Source: Rhodohalobacter barkolensis (GTDB lineage Bacteria; Bacteroidota; Rhodothermia; Balneolales; Balneolaceae). From it: 64,000 nt of DNA. Where the stretch lies: the NCBI RefSeq assembly GCF_002834295.1, contig NZ_PISP01000002.1:62001-126000 (forward strand), read 5' to 3'. Numbering within the stretch: position 1 is the first letter of the stretch; each line of letters begins with the position of its first letter. The notes beneath the pieces were generated by a model. The model had not been told where the DNA came from. It was given only the letters and a program-made list of their open reading frames with translations, and made no database searches. Shown one piece after another: positions 1-64,000 of this stretch. The position numbers and the translations under genes were made by a program.

Positions 1-2300
1 GATACGTCAATGAAATATGTATCCATATATCCAAATGATGCCAAGCCATAGGCACTCAGGATTTTTTTCTGAAGTAGATAAGAACTTGTATTTGGTCTGT
101 CAATTGAGGCATCAATATTGAAAAACCCGGGTGCGGATAAACCGCCAGAAGTAGATTGTGATACATATGAATATTTGCGATCATAGATATTTGCTCCAAG
201 ACTACCATCGAGTGAGAATTCTCCCCAGCGATTTTCATATTGTGCAAGCAGTTCATAATTCATCTCGCGGTTTTCATACTTACCTGTAGAATATGAGGGG
301 GTACCGGTTCCTCCAAAAGCAGTCCGGCTCTCAATATTCTGTGTATACATATCAGATCGAACGAAAGCGCTGATTGACAAAACTTCGCTTGGTTGATAAG
401 TAGTTCCTATATCTCCAAAAAGCCTTGTGCGACTATCTTCGCCAATATTTTCATAAGCATTGAAATAGGGATTATTAAAATAGAGTGGGTTGAAGTGTGC
501 TGCTTCTCCTTCAGCAGTACGCAATCCTGTTAAATTCCAATGTTTTATGGTCCCATCCTCATAGCGGTAGTCTTTCATCCTGTTCATATCGATATTTCTT
601 TGGAACCACTGGCCAAAATATCTTGAGCCGGCCTGTACGCCTTGTGAAGGTCTGCGTGCACTATTTGTAGCAAAGTTGACATTTGACGAAACACTCCATT
701 TGTCAGACATATCTGCTCCGGCACTTACTCCTACATTATTTCTCTGTAATTCAGTATTAGGTTCTACACCAGTTATGCTAGTATTGTTAAAGCTAATGCG
801 AAGCTGAGTGTTTTCTCCTCCACCTGAAATGGTAGCACCCTGACTAAAATTAGTACCGGTTTCATAGTAATCTTTAATATTATCCGGTTGTGGATCAAAC
901 GGGCGTAGTTCTCCATAACTTGGATCTTGTGGATAGAAACTGTCGTAATGTCTGACTGGTGTTCCGTCCATTCTTGGTCCCCAACTTTCATCATAGTTAG
1001 TTTGCACGTATGGGTCTCCATTGGGAAGAGTAGGAAAAGTCTGCATACTTCCGGCGCCGTATTTATTTTGAAGAGGCATTAAATTTCCAACACGATCAAT
1101 AGATGTACTTGCGTTTAGCTCAACAGTAAATCTTTCGGAGTCTTTTGCACCTTTTTTGGTTGTTATCATAATAACACCGTATTGACCCCGAATACCATAG
1201 AGAGCAGAAGCTGCGGGTCCTTTTAGAACGTTTATGGATTCGACATCCTCTGGGTTTACATCTTGGGCAAGGTTACCATAATCTCGTCCGGTACTACCTG
1301 CAAAATTGGCATTTGAAATTGGTGTTCCATCTAAAACTACAAGTGGTTCACCTCCTCCGCCGATAGAGTTTACACCCCGAATTTTAATTTTTTGTGTCCC
1401 TCCCATGCTTGCTCCGGATGAACCGACAACTTGCACACCGGAAATTTTACCTGCCAGGGAACCGATTACATTTTTCTCGTTTGCATAGGTTATGTTTTCA
1501 CTCGATACAGATTGAGTAGAGTATCCGATGGATCGCTGATCTCTAGTTATACCAAGAGCTGTGACGACCACTTCTCCGAGTTCATCAACAGCTTGGCTCA
1601 TTTCAAAATTGACTATGGATTCCTCGCCATCTTCTACTGTTATGGTGCGGCGGGAGGTTGTATACCCGATATAACGGGCCTCGATGCGGTATTCCCCTTC
1701 CGGAATATCTGCTAAAAGATATGTACCATCAGAGCCCGTAGCATCTCCGATATTTAATGACGGAATAACAACGTTTACTCCAATGAGAGGATCACCATTT
1801 TCAGAATCTGTTACTCGACCTGTGATGGAGCCCTGAAATAGTTCAACTTCCTCCGCAACCTCCACTTCCTTCTCATAGAGGATGAGGGTTTTTTGATCCT
1901 CGCTGAGCATGATGCTTAGATCGGTTCCCTCCAACAGATCATTGAGAACTTCGTAAATCAATTTATCATCCACATTGTATGTGACATTCGTGTCATCTAT
2001 AGCTTTTGTATTAATTGAAATACCAACATTCAATTCTTCAGCAATCTTGTGTAAAATATCGATTAACGGTTTGTCTTCGACATGGATTGAAATCCGAAGA
2101 TTTTCACTGTCTGATTTAGAGACATACAGTTGAGATAACATTTCAGTTTGCTGTTGCTGCAACATTAAATTGTCTGCCATATTCATAGTCGAAGCAAGGG
2201 AGTTTGCATTTGAAGTAAATGAAAACATCAGCCCGATTATGATGGTGCACAATCCTATCTGCAGCCACTCAATTATTATAAGTGTAGCTTTTTTCATCAT
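1..2300 (-). CDS. SusC/RagA-family TonB-dependent transporter with STN domain (C-terminus beyond window)
   Basis: Outer-membrane TonB-dependent transporter of the SusC/RagA class, which imports oligosaccharides or peptides with a SusD lipoprotein. I read about 766 residues on the minus strand from the ATG at 2300; the barrel C-terminus lies left of the window. In order: a hydrophobic signal segment (about residues 8-30), an STN domain (about 66-145), a carboxypeptidase-regulatory-like beta domain (about 155-235) with the segment VNVVIPSLNIGDATGSDGTY, a plug with the VDELGEVVVTALG junction, then barrel. An STN domain is the part that talks to a FecR anti-sigma factor, and the two genes just upstream are FecR and an ECF sigma factor, so this transporter probably senses its own substrate. 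An alternative start one codon later (MKK) is possible. A SusD partner may lie beyond the left edge. Confidence 0.9.
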   Translation of the reverse strand, partial: MMKKATLIIIEWLQIGLCTIIIGLMFSFTSNANSLASTMNMADNLMLQQQQTEMLSQLYVSKSDSENLRISIHVEDKPLIDILHKIAEELNVGISINTKAIDDTNVTYNVDDKLIYEVLNDLLEGTDLSIMLSEDQKTLILYEKEVEVAEEVELFQGSITGRVTDSENGDPLIGVNVVIPSLNIGDATGSDGTYLLADIPEGEYRIEARYIGYTTSRRTITVEDGEESIVNFEMSQAVDELGEVVVTALGITRDQRSIGYSTQSVSSENITYANEKNVIGSLAGKISGVQVVGSSGASMGGTQKIKIRGVNSIGGGGEPLVVLDGTPISNANFAGSTGRDYGNLAQDVNPEDVESINVLKGPAASALYGIRGQYGVIMITTKKGAKDSERFTVELNASTSIDRVGNLMPLQNKYGAGSMQTFPTLPNGDPYVQTNYDESWGPRMDGTPVRHYDSFYPQDPSYGELRPFDPQPDNIKDYYETGTNFSQGATISGGGENTQLRISFNNTSITGVEPNTELQRNNVGVSAGADMSDKWSVSSNVNFATNSARRPSQGVQAGSRYFGQWFQRNIDMNRMKDYRYEDGTIKHWNLTGLRTAEGEAAHFNPLYFNNPYFNAYENIGEDSRTRLFGDIGTTYQPSEVLSISAFVRSDMYTQNIESRTAFGGTGTPSYSTGKYENREMNYELLAQYENRWGEFSLDGSLGANIYDRKYSYVSQSTSGGLSAPGFFNIDASIDRPNTSSYLLQKKILSAYGLASFGYMDTYFIDV

Positions 2301-2308
2301 ATCTGAGA

Positions 2309-3412
2309 TTAAGAGTTGATTGGGTTATTGGGTTTTGTCCATAAAACATCATTCCTATCCGGATTATAGCTGAACTGGAGATTCAGTGTATTGGCGATGA
2401 TGTCGAGTATAGATTCAAGGTCTTTCGCAGCTACATCCAGGCTTAATGCAAGTTTGCCTATGTGCTGTTGGTCATAACGGATTCGAACGTTGTATTTTCT
2501 TTCAAGAAAACGATTTACCTGCCATAAGGGATCATTGTAAAATGTGAGCCTTCCATTAATCCAGCTTAAATAGTTTATAACCGGCGCTTGCTCAATCAGA
2601 ATTTCATCATTTTGAAGGTTGTAAAGAGCAAAAGTATCTTTAGTAAGAATCGCTCTGTTTTCACTTCGATTTACATTATTGAGCGAAACCTTCCCTTCGG
2701 TCACTGCTACTTGTACATTGCGGGCAAGAGTATCTACTTTTACATTAAATTCAGTTCCTAAAACCCTCACTTGAGCTTTATCAGCCTGAATAATAAATGG
2801 TTTGGAACTATCTTCTGCGACCTGAAACCAAGCCTCCCCTTTAAGACGTACTTCTCTCACATTGTCAGAAAATACCTCAGGCAGAACAATTGAAGAATTT
2901 GAATTTAATCTAATTTGTGTGCCATCAGACAGAGTCATTAACCTGTGCTGATCTTCTTGAGTTGATATGGTTTTGTACACCTGCTTAGCTGTTTGCTCAC
3001 TCACAGGATTTGAATGCTGCAGGATTAAATAACTGCCACCCAGGATGGTAAAAAACAATAGTACAACTGCAGCTCGTATGATCCATTTAAAATCATCCTG
3101 TTTATTTATACTTTTGGATCTTTTTTTTCGAATATTTTGAAGCATTCGATCCGTGGGGACATCTGGGAAGAGCAGTAGATTCTCTTCTTCTGCGTAATGA
3201 TGCATATCTTGCTCTAATTTCATTTCAAGATACTCGGCACCTTCCTTCGTTTTAAACCAATCGTAAACCTGCTCCAACTCTTCAGAGTTACACTGATTTC
3301 TAAAAAACTTTTTAAGTAGTTGTTTATTCAACAAATAGTAATTTTGATGTGATTTATAAGTAAGACACACGCCGAGGGCATAAGTATGGCGAGATTTATA
3401 AATTTTTTTCAT
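2309..3412 (-). CDS. FecR-family anti-sigma factor
   Basis: Inner-membrane anti-sigma regulator that holds the neighbouring ECF sigma factor and is relieved by contact with the STN domain of a TonB-dependent transporter. Seen: a cytoplasmic N-terminal part, one membrane helix (about residues 110-131), a periplasmic FecR domain (about 155-240, with LSDGTQIRLNSNSSIVLPE and VLGTEFNV) and a C-terminal DUF4974-like domain (about 300-360). It ends 8 bases before the STN-bearing SusC, consistent with one operon. The start is uncertain: the ATG at 3412 adds a 27-residue leader not typical of the family, while a TTG at 3331 (LNKQLLKKFF) would give the usual N-terminus, but neither has a strong ribosome site. 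Confidence 0.9.
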   Translation of the reverse strand: MKKIYKSRHTYALGVCLTYKSHQNYYLLNKQLLKKFFRNQCNSEELEQVYDWFKTKEGAEYLEMKLEQDMHHYAEEENLLLFPDVPTDRMLQNIRKKRSKSINKQDDFKWIIRAAVVLLFFTILGGSYLILQHSNPVSEQTAKQVYKTISTQEDQHRLMTLSDGTQIRLNSNSSIVLPEVFSDNVREVRLKGEAWFQVAEDSSKPFIIQADKAQVRVLGTEFNVKVDTLARNVQVAVTEGKVSLNNVNRSENRAILTKDTFALYNLQNDEILIEQAPVINYLSWINGRLTFYNDPLWQVNRFLERKYNVRIRYDQQHIGKLALSLDVAAKDLESILDIIANTLNLQFSYNPDRNDVLWTKPNNPINS

Positions 3413-3623
3413 TACCCTGGAAATATGGGCATATCATGGCCGTAAGGAGAGTGCTTTTATAATTGGCAAGACGAATTAATCAGCGAGACATCAAGTAAGG
3501 AGTGTTTAATAATGACCTCAAAATTTCGCATCACCGGGAAACGGTTGCGGCTCGGAACGCCTTGTTGGGGAAACTTAAAGCCAAATAATTGAAAATTTTA
3601 TAACTCGAACTGAGTTTACTAAG

Positions 3624-4193
3624 CTAACTGTGTTTGGCTTTATTTGTTTTAATCCCCGCATGGCGGCTGAGGTACTCTCTTATGAATTTTGAAGCTTGGT
3701 AATACTGTGATTTTACAGTGTGAATTGTGATTCCCAGCTCGTTCGCGATTTCACTGTTGGTTAGTCCCAAATTAGATTTCATATTAAAAATCTCTCTTTT
3801 CCCCTCAGAAAGTTGTTCCAACCCTTTATCCAGGATAGCCTGATACTGTGAATAAAGGACAATATATTCCGGTTGATTTGAGCTGGAAGTTTTTTGCTGC
3901 TCGTACTTTATGGATTTCAACACTTTCCCTTTCTGGTTTCGAATCATATTTAACACATGATTGCGTGTTGTTGTAAACAGAAAAGCTTTTATGTTCGATG
4001 ATATTGAGCTCCTATTTTCCCAAAGCTTGATAAACACAACCTGGACGGCATCTTCTGATAACACGCGGCTTTTTAGATATGAAAATGCAAAACAGTAGAT
4101 CCGTTTATGGTAGCGGCTATAAATTTTCTCATATGCCTGCTCGTCACCCAAGCGTAGTTGAATTAATAATTTATCTGTATCAAAATCTCGCAT
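3624..4193 (-). CDS. ECF RNA polymerase sigma factor (Bacteroidetes RpoE-like)
   Basis: Alternative sigma factor of the extracytoplasmic-function class. With the start at 4193 (MRDFDTDKLL) it has 189 residues, normal for the family; an ATG at 4253 would add 20 residues of no recognisable family sequence. Region 2 begins near residue 20 (GDEQAYEKIYSRYHKRIYCF, then EDAVQVVFIKLWENR), and region 4 ends in a helix-turn-helix (LTNSEIANELGITIHTVKSQ). FecR follows 211 bases downstream and then the STN-SusC, so the three form a trans-envelope signalling set. The 211-base gap before fecR is longer than expected for strict coupling; I see no gene in it. Confidence 0.9.
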   Translation of the reverse strand: MRDFDTDKLLIQLRLGDEQAYEKIYSRYHKRIYCFAFSYLKSRVLSEDAVQVVFIKLWENRSSISSNIKAFLFTTTRNHVLNMIRNQKGKVLKSIKYEQQKTSSSNQPEYIVLYSQYQAILDKGLEQLSEGKREIFNMKSNLGLTNSEIANELGITIHTVKSQYYQASKFIREYLSRHAGIKTNKAKHS

Positions 4194-4370
4194 ATGAAAT
4201 ATTTTGGTTAACCACTCACTATATTGGTTAAAATCCGGACAATATTCAAACATTAAGTTTATGTGGCTCTTAAGATTACCAAAGCAGGAGATTTTTTGGC
4301 TTTAATAATGCACCATCTTTTTTGGGAAAAAATGCTTTTGAAAAACCTGATACTCTAGCTTATTGAAAAT

Positions 4371-4401
4371 AAAAAAACCCGACCTCAGTGAAGAGATCGG
4401 G
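4371..4401 (-). terminator. Rho-independent terminator after the SusCD operon
   Basis: On the minus strand a 9-bp stem (CCCGATCTC with GAGGTCGGG, one G-U pair) closes a 6-base loop and runs into seven T. It lies 33 bases after the SusD stop codon and separates this operon from the ECF sigma gene. Confidence 0.85.
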
Positions 4402-4433
4402 CTTCGTTCAGTTTCTAAGCTTTATTCAGTGAA

Positions 4434-5879
4434 TCACTGAGCATCCCAGAATACACGATCAGTCATAGACCGGTTAGGCACGTTTGCCTCGTTTCTCTGA
4501 AGTTCAGAGTCGGGATAGCGTACCAATCGGATCATCTCACCACCAAGTGCTGAGTTTTCCGGTGCTTCAAAATCAGCATACTGATAGTCGTATCGGCGTG
4601 CATCATTCCATGTTTCAGGATTCAGGAAAGTAGCGATGTACTTCTCCTTCATGATTTCGTCGATGGTTAGATTGGCTGAGCCAACGGAAACAACTGGATC
4701 ACTCCAGTAGGCGTCGATATCAGCTTGCTCAACACCGAGTTTTTCCATGTGAGCACGAATGCCCTCTTCGTATGCAGCATATGCACGAGCTTCCTGTCCG
4801 CCTGCAGCCAATGCCGCTTCAGCTTCAATGAATTTTAACTCGGCATAGGTCATATTCTCCAGGGGAGCGGTTGGTCCTGATGCATAGTATGAGTCTACGG
4901 CAAGAACAGCGCGTACACCCTGTTCAGGATCTTCGCCACGACCTGCACCGTTACGGGTACCCACATATTCACCAAATCGTGGGTCCTCTTCATCTGAAAC
5001 AGGTTCAGTGATGAATTCAATTCTTGGATCTTCAACACCGTATGTGTCACCGTTCAGTTGATTAACTGTTTGTTCAGATAACCATCCGCCAAGAAGCAGA
5101 TCCGCGTTATTTACAGCAACCCGGTACCATGGATTCTGGCTGGCAGTGCTTTCGTCAAAAAACTCCATTTCGAAGTCTTCATTATTTCCGGAAAACCCAT
5201 TATCTACAGCTTCTAAAACGGCTGTTGGGTCATAATTGCCGAGTTTGCTGTAGTGGTTCAGGAATCGTGCCTGCAATGAATAGGCAGTGCGCGTCCAGGC
5301 TGTAAGGTCACCACCATAAATCATATCTCCGTCGCTAGGAGAAGCTGTTGATTCAGTAGCTGATAACTCAGTAACGGCATCACTCAGATCCTGAAGAATA
5401 TTTTCATAGATATCTTCAGAATTGTCATAGGTAGGTTGTAGTGACTCCTGAGAGAAAGCATCTGAATATGGAACGTCACCAAACATATTTACTAATAACC
5501 CAAGGTTATAAGCACGTAATACTTTGGCTACCCCACTATAGTGAGGCGAATCTTCTTCTTCGGCTTGTTTAATTATTTCATTAAGGTCACCAATATTAAA
5601 ATAAAGATTAGACCATGTTCCGCCGTAAGAAACAGACTCATGGATATCCGTACTTGAGGCCTGGTTTGGTGATGCAAAGTGCTGAACAAAGAATGAAGTA
5701 GTAGAACCGACTCGCTGTGTGTTACGAGTGGTTTCAAATGTTGTCTGATATAAAAGTGCCCCGATAGGTGCTGAAGTCGGATTGTTCGGGTCATCATTAA
5801 TATCTAAATAATCACTACACCCTAATGCCATGAGTGTAGTCAATACAAATACAGAAAGTAATTTTATTGAATGTTTCAT
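4434..5879 (-). CDS. SusD/RagB-like substrate-binding outer-membrane lipoprotein
   Basis: Surface lipoprotein that caps its SusC partner and captures substrate. The preferred start at 5879 (MKHSIKLLSVFVL) gives a lipoprotein signal peptide ending LMALGC; an ATG at 5894 adds five residues. After the lipidated cysteine comes SDYLDINDDPNNPT, the usual start of this family, and the helical TPR-like body continues to the C-terminus. The sequence fits the SusD-like_2 group (Pfam SusD-like_2) better than classical SusD; these are often paired with SusC proteins of unknown or peptide substrate. It lies directly downstream of the SusC ending at 5898, as expected for a SusCD pair. No glycoside hydrolase, peptidase or sulfatase gene is adjacent, so the substrate cannot be inferred. 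Confidence 0.93.
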   Translation of the reverse strand: MKHSIKLLSVFVLTTLMALGCSDYLDINDDPNNPTSAPIGALLYQTTFETTRNTQRVGSTTSFFVQHFASPNQASSTDIHESVSYGGTWSNLYFNIGDLNEIIKQAEEEDSPHYSGVAKVLRAYNLGLLVNMFGDVPYSDAFSQESLQPTYDNSEDIYENILQDLSDAVTELSATESTASPSDGDMIYGGDLTAWTRTAYSLQARFLNHYSKLGNYDPTAVLEAVDNGFSGNNEDFEMEFFDESTASQNPWYRVAVNNADLLLGGWLSEQTVNQLNGDTYGVEDPRIEFITEPVSDEEDPRFGEYVGTRNGAGRGEDPEQGVRAVLAVDSYYASGPTAPLENMTYAELKFIEAEAALAAGGQEARAYAAYEEGIRAHMEKLGVEQADIDAYWSDPVVSVGSANLTIDEIMKEKYIATFLNPETWNDARRYDYQYADFEAPENSALGGEMIRLVRYPDSELQRNEANVPNRSMTDRVFWDAQ

Positions 5880-5897
5880 TGTGTAATACCTCATGGA

Positions 5898-8800
5898 TTA
5901 AAAGGAGAAATTAAGTGAGAACGTCAGGCTTCTTGTACCCGGGTATGCCAGATCAACCAAACCCACCAGGTTACTTCCTGAACTTACGAACGCTTCAGGA
6001 TCGTACTGTGAGAAGGGAGTCCAAAGCAGAATGTTGTTAGCATTCACGCCGGCCCGAATATTTGTAAACGGTATATTTTCGAGTACAGACTGCGGTAACG
6101 TATAACCGAGAGCCACGCTTCGCAATTTAACGTATGAAGCATCTTCGGTTGATTCCTCTACAGCAACACGATATGTGTTTCTGTGGTAACCTGCTCCGTA
6201 ATTGCGTCCTGTTTCAGGATCCACTCCTTGTCCCAGCCAAACTTCCTGAGTGTTGGGAGAACCGTCTTCTAAAACGCCGTCAAACACAACATAATCTTCT
6301 CTGTTGAGTGTTTTGGTTGTGTGACCAAAAGCAGCATCCCAGTTATCCAGTTTGTTGTATTTGTCAACACCGTAAACAATGTCAATGTTGAAGGAGAAGT
6401 CCCATGACTTATAGTTGAACTGGTTGAATAAGTTCGCTGTCCAGTCTGGTGTAGCATCACCTACAATTTTCGGATCACTTTCTACAACAGGAAATCCGTC
6501 GTCGCCAATGATAATTGGAAGACTGGTGTCTATTGTGTTCGACTCGGGATCCGCTCCGTAGCGAGCATAATGGGTGCCCCAGATGGCTCCATAAGATTCA
6601 CCCGGTATCAGCTGCATAAACGGATTGTTAATGTAGGCTGAAATTTGTCCCAGGAAAATCGCATCTACACCATCACGGATTGCCACAACTTCGTTGCGGT
6701 TTCGGGTGAAGTTTGAATTGATATTCCATTGGAAATCGCGGGTCTCAACCGGAGTAGCTCTAACAGAAAGTTCAATTCCTCTGTTTTCAATTTCACCGGC
6801 GTTAGTTATAAACTGAGAAGATCCTGTAGCGTTTGAAACAGGTACAGGAATAATCATGTCTTTACTGTTTGCCTTATACCATGTGAAGTCGAAACCTAAT
6901 CTATTATTCAGGAATCGTAAATCAAAACCAAGTTCAGATGAAGTTGTTCTTTCTGGTTTTAAATCTGAACTGTTAATAGTAGCTCCTTTGGTAAATCCAA
7001 TCTGACTATCGAGTGGGAAAATAGATGGTGCAACGTAAACGTCTTGAGTTGAATATGGAGGGGCATCTTTACCCACCTCTGCATAAGAAGCTCGGAATTT
7101 ACCATACGTCATCCAGTTTGGTAATTCAATCATGTCACTGAACACATACCCTAGATTAACTGATGGATAGAAAAATGAGCGTTCATCTTTAGGAAGTGTA
7201 GAAGTCCAATCATTTCGGCCAGTTACATTCAAGTATAAAACGTCATTCCAATCAAGATTTAGGTCCCCATAAAGACCAATTAATCGACGTTGTGATAATC
7301 TTTGATAAATGCTGATATTCGCTGCGTTACTAAAATGATTGAATTCACTAGCTGAAAATCGCTCACCTCTAGCTCGCACAGTATTAGATGATCTATCAAA
7401 AATATCATTACCCACACGTAAACTCATTCCAATGTCCTGCGTTAGATCTAAATTGATGTTAGCAGCAAGGTTGGAAGATAAATCAGTACTGGAAATGCGT
7501 CCTTCTTGACGATATCCGCCAACGTTACTCCAAACGAATTCATTTTCTAATCCCCGCGGACCGGGTTCAATGTCGGTACGTTCATCAGAATAGGTATCTA
7601 TACCCAACATGTACTCAAGAGACAACCAGTCTGCAAACTCATAAGATGTTCTGAGATTACCAATGAGGCGGTTAACGTCATCTTCATATGTATTTATTTC
7701 GGCATCATAAATAGGATTTCGTCCAGATCCTCTTCCGTCGCGGCTGTCAGATTTCATGGTGCCATCTTCGTGTCTCCAGTCTGTTACATCAGCACTTGTA
7801 TTCCAATAAGCAAGACGCGCCATAAAGTTAATAAATGGTACCCGGCTACCACCCGAGTTGATGTAGTTAGCACTAGCTGCTACAGTTAAAGGTCCTTGAA
7901 ACAACTCACCGGAAACCCGGATAGAAGTTCTGTCCCAATCGTTGTTCGGGAGAATACCTCTATTGTTAGAATTAGAAATAGAAGTATAAAAAGTGACGTT
8001 TTCTGTACCACCGGAAACACTTACTGAATTGTTAATACCAATCCCGGTTCTCATGGAGTTCTCCCAATTGTTATAGTAGGTCAATTCGGGAGTCTCACTA
8101 TATGGTGCTCCCCATGCTGGCCAGAATCCATCGGGTGCAGATGAGAAACCAAAACCGGGCCCATAAACATCCTGGTAGTCAGGTTGGTTAATTACATCTT
8201 CGCGGCTGATGCTGTGTGCGAAGTCAACTTGAATGTCCCCAGCCTCTCCTTTTTTAGTTGTAATGATGACAGCGCCATTTGCAGCACGTACGCCGTACAG
8301 AGCGGTAGCTGGAGCACTTTTAAGAACTGAAATTGATTCAATATCATTAGGGCTTAAGTCCATGGCTCTGTTAGACATACCTCTGACTCCGATAGAGGCT
8401 TCAGTGGTAGAGTTGTCGATAGGCACTCCATCTACAACAAAAAGAGGCTGGTTATCTGCGGTTGGGTCAAGAGAGTTAAATCCTCGAATGAAGATTTGCA
8501 TTCCCTGGCCGGCACCACCACCACCTTGATTAATTTGAACACCGGATACTTGCCCCTGGAGTGCACCCAAAAGGTTGTCAGAGCCGGCACGTCCAATGTC
8601 TTCGGCACTTACGTCCTGGATGGAATAGCCGATAGACCGGCTTTCTCTTTCCACACCGAAGGCGGTTACAATCACTTCGCCCAGTTCGTCAACAGCAGCG
8701 CTCATTTCGAAATTAACGATGGTTTCCTGGCCATCTTCTACTGTAATAGTGCGGCGAACTGTTTCAAAACCGACGTATCGAGCTTCAATACGGTATTCAC

Positions 8801-9017
8801 CTTCAGGAACATCTGTAAGCAGATAAGTTCCGTCAGATCCTGTTGCGTCACCGATGTTGAGTGAGGGTAATACCACATTCACACCTATCAATTCTTCGCC
8901 GGTTTCTGCATCTGTTACCGTACCGGAAACAGAACCTTGTGCAAAGGCCTGTGAGGCGGATAACAGGAAGAAAATACCGAGCAAAGAGAGTAATTTGAAT
9001 CGTAGCACTTTTTGCAT
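5898..9017 (-). CDS. SusC/RagA-family TonB-linked outer-membrane protein
   Basis: Full-length (1039 residues) TonB-dependent transporter partnered with the SusD downstream. It has a signal peptide ending SASQAFAQ, a carboxypeptidase-regulatory-like domain (about 28-115), a plug starting near VDELGEVIVTAFG, and a 22-strand barrel ending in an aromatic residue (LNFSF), the usual beta-barrel assembly signal. There is no STN domain, so unlike the SusC at the left edge it is not expected to signal through FecR. The start is supported by an AAGGAG ribosome site 6 bases upstream of the ATG at 9017. Its N-terminal beta domain is almost the same protein sequence as in the other SusC, although the codons differ. 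Confidence 0.95.
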   Translation of the reverse strand: MQKVLRFKLLSLLGIFFLLSASQAFAQGSVSGTVTDAETGEELIGVNVVLPSLNIGDATGSDGTYLLTDVPEGEYRIEARYVGFETVRRTITVEDGQETIVNFEMSAAVDELGEVIVTAFGVERESRSIGYSIQDVSAEDIGRAGSDNLLGALQGQVSGVQINQGGGGAGQGMQIFIRGFNSLDPTADNQPLFVVDGVPIDNSTTEASIGVRGMSNRAMDLSPNDIESISVLKSAPATALYGVRAANGAVIITTKKGEAGDIQVDFAHSISREDVINQPDYQDVYGPGFGFSSAPDGFWPAWGAPYSETPELTYYNNWENSMRTGIGINNSVSVSGGTENVTFYTSISNSNNRGILPNNDWDRTSIRVSGELFQGPLTVAASANYINSGGSRVPFINFMARLAYWNTSADVTDWRHEDGTMKSDSRDGRGSGRNPIYDAEINTYEDDVNRLIGNLRTSYEFADWLSLEYMLGIDTYSDERTDIEPGPRGLENEFVWSNVGGYRQEGRISSTDLSSNLAANINLDLTQDIGMSLRVGNDIFDRSSNTVRARGERFSASEFNHFSNAANISIYQRLSQRRLIGLYGDLNLDWNDVLYLNVTGRNDWTSTLPKDERSFFYPSVNLGYVFSDMIELPNWMTYGKFRASYAEVGKDAPPYSTQDVYVAPSIFPLDSQIGFTKGATINSSDLKPERTTSSELGFDLRFLNNRLGFDFTWYKANSKDMIIPVPVSNATGSSQFITNAGEIENRGIELSVRATPVETRDFQWNINSNFTRNRNEVVAIRDGVDAIFLGQISAYINNPFMQLIPGESYGAIWGTHYARYGADPESNTIDTSLPIIIGDDGFPVVESDPKIVGDATPDWTANLFNQFNYKSWDFSFNIDIVYGVDKYNKLDNWDAAFGHTTKTLNREDYVVFDGVLEDGSPNTQEVWLGQGVDPETGRNYGAGYHRNTYRVAVEESTEDASYVKLRSVALGYTLPQSVLENIPFTNIRAGVNANNILLWTPFSQYDPEAFVSSGSNLVGLVDLAYPGTRSLTFSLNFSF

Positions 9018-9425
9018 AATTCTCCTTCTTATATGTTTCTATTTAGATGATATGAGAGTTCGAAAGTTGAATTGAGCTTACTTTCCGATTTTTTCCCATC
9101 ATTTTTTATTTAAGCAGTTTCAGTAAATGTGAGTTCTTACTGAATATAACACTCTCAATATTCACCAATATCTGAATCATTATCAATGGAAAAAGCGCTT
9201 TTATTCATAGAAAGAATGGGAGCACGAGATAAGGATTTTTTGATATAAAACAGGATAAATATTGTTTTAAGTTCTTATTAAATAATTAGATGAAGTTTCA
9301 ACCACTTGTATTGGGCTGTTTTTACTAATTTGCAATGCAGAATTCTTTTACAAACTTTCATTGATAAGTTCACCATTTTTGGTGCGTGTTCTAATTTCTC
9401 ATAAACCATATAATTATCACTACTC
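9018..9425. other. Divergent intergenic region between SusC and the PBP4-type gene
   Basis: About 408 AT-rich bases between divergently transcribed genes, so it must hold promoters for both. Apart from the AAGGAG ribosome site of SusC at its left end I could not assign promoter elements with confidence, and I see no RNA gene or repeat. Confidence 0.6.
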
Positions 9426-10796
9426 ATGCTCCTTAAATCAATAGTCAGACTTCTCATTTTATCCGTTATTAGCCTGATTTTTTTATCCTGCCAAACTTCG
9501 GAGATTGTTACCTCAGATGAGTCCGATTCAGATGATATGCCCAAATTGCATCAGATTTTTGAAGAGTCTGAAGTGTTCTCTCAAAGTATGACCGGTTTTG
9601 CTCTTTATGATCCGGAAACGGAAACTATGCTCTACGAAAGGGAGTCCGACCAATTTTATGTACCGGCATCCAATACCAAGATCCTGACACTGTACGCTGC
9701 AATGAATGAGTTGCCGGACACGCTCCCCTCTCTGAGGTACGCAGTTAGAAACGATACTCTCTATTTCCAGGGAACAGGGGATCCGGGATTTTTGAATCCC
9801 AATTTCGAATTTACAGAGGTGTATGATTTTTTAAAGAGTCGGGATGAAGTGATGGTGTTTACGGATCAGAATTATTCGGATGAACATTTTGGTGCCGGCT
9901 GGGCGTGGGATTGGTATCCGGCAGCCTATGCTCCCGAAAAATCACCGTTCCCCATCTATGGTAACATGATGAGACTGCAGACCGAGCAGGTTGCATTGGT
10001 TCAATTGAATGAAGAGACACCAGTGAAGCCGAAATTTTTCGAGCGATATATTGAGCGCGACGAATGGAACGGTGAGGAGATTCAGCTGGTGAAACGTTCA
10101 CAGAGATCAAACGACATTCTGTACACCCCGAAAGCAGATACCGCAAGGCAGGAGCGAAATGTGCCGTTTGTTTATGACAATGATCTTTTTGTAGAGATGC
10201 TGTCAGATACACTGGGCAGAGAGGTTCAATATGCAGAATCTGTAGATCTTGATTTCACGGATACCCTATATGCTACACCGGCTGATTCACTTTACAAGCG
10301 ATTTATGGTGGTTAGCGACAATTTCATCGCAGAACAGCTCATGCTTATGATTTCTGAACAGCAGTTTGGAGAGATGAATACCACTCGGGGTATCCGGTTT
10401 GCACTGGATGAATATTTTGATGATCTGCCGCAACGACCAAATTGGCGTGATGGCTCCGGTCTGACGAAATACAATCTGGTTACGCCACACTCTCTTGTGA
10501 TGTTGCTTGAAAAACTGGTTAATGATTTCGGTGAAGAGAAAGTTCTAAGCTACTTCCCAATTGGGGGAGTTCGGGGTACAATTAGCGGACTTTACAGAGC
10601 ACCGGAAGGGGAAGAACCGTACGTCTATGCAAAAACAGGAACGCTCAGTAATACCACTGCACTGAGTGGATACATCTTTACCGATTCCGGCCGGCGATTG
10701 AACTTTAGTATTCTGAACAACAATTACGTTATCGGTAATAACCAAATGAGACTGGAGATGCAGAAAATTATGGAGTTTATAAAAGAGAATTATTGA
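9426..10796 (+). CDS. dacB: D-alanyl-D-alanine carboxypeptidase/endopeptidase (PBP4 type, peptidase S13)
   Basis: Periplasmic penicillin-binding protein that trims D-Ala from peptidoglycan stem peptides or cuts cross-links. The three catalytic motifs of the S13 family are visible: SNTK (S82-K85, nucleophilic serine), SDN (297-299) and KTG (403-405, KTGTLSNTTALSGY). The protein has 456 residues, typical of PBP4. The N-terminus is a lipoprotein signal peptide (LIFLSC, cysteine 22), so the enzyme is probably anchored to a membrane by lipid. No clear ribosome site precedes the ATG, as is common in this phylum. It stands alone, followed by a repeat-rich spacer. Confidence 0.93.
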   Translation: MLLKSIVRLLILSVISLIFLSCQTSEIVTSDESDSDDMPKLHQIFEESEVFSQSMTGFALYDPETETMLYERESDQFYVPASNTKILTLYAAMNELPDTLPSLRYAVRNDTLYFQGTGDPGFLNPNFEFTEVYDFLKSRDEVMVFTDQNYSDEHFGAGWAWDWYPAAYAPEKSPFPIYGNMMRLQTEQVALVQLNEETPVKPKFFERYIERDEWNGEEIQLVKRSQRSNDILYTPKADTARQERNVPFVYDNDLFVEMLSDTLGREVQYAESVDLDFTDTLYATPADSLYKRFMVVSDNFIAEQLMLMISEQQFGEMNTTRGIRFALDEYFDDLPQRPNWRDGSGLTKYNLVTPHSLVMLLEKLVNDFGEEKVLSYFPIGGVRGTISGLYRAPEGEEPYVYAKTGTLSNTTALSGYIFTDSGRRLNFSILNNNYVIGNNQMRLEMQKIMEFIKENY

Positions 10797-10850
10797 TCTT
10801 CGTCCCCGACAGACCGCTAAAGTCGGTCAATTGGGTTGGTGAGGTTTGAA

Positions 10851-10940
10851 AGAACTCGTGGCACGCCTCAAAGTCGTGCCACGAGTGTTTTTATCACTTT
10901 CAACGTCAGAACGCTTCAAGCAGTCAGACGGATTTGAATT
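10851..10940 (+). repeat. REP-like intergenic repeat, copy A (possible terminator of the PBP4-type gene)
   Basis: It begins with a perfect 12-bp inverted repeat (ACTCGTGGCACG at 10854-10865 and CGTGCCACGAGT at 10875-10886, 9-base loop) followed by GTTTTTAT, so it could also end transcription. The second half contains CGTCAGAACGCTTCAAGCAG. The same two blocks recur, diverged, at 11192-11278. Confidence 0.75.
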
Positions 10941-11063
10941 GGAAATATAATCGGTTAGCCATGGAGTTTTTGTTTGAAATATTGTTCATTGGAATTCGCC
11001 TCTATTCATGTTTACTGCAAGCCAATCCCTCTGTTCGGCGGGCAATAGTGAGCTCTCAACAAA

Positions 11064-11130
11064 CCCGGGGTGAAACCCCGGGCTATATACAGGTCACTCC
11101 TACGGAATTGTTAATTGATAACAATTCGTA
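11064..11130. repeat. Two adjacent hairpins: GC-rich and AT-rich
   Basis: CCCGGGG-TGAAA-CCCCGGG (11064-11082) is a perfect 7-bp stem. It is followed at 11101-11130 by TACGGAATTGTTA paired with TAACAATTCGTA around ATTGA, with one unpaired G. Neither has a U-tract, so they look like intergenic repeat modules, not terminators. Confidence 0.6.
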
Positions 11131-11191
11131 TTTCAGGCGCCTTCCATTTTTTGAGAACAACTAGAAGAGAGAGCAAGAATAAATTTTTGTT

Positions 11192-11278
11192 CTCGTATCA
11201 CGCTTCAAAGTCGTGTCACAAAAGTTTCTGAGACAGGTTCTACGTCAAAACGTTTCAAGCGGACCGACGGGTTTGATT
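11192..11278 (+). repeat. REP-like intergenic repeat, copy B
   Basis: Diverged copy of the 10851-10940 repeat: TCACGCTTCAAAGTCGTGTCA matches the first hairpin region with compensating changes in the arms, and CGTCAAAACGTTTCAAGCGG matches the second half. The hairpin is weaker than in copy A. Confidence 0.7.
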
Positions 11279-11286
11279 AACTATCC

Positions 11287-11329
11287 TCTCCTCTTGAGAG
11301 GAGACAGAAGGTAAATGCGTTCAGCATTT
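11287..11329. repeat. Double-hairpin palindromic module
   Basis: TCTCCTCT-TG-AGAGGAGA (11287-11304) is a perfect 8-bp palindrome. Next to it is AAATGC-GTTCA-GCATTT (11313-11329). The arrangement resembles CT-rich palindromic intergenic repeats and is similar in style to the element at 13323-13434. Confidence 0.55.
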
Positions 11330-11424
11330 CCTTCAGAGGTGTGTTCACTATGAGTCGAGCCTTTCCACTACTTAGTAGAAAATGGGCTCAAGAGGGTACG
11401 TATGAAGCTGGAAATCCGCCTGAC

Positions 11425-11466
11425 GGAATCCGCGAAATCCAGTAATCCATTCAATCCGCGTCTCTA
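11425..11466 (-). repeat. Phased GGATT element abutting a stop codon (copy 1)
   Basis: Read on the minus strand it starts right at the TAG stop of the metalloprotease gene: TAGAGACGCGGATTGAATGG, followed by further GGATT words about every 8-9 bases. It is clearly homologous to the copies at 25543-25577 and 26041-26080. Confidence 0.75.
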
Positions 11467-13215
11467 CTTGACCAATAACATTTTTTTGGAAAGAACAGTC
11501 CGGTCTGTTGTAATCCGGTATACATACAATCCCGAAGCGAGCCCGCTTCCATTAAAATCAACAGAGTAGAAACCGGCTGAGTGTTCTTCATTCACCAGGG
11601 TTTGAACTTTTCTGCCAATCGCATCAAAAACTTCAACTTTTACGGGCTGTGTTTCAGTGATAGCGTATTCAATTTTTGTGACAGGGTTGAAGGGATTGGG
11701 ATAATTTTGAGCGATCAGATCTTCCTCAGGCAGTGCTGATGTAATATTGAGAGTGTAATTGGCAGTGCCGGATCGATTGGTATTTACAATGGCTATGGAA
11801 ATATCAATAAGATCCTCCCATTCCCAGGTTGTTTGCAATGTTTGAATGTCGCTATCAGACTGAAGGGCCAATTGAACTTCAGCACTTCCGTCAGTGAAAT
11901 AACCGATAACACCCAGTCCTACTCCGGGTTCGTCCGATTCAAGAGTAAAAAGAGGTTGCCCGAGAGCCACATTAGAAGGAGACGCGCTCAAAAAATGTGC
12001 AGCTTTACTCCGTAGTGTAAACCCCTGTGTACTGCCCGGAGCCATTCCGATATTGTTCGTTAAATTCGGATTCGGATAGTTTTCCTTGTCCTCAAAACCG
12101 TAATCAAAAAGTGAGTAGACCGGTCCCGCTCCGAGATGCCAAAGCATATTATTCAGATGTTCCCGGCTCAGTTGTCGATTCCTGTTATTCAGTGAAACCT
12201 CAACTGCATCGAAAAAGGGTTTGGTGCGGTCGTCTATAAACTGCTCCCAAACTTCTACCCAGAATTCCATTCCGTACTGCTCGGCAAAATAGAGCATCCA
12301 GGTTATATGATTGTATGCGCCGGGTGTAGGATTGCCGGGTGTACCAAATATGGATTGACTGTTGGGCTCTTCCGAATCAAATCCATCCCGGATATAGTTG
12401 TAGTAATCATTTACGTCGGGGTAGACAATCTCTTCCATGAGCGTGGCATCCATCTCAATCCAGTCCGTACTGCCTGCGCTGCCGTCCCAGCGATTGGTGG
12501 CATATTGGATAGCGTGTTTTATTTCGTGTGCGATGGTTGCGTAGAGCGCTCCAAATACTTGGCCCTCGGGGTGAGTATTTGGCGGGAAGTTTTGAAAATT
12601 GTTGTGAATGGTGATGTAGCTCGTAGATCCGGATGACGTGGTGGTGCCATAGAAATTAATGTTCTCAAAGTAGATCTCATACGGTTCGCTTTGTATAAAA
12701 TCGACAAAGCCGAGCTCTTCAACCTGATATCTGTATGATGAATCAGCGGCTTCTGCGGCCAGGTAAATGTAATCGGGCACACCGGCTTCGATGGTGCTCT
12801 CTGACGGCACGGCGTGATCTCCCTCAGTTTCGTAGTAGAGAATAAAATTACCTTCTGAGGAAATATACTCGTTGAGGTGAGTGGATTCGGGCCGGTTAAA
12901 ATAGGATTCAATTTCTGAAACATCAGAATGAGGTAATTGATCTTTTAAATGGTGAAATTCGGCATGGATGGGAACCGTACATTTGATCGGTCGGTGCTCA
13001 ATGTTATCATTCAACTGCTGATCTGATTCGCCGGATCTATATGTAAACCGAAGCTTTTCAATCAGTGCAGTTTCCCTTGTGATTTCCCCACGATTCAATG
13101 CTTCATCCAACTCTCTGAAGACCGGATGCTGCGCAGTTTGGGCAGAACTGTCGACAGAAACGACGGTTAAGCCAAACAGCAGAAAAAGTAAAATCAGATA
13201 TTTAGAATTAGACAT
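11464..13215 (-). CDS. Secreted zinc metalloprotease-like protein with T9SS C-terminal sorting domain
   Basis: A 583-residue exported protein. The signal peptide ends near SSAQTAQ (residue 28). The centre has an HExxH zinc site (H230-E-I-K-H234, AHEIKHAIQYATNRW) followed by WIEMDATLMEE (252-262), which could supply the third ligand; this arrangement resembles the MXAN_6640-type putative metalloproteases. The last 80 or so residues (QNYPNPFNPVTKIEY to KKMLLVK) are a type A sorting domain of the type IX secretion system, so the protein should cross the outer membrane and be released or attached at the surface. Substrate unknown. It is a single gene with no operon partners. A phased GGATT repeat starts at its stop codon. 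Confidence 0.88.
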   Translation of the reverse strand: MSNSKYLILLFLLFGLTVVSVDSSAQTAQHPVFRELDEALNRGEITRETALIEKLRFTYRSGESDQQLNDNIEHRPIKCTVPIHAEFHHLKDQLPHSDVSEIESYFNRPESTHLNEYISSEGNFILYYETEGDHAVPSESTIEAGVPDYIYLAAEAADSSYRYQVEELGFVDFIQSEPYEIYFENINFYGTTTSSGSTSYITIHNNFQNFPPNTHPEGQVFGALYATIAHEIKHAIQYATNRWDGSAGSTDWIEMDATLMEEIVYPDVNDYYNYIRDGFDSEEPNSQSIFGTPGNPTPGAYNHITWMLYFAEQYGMEFWVEVWEQFIDDRTKPFFDAVEVSLNNRNRQLSREHLNNMLWHLGAGPVYSLFDYGFEDKENYPNPNLTNNIGMAPGSTQGFTLRSKAAHFLSASPSNVALGQPLFTLESDEPGVGLGVIGYFTDGSAEVQLALQSDSDIQTLQTTWEWEDLIDISIAIVNTNRSGTANYTLNITSALPEEDLIAQNYPNPFNPVTKIEYAITETQPVKVEVFDAIGRKVQTLVNEEHSAGFYSVDFNGSGLASGLYVYRITTDRTVLSKKMLLVK

Positions 13216-13541
13216 GTTTTACAACAAAGAGAGATAATAAAGTATTGAAAAATTCGTAATTTTAAGGCTGTGTAAAAACAGGTATTACCTTGAGTTTGAT
13301 TGATGAATTTGATCACTGCGTTCCCCTCCTGTGTAAGGAGGGGACAGGGGTGGTAGCCTAATAAATTTTTGTCTTCAATGTACAGAATTTACTTTTTCAA
13401 CCACCCCTAAATCCCCTCCTTGAAAATGAGGGGACTTTCAGCTGCTTAATTAACGTTTAAAAATCAATCTCAAAATATTTTCCGGCACCGCAAAGTTAAC
13501 ACATAATCACAAGCATAACGACTCCCGTGAATAAAACGTCT
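13216..13541. other. Divergent intergenic region with a TIR-bearing repeat
   Basis: It separates the metalloprotease (minus) from trhO (plus). It holds the palindromic element at 13323-13434; I see no RNA gene in the rest. Confidence 0.6.
13323..13434. repeat. Small palindromic element with about 32-bp terminal inverted repeats (MITE-like)
   Basis: Left end 13323-13354: CCCCTCCT, a spacer, AAGGAGGGGA, then AGGGGTGGT. Right end 13399-13434: the same three blocks inverted (ACCACCCCT, TCCCCTCCTT, then AGGGG). Each end is itself a small hairpin and the two ends can pair over the roughly 45-base core. There is no coding capacity. It may be a non-autonomous element, but no target duplication is evident to me. 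Confidence 0.7.
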
Positions 13542-14531
13542 ATGACCATGAAGTACGAAGTCATTCTCTATTACAACTTTAAACATATTGAAAATCCGGA
13601 ACAGTTTTGCAAGGATCACAAAGCCTTTTTGAAAGGCTTGGGTGCAAAAGGGCGGGTTTATATCAGTGATGAAGGGCTGAATGGTACGCTTGGCGGCACA
13701 CCTGAACAGATGCAGGCTTACAAGGAGTATGTGTGGAGTCTGCCCGGTTTTGAAGACACTGAGTTCAAGTGTGATGAACACGAAACAATACCCTTTGCCA
13801 AGCTGAAGTGTAAAGTTCGTGAAGAGATTGTGGCGCTTCATATGGACGGAGTAAACCCCGAAGATGGCGGTTACCATATGCCTCCTAGCGAGTGGAGAGA
13901 GACGATGGAGTCCGGCGAGGATTATGTAATGATCGACGTGCGAAATGATTATGAATCTAAAGTGGGCCACTTTGATGGTGCAGTAAAACCACAGGTTGAA
14001 AACTTTTTCGATTTCCCAAAGTGGCTCGAAGAAAAAGAGAAGGAGATTCCAAAGGATAAAAAAGTATTGATGTACTGTACGGGTGGTATCCGCTGTGAAA
14101 AGTTTTCCGTTCTGATGAAAAAGAAGGGGTGGGAAGATGTCAATCAGCTTCACGGCGGAATATTGAACTATGCTAAAGAGGAGGGCGGCGAGCACTTTAA
14201 AGGGAAGTGTTTTGTGTTTGATGATCGTCTTGTGGTTCCGGTCAATAAGAACAACCTGGAGCCGGTGGCGCACTGCGAAATTACCGGAAAACCGGCTGAT
14301 AATTACATCAACTGTGCGAATATGGAGTGCAATAAGCTTTTTGTCTGCTCCGAAGAGGGGGCAAGATTAATGGAAGGCTGCTGCAGCGAAGAGTGTAAAC
14401 AGAGCGAATTTAGGCGGCCGTTTGATCCCGAGAATGCCTTCCGCCCGTTCAGAAAATGGTATAATTATTTCGATGATGAATTTAAAGAGAGAGAAGTCAG
14501 CGTGCCCGGTTCGGGTGGTTGCTCCATATGA
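13542..14531 (+). CDS. trhO: tRNA uridine(34) hydroxylase TrhO (rhodanese family, YceA type)
   Basis: Oxygen-dependent hydroxylation of uridine 34 in the tRNA anticodon, the first step towards 5-methoxyuridine or related wobble modifications. The N-terminal acylphosphatase-like UPF0176 domain carries GRVYISDEGLNGTLGG. The rhodanese domain has the active-site loop CTGGIR followed by CEKFS (catalytic cysteine near residue 179). A cysteine-rich C-terminal segment (CANMECNKLFVCSEE and CCSEEC) is typical of TrhO. The total of about 330 residues matches the family. A GTG at 13527 would add five residues; I prefer the ATG at 13542 or 13548. It overlaps the following pseudouridine synthase gene, so both probably serve RNA modification in one transcript. 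Confidence 0.92.
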   Translation: MTMKYEVILYYNFKHIENPEQFCKDHKAFLKGLGAKGRVYISDEGLNGTLGGTPEQMQAYKEYVWSLPGFEDTEFKCDEHETIPFAKLKCKVREEIVALHMDGVNPEDGGYHMPPSEWRETMESGEDYVMIDVRNDYESKVGHFDGAVKPQVENFFDFPKWLEEKEKEIPKDKKVLMYCTGGIRCEKFSVLMKKKGWEDVNQLHGGILNYAKEEGGEHFKGKCFVFDDRLVVPVNKNNLEPVAHCEITGKPADNYINCANMECNKLFVCSEEGARLMEGCCSEECKQSEFRRPFDPENAFRPFRKWYNYFDDEFKEREVSVPGSGGCSI

Positions 14532-15360
14532 GCTGAACCGCACTATTAACATTAAACCCGCTGATGCCGGAAAAACCGTACTCGATTTTTTTGATGAACG
14601 GTTTCCCTATTTAGGGCGGGATATTTGGATCGATCGAATCAATCACGGTTGGATAACTGAAGGTACTCAACCCGTTTCATCAGACTTTACCATAAAACCA
14701 CATCTGCGTCTGAACCACTTTTCACCAAAAGTGAAAGAGCCCGCAGTTGCTTCCGATATTCGTGTGTTGGATGAGACCGACGACTGGCTGGCAGTCTATA
14801 AGCCGGCACCCCTGCCGATGCACCAGGGTGGAAGATATTACAAAAACACGCTTCTCTACATGTTAAAGGAGATGGGATACGATAATCTGAAAATGGTTCA
14901 CAGATTGGATGCGGTGACTTCCGGTGTAGTTTTACTGGCAAAGCACAAAGAGTCGGCTAAAAATTTGAGAGTCGCATTTGAGAGTGGCCTTGTTCGAAAA
15001 GTGTATCATGCGGTTGTGCTTGGAGAGATGACGGAACCGATTACGATTGAAGTGCCTATCCGAAGAAAAAGAGGATTCGTGTTTGAGTGCGGAGAAGGAT
15101 TAACTGGAGCAAAGTCTGCGATTACGAAATTCTTTCCGGAAGAAGTCCAAGACGGGAAAACAGTAGTTCGATGTGAGCCGCTAACAGGCAGAACCCATCA
15201 GATTCGCCTCCACCTAAAATATGCAGGATTCCCCATTGTTGACGATCCAATCTACGGCCCGAACGGAGATGATAGCGGCCAGAAACTACAAAACTCCGCA
15301 ATTAGCTTGCGGAGTTCCGGGATAGAAATTGATGAGTTGGATATTAGAGTAAACCATTAA
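14476..15360 (+). CDS. RluA-family RNA pseudouridine synthase
   Basis: Converts uridine to pseudouridine in rRNA or tRNA. The catalytic aspartate motif HRLDAVTSGVVLLAK and the family segment PLTGRTHQIRLHLKYAGFP, followed by DDPIYG, are intact. An S4-like region may be present in the first 80 residues. The reading frame is open from 14422, inside trhO; tandem ATGs at 14473 and 14476 and a GTG at 14515 are all possible starts, so translation probably depends on the upstream gene. The last 20 or so residues lie beyond the usual family end and are encoded by a hairpin that may serve as terminator for the convergent gene, with which this gene overlaps by 17 bp. The specific RNA position cannot be told. 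Confidence 0.88.
   Translation: MNLKREKSACPVRVVAPYELNRTINIKPADAGKTVLDFFDERFPYLGRDIWIDRINHGWITEGTQPVSSDFTIKPHLRLNHFSPKVKEPAVASDIRVLDETDDWLAVYKPAPLPMHQGGRYYKNTLLYMLKEMGYDNLKMVHRLDAVTSGVVLLAKHKESAKNLRVAFESGLVRKVYHAVVLGEMTEPITIEVPIRRKRGFVFECGEGLTGAKSAITKFFPEEVQDGKTVVRCEPLTGRTHQIRLHLKYAGFPIVDDPIYGPNGDDSGQKLQNSAISLRSSGIEIDELDIRVNH
15292..15316 (-). terminator. Possible terminator for the pilin-like operon, inside the opposing coding sequence
   Basis: AACTCCGCAA and TTGCGGAGTT form a perfect 10-bp stem with a 5-base loop. On the minus strand the stem runs into a short T stretch (GTTTTG). It lies 28 bases beyond the stop of the 15344-16516 gene and within the 3' end of the pseudouridine synthase gene. 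The weak T-run keeps confidence moderate. Confidence 0.5.
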
Positions 15361-16516
15361 TAACATCTTCAAGAAGGCTATCATCTTCTTCAGAGTTACT
15401 ATTGGATGATGGGTTTACGGACGTTTGATATACACTTAACTGTTGAAAAACCCTCCGGGCAGTACGTGAAGCTGCCATATCAGCATATTGTTGAGCCCTG
15501 CAATCATACTGAAGTTTTGCCTTTCCATTAAACTGAATGTCAAATTTGGGAGCATTTTCATTTGATTTTCCGACTAGAACAGAGCCAAAGATTTCCACAG
15601 CACCACTTGAACTCAATGCGAATGCGTTTTCAAAAATAACTAATCCATGAAATTCAGGAGTACCGGCTGTTTGCAGATCAGCTTCTACTTCAACATCTAC
15701 ATTTCCGGAACTTCTAACAATTAAAATACCAGAACCCACAGTATTCCCACTAATTTTAGCAGTGGTATTATCCACAACAAAAACACCGGGATCAGGTATG
15801 CCTGTTTCAGGGTTTACATCACCAAAATCATCTTGATCAACTTTATTTTGCAAATTTGTGTAATCAACGCCGGAAGTTCCGGAGTGCAATGCTTCAATCA
15901 ATGTAACGACATCATTGAAATCCATGTCAGGATCATATCCAAACTTTGAATCTCCATTAATGTTATCAGATTCATCATCTAAATCACTGCCATCTTTATA
16001 CACATCTGAGTCTGATGCCATAACACCCGGCAAATCTTCACATTGCCCTGAAGCATCTCGTCCATCAATAATTTGTCCTTTATTATTTCCGCCACCACTT
16101 ATACCGAAAGAATAATCTGATGCATTATCCATATATAAACCTAATGCGGAATTAATTCTTGGCACTAAACTATTTTCACTTTCATCAAGAAGTAAAGAAA
16201 GTCTCTGTGTTTCACCATTAAATCGACCAACGGAAACCAGTCTGATTTGATCATCTGTACCGGTTTCTTCAACCCCAACGGAGGCCTGGCCACCATCCAC
16301 ATTGAACGTTCTTTGTCCATTTCTCCAATCCGGATCATCGAGCATAGCCCGAATAGCTATTTCTGATCCCATATAGGCAATATTTTGCGCTTGCGTTGCC
16401 TCAGCGTAGTTAGCCGAATGGCCGGCTAAATTGTTCAGCCCACCAAAAACGGATGTTTGTGTGATGCCGAGCGAAATCAACACGCCGGCTACAATAATAA
16501 GCATGGCTCGTCCCAT
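15344..16516 (-). CDS. Pilin-like / PilX-like envelope protein
   Basis: A 390-residue protein of unknown function. It has a single N-terminal hydrophobic helix (residues 4-22, AMLIIVAGVLISLGITQTSV) and an exported, Ser/Asn/Asp-rich body. The middle contains a beta-rich stretch with GSGILIVRSSGNVDVEVEA and HGLVIFENAFALSSSGAVEI, resembling the C-terminal part of PilX-type minor pilins. The start is set by a GAGGTAA ribosome site overlapping the upstream stop codon. It is the last gene of a three-gene set of similar architecture. No G-FTLIE prepilin-peptidase motif is seen, so true processing by PilD is doubtful. No pilus assembly ATPase or secretin gene is nearby. Best called a putative minor pilin-like protein. 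Confidence 0.65.
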   Translation of the reverse strand: MGRAMLIIVAGVLISLGITQTSVFGGLNNLAGHSANYAEATQAQNIAYMGSEIAIRAMLDDPDWRNGQRTFNVDGGQASVGVEETGTDDQIRLVSVGRFNGETQRLSLLLDESENSLVPRINSALGLYMDNASDYSFGISGGGNNKGQIIDGRDASGQCEDLPGVMASDSDVYKDGSDLDDESDNINGDSKFGYDPDMDFNDVVTLIEALHSGTSGVDYTNLQNKVDQDDFGDVNPETGIPDPGVFVVDNTTAKISGNTVGSGILIVRSSGNVDVEVEADLQTAGTPEFHGLVIFENAFALSSSGAVEIFGSVLVGKSNENAPKFDIQFNGKAKLQYDCRAQQYADMAASRTARRVFQQLSVYQTSVNPSSNSNSEEDDSLLEDVINGLL

Positions 16517-16526
16517 AGGAATTACC

Positions 16527-17105
16527 TCATAAATTTAAATTTGGCGGAGTAAACACTCGGTGCCAGGATGATGTTGTGTATTGGTTATTGCGGCCGGTAC
16601 CCTCTCTCGGCTGTACTTCTAAAATAACTTCGATTCGATTAATATCAGCAGTATTTGCTACCGGAGTTGTCAGTGGATTTGGATCTCCAAAACTGTAGTA
16701 TCGAATTTCGAACCGGGTTACGCCTACATTAATTTCTTGTGTATCTCCACCCGTTATCCGAACCAGTGAACGATGGTCTGTGTTGTTTGATCCGGCTAAG
16801 ACATCATCTTCCAGCCTCCAGGTAACGGCTTCAATAGACTCACCTGCATCATTATCTAAATTGGCTTGAAATTGAATTTCATCTTCATCAGCAAAAGCAA
16901 TCGGATTGCTAATCGGGCCCGATACATTATAGCCGATTTTTGGGAAGTCATACTGGATCAAATCACTGATTGCACTCACATGGCTTTGGCTCATGGTATG
17001 CAGGGAAATATCCTGTGTACTCTGACTCATTCTCAAGTTCATGGATACGATAGAGAGCATCAGAAGCGCGGCGATAATAAAACTTGTAACTAAGCCTAAG
17101 TTCAT
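16527..17105 (-). CDS. Pilin-like membrane-anchored protein (PilW-like position)
   Basis: A 192-residue protein with one N-terminal hydrophobic helix (MNLGLVTSFIIAALLMLSIV) followed by a polar, heptad-like helix and a beta-rich C-terminal half (VTRFEIRYYSFGDPNPLT, then INRIEVILEVQPREG). The pattern of a calculated value, an ordering statement and a derivative near the C-terminus is typical of minor pilins of the PilW/GspJ kind, but the canonical prepilin cleavage motif is absent. It sits between the other two pilin-like genes with 8- and 10-base gaps. The function is not known; an envelope fibre or secretion role is a guess from architecture and context. Confidence 0.65.
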   Translation of the reverse strand: MNLGLVTSFIIAALLMLSIVSMNLRMSQSTQDISLHTMSQSHVSAISDLIQYDFPKIGYNVSGPISNPIAFADEDEIQFQANLDNDAGESIEAVTWRLEDDVLAGSNNTDHRSLVRITGGDTQEINVGVTRFEIRYYSFGDPNPLTTPVANTADINRIEVILEVQPREGTGRNNQYTTSSWHRVFTPPNLNL

Positions 17106-17113
17106 AATTTCTC

Positions 17114-17617
17114 TCAGTTGGTATTATTGTAAACCCGAATATAGCTCAGATTTACGTCATTCATCATGGATTCATTCGATACAGTAACGGAAATTCTTTT
17201 ATAAATCGTAGCAGATGTTGGTGCGTTAGATGTCAAATCGGCGGGATCCATATACTCAATGATTGAAGTGACTTCAAACTCTCCCAGATCAGTATTCAGT
17301 GTTTCGGAGTATTCGTTTAACTCTTCAAAGGAATCAATAGTCTGGCGATTCGTAGCTGTTGTTGTGGAGATAGGATTGCCATTCACAAAATCATCGGGAA
17401 CATCGTCAGGAACGGTATTACCGGCAGTTGCCTGATCAAAAGGTACTGTTTTTGAAAATTCGATCAGATCCTGCGCAATGGAAACAGCACGGACTTCAAC
17501 TTCAGAGCTGACTCTAACGGTATCGTTGTTCAGCATGAAGCGATTTGCTGTAGTCAGCACTAAAGCAAAAATGATCATGGCTCCCATGACCTGTATGACT
17601 TCAGTATATCCCATCAT
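17114..17617 (-). CDS. Pilin-like protein (PilV-like position)
   Basis: A 167-residue first gene of the set. N-terminus MMGYTEVIQVMGAMIIFALV: a glycine followed by a hydrophobic helix, with a glutamate at +3 instead of the +5 glutamate of true type IV prepilins. The rest is polar (ISTTTATNRQTIDSFEELNE) and ends in a beta strand region with VSNESMMNDVNLSYIRVY. This resembles PilV/GspI-type minor pilins in size and layout. The promoter should lie in 17618-17740. The gene set is isolated from any recognisable pilus machinery in the window. Confidence 0.65.
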   Translation of the reverse strand: MMGYTEVIQVMGAMIIFALVLTTANRFMLNNDTVRVSSEVEVRAVSIAQDLIEFSKTVPFDQATAGNTVPDDVPDDFVNGNPISTTTATNRQTIDSFEELNEYSETLNTDLGEFEVTSIIEYMDPADLTSNAPTSATIYKRISVTVSNESMMNDVNLSYIRVYNNTN

Positions 17618-17741
17618 AACGTTAGGAATTAAATTAAATGTTTTGGGTCAGCTATTACTTAAGCTGACGTACCATCTATAGTATAAAGAGAAAATGGGGA
17701 CGATTTTGTTACAGTTTTCTTAATTGAGGGGCTCTGCGATT

Positions 17742-17774
17742 AAAAAACCCCAATACGGCGGGACCATATTGGGG
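17742..17774 (-). terminator. Rho-independent terminator after mdh
   Basis: On the minus strand CCCCAATA pairs with TATTGGGG around an 11-base loop and is followed by TTTTTTA. It lies about 50 bases after the mdh stop codon. Confidence 0.85.
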
Positions 17775-17823
17775 CTTAAAATGCAAGTAGTGAAGACTAA
17801 GCCTTCTTTTATTTGCGGTTTGT

Positions 17824-18780
17824 TTATTTGTCCATCAGCTTTTTGAAGTCTTCCAACGTGGAGCGGACTGCTTTTTCTGATGCTCTTAAAAGGTCGGTTT
17901 CTGATTCGTCTAAATCAACCTCAATTATTTCCTTAATTCCACCGTGTCCCAGTTTTACCGGTACTCCGAGGAAAATATCTTTAATGTCGTACTCGCCTTC
18001 AAGTAGCACGGCACATGGGAATATACGATTCTGATCGAGCATTATTGCCTCAACCATCTGTGCAGCGGCTGCGCCGGGTGCATACCATGCGGATGTTCCC
18101 ATCAGGCCAACAATTTCGCCGCCACCTTTCTTGGTTCTCTCAACAATGGCGTCCAGTTTGTCTTTGTCGATCAATTGAGTGACCGGAATACCGGAAACGG
18201 TTGTGTAACGCGGAAGTGGAACCATTGTGTCGCCGTGTCCACCCATTAGCAGAGATTGGATATCTTTTGGTGACACATCCAGTTCTTGTGCTAAAAAGGA
18301 TCTGAATCGGGCAGTATCCAGAATACCGGCCATTCCCATTACTTTGCTTTTGTCCAGACCGCTGGCAGTGTGTGCTACATAGGTCATCACATCAAGCGGG
18401 TTAGAAACAATGATAATAATTGTATCCGGTGAATATTTTACCAGCTCTTCGGTAACACCCTTTACAATTTTACTGTTAATTTCGAGCAGGTCGTCACGGC
18501 TCATTCCGGGTTTTCTGGGCACACCGGCTGTAATCACACAAACATCAGATCCTTTGGTGTCTTCGTAATCGACGGTTCCGGTCAGTCGTGTGTCAAATCC
18601 TGAGATGGGTGATGCTTCCCATTGGTCGAGTGCGCGTCCTTTTGAAGGGTAAAAAGTGTTATCCCCATCTTTTTTTTCAATGTCAACCATTACAACTTCT
18701 TTCGCGAAATCCCGTTCAGCAATACTTAGTGCTACGGTTGAGCCAACATTACCACCGGCTCCTACAACTGTTACTTTCAT
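17824..18780 (-). CDS. mdh: Malate dehydrogenase (LDH-like type)
   Basis: NAD-dependent oxidation of malate to oxaloacetate in the TCA cycle. The Rossmann nucleotide site GAGGNVGST is at residues 7-15, and an aspartate after the second strand (VMVDIEKK) indicates NAD preference. The mobile loop has arginines (AGVPRKPGMSRDDLL), which marks malate and not lactate specificity. The catalytic histidine lies in LMGGHGDTMVPLPRY. 318 residues is normal. It is a single gene with its own terminator downstream. Confidence 0.96.
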   Translation of the reverse strand: MKVTVVGAGGNVGSTVALSIAERDFAKEVVMVDIEKKDGDNTFYPSKGRALDQWEASPISGFDTRLTGTVDYEDTKGSDVCVITAGVPRKPGMSRDDLLEINSKIVKGVTEELVKYSPDTIIIIVSNPLDVMTYVAHTASGLDKSKVMGMAGILDTARFRSFLAQELDVSPKDIQSLLMGGHGDTMVPLPRYTTVSGIPVTQLIDKDKLDAIVERTKKGGGEIVGLMGTSAWYAPGAAAAQMVEAIMLDQNRIFPCAVLLEGEYDIKDIFLGVPVKLGHGGIKEIIEVDLDESETDLLRASEKAVRSTLEDFKKLMDK

Positions 18781-18913
18781 GATTTTTCTATTTTTTAAGT
18801 TTTAAATATAGTATTTCGAAAGACTCTTTAGCATTTCAAGTAGTTCTCCTTGAAAAATGCCCTTCTTTAAAATAAAGGAAAAATGAGTAGAATTGAAGTA
18901 ATTTTGGAGAGTT

Positions 18914-19783
18914 TTATCCTTTTCTCCGGTCGAGCCCCCACATGAGCTTATTGCGAAGTGTTTCGAAGTAGTTTTGCTCGGGAAGCTGAATCAGCTTTAT
19001 GGAGAATTCACTTCGCTTGATGTGCACTTCAAACTCAGACTCACTTGGCTGAGTAATGCCATCGTATGCAAATAGTGTGTGATTCCCGCTTTCAGCACTT
19101 TTTATCGTCAGCGTGTTGTGATCGGGCAATACCAGTGGCCGGGTGGTGAGCGTGTGCGGATTGATGGGAGTTAGCAGCATCACCGGAGTGGACGGTAATA
19201 CAATTGGCCCGCCAGCCGACAAATTATAAGCTGTTGAACCGGTTGGTGTGGAAACCAGTAATCCATCAGACCAATAGTTGTTGATGAACTCCCCGTCATA
19301 ATCTGCGCGAAGCGTGATCATGGATGAGGTCTCTTTTTTGGTGAAGAGAAACTCGTTCAGTGCGTAGTATGTGTTACCGGCAGATGAGTCGGCTCGGAGC
19401 AAGTGCCGTTTGTCAATTTTGAAATTATGGTTGACGATCTGTTCCAGGGAATGATGAATAAAATCAGGTTGTACATTGGCCATAAAGCCCAACTTTCCTG
19501 AGTTGATCCCCAGCACAGGAATGTCATTTTCCTTTATCAGATGAGCAGTGTGTAACAGCGTTCCGTCTCCACCGATCGCGATCACGATTTCTGAATTTTC
19601 AACAGCTTCTTTTTCAGAGTCTACAATTTTAATATTGTTATGTTCACTCACTTTTGGAAAGTGAGATTTTAAAGAAGCTGTTATATAAAGTGTCTGTTTA
19701 TTGGCTGAGCACCAATTTAAAACCTGCTCAAGCGGTTCCTGAACGGAATATTTTTCCGGATTTGCTAAAATGCAAAATTTCAT
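18914..19783 (-). CDS. nadK: NAD kinase
   Basis: Phosphorylates NAD to NADP using ATP or polyphosphate. The family motif GGDGTLLHTAH is present, followed by LGINSGKLGFMANVQP and the second conserved block SDGLLVSTPTGSTAYNLSAG. 289 residues is typical. The ATG overlaps the stop codon of the preceding solute-binding lipoprotein gene by four bases (ATGA), so the two are translationally coupled. It is the last gene of a ddl / lipoprotein / nadK operon; I see no metabolic reason for this grouping. Confidence 0.95.
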   Translation of the reverse strand: MKFCILANPEKYSVQEPLEQVLNWCSANKQTLYITASLKSHFPKVSEHNNIKIVDSEKEAVENSEIVIAIGGDGTLLHTAHLIKENDIPVLGINSGKLGFMANVQPDFIHHSLEQIVNHNFKIDKRHLLRADSSAGNTYYALNEFLFTKKETSSMITLRADYDGEFINNYWSDGLLVSTPTGSTAYNLSAGGPIVLPSTPVMLLTPINPHTLTTRPLVLPDHNTLTIKSAESGNHTLFAYDGITQPSESEFEVHIKRSEFSIKLIQLPEQNYFETLRNKLMWGLDRRKG

Positions 19784-21276
19784 GAGGCGTCCCTTTCAGC
19801 CTGATCAATTTCAAGTCCTCGTAAAGGCAACTGCCATGGAACAGCCGTCGGCTCAATGCCGTCAATGTAGCTGTGATAAATACCGATAATGACCGATTCT
19901 GCAGTGAGCCATTGGCCTTGATCATTGTCGGTGTTGAAGTATGGATAGTGAAACGAATCTACGGAACGACTAAAAAGTACAGACTCAGCAGTTGGGATTC
20001 GTATGTCAAGAAACGAAAGTGATACATCCGGCCTAAAGACAGAGTTATTGATATCTGTAAAGAGCATTGTGGCGAATGGATTTTCCGTAAAGGTAACGTA
20101 AAGTTCGGATGGTACAGATTCGGGCTCATATTCTGTTGGAATTTCCGGCTCTTCGAAAGAGATTTCTCCCGGTGATGTTAGTTGATCTTGCTCCAACTGC
20201 GCCAACCGGTATTTGACATAGTCAAGATCACGCTCACTGCTTTCATTTAGATAGATCATGGTAAAACGGGTTGCAGAATTTTGAACCAGCTCAAATTGAT
20301 CCTGATAAGATGAAACAAGATTTTGGCTACTGTCGGTTACCTGTGTTTTAATCTGCGGACCCAGTTCCGGTACCCAATCGATGTTTTTCCGTGCAAACTG
20401 CTGAAAAGCATCGGATTCGCTGGACTGGTAAATAAAATCGATGCGATTTACCGGGTAGTCTACTTGCCTGTCGGTAAATCTTGGGGAAGGATTACGGGTG
20501 AGCACAATCTCATTTTCATTTTGTGAATTAAGAATATAAGCACCGGTTCCCACAGGACTTGTACGTAAATCATCATCCCTATTCTGCAAAGCTTCACTTG
20601 GATAAATGGAAAGATATGGAGAGCCCAATTTCTTGAGAAAATCCTCATCCGGGTTTTTTAAGGTGAATCGAATCGTTTCAGCATCGATAACTTCAATTCC
20701 GGATATCCCATCGAGTACCCGTTTGGAGGAATCAAAAACTGTTCGCTGCTCAGTAAAATAGTTGTCGTAGCCTACAATATTCATCAAAAGCTGAGAAGCT
20801 GTGGGAGGAACATCAACTTTGGCGGTACGCTCGAATACCCACCGGACATCCTCTGCGTGAATTCTCCGGCCAACACCTGCCCCGAAAACAGTACTGTCGT
20901 GAAAGTAAAGATCCCGGTTTAATTTAAACTCGTACTGTGTGCCATCATCAGAAACTGTGTAGTCATTAATGAGTGCAGGTTCGGGGTTGCCGTCACTGTC
21001 CAATTTAAAGAGGCCATCATATATCAGGGAAACTACTCGCAGTGTGCTGAGATTCTCTGCGTAGAGCGGATCAAAATTCGTGACTGGTTCAAGGATGCCA
21101 ACCCGCAATTGCGTAAAGTCATCACCATTCGGCTGATCGGTGCTTTCGGAAGATTCGCCTGAGGCAGATTCCGGATTTTGTTCTACTACCGTAATGGTAT
21201 CTGATGAGCCACATCCATAAAATAGAATGATTAAAGGGATCAGGAGGAGAAGTGAGTTGGTAATCGGTTTTTTCAT
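19780..21276 (-). CDS. ABC-type peptide/nickel substrate-binding lipoprotein (SBP family 5)
   Basis: Extracellular solute-binding protein of the DppA/OppA family. It has a lipoprotein signal (LIILFYGC, cysteine 22), then a Ser/Glu-rich linker and the family start LRVGILEPVTNFDPLYAENL. The signature region appears as YEFKLNRDLYFHDSTVFG followed by HAEDVRWVFERT. 498 residues is somewhat short for the family. No permease or ATPase gene is adjacent, so it either works with a distant transporter or has another role, as some family 5 lipoproteins do. It lies 2 bases after ddl and overlaps nadK. Confidence 0.85.
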   Translation of the reverse strand: MKKPITNSLLLLIPLIILFYGCGSSDTITVVEQNPESASGESSESTDQPNGDDFTQLRVGILEPVTNFDPLYAENLSTLRVVSLIYDGLFKLDSDGNPEPALINDYTVSDDGTQYEFKLNRDLYFHDSTVFGAGVGRRIHAEDVRWVFERTAKVDVPPTASQLLMNIVGYDNYFTEQRTVFDSSKRVLDGISGIEVIDAETIRFTLKNPDEDFLKKLGSPYLSIYPSEALQNRDDDLRTSPVGTGAYILNSQNENEIVLTRNPSPRFTDRQVDYPVNRIDFIYQSSESDAFQQFARKNIDWVPELGPQIKTQVTDSSQNLVSSYQDQFELVQNSATRFTMIYLNESSERDLDYVKYRLAQLEQDQLTSPGEISFEEPEIPTEYEPESVPSELYVTFTENPFATMLFTDINNSVFRPDVSLSFLDIRIPTAESVLFSRSVDSFHYPYFNTDNDQGQWLTAESVIIGIYHSYIDGIEPTAVPWQLPLRGLEIDQAERDAS

Positions 21277-21278
21277 AT

Positions 21279-22460
21279 CTATTTATTTCCTTTTAGACCT
21301 TTGATCCCCTTAACAGCTTTTTGGCTTAGTAAGTTTGTTTCGTAAGTGAGAATTCGGCCATTTTTCTTTTGATGAGTTGATACGGCAATATCAATCAATT
21401 CCAAAAGCAGTTTATCGAATGATATACCGGACTCTTTCCAAAGGTAGAACGAGAAAGATCCGGGAATGGTGTTGATTTCATTGAAAAAGTAGGTTTCGGT
21501 TCCGGATTCGACCAAAAAGTCTAATCTGGCCAATCCGCTGCAGTTAAATAACTTAAAAACTTCTGCAGAGGTTTCCTGAATGGACGTTGTCAAAGATTCT
21601 GAAATATCTGCGGGAATCACGCGATCTGCAGATGCCATTCCTTTGGAAGCATCATCACGCATGTATTTATCCTTGAACGAAAGTAGCTCTTCAGTTCCCA
21701 TGGGGCGCTCACAAACACTAGCCTTTGGTGACTGAGGTGTTCCCACTACCGAACAGTTAATTTCAGTTAAGGGAGAAATCGCCTTTTCAACCAAAATATG
21801 ATCATCATATCGAAATGCGGTCTCAACAGCTTCGATTAAAGCATCTCTGTCTTTAACGACCTCAACACCGATACTGCTTCCCAGATGGACCGGTTTGATA
21901 ATGACGGGATAGGAAAGTTTTTCAATCTTATCCAGAATTCCGGCTTGATCGTCAACCCACTCGTTTTCGAAGAAATCAATGCCATCCACTACAGGAATTC
22001 CGGCCGATCGACAAAGCGCTTTAGCTGTAACTTTATCCATACCAACCGAAGATCCCATAACCCCACTGCCGGTATAGGGGATGTTATATGTTTCGCATAC
22101 ACCTTGAAATGATCCGTTCTCACCCGCAGAACCGTGAAAAGCGGTCAATACAGCATAAATAACGGTATGCTCATTTTTTGAGAATATCCCGCTTTTTTTC
22201 TTTTCTAAAACAGCTTGCCCCAATTCATTATGGGTAATGTGACAGGGAGTTGCATTGTCGGTAATCTTTCCAAGGTCTTCATAATGCTTCAGGTCTAAAA
22301 GATAATCTCCGGTAAACCACATTCCGTTTTTTGCAATGTAGAGCGGTATAATTTGATAGGGAGTATTTTCAAGAGCTGAAATGGCCTGCATCGCAGTTAA
22401 AACAGATACTTCATGCTCCGGAGATGCACCGCCAAATGCTACAACTAAGTTTTTTTCCAT
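21279..22460 (-). CDS. ddl: D-alanine--D-alanine ligase
   Basis: ATP-grasp enzyme making the D-Ala-D-Ala dipeptide for peptidoglycan. The start at 22460 (MEKNLVVAFGGASPEHEVSV) matches the family; an ATG at 22493 would add 11 residues. Motifs seen: GGASPEHEVS, GENGSFQGVCETYNIPYTGS, KPVHLGSSIGV, and the metal-binding FNEINTIPGSF. About 393 residues after start correction, longer than the 300-360 of most Ddl because of extra C-terminal residues (VSTHQKKNGRILTYETNLLS). First gene of the ddl / lipoprotein / nadK set. With the PBP4-type enzyme it represents cell-wall metabolism in this window. Confidence 0.95.
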   Translation of the reverse strand: MEKNLVVAFGGASPEHEVSVLTAMQAISALENTPYQIIPLYIAKNGMWFTGDYLLDLKHYEDLGKITDNATPCHITHNELGQAVLEKKKSGIFSKNEHTVIYAVLTAFHGSAGENGSFQGVCETYNIPYTGSGVMGSSVGMDKVTAKALCRSAGIPVVDGIDFFENEWVDDQAGILDKIEKLSYPVIIKPVHLGSSIGVEVVKDRDALIEAVETAFRYDDHILVEKAISPLTEINCSVVGTPQSPKASVCERPMGTEELLSFKDKYMRDDASKGMASADRVIPADISESLTTSIQETSAEVFKLFNCSGLARLDFLVESGTETYFFNEINTIPGSFSFYLWKESGISFDKLLLELIDIAVSTHQKKNGRILTYETNLLSQKAVKGIKGLKGNK

Positions 22461-22632
22461 AATTATTTTTACTGAATTTGATTGATGATACAAAGTTCAC
22501 TTTTTAATTAACAGCGTCTTATCTGCTTATATTGATTTTATTTGCATATCAAACGGTTCTGTCCCGAGTTGGTGCTAAAATTCTTATATTCGGCTGTTCG
22601 TTAGTTCTTGAATTCAACTCATAATTGTATAG

Positions 22633-23010
22633 ATGTCTAAACATAAAATCCTTGTTATTGAAGATGAGGAGATGACGGCACGGCTGATTACCTACAGGCT
22701 CAAATCTTTAGGTCACGAAGTTCAACACGAAAAAGACGGTGTGAAGGGATTTCAAACAATTAAGGAATTCAGACCGGATTTAGTGGTTTTGGATATCATG
22801 TTACCGGGGCTTTCCGGATTTGAGATTTTACAAAAACTCCAGGATGATGAAAGTTTTGATTCAGACAGTATAAAAGTGTTGATGCTTTCCAGTAAAAAAA
22901 GAGCAGAAGACGTTTCTCGCGGGTTTAACCTTGGAGCGATGGAGTATGTTCCTAAACCGTTCAAAATGGATGAGTTTTTGCTGCGTTTGAACAGGGTTTT
23001 AAATCAATAG
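22633..23010 (+). CDS. Single-domain response regulator (CheY-like)
   Basis: A 125-residue receiver domain with no output domain. The acidic pocket (E10-D11-E12), the phosphoacceptor aspartate (D54 in LVVLDIMLPGLSG), the serine of LMLSSKKRAED and the lysine of VPKPF are all present, so it should be phosphorylatable. No histidine kinase is adjacent. It is followed 3 bases later by a membrane HEAT-repeat protein and then a glycosyltransferase, suggesting it controls those proteins by direct contact. Confidence 0.93.
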   Translation: MSKHKILVIEDEEMTARLITYRLKSLGHEVQHEKDGVKGFQTIKEFRPDLVVLDIMLPGLSGFEILQKLQDDESFDSDSIKVLMLSSKKRAEDVSRGFNLGAMEYVPKPFKMDEFLLRLNRVLNQ

Positions 23011-23013
23011 CAT

Positions 23014-24132
23014 TTGCTGATCGATTTTCTAAATACACATGCCGAGCGAATCGTGCTCTTAGTTGTCATCGTGTTGGCAATTTTTAGTTTAATGGTATTT
23101 ATCGGGGCCATTTACAGCCGGTGGAGGCTGAATTTGAGGGAAAAAAGAGAGAAACAGATTCGGGATAAGTTGTCTAACCTTGTAATCCGATATGTGTCCG
23201 GCGATTTAAAATTTGAAGAGTTGAAGTCAAAGCTTTCTACGGAAACGGACTACAGTATCTTAATGCAGCTTACAAATGAACTGGATAAAGCGCTGGAAGG
23301 TGAAGAGGAGAAACGTCTTAAAAGGTTGCTGAATTTACCTCCAATCCGAAGTTTTTTTGTGGATCGGTTCGAAACTAATGACCCACTTGAGCAAGCAAAA
23401 GCCTGTCTTTATTTTTCCAGACAGAGTAAGATCAAAAAAAGCATCCTGCCTAAGTTACTGGCTCACACATCGAGTAAGTATCCGATGCTGGCGTATTCAG
23501 CCTGTATGGCAGTTGTTATTCACGGATCTGCAGATCAAATTGAGAAGGCTATACATAATTTGTTGATTAATGAGGGGATCTCTGACCAAGCTTTGAATGA
23601 CATCTTCAAAGAGTTTCAGGCCCAGTCGAGTGAAGACAGTAAAGTAGAATCTCAGCTATTGATGGATTTTATTGATGATAAAAGTTACAGCGATAAACGG
23701 ACGTCATTATTGATTCGAACCTTGGGGGAGCTCCACTTTTATGAAAGTGCCGGGCTTTTGCTGAAAGAATTTTTAAATCTTGATGAAAGTCATTACTCCC
23801 CGGAAATTGCTTGTGCATTGATTGACGTGCTGTCAGGATTTGGGATGGATGAAATTCTTGAAGATCTGCATACGGTCTATTCTGTTTCAGAAAACCGGGA
23901 AGTACGGGAGTCAGCGGCCAGGGCTTTGGGAGCTTTTACTGATCCTGTCAGCAAACCGATTTTAAAATGGATGATGCTCGATCCTGATTTTTATGTGCGG
24001 TTTTATGCGGCTAAGTCGCTTTCCAACTATCCGGATATTCAGTTGGGTGAATTGAATCTGCCCGGTTCGGACAGTGAGGACTACCGAGAACTTCTGGGAG
24101 AGATTGAATCTTCAAAAGAGCTGGGGTATTGA
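23014..24132 (+). CDS. Membrane-anchored HEAT-repeat protein
   Basis: A 372-residue protein. One N-terminal membrane helix (about residues 13-35, RIVLLVVIVLAIFSLMVFIG) is followed by a basic stretch (RWRLNLREKREKQIRDKL), then paired helices typical of HEAT/armadillo repeats; the clearest are near residues 285-345 (ENREVRESAARALGAFTD and LDPDFYVRFYAAKSLSNYPD). No catalytic motif is seen. The apparent start is a TTG at 23014, three bases after the response regulator stop, and the 3' end overlaps the glycosyltransferase start, so translation of the three genes is coupled. A scaffold joining the regulator to the glycosyltransferase is a reasonable guess. Confidence 0.8.
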   Translation: MLIDFLNTHAERIVLLVVIVLAIFSLMVFIGAIYSRWRLNLREKREKQIRDKLSNLVIRYVSGDLKFEELKSKLSTETDYSILMQLTNELDKALEGEEEKRLKRLLNLPPIRSFFVDRFETNDPLEQAKACLYFSRQSKIKKSILPKLLAHTSSKYPMLAYSACMAVVIHGSADQIEKAIHNLLINEGISDQALNDIFKEFQAQSSEDSKVESQLLMDFIDDKSYSDKRTSLLIRTLGELHFYESAGLLLKEFLNLDESHYSPEIACALIDVLSGFGMDEILEDLHTVYSVSENREVRESAARALGAFTDPVSKPILKWMMLDPDFYVRFYAAKSLSNYPDIQLGELNLPGSDSEDYRELLGEIESSKELGY

Positions 24133-25538
24133 TGGAAATATTAGCTTCAGTACTGGTAGCGATTAATGTTCTGATTTTCTTCTACTTCATCTTTGTGAAT
24201 TTCTCGTATATCACTCTCATTATATTTTCCTACATCCAGACGAAACGATCAAAAAAAGAGAGTTCAATATTTCAACTCAGTGGACTTTTCGACACCCGCC
24301 TTTATAAATCGATTAGTATTCTGGCCCCGGCCTATAACGAAGAGGCGTCGATAATTGAATCGACAGAGGCACTGCTGCACCTGGAATTTGCAGACTATGA
24401 GATTATCGTTGTGAATGATGGGAGTAAAGACAGTACGTTGGAGAAGCTGATCAAACATTTTAAGCTGAAAAAGATTGACCGGTATGTGCCGAAATCGATT
24501 GAGACAGAGCCAATAAAGGCAATATATGGGAGTCATCGTTATCCGAATTTGTTTGTTGTAGACAAGGAAAACGGACGGAAAGCAGACGCGTTGAATGCCG
24601 GTATCAATGTTTCACGAAAAGATCTGATCTGTGCGGTGGATTCTGATACTCTTCTTGAACCGACGGTACTTCAGCAGATGTTGATGGCATTTGTAGCCGA
24701 TCCCAAAACGGTAGCAGTGGGCGGAGTGGTTCGTGTAGCCAACGGTTGCAAATTTGAGATGGGGGAAGTTTCTGAGGTAAAAGTCCCGAAAACGTTTATT
24801 GGACGCATTCAGGCCGTGGAGTATCTCCGGGCATTTCTATTTGGCCGCACCGGCTGGGACTACTTTGACAGCCTGTTGATTATCTCCGGAGCATTTGGTG
24901 TTTTTGATCGGGAATCTGTGATTAAAGTGGGCGGATACCTGCATGATACGGTTGGTGAGGATATGGAGCTGGTGGTTCGGCTACACCGCTACTACCGGGA
25001 TCGGAATGAAAAATATCGGGTACGTTTTCTGCCTGAACCGGTCTGCTGGACAGAGGTTCCGGAGACCTGGACGGTTTTGGGAAGGCAGAGAAACCGTTGG
25101 CAGCGTGGATTAGCGGATACGTTATGGAGACATAAAAAAATGCTGTTCAATCCTAAATATGGCAGGCTTGGATTCTTAGCGATGCCATTTTTTCTGTTTG
25201 TGGAGCTGCTATCCCCAATTATTGAGCTTGGGGGATTTATCATTTTATTTATTTCGCTTTGGCTGGGTGTGATCAACGTGCAGTTTGCTCTTCTTTTCTT
25301 AGCCGCTGCAATACTGCTGGGTATGATACTGTCTGTGCTGTCCGTTCTGATGGAGGAACTGACGTTTCGCAGATATGATCGAATGAGGGATGTGGCGATT
25401 TTAATTCTGTATGCCTTTTTCGAAAATATAGGCTATCGACAAATCCATGCCTGGTGGAGATTAAAGGGGCTGATTGACTTCTTTAAAGGGAACAAAAGCT
25501 GGGGAGAGATGACGCGGAGTGGTACGTTTAGTCGCTGA
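24129..25538 (+). CDS. Family 2 processive glycosyltransferase (PgaC/BcsA-like)
   Basis: Inner-membrane glycosyltransferase of the cellulose/poly-GlcNAc/hyaluronan synthase type. One or two N-terminal membrane helices (residues 5-35) precede the GT-A domain: PAYNEEASI, VVNDGSKDST, a DSD metal site (CAVDSDTLLEP), the GED catalytic base region (TVGEDMELVVRL) and the QxxRW processivity motif (GRQRNRWQRG). Three or four C-terminal membrane helices follow (about 360-440). 469 residues. The first codons overlap the HEAT protein stop. The deacetylase and outer-membrane export genes of the pga locus are absent here, so the polymer is unknown. Probable regulation by the upstream response regulator is an inference. 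Confidence 0.88.
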   Translation: MMEILASVLVAINVLIFFYFIFVNFSYITLIIFSYIQTKRSKKESSIFQLSGLFDTRLYKSISILAPAYNEEASIIESTEALLHLEFADYEIIVVNDGSKDSTLEKLIKHFKLKKIDRYVPKSIETEPIKAIYGSHRYPNLFVVDKENGRKADALNAGINVSRKDLICAVDSDTLLEPTVLQQMLMAFVADPKTVAVGGVVRVANGCKFEMGEVSEVKVPKTFIGRIQAVEYLRAFLFGRTGWDYFDSLLIISGAFGVFDRESVIKVGGYLHDTVGEDMELVVRLHRYYRDRNEKYRVRFLPEPVCWTEVPETWTVLGRQRNRWQRGLADTLWRHKKMLFNPKYGRLGFLAMPFFLFVELLSPIIELGGFIILFISLWLGVINVQFALLFLAAAILLGMILSVLSVLMEELTFRRYDRMRDVAILILYAFFENIGYRQIHAWWRLKGLIDFFKGNKSWGEMTRSGTFSR

Positions 25539-25542
25539 TAGT

Positions 25543-25577
25543 GACGCGGATTGACCGGATTTTTGGATTTCACAGAT
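25543..25577 (+). repeat. Phased GGATT element after a stop codon (copy 2), left inverted repeat of the GxxExxY unit
   Basis: It begins four bases after the TGA stop of the glycosyltransferase (sequence after the stop: TAGTGACGCGGATTGACCGG) and continues with GGATT words. Inverted relative to the copy at 26041-26080: about 30 of 35 positions match, with GTGAAATCCAAAAATCCG identical. Confidence 0.8.
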
Positions 25578-25582
25578 GAATT

Positions 25583-25966
25583 TTACTCAAATTTTGAATT
25601 AATAAACCTTTTAAACTTTAAGCTTTCTTCACCAAAGTTTACAAGAAGGCCAATTTGTAATTGGTATGCCTTTAGATAGTTCAATATTTGAGCATAATGG
25701 ACTGATGTAATTTCAGATACAGCTTTCAATTCAAGAAGAATTTTATCTTCAACTAAAAAATCAACTCTTCTTGAGCCGACATTTTGTCCTTGGTAATATA
25801 ATGCCATGGATATTTCACGGTCGTATTCAAGATTTGAATGACTGAACTCAATTGCCAGTGATCTCTGATATATGACCTCGGGAAACCCATTTCCAAGTTC
25901 TGAATGAACTCTCATACAAGCCCCTATGATCCTGCCTGTTAACTCTTTGTGTTTTAAATGGTCCAT
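25583..25966 (-). CDS. GxxExxY protein (PD-(D/E)XK nuclease-like fold)
   Basis: A 127-residue member of the GxxExxY family, small proteins of unknown role with a restriction-nuclease-like fold. The naming motif is present as GFPEVIY (residues 27-33). The nuclease-like core is D69 and ELK (79-81) in RRVDFLVEDKILLELKAV, so catalytic residues appear retained. The gene sits between inverted copies of a 35-bp phased GGATT element, whose left copy ends 5 bases from the stop codon. This is the kind of setting expected for a mobile cassette. It is flanked by the unrelated glycosyltransferase and carB. Confidence 0.92.
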   Translation of the reverse strand: MDHLKHKELTGRIIGACMRVHSELGNGFPEVIYQRSLAIEFSHSNLEYDREISMALYYQGQNVGSRRVDFLVEDKILLELKAVSEITSVHYAQILNYLKAYQLQIGLLVNFGEESLKFKRFINSKFE

Positions 25967-26040
25967 TATATCGCTGTATTTGATAAATGGAACCCAATAT
26001 TTAAAACCCTTACAGTTTTTGATTTAGAATACAGAAAGAA

Positions 26041-26080
26041 AATCCGTGAAATCCAAAAATCCGCTTAATCCGCGGCTCTA
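26041..26080 (-). repeat. Phased GGATT element at the carB stop codon (copy 3), right inverted repeat of the GxxExxY unit
   Basis: On the minus strand it starts at the carB stop: TAGAGCCGCGGATTAAGCGG, then further GGATT words. It matches copy 1 at 11425-11466 in direct orientation and copy 2 at 25543-25577 in inverse orientation. Confidence 0.8.
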
Positions 26081-28906
26081 CTTAGACAAATACAAACTCT
26101 TAAACTCATACGGCTTTTTAAAGTGCTCATCATTAAAGTCCTTCGCGAAGTAGATGCTTTCTCCGGTTGATTTCATCTCCGGCCCCAACTCCTTCTTCAC
26201 TTCCGGGAATTTATCAAATGGGAACACAGGCTCTTTAATGGCCCAGTTCACCAATTTTGACTTCAGGTCGAATTCCTTGAGTTTGGCACCAAGCATCACT
26301 TTTACACCAATGGCCGCTTCGGGAATCTGATTTGCCTTGGCCAGAAACGGAATGGTTCGGGTGGTTCGGGGATTGGCCTCCAGTACATATACTTTATCAT
26401 CCTTCACCGCATACTGTACATTCAGGAACCCAAGAATTTCCATATTTTCTGCGATTTTAAGCTGATGGTCTTCGATCGTTTTGATAACCTCATCACTTAG
26501 AGAGTAGGGAGGTAGAACGGCAGTTGAGTCACCGGAGTGAACACCGGCCGGCTCGATATGCTGCATGATTCCGGCAATATGAAGCTGATCTCCATCGTAC
26601 ACCGAATCCACATCAACCTCTATGGCGTGTTCCAGATACTTATCAATGAGGAAGGCATTTTCCGGATGAGTTTTCAGGATGTTGGCTACATATTTTCGCA
26701 GTTCCTCTTCCTTCACGGCAATCCGCATTCCTTGTCCGCCGAGTACGTAACTTGGCCGGATCAGCACCGGGTAGCCAATTCTTTTAGCAATTTTTATAGC
26801 TTCTTCTACTTCTCTTGCTGTTCCATATTCCGGAAACGGGATATCCAATTTCTTCAGAAATTTGGAGAACTCTCCACGATCTTCTGCAAAGTCGATCATC
26901 GCAAAATCGGTGCCGAAGATTCTGATTCCTTCCTCTACAAATCGTTTTCCGAGTTTTAGGGCCGTTTGTCCTCCCACTTGCAGAATTACTCCTTCCGGTT
27001 TTTCGTGATCGATGATATCCAGAACACGCTCCCAATACACCGGCTCAAAGTAGAGCTTGTCGGCAAAGTCAAAGTCGGTGGATACCGTTTCAGGGTTACA
27101 GTTCACCATGATCGCTTCGTAGCCCATTTCCTTGGTTGCTAAGACAGCATGCGTACAGGAGTAATCGAATTCTATACCCTGCCCAATTCGGTTTGGACCA
27201 CTGCCGAGAATCAGCACTTTCTTGCGATCTGTAACTTCGCTTTCATTCTCTCCTTCGTAAGCGGAATAGTAATAGGGCGTTTGAGCCGGGAATTCAGCCG
27301 CGCAGGTATCCACCATTTTGAAGGATGGTGTAAGCCCGAGCTCTTTTCGTCGGTCCCGAACTTTTTTGTCGTTTACTTTTTCCCCGCTTTTGCTAAGCAG
27401 GTAAGCGATCTGCGAATCGGAGAAACCGGCCTGCTTCAATTCAAAGAAATCCTCTTTGGAGATCTCTTTCAATGCTTGCCCTTCGGTTCGGTTTTCCAGC
27501 GAAACCATATAACGGATCTGTTGCAGGAACCACGCGTCTACTTTGGTGATGTCTGCGATCTCTTCTACGGAGGCACCCAGCTTAAAAGCATTTCGAATCT
27601 GCATAGAACGATCCCAATATGGTTTTAACAAACGCTCACGAACCGTTTTTCGGTCGAAATCTTCATAGCCGTCAGCTCCCAAGCCATCTCGACCCACTTC
27701 CAGGGATTGCCATGCTTTGTTCAGCGCTTCAGGGAAATTTCTCCCGATCGACATCACTTCACCCACAGCTTTCATTTGTGTGGTCAATTCTTCATCTACA
27801 CCGGGGAATTTGTCGAAGTTGAAACGCGGTATTTTACAGACCACATAATCAATACTCGGTTCAAAACAAGCTGAAGTGGTTCCCGTGATTTGATTCTTAA
27901 GTTCGTCGAGCGTGTAACCGACGGCAAGTTTGGTTGCTACTTTTGCGATCGGATAACCGGTCGCTTTGGACGCAAGCGCTGATGAGCGACTCACTCGCGG
28001 GTTGATCTCGATCGCTACCAATCGGTCTGATCCCGGTTCCATCGCAAACTGCACGTTACATCCTCCGGCAAAGGTCCCGATACTGCGCATCATCTTGATG
28101 GCGGCATCACGCATGTTTTGCAGTTGTTTGTCGCTGAGCGTCTGTGTCGGAGCAACAGTTACAGAATCTCCGGTGTGAACACCCATCGGATCCATATTCT
28201 CAATGGAGCAGATGATGATCACATTGTCGTTTGCATCACGCAGCAGCTCCAGCTCGTACTCCTTCCACCCAAAAATGGATTCCTCGATCAGCACCTGGTG
28301 CACCGGACTCATTTCCAGTCCGCGCAGCACCTTTCGTTCAAATTCATCTTCATTCCAGACGATTCCGCCTCCGGCGCCACCCATGGTGAATGACGGACGG
28401 ATTACGATCGGCAAACCACCCAACTCCTCTTTAATCTCCTTTGCATCCAGCAGAGACTGAGCCGTTCGGCTTTTACACTGCTCAATGCCAATCTCTTCCA
28501 TTTTGTCGCGAAATAACTGGCGATCCTCGGTCAGCTCTACCGCATCAATATCCACTCCAATGATTTGAATATTGTTCTCTTTCCAGAAATTCACCTTTTC
28601 AAGGTCACGGCAGAGGTTTAAGCCGGTTTGACCACCCATGGTTGGCAGAACAGCATCGGGATTCTCTTTGGCTACAATTTCCCGGATGGAATCAGTAGTC
28701 ATGGGTAACATGTAGACCGCATCGGCCATAATCGGATCTGTCATGATGGTAGCCGGATTCGAGTTGATGAGTACAATCTCGTATCCCTCTTCCTGAAGAG
28801 AGCGGCAAGCCTGGGAGCCTGAGTAGTCAAATTCACAAGCCTGGCCAATTACAATAGGTCCTGAACCAATGATCAAAATTTTGTTGATGTCGTCGCGTCT
28901 GGGCAT
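26078..28906 (-). CDS. carB: Carbamoyl-phosphate synthase large subunit, without the C-terminal allosteric domain
   Basis: Makes carbamoyl phosphate from bicarbonate, ammonia (from CarA) and two ATP, for pyrimidines and arginine. Both ATP-grasp halves are present: the first starts [19 protein letters not shown], the second [19 protein letters not shown], with the oligomerisation domain between. The protein has 942 residues and stops soon after the second synthetase domain ([11 protein letters not shown]); the roughly 130-residue MGS-like domain that binds UMP, IMP and ornithine in the E. coli enzyme is missing. The stop is clean and no remnant of that domain lies downstream, so this is a real short form; related lengths are known in Bacteroidetes. 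It lies 99 bases after carA in the same direction. Confidence 0.95.
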
Positions 28907-28970
28907 TTTTCGAGGTTTTTTGTAGTCGTTTTAAAAAATGTTAGTTGGTGGTTTTTCAGCTGTAGGAATC

Positions 28971-29005
28971 TTTAGATCTCAAATCTCAAGACTCAGATCT
29001 CACAT
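28971..29005 (-). repeat. Short TGAGA-type tandem repeat right after the carA stop codon
   Basis: On the minus strand the carA TAG is followed at once by ATGTGAGATCTGAGTCTTGA and two further TGAGAT words, an imperfect tandem of 7-10 base units. It has low sequence complexity and no coding potential. Its position, directly at a stop codon, parallels the GGATT elements. Confidence 0.6.
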
Positions 29006-30115
29006 CTATTTCTGTTCTTTCATCATGTCGATAAACTGATCGAACAGATACGCTGAGTCATGCGGACCGGGCGATGCTTCGGGGTGATACTGAACCGAAA
29101 ATCCCGGGAAGTTTTTGAACTTCAACCCTTCGATAGTTCCGTCATTCAGGTTGATGTGAGTTACTTCTGCAACCTTTTCATCCAGCGAATCCTCATCTAC
29201 GGCAAATCCGTGGTTCTGGGTTGAAATTTCCACAAGACCGGTTTTCAGATTTTTTACGGGCTGATTGGCTCCGCGGTGTCCCACAAACATTTTGGTTGTT
29301 TTAAGGCCTTCACTGAGGGCCATCAATTGATGGCCAAGACAGATTCCAAACATCGGCTTGCCGGATTCCTTCGCATAATTCACAGCTTCCATTGCATATT
29401 CTGCAGTGGCGGTTGGGTCGCCGGGACCGTTACTGAAAAAGTAACCGTCTGCTTCCCAGGCTTTGATCTCTTCGAGTGGAGTTTTAGCCGGAAAAACCCG
29501 CAGGGTGCAGCCGCGTTGATTCAAATTATTGATGATGTTCTGTTTAATTCCATAATCAAAAGCGGCTACTCTGAAGTCATCTTTACCATTTACGGTTTGA
29601 GCTTCGGATCGGGTAACTTTTGTTGCCAGCTCCAGGCCTTCCATGTCGTCCCAGTCTTTAGCCATCCGGACAAGTTTTTCGTCATCCATTTCCGTGCTGG
29701 AGATTACCGCATTCATTACACCTTTTTCCCGTACATGGCGGACCAGTTTGCGGGTGTCGACTCCGCTGATGCCGGTAATTTTATTGTCTTCAAGGTACTC
29801 CTGAAGGCTTCGGTCGGCCATCGGGTTACTGTATTCATCAGAAAAAGCGCGGCAAATTATACCTGCAACCATCACCTTGCGGGCTTCATCATCCCGCGGC
29901 TGGGTCCCGTAGTTTCCAATGTGCGGGTAGGTCATCATCATCAACTGACCGTAGTAGCTCGGGTCGGTGAAAATTTCCTGATAGCCGGTCATACTGGTGT
30001 TAAAGCAGAGCTCACCGCCTGTGGTTCCAATATGTCCCACTGCACGACCCTTAACAACGGTTCCATCGGAGAGTGCAAGTTTTGCAGGTGTAGTATTAGG
30101 CATAACTGGAGTCAT
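29006..30115 (-). CDS. carA: Carbamoyl-phosphate synthase small subunit (glutaminase)
   Basis: Class I glutamine amidotransferase subunit that feeds ammonia to CarB. The N-terminal domain begins LALSDGTVVKGRAVGHIGTT and has FNTSMTGYQEIFTDPSY. The C-terminal amidotransferase domain has the nucleophile cysteine in MFGICLGHQLMAL and the His/Glu pair in VQYHPEASPGP. 369 residues, normal length. Together with carB, and with pyrR-pyrB at 54.3-55.8 kb, it covers the first two steps of pyrimidine synthesis. The ATG at 30115 is followed by a second in-frame ATG five codons later; either may be used. Confidence 0.96.
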   Translation of the reverse strand: MTPVMPNTTPAKLALSDGTVVKGRAVGHIGTTGGELCFNTSMTGYQEIFTDPSYYGQLMMMTYPHIGNYGTQPRDDEARKVMVAGIICRAFSDEYSNPMADRSLQEYLEDNKITGISGVDTRKLVRHVREKGVMNAVISSTEMDDEKLVRMAKDWDDMEGLELATKVTRSEAQTVNGKDDFRVAAFDYGIKQNIINNLNQRGCTLRVFPAKTPLEEIKAWEADGYFFSNGPGDPTATAEYAMEAVNYAKESGKPMFGICLGHQLMALSEGLKTTKMFVGHRGANQPVKNLKTGLVEISTQNHGFAVDEDSLDEKVAEVTHINLNDGTIEGLKFKNFPGFSVQYHPEASPGPHDSAYLFDQFIDMMKEQK

Positions 30116-30423
30116 ATCTGAATTGAGTTAGAGGTCTTTTTCGAGGATTCGAAGATAATATTTTGGGGTTTCAAGAACTTTGAAACGGGAAGAGAAAACT
30201 GAAACTGGCGGGCCAAAAAAAATCCGACAACGGAAACCGCGTCGGATTTGTGATAAGAAATTTCGTATGTGCAGATGGTCGGATTTGGCGAATTCATCAG
30301 CTCTGTTTCAAGGTTTCGATAAGGTAAGAATACAGGCTAAAAGTTGAAAGGATTTTTTATGATTTATAAGATTAAATAAATGTCTGCTCAAATTTAGAGA
30401 CTACCTATGAGGGAAAGTATATT
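30116..30423. other. Intergenic region upstream of carA
   Basis: About 308 bases between the AbgT transporter gene and carA, both on the minus strand. It holds one strong terminator hairpin (30213-30249) and a second copy of its 5' arm at 30278-30289. No gene seen. The promoter of carA is probably here but I could not assign it. Confidence 0.6.
30213..30249 (-). terminator. Rho-independent terminator between the AbgT gene and carA (possible leader attenuator)
   Basis: Minus strand: AAATCCGAC, a 12-base loop, GTCGGATTT, then further T (eight in all). It is 175 bases after the transporter stop and about 100 bases before the carA start. The 5' arm sequence AAATCCGAC also occurs about 50 bases earlier (30278-30289), so the 3' arm has two possible partners. 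Confidence 0.75.
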
Positions 30424-32136
30424 TTAATTACCGTTTCCAACTGCTCCTTCAATCATGTAGTAAATCTCTTCTCCCGGTCCGACGGGGATTCCAAGTCCGA
30501 ATACCATAACATAAAATAGTATGATCCAGCCGATTAAAAAGAAAATACTATAGGGCAACATCATGGCTATTATAGTTCCGATACCGAGATCTTTATCGTA
30601 TTTGTTGGCAAAAGCCAAGATTAGTCCGAAATAACTCATCATCGGAGTGATGATATTAGTGACTGAGTCACCAATTCGGTAGGCTGCCTGAATCACCTCC
30701 GGTGTATATCCAATCAGCATCAGCATGGGCACGAAGATAGGAGCTGTTACCGCCCACTGTGCAGAAGCGGAACCTAGCATCAGGTTGACCGAGCCGGAGA
30801 CCAGGATGAATCCTATAAAAATAATCGGCCCGGTTGCTCCCATGCTTTGAAGAAACTCGGCACCTTTCACTGCGAAAATCTGCCCCAGGTTACTCCATCC
30901 GAAATAAGCCACAAACTGAGCAGCAAAAAAGACGATCACAATATAGAGCCCAAGAGTGGACATTGCGTTCGACATTCCTTTAATGATATCGCGATCAGAC
31001 TCCATGGTACCTACAAGCTTTCCATATACAAAACCAGGAATGAGGAAGCAGATAAAAATAAATGCCACTACACCACGAAGGAATGGAGAGTCTTTCCAAT
31101 CACCGGTTTCGGGGTTTCTTAAAACACCGTTTTCCGGAACGATTGTGAGCGCCAAAATACCAAACATAATAACAATGGAGACTCCGGTCCATTTAAGCGC
31201 ACGGATCTCTTTTTCAGTCAATGGGTCCATGGAGGCTTCGTCGGAGAGATCTTCCATCGCCATGCTTTCGTCGTACTCGCCAAGTTTCGGCTCAACAATC
31301 CGGAGTGTAACAAATGCACCGAGAGCTGTAATCATGAAAGTACTTACAAACATGAAGTAGTAGTTTGCTGTGGCAACCACTACATAGTCGGGATCGATCA
31401 GGTTGGCAGCTTCCTGGGTCAATCCGGCTAAAAGCGGGTCAATGGTTCCGAGAAGTAGGTTGGCACTGTAACCGCCCGAAACACAGGCAAATGCACAGGC
31501 AAGACCTGCCATTGGGTGACGTCCCATGGAGTGAAAAATGACTGCGGAGAGAGGTACAAGTACCACGTAACCCATCTCTGAAGCTGTATTTGATATCACG
31601 GCGGAGAAACAGATTGCGATTGTTACCAGGTTTTTCGGGGTAACAATAAATCGATAGATTCTTTTAGGGATGGCTGTAATGCCGGATCCGATATCGCCTT
31701 CCGGTTTAAATGAGGCGGCTTTAAGAACAATTCCTCGAATTACGGCGCTTATCAGTCCTGAATGCTCAGCAACGCCGACTCCCAACAGAGCTACCAGTAC
31801 AACACCGAGAGGTGCAAAACCTGTAAAGTTGGAGACCATATTTGTGATGATCATTCGAAGACCTTCGGCATTCAGCAAGCTAACCGGCCGGATGATGCCA
31901 TCCGGTGCTCGTCCGCCGGAACCTTCAGGCCGTGGATCGGCTGCACTCCAGTCCATCCATTCTGCAAATCCACTGAGCAATACTACGCCAAATGCAAAAA
32001 GCGCAAAGAGTGTAACGGGGTGAGGAAGTAGATTCCCGAGCCACTCAACAAAATCGAGAAAACGGGTAAAGAGGGATCTCTTCTCCGAATTTTGTTCCGG
32101 TACATTAGGATCGTCAGTTTTTGGATATTCACTCAT
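30424..32136 (-). CDS. AbgT-family transporter (p-aminobenzoyl-glutamate / antimetabolite exporter family)
   Basis: A 570-residue polytopic inner-membrane protein of the AbgT family (AbgT, MtrF, YdaH). The family start is seen as FLDFVEWLGNLLPHPVTLFALF, followed by many hydrophobic helices and the conserved segments GFAPLGVVLVALLGVGVAEH, SNTASEMGYVVLVPL and SASAQWAVTAPIFVPMLMLI. Members import p-aminobenzoyl-glutamate or export sulfonamides and related compounds; which applies here cannot be read from the sequence. A short acidic/polar N-terminal tail precedes the first helix. A small membrane protein gene lies 37 bases upstream on the same strand. Confidence 0.92.
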   Translation of the reverse strand: MSEYPKTDDPNVPEQNSEKRSLFTRFLDFVEWLGNLLPHPVTLFALFAFGVVLLSGFAEWMDWSAADPRPEGSGGRAPDGIIRPVSLLNAEGLRMIITNMVSNFTGFAPLGVVLVALLGVGVAEHSGLISAVIRGIVLKAASFKPEGDIGSGITAIPKRIYRFIVTPKNLVTIAICFSAVISNTASEMGYVVLVPLSAVIFHSMGRHPMAGLACAFACVSGGYSANLLLGTIDPLLAGLTQEAANLIDPDYVVVATANYYFMFVSTFMITALGAFVTLRIVEPKLGEYDESMAMEDLSDEASMDPLTEKEIRALKWTGVSIVIMFGILALTIVPENGVLRNPETGDWKDSPFLRGVVAFIFICFLIPGFVYGKLVGTMESDRDIIKGMSNAMSTLGLYIVIVFFAAQFVAYFGWSNLGQIFAVKGAEFLQSMGATGPIIFIGFILVSGSVNLMLGSASAQWAVTAPIFVPMLMLIGYTPEVIQAAYRIGDSVTNIITPMMSYFGLILAFANKYDKDLGIGTIIAMMLPYSIFFLIGWIILFYVMVFGLGIPVGPGEEIYYMIEGAVGNGN

Positions 32137-32173
32137 AAAGCTAAGAGATGTCTAAGGTTTGATTTTTTGCAGA

Positions 32174-32527
32174 TCAGTAGGCAGTAAGCTCCGGTTTAAA
32201 AGCTGCCTTAAATAGAAATCCTGTTGACGCAGCAACGGCTCCCATCAAGCCGCCTACTACAAATGTGATAATCAATACATTTTCAGGTGTATTCACTTGC
32301 AGCATAGTGGCGATTCGGTTAGAAAGGATACCCTCGTTCATTACATGGATGTAAAATGCTTGTATAAACCACGCTGAGCCAACTCCCGAAAAACCAATTA
32401 AAAAGGCGTGGACCCATCGGTCGAGCATCCAGGCGCCAATAATAAAAGCAGGTAAAACTCCTGCCCACCAAGGAAGGAATAGGTTCAAAACCCAGGTTAG
32501 AATAAAAATGATAAAAAATGAGAGCAT
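32174..32527 (-). CDS. Small integral membrane protein of unknown function
   Basis: A 117-residue protein with three or four membrane helices (about residues 2-20, 22-40, 45-64 and 83-108), separated by short loops, and a polar C-terminus (FKPELTAY). I do not recognise the family. It lies directly upstream of the AbgT transporter in the same direction with a 37-base gap, so the two are probably co-transcribed and may work together. The length and consistent hydrophobic pattern support a real gene. Confidence 0.75.
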   Translation of the reverse strand: MLSFFIIFILTWVLNLFLPWWAGVLPAFIIGAWMLDRWVHAFLIGFSGVGSAWFIQAFYIHVMNEGILSNRIATMLQVNTPENVLIITFVVGGLMGAVAASTGFLFKAAFKPELTAY

Positions 32528-32802
32528 GCGAACAACTCAGGTTTGATTGTGCAAGGTTGGAGTATAGCAGTTTAAAGATTAAACCGAAATAAAAAGGAGT
32601 GCCGCCATTGTTTTGGCGCAACGGGAATTAAAATAATAGATAAAAACTTTTAAAAAAGCGTTTTTCTTACGATTAAATACGAATCAAAGGCGCAGAACTT
32701 ACGGTCTCAATTTTGATCTGATAGCGATTATTCTGATCTTTCAGCTCATAATTTTTTTACGCAAAAAACATATTCACAATCAGAAATTAAGTATACATTA
32801 AC

Positions 32803-34563
32803 ATGGCAAAGGTTGAAGTCGTGATGCCCCAAATGGGTGAATCCGTAATGGAAGGAACCGTTATTGAGTGGGCAAAAAAAGTAGGGGACAAGGTAGAAGT
32901 AGATGAAACTCTTCTTGAAATTGCAACAGACAAGGTTGATACCGAAGTCCCATCCCCAGAGGCAGGAGTACTTGTAGAAATTTTAGTTGAAGCCGATGAA
33001 ACGGTGGAAGTAGGCCAGCCTATTGCTATAATAGACACTGATGGTGACGCTTCCGCCTCCTCCTCTGATGACTCGGGAGATGACGAGAAAGAAGAGGACT
33101 CTGCTGAGGAAGAACCGCAAGAACAAGAAGTGGAAGCTGCTCCGGAAGCATCAGAACCACAGCCGGATTCAGGATCAGACGGTGGAGATGAGGGTGAACG
33201 CATTGAAGTGGTTATGCCACAGATGGGTGAGTCTGTAATGGAAGGAGAAGTGATCGAGTGGCTGAAAAGCGTGGGCGACACCGTAGAGGTGGATGAACCG
33301 CTGCTTGAAATTGCCACTGATAAAGTGGATACCGAAGTACCCTCTCCCGAAGGCGGTACACTTGTGGAAATTTTAGTTGAAGCCGGCGACACGGTGGAAG
33401 TGGGTCAGCCCATTGCAATTATTGGTACCGGAAAAGCAGCCTCAGGCGGTTCCTCTGCACCTAAAAAAGAGTCTAAACCAAAAGCTGGAGAGAAAAAAGC
33501 GGAAGCACAGGACAAGGATGACGCAGAGCCGGCACCCGCAGCTGCTGAAGGATCAGAGCCTCAACGAATGGGAAGTGACGGTCGTTTCTTCTCACCTCTG
33601 GTTCGATCTATTGCCAAAGAGGAAGGAATTAGCCAGGAAGAACTTGAGTCTATTGAGGGAAGCGGAAAAGATAATCGCGTAACCAAAGACGATGTACTTC
33701 AATATCTTGAAGATCGCAAGGCAGGTAAGGTGAAAGCCCCATCCGCATCGAAAAGCAGCGGATTGACCAAACCGGGAGCGTCTGCATCCGGTAAAAGTTC
33801 CGGTAAGATTTCGGCGGGCGAGCTGAATATCGCCAGTCCGGATGAGAATATTGAAGTGATCAAGATGGACCGTATGCGCAAGATGATTGCAGAACATATG
33901 GTTCGATCCAAGCAGACTTCTGCACACGTAAGTACATTCAGTGATATTGATGTGACCAACATCGTGAACTGGAGAAATGCGAATAAGAAGAAATTTCAGG
34001 AGCAGACAGGAATCAAACTGACCTATACTCCGATCTTTATTGAAGCATTTATTAAAGCAATTGGTGAATTCCCGCTTCTAAACAGTTCCGTCGACGGAGA
34101 TGAAATTATTCTGAAGAAGGATATCAACTTTGGCCTGGCGGTTGCGCTCGGCGAAGGTGGTAAAGGCGGATTGATTGTTCCGGTGATCAAGAAAGCACAG
34201 GACCTGAATCTGATCGGAATTGCTAAAGCGGTTTATGATCTGGCAAGAAAAGCTCGGAATAAAGAATTGAGTCCGGATGACCTGGTTGGTGGCACGATCA
34301 CATTAACCAATTACGGAAGTGTGGGGAACCTGATGGGTACTCCGATTATCAATCAGCCACAAGTGGCCATTCTGGGTACCGGTGTGATTGAAAAACGACC
34401 GGTTGTAATGGAAACCTCGCAAGGGGATATGATCGGAATCCGACATATGATGTATCTGACCATGAGTTACGACCACAGAATTATTGATGGCGCTCACGGC
34501 GGTGCATTTACAACCCGCGTAAAAGAACTGCTCGAAAACTTTGATCCCAATCGGGCAATCTGA
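32803..34563 (+). CDS. 2-oxoacid dehydrogenase E2 component (dihydrolipoyl acyltransferase) with two lipoyl domains
   Basis: Acyltransferase core of a 2-oxoacid dehydrogenase complex. There are two N-terminal lipoyl domains with lipoylated lysines at K44 and K174 in identical TDKVDTEVPSPE contexts, exactly 130 residues apart, joined by an acidic Ser/Glu/Asp-rich linker. A peripheral-subunit-binding domain (FFSPLVRSIAKEEGISQEEL, about 264-310) and a catalytic domain with the active-site SYDHRIIDGAHGG near residue 555 follow. 586 residues. The substrate (2-oxoglutarate, branched-chain or pyruvate) is not clear from sequence; this subgroup in Bacteroidetes is often annotated as branched-chain or 2-oxoglutarate. 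E1 and E3 genes are not adjacent. A strong terminator follows. Confidence 0.92.
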   Translation: MAKVEVVMPQMGESVMEGTVIEWAKKVGDKVEVDETLLEIATDKVDTEVPSPEAGVLVEILVEADETVEVGQPIAIIDTDGDASASSSDDSGDDEKEEDSAEEEPQEQEVEAAPEASEPQPDSGSDGGDEGERIEVVMPQMGESVMEGEVIEWLKSVGDTVEVDEPLLEIATDKVDTEVPSPEGGTLVEILVEAGDTVEVGQPIAIIGTGKAASGGSSAPKKESKPKAGEKKAEAQDKDDAEPAPAAAEGSEPQRMGSDGRFFSPLVRSIAKEEGISQEELESIEGSGKDNRVTKDDVLQYLEDRKAGKVKAPSASKSSGLTKPGASASGKSSGKISAGELNIASPDENIEVIKMDRMRKMIAEHMVRSKQTSAHVSTFSDIDVTNIVNWRNANKKKFQEQTGIKLTYTPIFIEAFIKAIGEFPLLNSSVDGDEIILKKDINFGLAVALGEGGKGGLIVPVIKKAQDLNLIGIAKAVYDLARKARNKELSPDDLVGGTITLTNYGSVGNLMGTPIINQPQVAILGTGVIEKRPVVMETSQGDMIGIRHMMYLTMSYDHRIIDGAHGGAFTTRVKELLENFDPNRAI

Positions 34564-34594
34564 TTTCGTGTAAAGTAAAATCGTATAATTCTTA

Positions 34595-34626
34595 AAGAAG
34601 CGGCATAAGTGATTGTGCCGCTTCTT
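34595..34626 (+). terminator. Rho-independent terminator after the E2 gene
   Basis: AAGAAGCGGCA and TGCCGCTTCTT form a perfect 11-bp stem with a 10-base loop, followed by TTGTTTAG. It begins 32 bases after the E2 stop and ends 35 bases before panC. Confidence 0.85.
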
Positions 34627-34661
34627 TTGTTTAGTTTAGGAAAAAAATTAACTGAGTTGGA

Positions 34662-35510
34662 ATGGACGTTTGCAAAACTATTGATGAAATCCGGGGTGTA
34701 ATCAAAGCGTATAAGAAAGAGGGGAAAAGTGTTGGATTTGTACCAACAATGGGTGCTTTGCACGAAGGTCATCTCTCTTTGATTCAAATCGCAAAAGAGC
34801 AATCGGATGTGGTAGTTGTTTCAATTTTCGTAAATCCGGAACAATTTGGCCCAAATGAAGATTTTGAAAACTACCCCAGAGAGTTACAGTCTGATCTAGA
34901 TAAATGTGAAAGTGAGGGCGTCGCTGCGGTATTTGCTCCAAATCGGGACGACATTTATGATGAGAAAAAATTCATCCGAATTGAAGTAGATGAGTTGAAT
35001 CGCAATATGTGCGGTGGAAGCCGTCCCGGATTTTTTGAGGGGATTCTTCTGATTGTAAATAAGCTGTTCAATATTGTAGAACCCGATGTAGCTGTTTTTG
35101 GTCAGAAAGATATCCAGCAGTTTCTGATCATCAACCAGATGGTGAAGGAGTTCAATCATGAAGTGAAGCTTTTAATGGCACCGATCAAACGTGCAAATGA
35201 TGGACTGGCACTAAGCAGCCGTAACAAGTACCTGTCAAATGAAGAGCGTGAGATTGCTCCGGGGCTCTATCGGACTTTGACCTATATTGAAAAGCAGATT
35301 CGGGGTGGAGTGGATACTCCAAAACTGCTGTTGGATCATCAGAAGAGCGAGCTTGAAGCAAAAGGTTTTAAAATTGATTATCTTAATGTGTTTGACAAAA
35401 AAACGTTGCAGCCGGCAAAGGTGTTAAAGAAGAGTGAAGAATATATACTTGCCGGCGCCGTTTGGTTGGGTAAAACGCGTTTAATAGATAATTTTTTGAT
35501 TGAATTGTAA
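34662..35510 (+). CDS. panC: Pantothenate synthetase
   Basis: Joins pantoate and beta-alanine with ATP to give pantothenate (the coenzyme A pathway). The family ATP-binding motif VPTMGALHEGHLSLI is at residues 27-41, followed by VSIFVNPEQFGPNEDFENYP, FGQKDIQQF and ANDGLALSSRNKYL. 282 residues, normal. The start is the ATG at 34662, preceded by GTTGGA. panD follows after 15 bases, so beta-alanine supply and its use are encoded together. Confidence 0.96.
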   Translation: MDVCKTIDEIRGVIKAYKKEGKSVGFVPTMGALHEGHLSLIQIAKEQSDVVVVSIFVNPEQFGPNEDFENYPRELQSDLDKCESEGVAAVFAPNRDDIYDEKKFIRIEVDELNRNMCGGSRPGFFEGILLIVNKLFNIVEPDVAVFGQKDIQQFLIINQMVKEFNHEVKLLMAPIKRANDGLALSSRNKYLSNEEREIAPGLYRTLTYIEKQIRGGVDTPKLLLDHQKSELEAKGFKIDYLNVFDKKTLQPAKVLKKSEEYILAGAVWLGKTRLIDNFLIEL

Positions 35511-35525
35511 GAAGTAAAATCCGTT

Positions 35526-35942
35526 ATGAAACTTTCGATGTTTAAATCCAAACTGCACCAGATGCGGGTTACCGAAGCGAACCTGATGTATGAGGGAAGT
35601 ATCACCATTGATGAAGATTTACTGGATATGGCAAATATCCTTCCTTATGAGAAGGTACAGGTGGTGAATATTACCAACGGTTCACGGTTGGAAACCTATA
35701 CTATTCCCGGTGAACGAGGCAGTCGGGTATGCTGCCTGAATGGTGCTGCGGCACGTCTAACTCAGGTTGATGACCGTGTGATTATTATGGCGTATGCTCA
35801 GATGGATCCGGAAGAGGCCAGGAACTACAAACCGACCGTTGTGGTGGTGGATGAGAATAACGAACCCAAAGATGTTCTTGAAAGTGTGAGTCACGGTAAA
35901 AAATACGGTCTCGAGAACGGAATGATTGAGAATCCGGAATAA
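35526..35942 (+). CDS. panD: Aspartate 1-decarboxylase (pyruvoyl enzyme)
   Basis: Makes beta-alanine from aspartate for pantothenate. The proenzyme cleaves itself between Gly24 and Ser25 ([12 protein letters not shown]), giving the pyruvoyl group on the alpha chain; with the ATG at 35526 these are exactly the standard positions. Other family segments: [36 protein letters not shown] and IMAYAQM. 138 residues, with a slightly extended C-terminus. It follows panC in one operon and is closed by a strong hairpin terminator. Confidence 0.96.
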
Positions 35943-35960
35943 AGAAAAATTCAGAGAATG

Positions 35961-36001
35961 AAAAAAAGCCCCGATTTGAAATTTCAGATCGGGGCTTTTT
36001 T
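35961..36001. terminator. Bidirectional terminator between panD and the M20 peptidase
   Basis: A-run, GCCCCGAT, an inner palindrome TGAAATTTCA, ATCGGGGC, then a T-run. The whole arm can pair with one wobble, giving a stem of about 13 bp flanked by A7 and T6, so it works for both converging genes. Confidence 0.88.
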
Positions 36002-36010
36002 GTTGGAATT

Positions 36011-36028
36011 CCCCCCTTCGAAGGGGGG
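36011..36028. repeat. Perfect 18-bp GC-rich palindrome
   Basis: CCCCCCTTCGAAGGGGGG lies between the bidirectional terminator and the stop codon of the peptidase gene. It has no U-tract. It resembles one arm of the CT-rich palindromic repeat at 13323-13434, so it may be a degenerate copy end. Confidence 0.65.
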
Positions 36029-36041
36029 AGGCCTTAATCTC

Positions 36042-37415
36042 TTACTCTGAATACTCCGGCAGCAGTTCAAAGAACTTTGCAGAAGTTTGGATTCCTCTGT
36101 GGAAATCCTTCAGAGAAAAACTCTCATTTGGCGAATGCAGGGCATCTTTGGTCAGTCCGAACCCCATCAGAATAGAGTTTACTCCCAGTACCTTTTTGAA
36201 ATCCGCAACAATAGGGATGGAACCGCCTTCACGTGCAAACAAAACATCTTTGTTATAGACTTCTTCAAAAGCTTTGGCAGCTGCTTTCAAGCCATAGAAA
36301 TCGAGATCAATAACTACAGGGTATCCACCATGATGCTCTTCAACTTCTACAGTAACGGTATCGGGCGCGATGGAGTTGACGTAATCTGAAAAGAGCTCGG
36401 CAATTTTTTGCGGTTCCTGATCCGGCACCAGTCTCATACTGATTTTTGCTCCCGCTTTAGCAGGTAGAACGGTTTTAGCTCCTTCGCCCTGGTAACCACT
36501 CCATAAACCATTTACGTCCAGTGAAGGGCGGGCTGATGCACGTTCTAAAGTGCCGTAACCTTTCTCCCCATGAAGAGCCGTTAGATTTAAATCCTTTTTA
36601 TAACCCTTCTCATCAAACGGCAACTGCTTGTATGCTTCCCGCATCTCGGCTGTCATCGGCTCCACATCATCGTAAAATCCGGGAATCTGAATAACTCCAT
36701 CTTCATCTTTCAGCTTAGCGATGATTTCAGCCAGAGCGTTGGCGGGATTTTCCACGGCTCCTCCGAAAACCCCGGAGTGAAGGTCGCGGTTTGGTCCGGT
36801 AACATGAACTTCCATGTAAGCCAATCCGCGCAGTCCGTAGGTGATGGATGGTTGATCTTCACCAAACATGGCTGTATCTGAAATTAATACCATGTCACAT
36901 TTCAGCAGCTCTTTATTCGCTTTGATGAACGGAATCAGATTTGGCGAGCCAATCTCCTCTTCACCTTCCAGAATAAACTTCACGTTTACCGGCAGATCAG
37001 TTCCGGTTTTCATGTATGCCTCAATGGCTTTTACGTGAGTAAAGGATTGCCCTTTGTCATCGCTGGAACCGCGAGCATAAACACGTCCGTCTTTTACGGT
37101 TGGTTCAAACGGCGGTGTTTCCCACAGTTCATCGGGATCAGACGGCTGCACATCGTAGTGTCCGTAAATCAAAACAGTAGGACGATCTTCGTGTGGACAT
37201 TTTTCTGCTGTGATGATTGGATGTCCTTCCGTTTCATGCAATGTTACTTTATCAAGTCCAATTTCATTAAGCTGATCAATCAAAAATTGTGCTGCTTTTT
37301 TTACGTCTCCTTTATGCTTGGAATCCGTACTTACACTTGGAATACGGAGAAAATTAAATAGTTGTTCTTCAAAACTTTTAGCGTTTTCCTTTATATATTT
37401 TTCTACAGAACTCAT
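36042..37415 (-). CDS. M20 family metallo-dipeptidase (CNDP/PepV-like)
   Basis: Zinc-dependent dipeptidase or exopeptidase of the M20 family. The metal-binding and catalytic blocks are present: YGHYDVQPSDP (His ligand), GSSDDKGQ (bridging Asp), EGEEEIGSPNL (catalytic Glu and Glu ligand), SDTAMF (Asp ligand) and a C-terminal HSPNE (His ligand). The dimerisation domain insert (RDLHSGVFGGAVENP) is typical of the dipeptidase subgroup. 457 residues, normal. No signal peptide, so it is cytoplasmic. Single gene between convergent panD and divergent sequence; a likely role is turnover of short peptides. Confidence 0.93.
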   Translation of the reverse strand: MSSVEKYIKENAKSFEEQLFNFLRIPSVSTDSKHKGDVKKAAQFLIDQLNEIGLDKVTLHETEGHPIITAEKCPHEDRPTVLIYGHYDVQPSDPDELWETPPFEPTVKDGRVYARGSSDDKGQSFTHVKAIEAYMKTGTDLPVNVKFILEGEEEIGSPNLIPFIKANKELLKCDMVLISDTAMFGEDQPSITYGLRGLAYMEVHVTGPNRDLHSGVFGGAVENPANALAEIIAKLKDEDGVIQIPGFYDDVEPMTAEMREAYKQLPFDEKGYKKDLNLTALHGEKGYGTLERASARPSLDVNGLWSGYQGEGAKTVLPAKAGAKISMRLVPDQEPQKIAELFSDYVNSIAPDTVTVEVEEHHGGYPVVIDLDFYGLKAAAKAFEEVYNKDVLFAREGGSIPIVADFKKVLGVNSILMGFGLTKDALHSPNESFSLKDFHRGIQTSAKFFELLPEYSE

Positions 37416-37517
37416 AAATCGATTTTGTCAGTTAGATTATTTAAAAAAAGATACGTTATTAGCGGCCGAAAGTCATTTTGGATTGGGCTTCAAGCTGAGT
37501 TTGAAAATCTGAGAATG

Positions 37518-38288
37518 CTATAATAGCTTAACAGATTTATCCTGAACCCATCCCGCCATTCCATTTTCCAGCCTGACATAGATCCAATTTTGATGATTGT
37601 TACTGGTGCTATTATCTACTCTCATCGTATATCCCTCGAAGGCAGTGCTAATTGCAGCTGAGGTTGAATCGGGAGTTTGATAAACAACGGATTCTCTATC
37701 AATCATAACTCCTGTGTCGTACCTGTTATCAAGATACTGAACATAGTATGATGTGGCGAATAGCACCAACGACATGAATAAAGAACTAATGCTGAAATGG
37801 TAAGAGTAGGTTTGATGTTTTTTATAAAACCAAAAAATCAACTGGCTCAGAATCCCGATGTAGAGGAAGATAAAACCCATCACAAATAGGGATTCTATAC
37901 CCACGTCATGTTCAAGGTAATTGAAAAAACGGTCCCATGGCAGAGGTGGTAACACGGCAGATCTTCTGCTGAAGCGATCGTTTACAAAATCAACGGCTGC
38001 TAGTGCTTCCCTTTCGGTTTCAGGGTAATGAGCAGCTTTTAGAAAATAATATTTTGCCAGGCCTAAGGAATCGAGCTGTGAATAAGCAATGCCAAGGTTA
38101 AACCATAAAGCACCGGATTGATGACCATTTTCTACAATAGTTTGATATTCAGAAATGGCTTCACGATAGTTCTGCTCTGTTAAGAATTCGGTAGCACGGT
38201 CGAATTGTGCTTGCTGTGCATTTGCAACCGGAGAAAGGAGGTGAGCCGTTAATAAGAGCAGAAATGTTGAAACGATTAATCTTTTCAA
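37518..38288 (-). CDS. batE: BatE-like TPR/SH3 membrane protein
   Basis: A 256-residue protein with a signal peptide (HLLSPVANAQQ), a TPR region (about residues 28-100, FDRATEFLTEQNYREAISEY and LWFNLGIAYSQLDSLGLAKY), two membrane helices (about 133-155 and 166-186) and a C-terminal bacterial SH3 domain (ending ENGMAGWVQDKSVKLL). This matches BatE of the Bacteroides aerotolerance operon. It overlaps batD by four bases and is the last of batC-batD-batE. The molecular role of Bat proteins is not settled; they are linked to oxygen tolerance and envelope stress. Confidence 0.82.
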   Translation of the reverse strand: MKRLIVSTFLLLLTAHLLSPVANAQQAQFDRATEFLTEQNYREAISEYQTIVENGHQSGALWFNLGIAYSQLDSLGLAKYYFLKAAHYPETEREALAAVDFVNDRFSRRSAVLPPLPWDRFFNYLEHDVGIESLFVMGFIFLYIGILSQLIFWFYKKHQTYSYHFSISSLFMSLVLFATSYYVQYLDNRYDTGVMIDRESVVYQTPDSTSAAISTAFEGYTMRVDNSTSNNHQNWIYVRLENGMAGWVQDKSVKLL

Positions 38289-40066
38289 AGCAGCTTCTTC
38301 AAATCCTTAATTAACTGTTCAGTTTTGTCAATATCGGATTGCTGGTCAGCCAACGATCCTGCCGGGGCATAGCTTATGGTAGCACATTTGTTAAGCAGTT
38401 GTTTGATAGACTTTAAGATTTCCGGCGAGGCACCCTTTTCCTTTACTTTCTCGATGAGTTGGGAGTCTGACAAACCCGCTTCTGGTAATCCAATTTTATC
38501 GCTGATAAATCCTGCCAATGCTTTGTGTAGATGGTTATAAAGTTCTTTAGGTTGTTGATTTTCTTTGGCCTCCTTGGCTTGATTGATGCGCTCATTCGCT
38601 TTATCTATTGCACGGTGCGATCGTGCATAATTCCGATCTGAGTGGAGCCGGTCTAATTGAGATTTTTTTAGATATCCGGCGATGAGTACAACAGCAGGAA
38701 GGGCAAGCAGAATCCAGAAGAGTGGAGTTCTGTGAAAGGGTGGTGTCTCATTACTATTCCAAACAGCGAGACCTGTAATGGGCTGAGGGTTTCCTGAGAC
38801 GGAACGATTCGCTGAGGTTAAAGCCGATTCAGTGCCCGGATTTGCTACAAAAGAAACAGCAGGTAGTGTAATGTATCGATAGCGATTATTTTGAATATCG
38901 TATACAGCAATTTGTTCTTCAGGAACAGTAAATTGGCCGGGAGCTCGTGCAACCAACAGTTCTGTGTACGTTTTTTCACCGCGAATATTAAGTCCTCTTC
39001 GCTCAACATTGCTGCTCTCCTGTGGGGTGTAGAGATCCAGGCCATCCGGTAAATTATATTCCGGCCGGCGCACCAATGGAATGTTTCCTGTTCCGCGAAT
39101 GGTGGTGATGAGCTCTACCGATTCGCCAGTAATCACTTCATTGCGATTCAGCCGGCGTTCAATGCTTAATTCCCCGACAGCGTTGATAGTAACAGCATCG
39201 GATTTAGCAGCCGGAAGTGGACGAATGTTCAATTCTACAGGTTCAGATTCCAGAGAAACTCTTCGCTGATTAGTGCCACCGCCAAAAAAACTGCCAAAAG
39301 GATCATTTCTCGCGGGTCGGGTACGAACTCCTACGCTCATGGGATATTCCGCCAGGGTAAGTGAATCGCTTCTGCTTGGGAATAGCGCATAGCGAAGCAG
39401 GGTTGCAGTACGGTAACGCACGCCGTTTAAAATGACGGACTCGGGTTCGGGCTGACGAATATTTTCTAGCTCTTCTTTCCAGAATCCATCCGTTTTCCAC
39501 CCGGCTGTAGGTTGAAAAGATGTGATTTCAATACCCTGCTTAAAATAGAGAACGATACTTGCTACAATCTGCTGACCGGTAACCGGATTTTCATCATCCA
39601 GTTCAACTTCCAGAAAGATATCCGGAAGCTGTCGGCTGCTATCTGTAGAGAGATTGCCCTTTTCAATAATCTCTATCTGGATGGGGCTTGTGGTACGGGT
39701 TTCTCCGTCTATCTGAATAGAAACGGGCGGAATGGTGTGCAAACCGGTATCCCGCGCGATGAGTGAGAAGCTGTAGGTGGTACTGGTAGTTGTTCTTCCA
39801 TTAACAATGGAGATACTTGTGCTTCGTGAGGGAGTTGATGATAAAACGCGAACTCCGGACAACTGAGGAAGAGTTGGCAGGGAAACATCACGCATGGATG
39901 AACCCTTGACTTCTATATTCAGATTAAACTGCTCCCCGACAAAGATTTTGTTTTCGGAAACTGTTGCTTCAAGCGAAAAATCCTGCGCAGCCAGGAGATT
40001 TGGGAAGAGCAAAATGATCAATAATCCACACCAATAAGCAAAAAACGTTTTACCAGTCTTTATCAT
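38285..40066 (-). CDS. batD: BatD-like aerotolerance protein
   Basis: A 593-residue exported membrane protein with a signal peptide (FPNLLAAQDFSLEA), a series of immunoglobulin-like beta domains beginning TVSENKIFVGEQFNLNIEVK (the family start), and one C-terminal membrane helix (about 447-465, FWILLALPAVVLIAGYL) followed by a cytoplasmic helical tail. It matches the BatD/oxygen tolerance family. It overlaps batC by 17 bases and batE by 4, so the three are translated together. The usual partners BatA, BatB, a DUF58 protein and the MoxR ATPase are not in this window. Confidence 0.88.
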   Translation of the reverse strand: MIKTGKTFFAYWCGLLIILLFPNLLAAQDFSLEATVSENKIFVGEQFNLNIEVKGSSMRDVSLPTLPQLSGVRVLSSTPSRSTSISIVNGRTTTSTTYSFSLIARDTGLHTIPPVSIQIDGETRTTSPIQIEIIEKGNLSTDSSRQLPDIFLEVELDDENPVTGQQIVASIVLYFKQGIEITSFQPTAGWKTDGFWKEELENIRQPEPESVILNGVRYRTATLLRYALFPSRSDSLTLAEYPMSVGVRTRPARNDPFGSFFGGGTNQRRVSLESEPVELNIRPLPAAKSDAVTINAVGELSIERRLNRNEVITGESVELITTIRGTGNIPLVRRPEYNLPDGLDLYTPQESSNVERRGLNIRGEKTYTELLVARAPGQFTVPEEQIAVYDIQNNRYRYITLPAVSFVANPGTESALTSANRSVSGNPQPITGLAVWNSNETPPFHRTPLFWILLALPAVVLIAGYLKKSQLDRLHSDRNYARSHRAIDKANERINQAKEAKENQQPKELYNHLHKALAGFISDKIGLPEAGLSDSQLIEKVKEKGASPEILKSIKQLLNKCATISYAPAGSLADQQSDIDKTEQLIKDLKKLL

Positions 40067-40757
40067 TTTGCGGTCTGCTATCGGTTGCTTCTTTTTCTCG
40101 GTTCTCTAGCAAATCTTTTTCAAGCTGTTCTAATGCATCGAGAATATTCTCAGCTTCTTCACGGCTCATATTTTGAGGTTCGGGCTGCCCGTCCTGATTT
40201 TGAGGTTGATCCTGGGGCTGTTGTTCTGAAGGATCCTGTTGCTGATCCTGATCCTGGTTTTGATCGCTTTCCTGGTCTTCATCACTCTCAGAATCTTCGT
40301 CATCAGAATCTGAATCCTGCTGCTGATCTTCCTGCTCTTGTTGCTTCTGCTGTTTTTTTCGTTGAGCCAATTCGTAGTTGAAACGAGCATCCTCATCATT
40401 AGGATTCTTTCGGAGTGCATCTTTGAAATGAGAAATTGCTTCATCATACTCTTCAAGATCAGACAAAATCTTACCCTGATTATAATCAGCCAAGGCCTTC
40501 TGCTCGGCAGGTTCTGTCATACCCCGATACTGCTCAAAAGCACTCATGGCCTCTTCATGATATCCGGCTTCGGCGAGTGCATTACCCAGATTAAAATATA
40601 GTCGTGCATCATCAGGATTTTGGTCTATCGCCTGACGATATAGCTGGGCTGCGAGTTCATAATCACCATTTTTAAACGCTTCATTGGCTTTTCTTGCATC
40701 ACTTAGCGAGGATGCAAGAAAAATGAATCCGATAAATAAAAGAATCAGCTTATTCAT
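40050..40757 (-). CDS. batC: BatC-like TPR protein
   Basis: A 235-residue protein with a signal peptide (LILLFIGFIFLASSLS) and three TPR units (about residues 22-130, e.g. YELAAQLYRQAIDQNPDDAR and YDEAISHFKDALRKNPNDED). The C-terminal third is almost only Gln, Asp, Glu and Ser, a low-complexity acidic tail seen in BatC proteins. First of the three bat genes on the minus strand, 70 bases after yebC, and overlapping batD. TPR proteins of this kind probably act as an assembly platform in the periplasm. Confidence 0.82.
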   Translation of the reverse strand: MNKLILLFIGFIFLASSLSDARKANEAFKNGDYELAAQLYRQAIDQNPDDARLYFNLGNALAEAGYHEEAMSAFEQYRGMTEPAEQKALADYNQGKILSDLEEYDEAISHFKDALRKNPNDEDARFNYELAQRKKQQKQQEQEDQQQDSDSDDEDSESDEDQESDQNQDQDQQQDPSEQQPQDQPQNQDGQPEPQNMSREEAENILDALEQLEKDLLENREKEATDSRPQNDKDW

Positions 40758-40827
40758 GGTAGATCACAGATATAGTCGAACGGTCGATTGAACTAACGTC
40801 GGAAGAGTTCAGGAAGTATAGATGAAA

Positions 40828-41589
40828 TCAGGATTCTTCGTCGAGCAGAGCCAACGTTTCATCATCCAGTTTCATATTGGTAAAAATATTGGATACATCG
40901 TCATTATCGTCAAATTTATCCATCATTCTAAGATTCTTCCGTGCAGTATCAGGCTCGGCAGATACTTCCGTCATGGGTATGCGGATAAGTTCGGCGCTTT
41001 CAACTTTAATATCATTGTTCTCAAGGTTTTCACGAACTTCAAACAGTTGCTCCCTCGATGTAATCACTTCAAAAAATTCCTCCTCAATGTTTACATCTTC
41101 GGCGCCTGCATCAATAGCCGTTAGCATAAACTCATCCTCATCCAGTCCATCGGCACTTATTTTTATGGAACCTTTCTGTTCAAACAAGTAGGCCACCGAT
41201 CCGTCTGTACCCAGGTTTCCGCCGTGCTTTGTAAAAATGTGTCGAATTTCCCCTACGGTTCTGTTGAGGTTATTACTGGTAGCTTCCACAAAATAGGCGA
41301 TCCCACCGGGTCCGTACCCTTCATATGTTACTTCCTCATAATTCCCTGACCCGTCATCAAGCTCACCAGTGCCTTTTTTGATGGCACGTTCGATGTTGTC
41401 CTTAGGTAAGTTTACGGCTTTGGCATTTTCTATGGCCAGAGATAACCTTGGGTTTGCACTAGGGTCTCCTCCGCTTTCACGAGCTGCAACAGTTATTTCT
41501 CGGATGTGCTTGGTAAAAGCTTTGGCTCGCTTAGCATCTTCTTTGGCTTTTTTATGCTTGATGTTAGCCCATTTGGAATGTCCTGCCAT
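40828..41589 (-). CDS. YebC/PmpR family regulatory protein
   Basis: A 253-residue member of the YebC/PmpR family, known as DNA-binding transcription regulators and, for some members, as factors that ease ribosome stalling at proline stretches. The family start MAGHSKWANIKHKKAKEDAK is intact, followed by LPKDNIERAIKKGTGE and YEGYGPGGIAYFVEATSNN. The length is typical. It lies upstream of batC in the same direction with a 70-base gap; co-transcription is possible but unproven. The C-terminal dozen residues (MKLDDETLALLDEES) are acidic and variable in the family. Confidence 0.93.
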   Translation of the reverse strand: MAGHSKWANIKHKKAKEDAKRAKAFTKHIREITVAARESGGDPSANPRLSLAIENAKAVNLPKDNIERAIKKGTGELDDGSGNYEEVTYEGYGPGGIAYFVEATSNNLNRTVGEIRHIFTKHGGNLGTDGSVAYLFEQKGSIKISADGLDEDEFMLTAIDAGAEDVNIEEEFFEVITSREQLFEVRENLENNDIKVESAELIRIPMTEVSAEPDTARKNLRMMDKFDDNDDVSNIFTNMKLDDETLALLDEES

Positions 41590-41821
41590 AAGTGTCTATT
41601 CTATTATTAAAGAGGAATTTGAAGGGTTAAATATAAAGGAATTGTCAAATTTACCCTAATGGATACAATGCATTGAAATAATTTTATTCTGTTTTAAAAA
41701 CGAATCATCAACGGGGTTTGTTTTAAAGTTCAGTTTAGAGCAAAGTGAGGATATTGGTACATTCAGTTCAGATTAATATTCCTTCAACATGAAATGGAAA
41801 TAACGACTAAAAAAGATTGAT

Positions 41822-42952
41822 ATGAATATTGGTATTGTCTGCTATCCCACCTACGGTGGCAGTGGTGTTGTAGCAACCGAACTGGCTAAAGGATTGGCCA
41901 ATCGCGGACACAATCTGCATATTTTAAGTTATGCCCGGCCGGCCAGGCTCGATACACTTCGCACAGATATTACATTTCACGAAGTAGACCTCAGCAGTTA
42001 CCCGCTTTTTGAATATCCTCCCTATGATCTGGCCCTTGCCAATAAAATGGTTGAGTTAATAGAGTATGCTAATCTGGATGTACTACACGTACACTATGCA
42101 ATACCGCATGCTACAAGTGCATACCTTGCCCGACAGATTGTGAATGAGAACTCCTGTAAAGTGCCAGTTATAACAACTCTGCATGGTACAGATATTACAC
42201 TTGTTGGGAGTAATCCCACCTATAAAAAAGTTGTCGATTTTTCAATCAACCAGAGTGATGGTGTTACGGCCGTATCAGAATATCTGAAGCAGGAGACCTA
42301 CAAACTTTTTGATATCAAGAAAGAGATCAAAGTGATTCCAAACTTCATTGATTTGGACAGGTTTAAACGATCCAAAAAAGAGCATTTCAAAAAAGCGATA
42401 TGTCCCGAAGGAGAAAAAGTAATAACTCACGTGTCTAATTTTAGGGAGGTGAAGCGGGTTACAGATGTTGTGGAAGCTTTTGCACAGCTACTAAAAAATG
42501 GTGTGCCTTCGAAGCTCCTCATGGTCGGTGATGGCCCGGATCGTTCAAAAGCTGAGCAGAAATGTCGGGATTTGAAGGTGTGTGAACACGTTCGGTTTTT
42601 AGGAAAACAGGAACAGGTAGAAGAGGTTCTCTCTATTGCTGACCTGTTTATGATTCCATCAGGCAGTGAAACGTTTGGTCTCGCTGCGTTGGAAGCCATG
42701 AGCTGCAGTGTTCCGGTGATAAGCTCCAACGTTGGTGGCTTGCCGGAAGTCAATATTGATGGTGAAACCGGGTATGTTTGTGAATTGGGAGATGTGGAAT
42801 GTATGGGGCGTCTTGCCACCAAAATCTTAAAGGATGAGAAACTTCACAAAAAAATGTCTAAAGCTGCCCGGAAGCGCGCAGAATTGTTTGAGATCGACAA
42901 GATTGTATCGATCTATGAAGAGTATTATTTGGAAGTAAAGGCGAACATGTAG
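41822..42952 (+). CDS. bshA: N-acetyl-alpha-D-glucosaminyl L-malate synthase (bacillithiol pathway)
   Basis: GT4-family (GT-B fold) glycosyltransferase that joins GlcNAc from UDP-GlcNAc to L-malate, the first step of bacillithiol. The family start NIGIVCYPTYGGSGVVATEL is followed by HVHYAIPHATSAYLAR and TTLHGTDITLVG; the C-terminal donor domain has HVSNFREVKRV, MVGDGPDRS and PSGSETFGLAALEAM. 376 residues, normal. BshB and BshC are not adjacent. Start ATG at 41822. A serine hydrolase lipoprotein gene follows 24 bases later. The result predicts that bacillithiol is a low-molecular-weight thiol of this organism. Confidence 0.94.
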   Translation: MNIGIVCYPTYGGSGVVATELAKGLANRGHNLHILSYARPARLDTLRTDITFHEVDLSSYPLFEYPPYDLALANKMVELIEYANLDVLHVHYAIPHATSAYLARQIVNENSCKVPVITTLHGTDITLVGSNPTYKKVVDFSINQSDGVTAVSEYLKQETYKLFDIKKEIKVIPNFIDLDRFKRSKKEHFKKAICPEGEKVITHVSNFREVKRVTDVVEAFAQLLKNGVPSKLLMVGDGPDRSKAEQKCRDLKVCEHVRFLGKQEQVEEVLSIADLFMIPSGSETFGLAALEAMSCSVPVISSNVGGLPEVNIDGETGYVCELGDVECMGRLATKILKDEKLHKKMSKAARKRAELFEIDKIVSIYEEYYLEVKANM

Positions 42953-42976
42953 TGAGAATTTCGACACGTAAATAAT

Positions 42977-44212
42977 ATGGGAATTTTGAGCCGGACCAAT
43001 TTACTATTCATCTTTACTTTTATTCTTTTCGCAGTTTCCTGTGGTAAAGGAGAGGAGACAGATTCATACGAGGAGTTTCCTGAAGTCGATGAAATTATAG
43101 AGGAGGGATTGAGCGAGTCACTATATTCGGGTGCCGTTGTTTTGATTGGGAATGATGAGGAGATTCTGTATCAGAAAGCATACGGATATGCCACACTTTA
43201 TGATAAAGACCTATCTGTGGTTGAGGAACCGGACAGTATGACGATCTCTCATCTATTTGATATTGCTTCCCTGACTAAAATTTTCGGAACCACCTATGGA
43301 ATCATGGCGCTGCATAGTGATGGCCGAATCAACTTGGATGACCCGGTAGCCGATTATATTGATGAATTTGCAACGGATTCTCACTCTGATATTACAATAC
43401 GTCATCTGTTGTCGCACTCCTCGGGACTTTTACAGTGGTATCCTACCTACTATGTTCTTTCAGATTCGGAAGATTTTATTCCATGGGTTGTAGATCAGTC
43501 ATTGATTGGAACTCCCGGAGAAACTCGCCGTTACAGTGATTTAGGATTCATGGTATTGGCAGAAATAATTGAAAGAGAATCCGGTGAATCACTATCAGAC
43601 TATTTAAATAAGAGGCTATATGAACGACTTGGTCTGACCCGGATTGGGTTTAGTCTCGGACCAGCTATTTCAGATCAAATTGTTTCTACTTCTCACGGTA
43701 ATCCGTTTGAGAAGAAGATGGTTTATGATGATGAATTTGGCTACCAAATAGATATTGATCCCGAGCTTTGGGATGAATGGAGAGAGTACTCTTTAAAGGG
43801 AGAAGTTAATGACGGTAATGCGTTTTATACATTTAATGGTGTGGCGGGTCATGCGGGCCTATTTGCAAAAGCTGAAGATCTGGCCAGGCTGCTTCAGCTT
43901 GTTCTGAATGATGGTAATTGGGATGATAACAGATTGATTTCACCTGAAACCATTAACGAATTTATTTCTGAGGATGAATTTGGAAATGGTTTGGGATGGG
44001 CAATGGATCCGGATTTTCTCAATGCCGAAGAGCTTCCGCCCGGCAGCGTCGGACATACAGGGTTTACCGGGACAAACTTTGTTCTGAGTCCGAATGGTAA
44101 CATGTATTATATATTTTTGACCAACAGACAGCACGTTGGTGTTAATGAAAATGGAAATTATCCGAACTTAAGGGATATCCGTTCGGAATTATCAAAAGTC
44201 GTTTTTCATTAA
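42977..44212 (+). CDS. Serine hydrolase lipoprotein, class C beta-lactamase-like (peptidase S12 family)
   Basis: A 411-residue exported hydrolase of the beta-lactamase/DD-peptidase superfamily. Lipoprotein signal peptide (LFAVSC, cysteine 22). Nucleophile motif SLTK (S98-K101, in DIASLTKIFG), a tyrosine motif YSD (RRYSDLGFMVLAEI) and an HTG triad motif (VGHTGFTGTN) correspond to SxxK, YxN and KTG. Such proteins include esterases, D-aminopeptidases and cell-wall enzymes; the HTG variant is common among those that are not true beta-lactamases, so an antibiotic-resistance role should not be assumed. It is transcribed with or soon after bshA. Confidence 0.87.
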   Translation: MGILSRTNLLFIFTFILFAVSCGKGEETDSYEEFPEVDEIIEEGLSESLYSGAVVLIGNDEEILYQKAYGYATLYDKDLSVVEEPDSMTISHLFDIASLTKIFGTTYGIMALHSDGRINLDDPVADYIDEFATDSHSDITIRHLLSHSSGLLQWYPTYYVLSDSEDFIPWVVDQSLIGTPGETRRYSDLGFMVLAEIIERESGESLSDYLNKRLYERLGLTRIGFSLGPAISDQIVSTSHGNPFEKKMVYDDEFGYQIDIDPELWDEWREYSLKGEVNDGNAFYTFNGVAGHAGLFAKAEDLARLLQLVLNDGNWDDNRLISPETINEFISEDEFGNGLGWAMDPDFLNAEELPPGSVGHTGFTGTNFVLSPNGNMYYIFLTNRQHVGVNENGNYPNLRDIRSELSKVVFH

Positions 44213-44457
44213 GTTTAGTACACTGATAACTATAGATCTTTATAATCGAGTGTACAATTTCTGAACAGAAAGATGTATTGAGAGTGAACAGTTTATTAGA
44301 TAATATTATACGGGTAAAGGGGTAGATTAATTCGGTAAATATTGTATTTTTCAAAGCTAGGCATTTGATTTCACTTCAGAAATCAACCCATAAAAGATTA
44401 AGATATTAGGGTAATAAGCTTGAAAACTAAGACAGGCTATTTTACGGTTAAAAAATC

Positions 44458-46227
44458 ATGCTATTAAGCGCTTGGTTTAACTCTCGGAACAAAACAACGG
44501 TATGGTTGGTACTCAGCTTTTTGCTGCTTGCGGGAGCTCTGTATACAGTTCAGTATTATAGCAGCAGTTTGCAGATTGGAATGCGCTCCTTCAATTTTGG
44601 AAGCAGCCAATTTATGAAGTCTCAACAGCAAGCTGTCAATGAAATTGTTCAGTTTATTCATACCGATAACCCTGAACACATTGAGTCTTTTTATGATCAT
44701 GTGGCAGTGGTTGAAAATCTTCGACGCGGCCGTGAGTTAATGACTTCTGACTACGAGGAAAGAGAACAAATTGCTCAGTACCTGCATCTTGGAGAAGGTG
44801 AGCCTTATGGTACAATTGAGCTGATCAGGCTTTATGAGTTTTTGTCTCACAGGCAATCTGTTCAGAATTTAATTACGCTTTGGGAGCAAGCCGATCAAAA
44901 AGTAGCAGAACTGCAAAGTGTTGCAGATGAGGTAGTAAATCTATCTGAAAATGGTGAGCTGGATCAGGCTACGAGACAAGAATATTTGATCAGGGTTTTT
45001 GCAATTTCTGAACAGATCACCTCTATTGATCAGCAATTTTTCACATCTATAAATGAGGCGGGAATCTGGGTCGATAACATTGTAAACAGAATCAATTTGG
45101 CTGCGATTATGATTCTGGTTCTTATGCTGGGTGCATTTACTTACCTGCAAATGGGATCCATTCGTAAATGGGCGGAGAAGCTGGAGGAGTCGGACGCGAA
45201 GTTTAAAGGTGTTTTAAACAACTCGCAGGATGTGATCTATCAAATGGACCTTGAGACAGGTAAATATGTATATATGAGCCCTTCTGCCGAAACGATGCTC
45301 GGTTACGATATCGAAAAAATGAAAGCAGGTGGGGCTGAATTCCTGCTTGAGTTTACACATCCGGAAGACCTGAAAGCGATGCAGGAAGAAGTCAAAAACT
45401 ACAACTCTGATGATTTAGAGAATCGATTGGCTTCTGATACTCAGTTCCGCATTAAAAAAAGTAACGGCGAATACATTTGGGTTTATAACAAGCGAACTCT
45501 GCTGCGTGATGAAAGTGGGAATCCAAAGTATATCATTGGAAATGTCCGGGATATTTCGGAACGCAAGAAGTTCGTCGATGCACTTGATAAATCATTGAAA
45601 GATAAAGAGATGTTGCTTTCGGAGATTCATCATCGGGTTAAAAATAATTTGTCGATTGTATCAAGCCTGATTGAACTTCAAAAAAATAGCAGGGATAAGA
45701 TAACAGAGAATGATTTAAAGGAGATTCAGGACCGGATACGATCAATTGCACTTGTACACGAAAAACTCTATCAAGCGGATACACTCGCAGATGTGGATCT
45801 CTCAGAATATATTGTTGACCTTGTTAATATGATCAAGAGTTCTCTGGGTTCGGAATACAAGAAAGTTGATTTAATCAGCGATGTTGATTCCATCAAAATT
45901 GACAATAAAAAAGCTGTTCCTATTGGCCTGATCGTTAATGAATTGGTGAATAACTGTTACAAGTATGCTTTTGTAAACAAAGAGAGCGGCACAATTGAAG
46001 TGAAATTAAAAGAGGAAGAAGATTCACTAGTTACATTGATCGTCAGAGATAACGGTGAGGGACTGCCTGAAAATTTTGAAGAGAAAACAGGAAAATCCCT
46101 GGGAATGACACTCATTCGCGCTTTTACAAGACAAGTTAAGGGAGAATTCAAGGCTGAATCAGACAATGGAGCAGTTTTTACTATTCGATTTGAATTACCG
46201 ACCAACGGAGAAGCCCAATACCAATAA
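44458..46227 (+). CDS. Membrane sensor histidine kinase with PAS and HisKA_2 domains
   Basis: A 589-residue kinase. Membrane helices near residues 15-37 and 210-233 enclose a helical periplasmic sensor of about 170 residues. A short coiled linker leads to a PAS domain (about 250-375, VLNNSQDVIYQMDLETGKYV ending VRDISERKKF). The phosphoacceptor domain is of the HisKA_2 type (EIHHRVKNNLSIVSSLIELQ, His near 397), and the ATPase domain has NELVNNCYKYAF (N box) and VRDNGEGLPENF (G1). HisKA_2 kinases usually signal to partner response regulators encoded elsewhere; none is adjacent. The upstream 245 bases hold no other gene. A bidirectional terminator follows. Confidence 0.9.
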   Translation: MLLSAWFNSRNKTTVWLVLSFLLLAGALYTVQYYSSSLQIGMRSFNFGSSQFMKSQQQAVNEIVQFIHTDNPEHIESFYDHVAVVENLRRGRELMTSDYEEREQIAQYLHLGEGEPYGTIELIRLYEFLSHRQSVQNLITLWEQADQKVAELQSVADEVVNLSENGELDQATRQEYLIRVFAISEQITSIDQQFFTSINEAGIWVDNIVNRINLAAIMILVLMLGAFTYLQMGSIRKWAEKLEESDAKFKGVLNNSQDVIYQMDLETGKYVYMSPSAETMLGYDIEKMKAGGAEFLLEFTHPEDLKAMQEEVKNYNSDDLENRLASDTQFRIKKSNGEYIWVYNKRTLLRDESGNPKYIIGNVRDISERKKFVDALDKSLKDKEMLLSEIHHRVKNNLSIVSSLIELQKNSRDKITENDLKEIQDRIRSIALVHEKLYQADTLADVDLSEYIVDLVNMIKSSLGSEYKKVDLISDVDSIKIDNKKAVPIGLIVNELVNNCYKYAFVNKESGTIEVKLKEEEDSLVTLIVRDNGEGLPENFEEKTGKSLGMTLIRAFTRQVKGEFKAESDNGAVFTIRFELPTNGEAQYQ

Positions 46228-46228
46228 T

Positions 46229-46265
46229 AAAAAACCCCAATCTCATGAAGAGAAAGGGGTTTTTG
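46229..46265. terminator. Bidirectional terminator between the histidine kinase and sucC
   Basis: AAAAAACCCC, inner TCTC/GAGA pairing, GGGGTTTTT. It is placed a few bases after the kinase stop and about 35 bases after the sucC stop on the other strand. Confidence 0.85.
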
Positions 46266-46300
46266 TGACGGAGATTTTTAATTATTTAAAAGTCTCTGAC

Positions 46301-47509
46301 TTAGGCTGCCAGTACTTTTGAAACTTCTTCTGCCGCTTCCTTCAGAAGTACAGCGGAAATAACATTCAGGTCGCTGTTATCGATAATCTCTTTTGCTTCC
46401 TCAGCATTGGTTCCCTGTAGACGTACAATAATCGGCACGTTTTTCACCTTATCGGCAATTTCAGGGTCCTTAACGGCTTCAATCACACCGTTGGCAACTC
46501 GGTCGCAGCGTACAATTCCACCAAAGATGTTAATGAGGATGGCTTTCACGTTCTTGTCATCCAGGATAATGCGGAATCCATTTTTTACAGTTTCAACATT
46601 TGCGCCGCCACCTACATCGAGGAAGTTGGCAGGCTCACCACCTGAAAGTTTAATAATATCCATGGTTGCCATAGCAAGTCCGGCGCCGTTCACCATACAG
46701 CCAACGTTTCCGTCGAGCTTAATGTAGTTCAGGTCGAACTTGGAAGCTTCCAGCTCAATCGGGTTCTCTTCTGAAGTATCGCGAAGTTCTACAATATCTT
46801 TGTGGCGGTACAATGCATTTCCGTCAAATGTCACTTTAGCATCAAGCGCCATCACATCGTCGTCGGTTGTAAGAACCAGCGGATTAATTTCCACCATGTT
46901 GGCATCTGTATCAACGTAGAAGTTGTAAAGAGCCATAATGAATTTTACGGCTTTTTTGAAAGCAGCGCCTTCGAAGCCGAGTGCAAAAGCAAGACGCCGA
47001 GCTTGTGATGGAAACAGTTCCATTCCCGGCTCAACCCACTCTTTCACGATCTTTTCCGGAGTTTCTTCGGCAACTTTTTCAATTTCAACACCACCTTCGG
47101 TTGAAACCATAATTACATTTTGACTATTGGCACGGTCGAGCAAAATTCCAAGATAGAACTCTTTTTCGATGTCAACACCATCGGTAACATAGATGGTTTT
47201 AACTTCCTGCCCTTCTTCTCCGGTCTGAATGGTGACCAGTGTGTCGCCCAGCAGAGATTCGGCAGCTTCTCTAACTTCATCAATAGACCGGCAGAGAATA
47301 ACTCCTTTTGCATTATTTTTCTTGGTGCGTCCCTTACCGCGTCCCCCGGCATGAATCTGAGCTTTTACAACAAATAAATTTGTGCCGTTGGCTTTCATCT
47401 CTTCAGCAGCCTTCACCGCTTCTTCAACGGATGATGTGGCTACTCCGTCGGGAACAGCAACACCGGCTTCTTTAAATAGCTCCTTGGCTTGATACTCGTG
47501 AATTTTCAT
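46301..47509 (-). CDS. sucC: Succinyl-CoA synthetase beta subunit (ADP-forming)
   Basis: TCA cycle enzyme making ATP (or GTP) from succinyl-CoA. The ATP-grasp N-terminal half starts MKIHEYQAKELFKEAGVAVP, has KAQIHAGGRGKGRTKKNNAK, MVEINPLVLTTD and GCMVNGAGLAMATMDIIKL; the C-terminal part has FGGIVRCDRVANGV. 402 residues, normal. The alpha subunit gene sucD is not adjacent. Start ATG at 47509. Confidence 0.96.
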   Translation of the reverse strand: MKIHEYQAKELFKEAGVAVPDGVATSSVEEAVKAAEEMKANGTNLFVVKAQIHAGGRGKGRTKKNNAKGVILCRSIDEVREAAESLLGDTLVTIQTGEEGQEVKTIYVTDGVDIEKEFYLGILLDRANSQNVIMVSTEGGVEIEKVAEETPEKIVKEWVEPGMELFPSQARRLAFALGFEGAAFKKAVKFIMALYNFYVDTDANMVEINPLVLTTDDDVMALDAKVTFDGNALYRHKDIVELRDTSEENPIELEASKFDLNYIKLDGNVGCMVNGAGLAMATMDIIKLSGGEPANFLDVGGGANVETVKNGFRIILDDKNVKAILINIFGGIVRCDRVANGVIEAVKDPEIADKVKNVPIIVRLQGTNAEEAKEIIDNSDLNVISAVLLKEAAEEVSKVLAA

Positions 47510-47666
47510 AATTCAATTGGTTAATCAGTCAGCTTTTTGGTTAAATAAATTCGGATGAATAATACCCAAATAAGCAGGCAAATAAAAGTGAGGGAAAGGT
47601 TTCTGTGTAAGGCTTTTCAAAATTTCGCCTCTTATAGAAAAAGGAGAACATTTAAAGGGAAAAGAT

Positions 47667-48215
47667 ATGAGAAGAAGATCAAGAAACAGAACAAAGGAGC
47701 TCTATTTTATTGAAATGAAAGTGGCCGGAGACATTCCGGTTTTCCTGAGAAAATCAACCCTTTCTAAGGTGACAGATGGTTTAAAATGGTGTTGTGAGAA
47801 GAGAGGACTTCGAATTTATGATTACACCATTTTACCGGATCGTTTGATGTTCGTTGCTGAAACAGCCTGGGGATCACTGCAGGATGTTATTGATTCTTTT
47901 CGAGGGTTTTCTTCCAAAGCGATACTAAAGGTATTGCAATCAGAAAGGCACTCAAAGCAAGCCGATTGGATGCTGAAATTGATTGATCGATTTGGAGATA
48001 AGGATCAGGCCGGAAACAGTAATATTTGGGAACTATCTCCCGTGATCGAGAAACTGATCAAACAAGAACAGCATGATAAACACGCTGAGATGATATCCAA
48101 CCGAATGGTTCAATATGGATGGGTTCATAAACCGGAGCATTATAATTTATGCAGCTCCTCACCGCGGCACCCGCTAAATGGTTGGATTGTAGAGGGAATT
48201 GATCCCTGGAGTTAG
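47667..48215 (+). CDS. Y1/REP-associated transposase-like protein lacking catalytic residues
   Basis: A 182-residue protein whose layout follows the REP-associated tyrosine transposases common in Bacteroidetes: a start with YFIEMKVAGDIPVF, a central strand-turn-strand, and a C-terminal block ending PEHYNLCSSSPR. The catalytic residues appear to be lost. Where the family has the HUH histidines (P-N/D-H-x-H), this protein reads ILPDRLMFVAE (residues 55-65; Arg and Met in place of His). Where the family has Tyr-Ile-His-Asn-Asn-Pro before the PEHY block, it reads MISNRMVQYG, so the nucleophile tyrosine is a Met. The open frame is intact and a GGGAAAAGAT stretch lies just before the ATG, so it is probably expressed and kept as a nucleic-acid-binding protein, not a pseudogene. 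It converges with the amidohydrolase gene and overlaps it by four bases. Confidence 0.75.
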   Translation: MRRRSRNRTKELYFIEMKVAGDIPVFLRKSTLSKVTDGLKWCCEKRGLRIYDYTILPDRLMFVAETAWGSLQDVIDSFRGFSSKAILKVLQSERHSKQADWMLKLIDRFGDKDQAGNSNIWELSPVIEKLIKQEQHDKHAEMISNRMVQYGWVHKPEHYNLCSSSPRHPLNGWIVEGIDPWS

Positions 48216-48931
48216 CTGGCTTTCAAGCGCGATAACTCGATAGAATGAGCAATTGCCCGGCCGGTGTCCTTTGGAAATTGATTTTTCCGATTTAAAAATC
48301 GTTGATTGACCTCCAACTCAATTCCCAGATATTGTGTTTCGTTGATCTGAGAACGTAAATAACTGGTCAGTCCGTCATCAACACCTTTGTAGGGTTGATT
48401 ACTCAGGATATTTAAGTGCGGCAGATTTTCTTTTAGAAGTTGTTTTAAACGTTTACAATATTGTTTTTCAAAATCTCGGGTGGGATCATATAGAATGCCA
48501 ATATCACAGTTTCTGGTTTTATTCTTAAATACCGGTGTAAATGTATGGATCCCGATATGCAGGACCGTTTTACCGGATCTGTTTAACTCTCCAATTTTCT
48601 CTTCAACCGACTTTCTGTAAGGAAGATAATAGGATTCGAGGAGTCGTTGTTTATCCAGCTCGGATAGTACCGAACTAAACTCAGAGAACACTCTTCGATG
48701 GCCTTCAGAGCGATTGATTTCAACAAGCAGACGTGAGATGTTAAACTTAAATAGGGGGACTTTTAGATGGTCAGAAACGGTCAAAGCCAAACCTAAAGCT
48801 CCGGGATCCCAGCCCCGGTGGGAACTTAATATGTCAGCAGCCTTCAGAAACAGATGCCGGTATTTTACAGGAATCTGGTTGCCGGCATGCTCACAACTAA
48901 TAATAATTTCAGGGTATAAATGGTTTTCCAT
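48212..48931 (-). CDS. N-formylglutamate amidohydrolase family protein
   Basis: A 239-residue member of the FGase family (HutG-like), zinc-dependent hydrolases releasing acyl groups from glutamate-type amides. Motifs: SCEHAGNQIP (residues 12-21), SHRGWDPGALGL, and FNISRLLVEINRSEGH, with HIGIHTFTP later. The family also occurs outside histidine catabolism, coupled to ATP-grasp and GCS2 ligases; no hut genes are here. Last gene of a four-gene operon, overlapping the GCS2-like gene by 23 bases. It may deformylate or remove an acyl cap from the operon's product, but the substrate is unknown. Confidence 0.88.
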   Translation of the reverse strand: MENHLYPEIIISCEHAGNQIPVKYRHLFLKAADILSSHRGWDPGALGLALTVSDHLKVPLFKFNISRLLVEINRSEGHRRVFSEFSSVLSELDKQRLLESYYLPYRKSVEEKIGELNRSGKTVLHIGIHTFTPVFKNKTRNCDIGILYDPTRDFEKQYCKRLKQLLKENLPHLNILSNQPYKGVDDGLTSYLRSQINETQYLGIELEVNQRFLNRKNQFPKDTGRAIAHSIELSRLKAS

Positions 48932-50162
48932 ACTTCAGGCATTCACATAATCGATGGTAAGTGTTCACTAAATCATTTTTTTGAATGGTTTGTGGCAATG
49001 AGTTTAGAATTCTTCTTGCAAGCGGCCCTTCTTCAAAAATAAGCTCCAAGATTTCCGAGGTTTCGGATGTGTAACTGTTAGGCGTAATGTACTCCCTGAA
49101 AATATGCTCACAAAGGTCACCTGCTGATATAGACGGAGTTGAAAGCCCAAATATGTTGAGATATTTCTGATCGGTAATCACAGCTTTTTCTCCATGCTCT
49201 ATAGTTGATAAAAGTATTGGGTAGAGTTCGTCTTCATGCCAGTTTCTTTGGTGTTCAAGAGGATATAAATCTTCAAAAATGAACATTTTTGTCACAGCAA
49301 CGACCCACTCGAGTATAGCGAGGTCAATAGTAGGACACTCCTGAACATCCATTACCCTCACTTCAATTGAATTTCGATCCCAGCGAGGCATCAATCCACG
49401 GGAGTTTAACCACTCTTCCTGGAGTATTTTATCCGGATCATAGGGGGCAATTTCTCTGTACATTTTATCCAGAACTTCTTTTTGATACTTCTCCTTGCTA
49501 AAAATTGCCTCCGGTATAATAAGCCCCGTAATAGACGGGATTTTGATTGCATTGGTTCGATACATCTCCATTCTGAAATCCAGGAATGGCTTTCGTTCCG
49601 AATCGGCAATAGGTGAACTTGCTGCCATTGCGGGGATAAGAGGCAAGACAAGACGTAAGGCAGCGTGTAATTTTTCAAACTCCTGTTCACCGTAAAAAGG
49701 GAGGTTCAGATGTGTGCTTTGTACATTCGACCAACCGTGGCCTGAGCAGTCAAATATTCGATTATAGGCTTCATAAATCGGGTTATACTCGTGTGGCCAC
49801 AATTCGACACTGCTGAATGGATCCATCCAGGGATGAGCAGCGCCGGGCATCAAGCGTGCATCAAAAGGTTCGAGCAAAGCGTCAATTTGTTCTACATGCC
49901 TTTGAAGCTCAAATCCAACGGTGGACAAGTCTTTAGCGGGTCCGGCAGTTTTTATTTCGATAATGTGCAGAGCCAGTTCATTACTCCAGGCTACACCATC
50001 CAGCACTAATTCATTTACAATTTTGTCTGAAGAATTTCTGAGTACCCGATCAGAAATTGGCATGATATCGAGGCTCTCCCGGTTTACGATGATGTATTCC
50101 AGCTCCACCCCAAATCCTTCAAAAAGATGAAGGGGCTTATTTTTATTGATCAAAAGACTCAT
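48909..50162 (-). CDS. GCS2-type carboxylate-amine ligase
   Basis: A 417-residue member of the glutamate-cysteine ligase family 2 (YbdK/GCS2), glutamine synthetase-like ligases joining an acid side chain to an amine. Seen: GVELEYIIVNRESLDI at residue 18 onwards (first metal-ligand strand), ALHIIEIKTAGPAKDLSTVG, HPWMDPFSSVELWPHEYNPI, STHLNLPFYGEQEF and RWDRNSIEVRVMDVQECPTI. It is a stand-alone gene, not a fusion with an ATP-grasp domain. It starts four bases inside the preceding RimK-like gene (ATGA overlap). Acceptor and donor are unknown; glutathione synthesis is less likely given the partners and the presence of BshA. Confidence 0.88.
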   Translation of the reverse strand: MSLLINKNKPLHLFEGFGVELEYIIVNRESLDIMPISDRVLRNSSDKIVNELVLDGVAWSNELALHIIEIKTAGPAKDLSTVGFELQRHVEQIDALLEPFDARLMPGAAHPWMDPFSSVELWPHEYNPIYEAYNRIFDCSGHGWSNVQSTHLNLPFYGEQEFEKLHAALRLVLPLIPAMAASSPIADSERKPFLDFRMEMYRTNAIKIPSITGLIIPEAIFSKEKYQKEVLDKMYREIAPYDPDKILQEEWLNSRGLMPRWDRNSIEVRVMDVQECPTIDLAILEWVVAVTKMFIFEDLYPLEHQRNWHEDELYPILLSTIEHGEKAVITDQKYLNIFGLSTPSISAGDLCEHIFREYITPNSYTSETSEILELIFEEGPLARRILNSLPQTIQKNDLVNTYHRLCECLKYGKPFIP

Positions 50163-51625
50163 TTTGCTCGAACTCCTTTGTTTTCCTCAATTCGGCGCAA
50201 TATATCTCCGATAATGATGTCGTAGAGCTGTTCCTTCAGTAAAACATCCTCAAAGCCTGAATCAATACTTGGATTGTCGTTAATTTCAATAACAAAAACC
50301 TGGCCGTCTTTCTCTTTTATGTCTACACCGTATAACCCGTTGCCAATCAAAGAGGCGGCTTTCAGTGCAATCTTCAATACGCTTTTCGGAACCTCTTGAA
50401 TGGGAATGGTATCTGAGTTTCCGGCGTGAGTTTTACCATCTCCGGTTCTTTTGTAGATTTGCCAATGTTTTCTGGCCATGTGATATCGACAGGCATAGAT
50501 CGGTTTATTGTTTAGTACTCCGATTCGCCAATCAAAATCGGTCGGAATAAACGACTGAACAATCAGTAGATCAGATCGTTTAAAGAGCTTTTTCGTCAAC
50601 CGATCGTAATTTTCCTGGTCATCCGCTTTAACCACACCCTGCGAAAATGAGCTGTCCGGCTGTTTAAGAATGCACGGAAATCCGAGCTTTTTGGCTGCAG
50701 TTTGGGCATTCTCACTGCTGATGATAAGTGTTTCCGGTGCCGGAATTTGATGTCGAGTCAACAGTTCAGCAAGGTAAACTTTATTGGTGCATTTCAGGAT
50801 CGACTCCGGATCATCAATGACAACCAGGCCTTCGGCCATTGCTCGCCGGGCGAATCTGTATGTGTGGTGGTTTACACCGGTTGTTTCTCTGATAAAAAGT
50901 GCATCAAACTCATTGAGCCGTGAGTAATCTTCACGTGTGATGATTTCGGTGTAAAACCCCATCGACTCAGCGCTTTTCGTAAATCGTTGGATCGCCCTGG
51001 CATCGGATGGAGGAAATTCTTCCTCAGGATTCACTAAAATGGCCAAATCGTAGACATATTGCTTTTTCTCGGCGGTTCTATTCCGTTTTTTGAAATACTC
51101 CTGAGCTACAGCAATTACAAAATCCCGATGCCCTTCAGGGATGTCACTGGTAGAAATCGGATGAATGGTTCGCAGGTTCCACTCCCCATCTTTTTTAAAA
51201 AATTCTGCCCGAAGAAATGGAGCCTGGAATTGATTAAAAAGCCGTGATGCCAATTTATCATATCGTTTGGCAAGATTTTTACCAAAGTAGATGCTCAAGG
51301 TAAACGATTCTGATTGAATGCTTAAGAAACTCTTCTGAATCAACTTCTGCAGCTCTTCGGATACAAACCGTAGAATGGTTTGAGATTTAAAGTCCTGAAT
51401 GGTTAAAATATTGGGTATGGGAGTATGACCCCTGGCAGCTGCCAAAAGTGAAACATAGTAGCCGGTGGACTGGTACCTGTAACTTTTGCATAGATTGTAA
51501 ACTTTTGCACGCCTGAGTTTGCTGTACATCTCATCCATCAGGTACTTTTTTGCGGGCACAACATCTACACCCGGAATATCAAAATCCCAGCTTTTCGGGT
51601 TGTCAACGATGATAAGTTGTTTCAT
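50159..51625 (-). CDS. RimK-like ATP-grasp ligase with N-terminal RLAN domain
   Basis: A 488-residue protein. The N-terminal part (about 1-180; KLRRAKVYNLCKSYRYQSTG, YYVSLLAAARGHTPIPNILT) is the RLAN domain found before some RimK-like enzymes. The ATP-grasp part (about 290-480) has FPCILKQPDSSFSQGVVKAD, the substrate-side arginine DFDWRIGVLNNKPIYACRYH and the metal site VIEINDNPSIDSG. RimK-like enzymes add glutamate to proteins or small molecules. It overlaps the preceding peptidase gene by 23 bases. The RLAN/RimK combination with GCS2 and amidohydrolase genes has been noticed in comparative genomics of amidoligases; I know of no product for it. Confidence 0.88.
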   Translation of the reverse strand: MKQLIIVDNPKSWDFDIPGVDVVPAKKYLMDEMYSKLRRAKVYNLCKSYRYQSTGYYVSLLAAARGHTPIPNILTIQDFKSQTILRFVSEELQKLIQKSFLSIQSESFTLSIYFGKNLAKRYDKLASRLFNQFQAPFLRAEFFKKDGEWNLRTIHPISTSDIPEGHRDFVIAVAQEYFKKRNRTAEKKQYVYDLAILVNPEEEFPPSDARAIQRFTKSAESMGFYTEIITREDYSRLNEFDALFIRETTGVNHHTYRFARRAMAEGLVVIDDPESILKCTNKVYLAELLTRHQIPAPETLIISSENAQTAAKKLGFPCILKQPDSSFSQGVVKADDQENYDRLTKKLFKRSDLLIVQSFIPTDFDWRIGVLNNKPIYACRYHMARKHWQIYKRTGDGKTHAGNSDTIPIQEVPKSVLKIALKAASLIGNGLYGVDIKEKDGQVFVIEINDNPSIDSGFEDVLLKEQLYDIIIGDILRRIEENKGVRAK

Positions 51626-52331
51626 GATCTCTCGGACTCTTTTTCGGTGTGATAATAATCAGGTTGGCATCGTATGTGATAATTCCAAGTAAAATGGCAT
51701 TAATTACCGTGTCAATTTTCATTCTGTAAATCATCCCTTCTCCCAACGGATTGTGGCTAATAGGGTCGGCGATCTGAACTTCCCGTGTTTCAGGATCATA
51801 ACCACTCAATAGGACAAAGTGTCCGGCGGGTTCTCCGCGCAAATCATCATAATCAGAATTAGGTCCATATTCTCTTTTCGATTTATACAGATATGTAGCG
51901 CTTAATCCTGCAATAATTGGGTGGCCATTTTTAAGGTATTTTCTCAGCAGTGCAGGCCTTAGATCTTCAAAATGAAGTTTCCCGCCTAAATTCAGAAAGC
52001 TTACATAGGCCTCGGTCACAGTTGTGAGTTTAGTTTCGTTTTTTATGGATTGTTGTTCATTGAGTTTTACAATGAGACTTTCCTTATCGAGAACAAACCA
52101 CGTTGGATCAAATACCTGAAGGTTGTACGTGTAAATTTTAGCGTTATAGCCTCTCAAAAGAGCATGTACGCCTAATAATGCTCCAACCGTACCCCCCTCT
52201 TCAAATTGCAAAACTTCATCGATAACCGTACTCAGCGTAACCGGATCTTTATAGTATTCGTAGAGAGAGTGCAGCGAAGTTGGCCCGCAGGTGGTTTCGT
52301 CGGGTTGTTTTTTGATGGGAATCTTGATCAT
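51603..52331 (-). CDS. C39-like cysteine peptidase
   Basis: A 242-residue papain-fold protein of the C39-like group, which cut leader peptides or isopeptide-type bonds. The catalytic cysteine lies in PDETTCGPTSLHSL (C15), the histidine in EPAGHFVLLSGYD (H171) and the aspartate in VQIADPISHNP (D189). There is no signal peptide or transporter domain, so unlike ABC-fused C39 peptidases it should act in the cytoplasm. First gene of the operon; the promoter should lie in 52332-52458. A peptidase next to two amide ligases suggests it cleaves or transfers the product those ligases make. Confidence 0.85.
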   Translation of the reverse strand: MIKIPIKKQPDETTCGPTSLHSLYEYYKDPVTLSTVIDEVLQFEEGGTVGALLGVHALLRGYNAKIYTYNLQVFDPTWFVLDKESLIVKLNEQQSIKNETKLTTVTEAYVSFLNLGGKLHFEDLRPALLRKYLKNGHPIIAGLSATYLYKSKREYGPNSDYDDLRGEPAGHFVLLSGYDPETREVQIADPISHNPLGEGMIYRMKIDTVINAILLGIITYDANLIIITPKKSPRDHETTYHR

Positions 52332-52458
52332 GTATCATCCTGGGGAAAGCTATTATTGATCGATGTCCGGAATTGTTCGACACCAACTAGCATAATACGC
52401 AGAAAACTGATTATTATGATCAGGGAGAGAAAATAATTTTAAAGTTTAGTCTCTTGGT

Positions 52459-53004
52459 CTAAACGGTTTTGATAGCTTCAAAAAGAGTATCAAACATTTC
52501 AATATTGTACTGTTTTAGCCATTTTTTGTTCTGATTGGGCTCGTGTCTTGATCGGATAAAAAACGGTTTAATACCGAGCTCCACAGCAGGTTTCAGGTCA
52601 GTAATTTTATCACCTGCCATGAAAGACTGTTTTGGGTCTATTCCGTACTTATTGATCGCTTTAAGAAACATGCCGGTGCCGGGTTTTCGATCGTTAGGAT
52701 CAAAATCATGAGGTTTTTCATCAAACTTGGGGTGATGGGGTGCAACATACCAATCATCAATATGGAGTCCTTTCTTCTCAAGTTGTTGATCTACCCATTT
52801 GTGGAGTTGAATAACATCATCGAGAGAATATCGTCCTCTGGCTATTCCCGATTGATTGGTCACAACGATGATTTTGAACTTGTTTTCATTCATCCATCGA
52901 ATGGCTTTCAGAGCGTCTTTACACCATGTCCACTCTTTGGGCTTATGAACAAAATTGTAATCGACATTCAGTGTGCCGTCCCGATCCAGGAAAAAAGCTT
53001 TCAT
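52459..53004 (-). CDS. GmhB-like HAD phosphatase (heptose bisphosphate phosphatase family) without zinc-loop cysteines
   Basis: A 181-residue HAD-superfamily (HAD-IIIA) phosphatase. The nucleophile motif is D7-R-D9-G-T (FFLDRDGTLNVDYNFVHKP), then VVTNQSGIARGRYS (motif II) and FMAGDKITDLKPA (motif IV). This is the layout of GmhB, which dephosphorylates heptose-1,7-bisphosphate for LPS core. The usual Cys-x-His ... Cys-x-Cys zinc loop reads APHHPKFDEKPHDFDPNDRK instead, keeping one histidine but no cysteine. Related HisB-type phosphatases are also possible. It is separated from the MFS gene by 17 bases and from the amidoligase operon by 127 bases, so it is probably co-transcribed with the transporter. 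Confidence 0.82.
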   Translation of the reverse strand: MKAFFLDRDGTLNVDYNFVHKPKEWTWCKDALKAIRWMNENKFKIIVVTNQSGIARGRYSLDDVIQLHKWVDQQLEKKGLHIDDWYVAPHHPKFDEKPHDFDPNDRKPGTGMFLKAINKYGIDPKQSFMAGDKITDLKPAVELGIKPFFIRSRHEPNQNKKWLKQYNIEMFDTLFEAIKTV

Positions 53005-53021
53005 TTGAGGAAATTTGAACT

Positions 53022-54197
53022 TTAAATGTATTCCGACCGGCCGCTAATCCAGCCTGACCAAAATTTTAAAATGGAAACAATCAGAAGAAACATAAGCGGA
53101 GTGGTCCAGTTGCCTATTAAATCGTGCAATCCACCGAATAGAGCAGGTCCAATTGCGGCAAGTGTATATCCGGCAGATTGTGCCATGCCCGACAGTTCAT
53201 TTGCCGTCTCTGAATCTTTTGTACGAAGAACAATGAAGAGCAAGGCCATTCCAAAGCAGCCTCCAAGGCTAATACCCAGCAATGAGGCCCAGAATTCTGT
53301 GTAGGTTGTATCGGTGATGAAAATCAGGCCCAACAGGCTGATGACTTCTAAACCGACTAAGATGCCAACCGGAAGACGCTGTCTCTGCCGCCTGGATGCC
53401 CATGCAGGCATTAAAAATGTACCTAATACACCCGATCCCTGAACAATGGCGAGCATCAAGCCGGCCCGGGCAGTTTCCATGCCGCGTTCAATTAAAATCT
53501 CAGGGAGCCAGGCTACAATAATGAAAAATGTGAGGGATTGTAAACCCATGAAAAGGGCTACATTCAGGGCAATACCGGAAGTTGTCAGATGTTTTAGAGC
53601 ACTCCTGAAACTTCGATTGGCGATAACCGGTATATTTTTTCTCATTTGTGGGAGCCAAATAAGCAGGGCAATGAACGACATGGCCGCCCAGAAGCCGAGT
53701 GACCATCTCCAGCCAAAGTTCAGCCCTTCGGAGAGTGGAACGCTAATTCCGGATGAAATGGCCGCTCCGGTTCCCAGCATAGCTGAATAGATACCTGTCA
53801 CTAATCCATAGCGATTTGGAAAACTCTTTTTCACAATGCCGGGCAGCAGTACATTGGCTAATGCAATTCCAACTCCCAAAACTGCAGTACCCGCAAAAAG
53901 AGCTGTGTGAGCCGGATAAATCCGGATAAGTAAACCGGCTGTGAGCAGAATTAGAGCCAGGGTCATGGTTCCTTCTGTCCCCATCTTTTTGGTGAAAAAA
54001 GGAGTCAGAATCGAGAAAATGCCAAAAGCCAGTACGGGTAGTGTGGTGAGCATTCCCAAAAGCGTATTGGAAAGACCGGTATCCAGCCGTATTTCATAAA
54101 TTAGCGGACCGACAGCTCCAATAGCCGGTCGCAGATTAAATGCAATAACAGCAATGGCTGTAATCAGTAAAATTTTTCTGTTTTGCTCGGGAGACAT
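53022..54197 (-). CDS. MFS transporter, CynX/NimT family
   Basis: A 391-residue transporter with twelve predicted membrane helices. The start NRKILLITAIAVIAFNLRPA is followed by GPLIYEIRLDTGLSNTLLGM, typical of the CynX/NimT (cyanate/nitroimidazole-type) branch of the major facilitator superfamily. Mid-protein loop at about residues 185-205 (LPQMRKNIPVIANRSFRSAL). Substrate unknown. It is first in a unit with the GmhB-like gene and divergent from pyrR. Confidence 0.87.
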   Translation of the reverse strand: MSPEQNRKILLITAIAVIAFNLRPAIGAVGPLIYEIRLDTGLSNTLLGMLTTLPVLAFGIFSILTPFFTKKMGTEGTMTLALILLTAGLLIRIYPAHTALFAGTAVLGVGIALANVLLPGIVKKSFPNRYGLVTGIYSAMLGTGAAISSGISVPLSEGLNFGWRWSLGFWAAMSFIALLIWLPQMRKNIPVIANRSFRSALKHLTTSGIALNVALFMGLQSLTFFIIVAWLPEILIERGMETARAGLMLAIVQGSGVLGTFLMPAWASRRQRQRLPVGILVGLEVISLLGLIFITDTTYTEFWASLLGISLGGCFGMALLFIVLRTKDSETANELSGMAQSAGYTLAAIGPALFGGLHDLIGNWTTPLMFLLIVSILKFWSGWISGRSEYI

Positions 54198-54335
54198 GAA
54201 GTCGTATTTCTGAAAGCTCTAAAGGTAAGGATTGTTAAACCAAATTTCGGAGAATGATTTGACCGGAATTCTAAATTGTAAACCAATTTCACTTTGACTA
54301 ATTTTGAAAACAAAAATCCCATTGAGGTAACTTTT

Positions 54336-54881
54336 TTGGAACAAGCAAAGATTATGACGGAAGAGGATGTGAAGCGTACCTATTTGCGCTTTGCTCACCA
54401 GTTCCTTGAACCGTACGAAGACCCCGCTCATCCAGCAATAATTGGCATGCAAACCCGAGGAGTTTATATGGGGAAGCGAATTATGCAGATCATACAAAAT
54501 GAAACAGGTGCCAAACCGGATTTTGGTGTGCTCGATGTTACATTTTATAGAGATGATTTCCGGTCGAAATTGAAAATGCCTGAAGTGAAAGTGACGGAAA
54601 TTCCTTTTGATCTCTATAATCGGGATGTCATTTTAGTGGACGATGTGCTCTATACCGGGCGAACGGTGAGGTCGGCAATGGATGCGCTGATGGCTTACGG
54701 TCGTCCCAGAAGTATCCGGTTTTGTTGTATGGTAGATCGCGGGCACAGAGAGCTGCCGGTTTCTGCTGATTACGTGGGGATGACGGTCCCAACTCATGCT
54801 GATGAAGAAGTGCGGGTAAAAGTAAATGAACTTGATGGTGAAGATGCTGTGTACGTGGTAATGGGAGGTGGTGATGAGTAA
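54336..54881 (+). CDS. pyrR: Bifunctional PyrR: pyr regulator / uracil phosphoribosyltransferase
   Basis: PyrR proteins bind pyr mRNA in response to UMP and have uracil phosphoribosyltransferase activity. The start is a TTG at 54336 (LEQAKIMTEEDVKRTYLR), chosen because GAGG at 54324-54327 is a well-spaced ribosome site and the 181-residue product matches the family; a TTG at 54294 has no ribosome site. The phosphoribosyltransferase signature VILVDDVLYTGRTVRSAMDA and the family segments IIGMQTRGVYMGKRI and VLDVTFYRDDF are present. It overlaps pyrB by 8 bases. I saw no PyrR-binding loop or attenuator before pyrR itself. Confidence 0.92.
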   Translation: MEQAKIMTEEDVKRTYLRFAHQFLEPYEDPAHPAIIGMQTRGVYMGKRIMQIIQNETGAKPDFGVLDVTFYRDDFRSKLKMPEVKVTEIPFDLYNRDVILVDDVLYTGRTVRSAMDALMAYGRPRSIRFCCMVDRGHRELPVSADYVGMTVPTHADEEVRVKVNELDGEDAVYVVMGGGDE

Positions 54882-55830
54882 CATGGATCAAACAGATTAT
54901 AAGTTCAAACAGAAGCACCTGCTGGGACTGGCCGACTACAGTGCTGAGGATATTCATTATGTTTTGGAGCAGGCGAAAACATTTCGGGAAGTGTTGGATC
55001 GTCCGGTACCTAAAGTCCCTACTCTTCGAGATAAAACAATTGTGAATCTATTCTATGAGAACAGTACCCGGACGCGGCTCTCATTTGAGCTGGCCCAAAA
55101 AAGAATGGGTGCTGACGTGGTGAATTTTTCTGCAGGCACATCCAGTGCTAAAAAAGGAGAATCCCTGAAGGATACTATCCGGAATATCAGCTCAATGAAG
55201 ATTGACATGGTGGTGAGCCGGCATGAAAGTCCCGGAGTGCCTCACTTTTTAACCCGTTGTGTGGATGCAGCGATCATCAACGCCGGGGATGGAGCTCATG
55301 AACATCCGACTCAGGCTCTGCTTGATATGTTCACAATGAAGCAAATCCACTCCGATTTAAAGGGCAAAAAAGTGGCAATAATTGGAGATATATCCCACAG
55401 TCGTGTAGTAAGATCCAATATTGTCGGGTTGAAAAAGCTGGGAGCTGAAGTTGTGGTTTGCGGACCAAAATCTTTAATGCCTGTTTTTGTAGAAACTTTA
55501 GGGGCAAGCATATCTTACAATATCGATGAGACACTCGCCTGGTGTGATATTGCTATGGCACTTCGAATTCAGATGGAGCGAATAACCGGTGGAACAGATC
55601 TCTTTCCGAGCCTGCGTGAGTACCATGAGACATTCGGTATAAAAATGAGTCACCTGGAGAAATACCCCGATTTTATGGTAATGCATCCCGGACCGATCAA
55701 TCGCGGTGTGGAGATGGAAAGTCTGGTAGCAGATAGTGACCGGGCTGTAATCCTAAATCAGGTTACAAATGGTGTCGCCGTACGGATGGCGATCCTCTAC
55801 CTGTTGAGTGGCGGAAGCCGGATGTCATGA
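54874..55830 (+). CDS. pyrB: Aspartate carbamoyltransferase catalytic subunit
   Basis: Joins carbamoyl phosphate to aspartate, the second step of pyrimidine synthesis. The carbamoyl-phosphate site FYENSTRTRLSFE, the 80s-loop region KKGESLKDT, the GDGAHEHPTQALLDM segment and MHPGPINRGVEM are intact. The start is the ATG at 54874, with GGGAGG 5 bases upstream; a GTG at 54868 is also in frame. About 318 residues. It overlaps the pyrR stop and, at its 3' end, the convergent EamA gene by six bases. No pyrI regulatory subunit is adjacent. Confidence 0.95.
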   Translation: MSNMDQTDYKFKQKHLLGLADYSAEDIHYVLEQAKTFREVLDRPVPKVPTLRDKTIVNLFYENSTRTRLSFELAQKRMGADVVNFSAGTSSAKKGESLKDTIRNISSMKIDMVVSRHESPGVPHFLTRCVDAAIINAGDGAHEHPTQALLDMFTMKQIHSDLKGKKVAIIGDISHSRVVRSNIVGLKKLGAEVVVCGPKSLMPVFVETLGASISYNIDETLAWCDIAMALRIQMERITGGTDLFPSLREYHETFGIKMSHLEKYPDFMVMHPGPINRGVEMESLVADSDRAVILNQVTNGVAVRMAILYLLSGGSRMS

Positions 55831-56724
55831 TATACGTCCGCCGTGGCGGGTTATTAAGATTCCTGCAATGACGATGGCAGCACCAATGTATTGAAGGAGT
55901 TCCAGGCTCTCACCTAAAAGCACAATACCGGACACCAAGCCAATAACAGGCACCAGGTTTTGATAGGTTGATGAGCGTACGGCACCAACCACTTTAATGC
56001 CATTATTCCAGATAAGGTATGCTAGGCCAATGGCTAAAAGTCCGCTGAAAAAGGCACCTCCAAATGCGGCATAGGAAACGGAACTCCATTCTGTGTCACC
56101 AAAATGTGGGATGGCTAAGGCCGTAAGGGAGACAGCTCCGATGGAAGTCATCATGGCCGAGTATTGAAGGGGAGTGTATCGTGTGAGGTGCTTTTTAGAA
56201 AAAATCGTATAGAGTGCCCAAACAACGGCGGCGAATACAATAGTCAGGTCACCAATAAAATTATCGGAACCGAATGATATCGGGTTTTTGCCAAAAAAGA
56301 TGATAATAGCTACTCCGGTAAAGGCCAGAAATACTCCAATCGTCTTCAGGCGGTTGAGCATTTCAAGGGAGAACAGATGTGAACTGATGGCAACCCAGAT
56401 AGGAATGGTACCCAGCATCACAGCTGCATTGGCGGCCAGTGTTAAATTAATGCCGATGATAAAAAGCCACTGGTAAAAAAGATTACCGACCAAACCCAGG
56501 ATCAGAAGCGGAATCAAATCTTTCTTGTCAATTTTGAACCACGATTTTCGCTTTGCAATAATCGTCCACATAAACAGTGCGGCTAATACAAAACGGATGG
56601 AATTAAAGCTGTAGGGGTCGATTTCAGCCAGGCTGGCCTTGATAACCGTGAAGTTTAGCCCCCAGATAATTGCAAGAAAGAGTAAGGAGAGATCTGTAAG
56701 AAGGTTTTTTTTGAGCTGAGCCAT
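55825..56724 (-). CDS. EamA/DMT-family transporter
   Basis: A 299-residue permease with ten predicted membrane helices in two EamA repeats (first: LSLLFLAIIWGLNFTVIKAS; second from about residue 150: DLTIVFAAVVWALYTIFSKK). The repeat hallmark of a conserved proline/glutamate-containing C-terminal helix is visible (VPVIGLVSGIVLLGESLELL). Family members export amino acids, nucleotides precursors or other small metabolites; the substrate cannot be told. Divergent from the TetR gene, with 125 bases between them containing two TetR-type operators, so its expression might also be affected. Confidence 0.9.
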   Translation of the reverse strand: MAQLKKNLLTDLSLLFLAIIWGLNFTVIKASLAEIDPYSFNSIRFVLAALFMWTIIAKRKSWFKIDKKDLIPLLILGLVGNLFYQWLFIIGINLTLAANAAVMLGTIPIWVAISSHLFSLEMLNRLKTIGVFLAFTGVAIIIFFGKNPISFGSDNFIGDLTIVFAAVVWALYTIFSKKHLTRYTPLQYSAMMTSIGAVSLTALAIPHFGDTEWSSVSYAAFGGAFFSGLLAIGLAYLIWNNGIKVVGAVRSSTYQNLVPVIGLVSGIVLLGESLELLQYIGAAIVIAGILITRHGGRIS

Positions 56725-56816
56725 AAATAAAAGTATTGGGGCTTAAGATAGAGATATTCTTATTGAAATAAATTTTTGAAAATGATTGGAACGGAACAAA
56801 AAATGCGATAGTTTTA

Positions 56817-56829
56817 TGACCGTTGTTCA
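56817..56829. promoter_or_regulatory. Probable TetR operator 1 (imperfect palindrome)
   Basis: TGACC-GTT-GTTCA, 12 of 13 positions fit an inverted repeat with the same TGAC half-site as the sites at 56835 and 57500. Its centre is 18 bases from that of operator 2. Confidence 0.55.
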
Positions 56830-56834
56830 AAATA

Positions 56835-56847
56835 TGACTGAGAGTCA
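56835..56847. promoter_or_regulatory. Probable TetR operator 2 (perfect palindrome)
   Basis: TGACT-GAG-AGTCA, a perfect inverted repeat ending two bases before the ATG of the TetR gene, so binding would block its own transcription or translation start. Confidence 0.7.
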
Positions 56848-56849
56848 AA

Positions 56850-57503
56850 ATGATAAAAGAATTATCCCGAAAAGAACGTGAAAAGTTAATGCGGCGCGAA
56901 GCAATCATTGATGCTGCCGAATATCTTTTCGATACCCATGGATTTGACAGTGCTACCATGGAAGAAATTGCCGAGAAGGCAGAGCTTGGAAAGGGTACAT
57001 TATACCTTCATTTTAAAAGCAAGGTATCTATTTATCTGGCTATTTGTGAACGTGGTTCAAACATGCTCAATCAGGAAATGGGTAAAGTTTTAACTCAGGA
57101 CCTGAACGGATTGCAAATGGTTGAAAAAATTGGGCAGGTGTATCTGAACTTTATCCGGGAGAATCCGCTTTATTTTAATGCCTTCAATTACTACGAGAGT
57201 ATTTTGGATCAGGAAAAGTACTCTGATAATCCTATGATTGAAAAGTGTGAGGATAATGCAAGAGAAGCCATGACTTTTATTGTCAGAGCTCTTCAGGTAG
57301 GGATGCAGGATGGGTCTATAAAAGATTCAATCGATCCGAAAGAGTTAGGGATTATTATATGGGGAGCTTCGAAGGGAGTGATGCATATGGCGTTTATGAA
57401 ACAGAAGCAGCAGCACCATAAATTTTTGGATGATGTAGAGGTTAGTTTCGAATCATTAATAGAGAATTTTATCACGCTAATCGGAAGTGGAATAAAAAAT
57501 TGA
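56850..57503 (+). CDS. TetR-family repressor of the adjacent efflux operon
   Basis: A 217-residue regulator. The N-terminal helix-turn-helix region is typical (RREAIIDAAEYLFDTHGFDS, then MEEIAEKAELGKGTLYLHFK, residues about 14-60); the C-terminal ligand domain is variable. It is followed by tolC, MFP and RND genes in the same direction. Palindromes with a TGAC half-site lie just upstream of its start and across its stop codon, so it probably represses itself and the pump genes and is released by a pump substrate. Confidence 0.9.
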   Translation: MIKELSRKEREKLMRREAIIDAAEYLFDTHGFDSATMEEIAEKAELGKGTLYLHFKSKVSIYLAICERGSNMLNQEMGKVLTQDLNGLQMVEKIGQVYLNFIRENPLYFNAFNYYESILDQEKYSDNPMIEKCEDNAREAMTFIVRALQVGMQDGSIKDSIDPKELGIIIWGASKGVMHMAFMKQKQQHHKFLDDVEVSFESLIENFITLIGSGIKN

Positions 57504-57514
57504 CCAGCGGTCAA
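57500..57514. promoter_or_regulatory. Probable TetR operator 3 upstream of the TolC gene
   Basis: TTGACC-AGC-GGTCAA, a perfect 15-bp palindrome that overlaps the TGA stop of the TetR gene and lies 79 bases before the TolC start. It shares the TGAC half-site with operators 1 and 2, which supports direct repression of the efflux genes. Confidence 0.72.
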
Positions 57515-57592
57515 ATAATTTGTAACAAGAGGCTTTTAACCTCGTAGGAACAATGGTAATAATTTGCGAAAACAGGACAGTCGAATAGACAT

Positions 57593-59185
57593 ATGAAGAT
57601 ATTTAAACTAAAGATTTTGGGGGCAGCCATTCTTTGGGGATTAACCGGTTTGGCATATCATGCTGATGCGCAGGATGTATCGGAGCTAACATCGGGTGAA
57701 GAAGTTACGATCACACTGGATGAAGCGATACAAATTGCACTGGTAAATAATCACCTTTTGAGAAAAGGTCTGTTGGATTTGGACCGGGCTGAAGCACAAA
57801 TTCGAGAGGCATGGGGTTCAGTGTATCCTCAAATAAATGCTTCCGGGAGTTATACCAGAAACCTTAGAACTCCAAACCCTTTTGCCGGATCTGATGCGGG
57901 AGGATTATTTGAATCGTTCGGGGCAGTGGATTGGCTGGCATTTAATGAGAGTGCCAGAACGGATGGCGATCCCAATACAAATCCTATCTCTTTTGATGAG
58001 TATCTGGACCGGCAGCGGCAGGGTTACGAAGATGCGGGTATTGCCCCGCCGGGTTCGGATGGAAGCAATCCATTTGCAGTAGAAAATCAGTTTGAATTTG
58101 GTCTCTCGGTCACTCAGGCGGTATATAACGGTGCCGCATTTTCTGCAATTAAAGCAGCTAAGCAATTCAGAGAGCTGAATCAGGACCAGGTTCAAGCCGA
58201 CAGACAGCAGGTAGTAAACGAGGTGAAAAACTCCTTCTACTCTGCCCTGCTTGCCAAGGAGCAGGTTGAAGTTCTTCGCTCAAGTGTAGAAAGGCTGCGG
58301 GTTACAGTAGAGGAAACCAGGCGATCTGTTGAAGCGGGAGTTTTATCAAGATACGATCGAGTAAGTGCGGAAGTTGAATTGGTGAACCTGGAAACCAATC
58401 TGATTGAAGCTGAAAATCAGGCGGAATTGGCTGCAAAGAATCTGGCACTCCAGCTGGGAATACCTACACAGAATGAGATTAATCTGAGAGGAGCGCTGGA
58501 GTATGATGAGTCTATGCAGCCTGAAGTTGCGGACAAGGATGTCGCATATGAAATCGCAATGCAGCAGCGTCCGGATATCAGTCAGACAGAAAACCTGCTG
58601 GAACTGAGAGCAATAGAAGGTGAGGTTACAAAATCGAGATACTTCCCAACAGTAAATGCATTCGCGAACTTTGCATATATCGGCTCTGTGCCATCTAACC
58701 GAACCTTGATCTCTCCGGTTGAGGGTCAGGAGTTTACGTTTACAACTTCAGACAGAGGGTTTTTTGATGATTCCTATTGGAATGAAGCTGTTTCAGTAGG
58801 CTTGAGGATGAATTGGTCGATCTTTAACGGGTTCCAGACTCGAATGCAGGTTCAGCAAAATAAGATTGATATCAAAAAGGCTGAAATTGATCGCGAATTT
58901 CAACAGAATGCAGTTTATCTGGAAATCGATCAAACCATGAAGAATCTTGAAACGTCGTTGAGAAGAATCAGAAGCCAGGAGCGAAATTTGGAGCAGGCAG
59001 AACTGAACTATGAATTTTCACTTCGAAGATTACAGGAAGGGGCCGGTACGGCATTGCAGGAACGACAGGCTTCATCTCTTTTAGACCAAAGTAAACTTAA
59101 CTATCTCTCAGCTGTGTACGATTATTTGATCGCACTCAGTCAATACGAAAAATCTATCGGTAAACCGGTATTAGACGCTGAATAA
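57593..59185 (+). CDS. TolC-family outer-membrane efflux protein
   Basis: A 530-residue outer-membrane channel. The signal peptide ends near YHADAQDVSEL. Two OEP repeats of long coiled helices are seen: one starts at ITLDEAIQIALVNNHLLRKG, the second near NLLELRAIEGEVTKSRYFPT. Long Gln/Glu/Arg-rich helices (VNEVKNSFYSALLAKEQVEV and LEQAELNYEFSLRRLQEGAG) form the periplasmic tunnel. First structural gene of the tripartite efflux operon; the MFP gene starts two bases after its stop. Confidence 0.92.
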   Translation: MKIFKLKILGAAILWGLTGLAYHADAQDVSELTSGEEVTITLDEAIQIALVNNHLLRKGLLDLDRAEAQIREAWGSVYPQINASGSYTRNLRTPNPFAGSDAGGLFESFGAVDWLAFNESARTDGDPNTNPISFDEYLDRQRQGYEDAGIAPPGSDGSNPFAVENQFEFGLSVTQAVYNGAAFSAIKAAKQFRELNQDQVQADRQQVVNEVKNSFYSALLAKEQVEVLRSSVERLRVTVEETRRSVEAGVLSRYDRVSAEVELVNLETNLIEAENQAELAAKNLALQLGIPTQNEINLRGALEYDESMQPEVADKDVAYEIAMQQRPDISQTENLLELRAIEGEVTKSRYFPTVNAFANFAYIGSVPSNRTLISPVEGQEFTFTTSDRGFFDDSYWNEAVSVGLRMNWSIFNGFQTRMQVQQNKIDIKKAEIDREFQQNAVYLEIDQTMKNLETSLRRIRSQERNLEQAELNYEFSLRRLQEGAGTALQERQASSLLDQSKLNYLSAVYDYLIALSQYEKSIGKPVLDAE

Positions 59186-59187
59186 AA

Positions 59188-60321
59188 ATGTTGATGACCA
59201 AAATGATGAATACAGTAATAAAAATTTCAAGCTTAATTCTATTGGCTTTCACGTTGGTTTCGTGTGATCAGGGTGAAGAAAATGGAGAGCAAAACGGGAC
59301 GGATGGCGCCAGATTGATGCCGGTTGAAACTGTGATAATTGAACCGGATAATTTTAATGATTTTGTCCGTACAACAGGGACGGTTGAAGCTATCGATGAT
59401 GCTATGATCTCTTCTGAAACTTCCGGCAGGATTCTTTCCATTAAAGATCGCGGAGAGAGAGTTCAAAAAGGTGGCGTGATTGCCCAAATAGACGACAGAC
59501 TGATTCAGGCTCAATATGAAGCGGCAAAAACAGGCTATGAACTGGCTGAAGACACCTTCAACCGCTTTGAGTCACTGCATGCAGATTCAATCATCAGTAC
59601 ACAGGACTACAACAGTGCAAGAGCCCAGAGAGATCAGGCGAGAGCACAACTGAACCAAGTTGAAAAGCAGCTTCAAGATTCAAAAATAGAAGCTCCTTTT
59701 TCAGGCAGGATTGAAGAGCGGTTTATCAGCACAGGCGAATTGATCAACCCGGGTATGCCTGTGGTCAGACTTGTAAATACAGATTTGATTCGAGTTATAT
59801 CCGGGGTGCCGGAAAGATACTCCGGTGAAATTACGGAGGGTTCCAAGGTACAGCTGAATTTTGGAGGATTAAACGGAGAGACTCGTGAAAGTACGGTCAC
59901 CTACGCGAGTAATGTGTTGGACCCGGAAACCCGGACTTATGCTATAGAAGTGGAAATGAGAAATTCCGAACAGTTGATTAAACCGGATATGGTAGTAGAC
60001 CTTTTATTGGAACGGCAAACTCTGGAAAATGTAATCATCATTCCGCGAACAGCCGTATTAAGAAACGAGGATGGACAGTCTGTTTACATTGCAAGTGAAC
60101 AAGATGGGGAAAAAGTGGCCAGGTTGGTAAATGTTGAAACCGGATCTGCAGGCGGTGCTTTGATTCAAATTGTAAATGGTTTGTCTGATGGAGATGAATT
60201 AGTAGTAAACGGTGTAAGGAATTTAAGTGAAGGCGATGTATTAAATATTCTGAATACCGAAACCAGCATAGAGAGAGCAGAAAAACTTAAATCGGCAGAC
60301 AGACCGGTCGTCTCTTACTAA
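59188..60321 (+). CDS. RND efflux periplasmic adaptor (membrane fusion protein)
   Basis: A 377-residue adaptor. Lipoprotein signal peptide (FTLVSC, cysteine 26 with the ATG at 59188; in-frame ATGs at codons 4, 6 and 7 could shorten it). The lipoyl/barrel-sandwich half-motif RILSIKDRGERVQKGGVIAQ, a helical hairpin (YEAAKTGYELAEDTFNRFES) and the second lipoyl half SKIEAPFSGRIEERFISTGE are present, followed by beta-barrel and membrane-proximal domains ending GLSDGDELVVNGVRNLSEGD. It lies between the TolC and RND genes, so the three make one pump. Confidence 0.92.
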   Translation: MLMTKMMNTVIKISSLILLAFTLVSCDQGEENGEQNGTDGARLMPVETVIIEPDNFNDFVRTTGTVEAIDDAMISSETSGRILSIKDRGERVQKGGVIAQIDDRLIQAQYEAAKTGYELAEDTFNRFESLHADSIISTQDYNSARAQRDQARAQLNQVEKQLQDSKIEAPFSGRIEERFISTGELINPGMPVVRLVNTDLIRVISGVPERYSGEITEGSKVQLNFGGLNGETRESTVTYASNVLDPETRTYAIEVEMRNSEQLIKPDMVVDLLLERQTLENVIIIPRTAVLRNEDGQSVYIASEQDGEKVARLVNVETGSAGGALIQIVNGLSDGDELVVNGVRNLSEGDVLNILNTETSIERAEKLKSADRPVVSY

Positions 60322-60364
60322 ATCAGATATAGCAAAAGAAATTTCGATTGATATCAAATAACGT

Positions 60365-63300
60365 ATGAAATTAACAAACCTAACTTTAAAGAACAGAACG
60401 GTTATTGTTGTGCTTACGGCGATACTGATTTTAGCCGGGGCTTTCAGTTACAGTTCAATTCCCAAAGAGTCGAACCCATCGATTGAGATTCCAATATTTA
60501 TTGTAAATACAATTTATCCGGGAATTTCTCCCGCTGATATGGAATCACTCATCACACAGCCGATTGAGCGAGAACTCCAGGGGATAAATGGAGTTAAAGA
60601 GATTCGGTCAAACACGTTGGAAAGTTTCAGCAGTATCGTTGTTGAATTCGATCTCGATGTTCCGCTATCAGAAGCGAGTCAGCGAGTAAGGGAGCGGGTT
60701 GATCTGGCCCGAACAGAACTTCCACCGGATGCTGAAGAGCCTTTTATCGTTGAAATTGATCTGGACGATTTTCCAATTATGACGGTGAACCTGGCGGCTG
60801 ACTACCCGTTATCTCGGTTAACTGAAGTTGCCGAACGTCTGGAAGATGCGATAGAAGCTGGTTCAGGAATTCGGGAAGTTGAAACGGTTGGGGAAATTGA
60901 ACGTGAAGTGCAGGTGAATGTAGACCTTGGGGAGCTGAATGGGTATGGCCTTGGCTTTGGTCAGCTTGTAAATGCGATTCAGGCACAAAACCTGACCATT
61001 CCGGGTGGAACGGTGGATGTGGACAAGATGAGCTACTTGCTTCGGGTAAGCGGTGAATTTGAAGATCCTTCCGAAATAGAGAATCTGGTGATTGCACGTC
61101 CTATGGGAGAGCAATCGCAAAGTGCCGGTCTTGTGTACATGCGCGATGTTGCGGATGTTGTGTTTGGTTTCAAGGATAGAGAAAGCTTTGCGCGTCTCAG
61201 AGCCTACAAAATGGATGAGAACGGGGAAAAGGTTGAACTGGACGAATCTGAAATTCAGGATAATCAGGTTATCAGTTTAAATATTAAAAAGCGTCCGGGT
61301 GCGAACATTCTTGATACCGTAGAAGAAGTAGTAGAAATTGTTGAAGGTTACCCGGTTCCTTCCGGTACCAATGTGGTAATAACGGGTGATCAGAGTGAAA
61401 ATGTCAGGGATTTGATATCAGACCTTGAAAACAGCATCATCAGTGGTATGCTCTTTGTTGTACTGGTATTGGTCTTTTTCCTGGGAGTTCGAAATGCCTT
61501 GCTTGTAGGGACTGCTGTACCGCTTTCTATTTTAGTTGGCTTTATAGTGCTGTACGCCATGGGCTACTCGGCCAACTTTATCATTCTGTTTAGTTTAATT
61601 ATTGCATTGGGTTTGCTGGTTGATAACTCCATTGTAGTTGTGGAAAATATTTATCGGTACAGAGAATTGGGCTACGAAAGATTCGAGGCTGCCAAACTTG
61701 CTACAGATGAAGTCGGTTACGCCCTGATTGCAGCGACTGCAACACTTTTGGCCGCATTTGTGCCAATGACGTTCTGGCCGGGTATTATCGGTCAGTTTAT
61801 GGGTTACTTACCGATGACGTTGATCGTTGTGTTGCTCTGCTCACTCTTTGTGGCACTAGTTCTTTATCCTGTTCTCACGGCTTACCTGGTAAGGCTGGAC
61901 GATGAAGAGAAGAAGCCGATGTCGATCTATTTTAAAGGAGCAGCTATTGGTTTCTCGATATTTATTGCAGTGGCCATTGGTATGGCGAATGTTACTACAC
62001 TGGTTGTAACTGTACTGACAATACTATTCTTTGTCGGATCCTTTAAATACATCATTAAGCCGGTCTCTGAAGTTTTCAACGAGCGAACATTTCCAAGAAT
62101 ACTGAAGTATTATAAAGTAATGCTGCGGACCTTTTTAAAAAGAGACTACACAGTAAAATATGCGTTGCTGAGAAATTCACTCTCTCTAAGCAGTTTGACT
62201 GTTGCTTTAGTGCTGGGTGTGCTGGGTGCTGTGATTGGTATTTTTTCTCCGGCATCAACTATTCTTTACATACTGGCCGGAATTTTTGGTGCCCTGGGTG
62301 TTATTCTTGTGATCATACATTCCATAGAAGCAATATTTATCGGAGGAAAGATTTCAATTATATCCGGAATTTCGCTGGGGATCCTAAATGCAATTATACT
62401 GCTGCTTGTATCCATTTCAGGCTCCGTTAGCTTAAATGTCTGGTTGGTATTAATGTCTGTTCCCCTGCTTTTAGTGGTCATCGGGATATTTGGTTTATTC
62501 AGAAAATCTTCCAAGCCATTGATCCTCACAGACAATCGATCGCTACTTCTGAACACCGTGATGGGTGCGCTCCTTGCTATTTTTGGAATGTTTAGTCTTG
62601 CACCTACCGGAGTTGAATTCTTCCCTGAAACAGATCCGAGTCGAATTATTATCGAACTGGAAGGACCTATAGGAATGAATGTTGAAGCCAGTGATGAAAT
62701 TGCTAAAGAGGTTCAGGACAGGATCTATAATTTGATTGATGAAGACCCTCTTGTAAAAGCAAATATTGAGAACCTTCAAACCAATGTTGGGGTTTCTGGT
62801 GATCCATTTTTTGGTGGAGGCGGTCAAAGCCCGGAGCTTTCAAGGCTCACGATGAATCTTGTAGATTTTGGGGATAGGGCCGAACCCTCTGCAAATACTC
62901 TTACGAAACTACGCGAGATTATCCGGGATATACCGGATATAGCTGTGAAAATAGAGGGTGAAGAGCAGGGTCCACCAACCGGTGCCCCGGTAAACATTGA
63001 AGTTTCCGGTGAAAACTTTGACGAGATAGTTCGCATCACAGAAGAGGTTACTCAAATTCTGATTGATGCTTCTGTATCACAATCTGTTCCGGGTCTTGTC
63101 GATGTTCGAAATAATGTAAGTGGAGGAACTCCCGAATACCGAATTCTGGTCGATTATGAAAAGGCGAGCCGGCTTGGTTTAAGTATGTCAGATATAGCTC
63201 AAACCATTCGGATAGCCAATAATGGATTGGAAACCAGCAAATGGAGGGATGGGGAAGATGAATATGATATCATGGTCAGATTGAGACCTGAAGATCGGCA

Positions 63301-64000
63301 GGATCTTGAGAGTCTAAGAAATCTCAATATCGTAACACAAATGGGAGCTTCGATGCCTCTTGTTTCCGTTGCAAGTTTTGAAGAAGGTACCGGTTTGGGG
63401 TCTATCACCCGATTGAACCTACAAAGAACTGCAACCATCGAGGGACAGGCAGCGCCCGGATTCAGTGGACCGGAAGTACTCGCCAATGCTCAGGAACTTC
63501 TGAGCGATTACAGGGCCGATCTGCCGTCAGGATACTCAATGGAATATACCGGTGAAAATGAAGAGCAGGAAGAGGCCTTCGGCTTTTTGACCACAGCTCT
63601 GATGGTAGGGTTTGCATTGATATTTTTGGTGATGCTTACCAAGTTTAACAGTGTTGTGTCACCGTTTATAATTATGGTTGCAGTAGGGCTTAGTTTGATA
63701 GGTGTGTTGCTGGGGTTAATTCTTACCCGAACACCATTTGGACTGATGACATTTATTGGAATTATTTCACTGGCCGGTATTGTCTGTGTAAATAATATTG
63801 TGCTCCTCGACTATGTAAAACAGTTAACTGAGCAGGGTTTACAGAAAAAGAACGCAATTATTGAAGCGGGATTAATTCGATTCAGACCGGTAATTTTAAC
63901 TGCACTGACCACTATACTTGGTCTGGTACCTCTTACTTTTGGAATAAATATCGATTTTGTGAACCTTTTTGTGAACTTTGATCCTAATTTCCAATTTGGG
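60365..64000 (+). CDS. RND efflux permease with an unusual membrane insertion (C-terminus beyond window)
   Basis: Proton-driven inner-membrane pump of the HAE-RND (AcrB/MMPL-like) family. I read 1212 residues from the ATG at 60365 to the window end with no stop, already longer than the usual 1020-1060. The start MKLTNLTLKNRTVIVVLTAI and porter segments (VNTIYPGISPADMESLITQP) are typical. The proton-relay helix reads IIALGLLVDNSIVVVENIYR, keeping the first aspartate. Between TM6 (CSLFVALVLYPVLTAYLVRL) and TM7 (LLLNTVMGALLAIFGMFSLA), at about residues 518-727, there are roughly five additional hydrophobic helices around the amphipathic surface helix. The second half then continues normally to SLAGIVCVNNIVLLDYVKQL. 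Confidence 0.93.
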   Translation, partial: MKLTNLTLKNRTVIVVLTAILILAGAFSYSSIPKESNPSIEIPIFIVNTIYPGISPADMESLITQPIERELQGINGVKEIRSNTLESFSSIVVEFDLDVPLSEASQRVRERVDLARTELPPDAEEPFIVEIDLDDFPIMTVNLAADYPLSRLTEVAERLEDAIEAGSGIREVETVGEIEREVQVNVDLGELNGYGLGFGQLVNAIQAQNLTIPGGTVDVDKMSYLLRVSGEFEDPSEIENLVIARPMGEQSQSAGLVYMRDVADVVFGFKDRESFARLRAYKMDENGEKVELDESEIQDNQVISLNIKKRPGANILDTVEEVVEIVEGYPVPSGTNVVITGDQSENVRDLISDLENSIISGMLFVVLVLVFFLGVRNALLVGTAVPLSILVGFIVLYAMGYSANFIILFSLIIALGLLVDNSIVVVENIYRYRELGYERFEAAKLATDEVGYALIAATATLLAAFVPMTFWPGIIGQFMGYLPMTLIVVLLCSLFVALVLYPVLTAYLVRLDDEEKKPMSIYFKGAAIGFSIFIAVAIGMANVTTLVVTVLTILFFVGSFKYIIKPVSEVFNERTFPRILKYYKVMLRTFLKRDYTVKYALLRNSLSLSSLTVALVLGVLGAVIGIFSPASTILYILAGIFGALGVILVIIHSIEAIFIGGKISIISGISLGILNAIILLLVSISGSVSLNVWLVLMSVPLLLVVIGIFGLFRKSSKPLILTDNRSLLLNTVMGALLAIFGMFSLAPTGVEFFPETDPSRIIIELEGPIGMNVEASDEIAKEVQDRIYNLIDEDPLVKANIENLQTNVGVSGDPFFGGGGQSPELSRLTMNLVDFGDRAEPSANTLTKLREIIRDIPDIAVKIEGEEQGPPTGAPVNIEVSGENFDEIVRITEEVTQILIDASVSQSVPGLVDVRNNVSGGTPEYRILVDYEKASRLGLSMSDIAQTIRIANNGLETSKWRDGEDEYDIMVRLRPEDRQDLESLRNLNIVTQMGASMPLVSVASFEEGTGLGSITRLNLQRTATIEGQAAPGFSGPEVLANAQELLSDYRADLPSGYSMEYTGENEEQEEAFGFLTTALMVGFALIFLVMLTKFNSVVSPFIIMVAVGLSLIGVLLGLILTRTPFGLMTFIGIISLAGIVCVNNIVLLDYVKQLTEQGLQKKNAIIEAGLIRFRPVILTALTTILGLVPLTFGINIDFVNLFVNFDPNFQFG

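What the first reader, a model, noticed from the sequence alone, without database searches (positions are those of the whole stretch)
48212..52331. Four-gene amidoligase operon: C39-like peptidase, RLAN-RimK ATP-grasp, GCS2 ligase, N-formylglutamate amidohydrolase
Seen: four minus-strand genes joined by overlaps of 23, 4 and 23 bases, so they are almost certainly translated as one unit. Known: RimK-like ATP-grasp and GCS2 enzymes make amide bonds with glutamate or similar acids, FGase-type enzymes hydrolyse acyl-glutamates, and comparative genomics of amidoligases has linked such families. Inference: the operon makes, and then cuts or uncaps, a small peptide-like conjugate or a glutamylated protein tail. 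I know of no characterised product for this exact set. The peptidase has Cys/His/Asp in place but no export domain, so processing should be cytoplasmic. BshA in the same window makes a glutathione role less likely.
Basis: partly seen in the sequence, partly recalled or inferred. Interest (0 to 1): 0.82.

Follow-up and report, generated by a model that had tools for sequence, protein, structure and literature searches.

The report
Widespread four-gene peptide-ligase operon
This is a real, tightly packed set of four genes (two enzymes that join amino acids and two that cut such bonds) kept together in the same order across about a dozen bacterial phyla, so it probably makes and recycles a small capped peptide that nobody has yet identified.

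Summary
In detail: four minus-strand genes (C39-like cysteine peptidase, RLAN-RimK ATP-grasp ligase, GCS2 ligase, FGase-type amidohydrolase) overlap by 23, 4 and 23 bases. Of 78 readable loci found by GCS2 alone, 77 have RLAN-RimK and 72 C39; every exception is at a contig edge. 56 have all four genes in the same order, across about 12 phyla. No fifth gene and no precursor peptide is conserved. Catalytic residues are invariant. New here: in a branch nested inside these ligases, C39 and GCS2 are gone and a GNAT acetyltransferase domain is fused to RLAN-RimK; long RLAN frames and GCS2 never coexist (0 of 17), suggesting interchangeable amine caps. The RLAN model resembles a lid-less ATP-grasp core, without sequence support. 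The genome has a separate canonical RimK, no other GCS2, no GshB, and BshA/BshC, so S6 tailing or glutathione synthesis is unlikely. Best reading: a capped small peptide is made (GCS2 cap, ATP-grasp extension), then trimmed or recycled by C39 and FGase. The product is unknown. Iyer 2009 predicted such amidoligase operons and may already describe this one; it was not readable here.

The parts
51603..52331 (-). C39-like papain-fold cysteine peptidase or transferase, 242 aa, first gene, no signal peptide visible
   Evidence: PF13529 1e-12; Gln9, Cys15, His171, Asp189 invariant in 46 homologues; AF2 model pLDDT 90.7; nearest folds PeiR isopeptidase, C39 of PCAT1, phytochelatin synthase Alr0975
50159..51625 (-). 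RLAN-RimK ATP-grasp ligase, 488 aa, second gene; RLAN domain about residues 1-185, ATP-grasp about 230-470
   Evidence: PF14401 2.6e-49, PF08443 3e-13; Asp435, Glu447, Asn449 of the expected ATP-grasp metal site invariant in 58 homologues
51047..51625 (-). RLAN domain: model resembles a lid-less, probably inactive ATP-grasp core
   Evidence: AF2 pLDDT 88.8; top PDB matches LysX, Ddl, ArgX, RimK; sequence profile does not support it
48909..50162 (-). GCS2-type carboxylate-amine ligase, 417 aa, third gene; the only GCS2 in the genome
   Evidence: PF04107 4e-19; GxExE, HP, QxxHxN and RxxxExRxxD motifs invariant or nearly so; own-genome search
48212..48931 (-). FGase-type amidohydrolase, 239 aa, fourth gene, the optional member
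   Evidence: PF05013 5e-21; CEH, HxGxD, His125/His129, Glu205/Glu207 invariant in 26 homologues; closest solved structure 2odf

Best explanation
A self-contained cytoplasmic pathway for a small capped peptide built from common amino acids. Proposed steps: (1) GCS2 uses ATP to put a gamma-glutamyl-type cap on the amine of an amino acid X (inferred from the family). (2) RLAN-RimK uses ATP to join the carboxylate of capped X to the amine of a second, probably acidic, amino acid Y, as GshB follows GshA (inferred). (3) The C39-like papain-fold enzyme cuts or transfers the product, and FGase cleaves N-acyl-amino-acid bonds of the kind a RimK-type ligase makes, so the pool turns over (inferred). In other lineages an acetyl cap from GNAT appears to replace the GCS2 cap. 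Shown: the operon, its conservation, intact active sites, mutual exclusion of GCS2 and the long (GNAT-fused) RLAN form. Not shown: any substrate or product.
For: Same four genes, same order, 56 of 78 loci; RLAN in 77 of 78, C39 in 72 of 78, exceptions at contig edges. Genes mostly overlap or abut (longest-start ORF calls overstate overlap somewhat). No fifth gene conserved across phyla and no conserved small ORF, so ordinary metabolites are the likely substrates. Catalytic residues invariant. Long RLAN frames (GNAT-fused where examined) in 17 of 54 RLAN genomes, 0 with GCS2 or C39 (Fisher p = 4e-13, not corrected for relatedness); four such sequences form a fully supported branch inside the GCS2-type tree and two others lie apart, so at least two label changes are forced. 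A GNAT fused to an ATP-grasp ligase is the known design of N-acetylglutaminylglutamine synthetase (from knowledge); the GNAT of L080 matches TIGR03103 at 7e-10. The C39 model is nearest to an isopeptidase, C39 leader peptidases and a glutathione-cleaving enzyme.
Against: No substrate evidence. Papain-fold matches are weak (TM about 0.4-0.5) and would arise for many clan CA peptidases. The GNAT-fused lineage has also lost C39, so 'GNAT replaces GCS2' is not a clean one-for-one swap. A protein encoded elsewhere in the genome could still be the acceptor.
Confidence: 0.45

Rival explanations
1. Reversible protein modification: RLAN-RimK and GCS2 add amino acids to the C-terminus or side chains of a cellular protein and the C39-like peptidase and FGase remove them, as RimK and RimB do on ribosomal protein S6.
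For: RimK-type ATP-grasp fold; ligase and peptidase are paired as in RimK/RimB (PMC12239564).
Against: Canonical RimK is elsewhere in the genome (L162, 375 bits against a cut-off of 331) while the operon protein scores 24; no conserved target gene nearby; two different ligases are kept together.
Confidence: 0.2
2. Glutathione-like thiol pathway: GCS2 makes gamma-glutamylcysteine and RLAN-RimK adds a third residue; the C39-like enzyme acts like phytochelatin synthase.
For: GCS2 plus ATP-grasp is the GshA/GshB logic; nearest folds of C39 include Alr0975 bound to glutathione; this is the only GCS2 of the genome.
Against: BshA and BshC point to bacillithiol; no GshB found; GCS2 is far below every NCBIfam cut-off; no evidence for cysteine as substrate.
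Confidence: 0.12
3. The operon makes a capped-dipeptide compatible solute, like N-acetylglutaminylglutamine amide.
For: GNAT-ATP-grasp variants resemble the NAGGN synthetase design; several hosts come from soda-lake or marine sites (record titles).
Against: Also present in groundwater, fen and soil lineages; the RLAN protein is not a TIGR03103 member among the families listed.
Confidence: 0.13
4. A graspetide or other ribosomal peptide pathway: ATP-grasp modifies a precursor and C39 cuts its leader.
For: ATP-grasp plus C39 can occur in such clusters (knowledge).
Against: No room between genes and no small ORF conserved upstream or downstream across groups; no transporter conserved.
Confidence: 0.03

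Closest known systems
RLAN-domain ATP-grasp systems with GNAT-C39 (DUF3335), linked to Iyer et al. 2009 (10.1039/b917682a)
   Same: RLAN-RimK ligase with a C39-like papain-fold partner; PMC10318531 cites that paper for GNAT-fused DUF3335
   Different: Here the C39 protein is separate and shows no DUF3335 match at E 0.01 or better, GNAT is absent, and GCS2 and FGase are added. Whether the 2009 paper lists this four-gene form could not be checked
Glutathione synthesis GshA/GshB
   Same: GCS-type ligase followed by an ATP-grasp ligase
   Different: GCS2 is a distinct subfamily, the ATP-grasp is RimK-like with an RLAN domain, two hydrolases are in the operon
RimK/RimB ribosomal S6 glutamylation
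   Same: RimK-type ligase paired with a peptidase
   Different: Peptidase is papain-fold, not retropepsin-like; second ligase present; separate canonical RimK in the genome
N-acetylglutaminylglutamine amide pathway
   Same: GNAT fused to an ATP-grasp ligase, as in the GNAT-RLAN variant
   Different: RLAN protein not a TIGR03103 member among listed families; no further gene recurs nearby across phyla

Membership tests
RLAN (PF14401) ATP-grasp proteins | RLAN domain N-terminal to a RimK-like ATP-grasp | tested here: met
   167 bits against a cut-off of 25, plus RimK 50 bits
GCS2 (PF04107) | profile match and metal/ATP motifs | tested here: met
   69 bits against 21; motifs invariant
YbdK / glutamate-cysteine ligase equivalogs | NCBIfam curated cut-off | tested here: not met
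   best 41 bits against 176
RimK S6-glutamate ligase | NF007764 cut-off 331 bits | tested here: not met
   24 bits; canonical RimK elsewhere scores 375
HutG N-formylglutamate amidohydrolase | FGase Pfam domain and an NCBIfam equivalog | tested here: inconclusive
   PF05013 met, no NCBIfam family at E 0.01; substrate untested
Graspetide (RiPP) cluster | precursor peptide gene | tested here: not met
   no conserved short ORF within about 450 bases either side
Glutathione biosynthesis | GshB partner; glutathione made | tested here: not met
   best GSH-S_ATP match in the genome is RimK; metabolite not testable here
N-acetylglutaminylglutamine synthetase (TIGR03103) | match to the equivalog model | tested here: not met
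   not among the 25 best families of the RLAN protein
Phytochelatin synthase (C83) | sequence family PF05023 | tested here: not met
   no such Pfam match at E 0.01; only fold-level likeness

The most novel reading that the evidence does not exclude
A previously uncharacterised, horizontally spread metabolic module that makes a capped peptide with an unknown role in many phyla, in which the amine cap is interchangeable (gamma-glutamyl by GCS2 or acetyl by GNAT) and the ligase carries a dead, lid-less ATP-grasp copy (RLAN).
Probability: 0.3. Interest if true: 0.8.

Novelty: new variant of a known kind. Interest (0 to 1): 0.6.

Why it matters
Because the module is self-contained and only four genes long, the product could be found by expressing it in E. 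coli K-12 and looking for a new metabolite. The GNAT/GCS2 swap gives a direct, testable prediction about the product's cap.

Tried and rejected
Ribosomal peptide precursor: no conserved short ORF. A fifth conserved gene that names the substrate: none across phyla. Riboswitch or other RNA clue: none at gathering threshold in eight loci, nor a credible one in the window. RLAN as a sequence-level duplicate of the ATP-grasp half: HHalign probability 2%. Prior description: Iyer 2009 not held; no open-licence paper found naming RLAN with ATP-grasp or the four-gene set. Promoter and terminator scan: little above shuffles, not used. GCS2 solved-structure search: only a non-significant YbdK match.

Full report
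Observation. The four genes are present exactly as described, on the minus strand at 48212-52331, with overlaps of 23, 4 and 23 bases. Pfam assigns Peptidase_C39_2, RLAN plus RimK, GCS2 and FGase, each above its gathering score. None of the four meets a curated NCBIfam cut-off, so no curated function is assigned.

Linkage in the class. In 196 genomes of the same class, homologues were found in 54 (RLAN), 37 (GCS2), 34 (C39) and 24 (FGase) genomes. All 34 C39 genomes have GCS2, and 36 of 37 GCS2 genomes have RLAN; the 37th, G200, has GCS2 at a contig start. Fisher tests give p of 1e-24 (RLAN-GCS2) and 6e-35 (GCS2-C39), not corrected for shared ancestry. FGase is the looser member: 19 of 37 GCS2 genomes have it, and five other genomes have it alone.

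Linkage across phyla. A scan of species-representative genomes with a GCS2 alignment only gave at least 569 relatives and 80 stored loci, down to 44% identity. In the 78 loci where the GCS2 frame could be read, RLAN was present in 77, C39 in 72 and FGase in 59; 56 held all four in one order. All six loci without C39, and the one without RLAN, are at contig edges. Record titles place them in Balneolota, Bacteroidota, Thermodesulfobacteriota, Myxococcota, Planctomycetota, Verrucomicrobiota, Hydrogenedentota, Pseudomonadota, Acidobacteriota, Krumholzibacteriota, Eiseniibacteriota and Ignavibacteriota. Many are metagenome-assembled genomes, so single assignments may be wrong. The kept loci are the best matches, so more distant relatives may differ. 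The search used GCS2 alone, so the neighbours are not a selection effect. Gene pairs usually overlap or abut; ORFs were called from the longest start, which overstates overlap somewhat.

Boundaries. No further gene recurs across phyla within eight genes either side, and no conserved short ORF lies next to the operon. Four planctomycete or verrucomicrobial loci (L097, L142, L149, L156) have a related GNAT-containing gene nearby; the two copies scanned by profile, in L097 and L142, are GNAT plus carbon-nitrogen hydrolase.

Active sites. C39: Gln9, Cys15, His171 and Asp189 are invariant in 46 sequences. RLAN-RimK: Asp435, Glu447 and Asn449 are invariant in 58. GCS2: E20, E22, H110, H151, R263, E267 and D272 are invariant in 52. 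FGase: H15, H38, H125, H129, E205 and E207 are invariant in 26. All four look like working enzymes. Catalytic roles are assigned from knowledge of the families.

Structure. The C39 model (pLDDT 90.7) is nearest to the pseudomurein endoisopeptidase PeiR, C39 domains of PCAT1 and the primitive phytochelatin synthase Alr0975, at TM about 0.4-0.5: papain fold, specificity open. The RLAN domain alone (pLDDT 88.8) matches LysX, D-Ala ligase, ArgX and RimK as its best solved folds (E 6.5e-5, TM about 0.5), aligned over about 255 columns against its own 193 residues, as expected for a core that lacks the lid. RLAN-RimK may thus be a tandem of a dead and a live ATP-grasp unit. A profile comparison of the two halves gives no support (2%), so this remains a fold-level suggestion.

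The GNAT variant. Seventeen of the 54 RLAN genomes have open frames of 630 aa or more. Three of these proteins (L066, L074, L077) were scanned by profile and carry an N-terminal GNAT domain; the rest are taken as fusions from frame length, and one of them, G141 (L075), does not obviously show a GNAT sequence at its N-terminus. None of the 17 genomes has GCS2 or C39 of this type. In the RLAN tree a fully supported group of four fusions sits inside the GCS2-type sequences and two lie outside, so at least two label changes are forced by well-supported branches (quick tree, midpoint root). L080 shows a third layout: GNAT-C39 (DUF3335) beside separate RLAN and ATP-grasp genes. The simplest reading is that GNAT and GCS2 do the same job, capping an amine, by acetyl or by gamma-glutamyl.

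Mechanism. GCS2 enzymes of known function activate the side-chain carboxylate of glutamate, RimK-type enzymes join a carboxylate to the amine of glutamate or similar acids, and FGase cuts N-acyl-glutamate (family knowledge). Chemically FGase is the reverse of a RimK-type ligase. The most coherent assembly is a capped peptide, made by the two ligases and trimmed or recycled by the two hydrolases. All substrates are inferred.

Rivals. S6-type tailing is unlikely because a canonical RimK is encoded elsewhere (375 bits against 331). Glutathione synthesis is unlikely: no GshB was found, and BshA and BshC are present, although this is the only GCS2 of the genome. A ribosomal peptide pathway lacks a precursor. 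A compatible solute remains possible.

Novelty. From memory, RLAN, its GNAT and C39 partners and the idea of amidoligase/peptidase operons go back to Iyer et al. 2009; PMC10318531 cites it for GNAT-fused DUF3335. That paper was not readable here, and it may already list this gene set. No open-licence paper found describes it or its product, and RLAN is absent from the 14 well-known control genomes. I rate it a new variant of a known kind; the quantified spread, the GNAT/GCS2 exclusion and the RLAN fold suggestion come from this work.

Noticed in passing
window 51047-51625 (RLAN domain): The RLAN domain models as a lid-less ATP-grasp-like core; sequence profiles do not confirm it.
   Followed up: partly
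L097:9241-10899; L142:10096-11568; L149 and L156 upstream of C39: A related GNAT-containing gene lies next to or near the operon in planctomycete and verrucomicrobial loci; the copies in L097 and L142 are GNAT plus carbon-nitrogen hydrolase.
   Followed up: partly
L065, L066, L069, L074, L077, L078: GNAT-RLAN-RimK single proteins without C39 or GCS2; inside one genus code (g23) one genome has the fusion and others the C39-RLAN-GCS2 form.
   Followed up: partly
window 47667-48215, + strand: A 182 aa ORF resembling REP-associated transposases (from reading, no NCBIfam match) runs convergent to the FGase gene and overlaps its end by 4 bases; similar-sized ORFs sit at this place in close relatives.
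   Followed up: no
window 52459-54197, - strand: A GmhB-like HAD phosphatase and a CynX-type MFS transporter lie upstream; genes of the same sizes occupy this place in a few close relatives, but no such gene recurs across phyla.
   Followed up: partly
L163:498-1523 and 1684-2742: Two adjacent ATP-grasp-like proteins of about 350 aa in the own genome, with weak GSH-S_ATP matches, not related to this operon.
   Followed up: no
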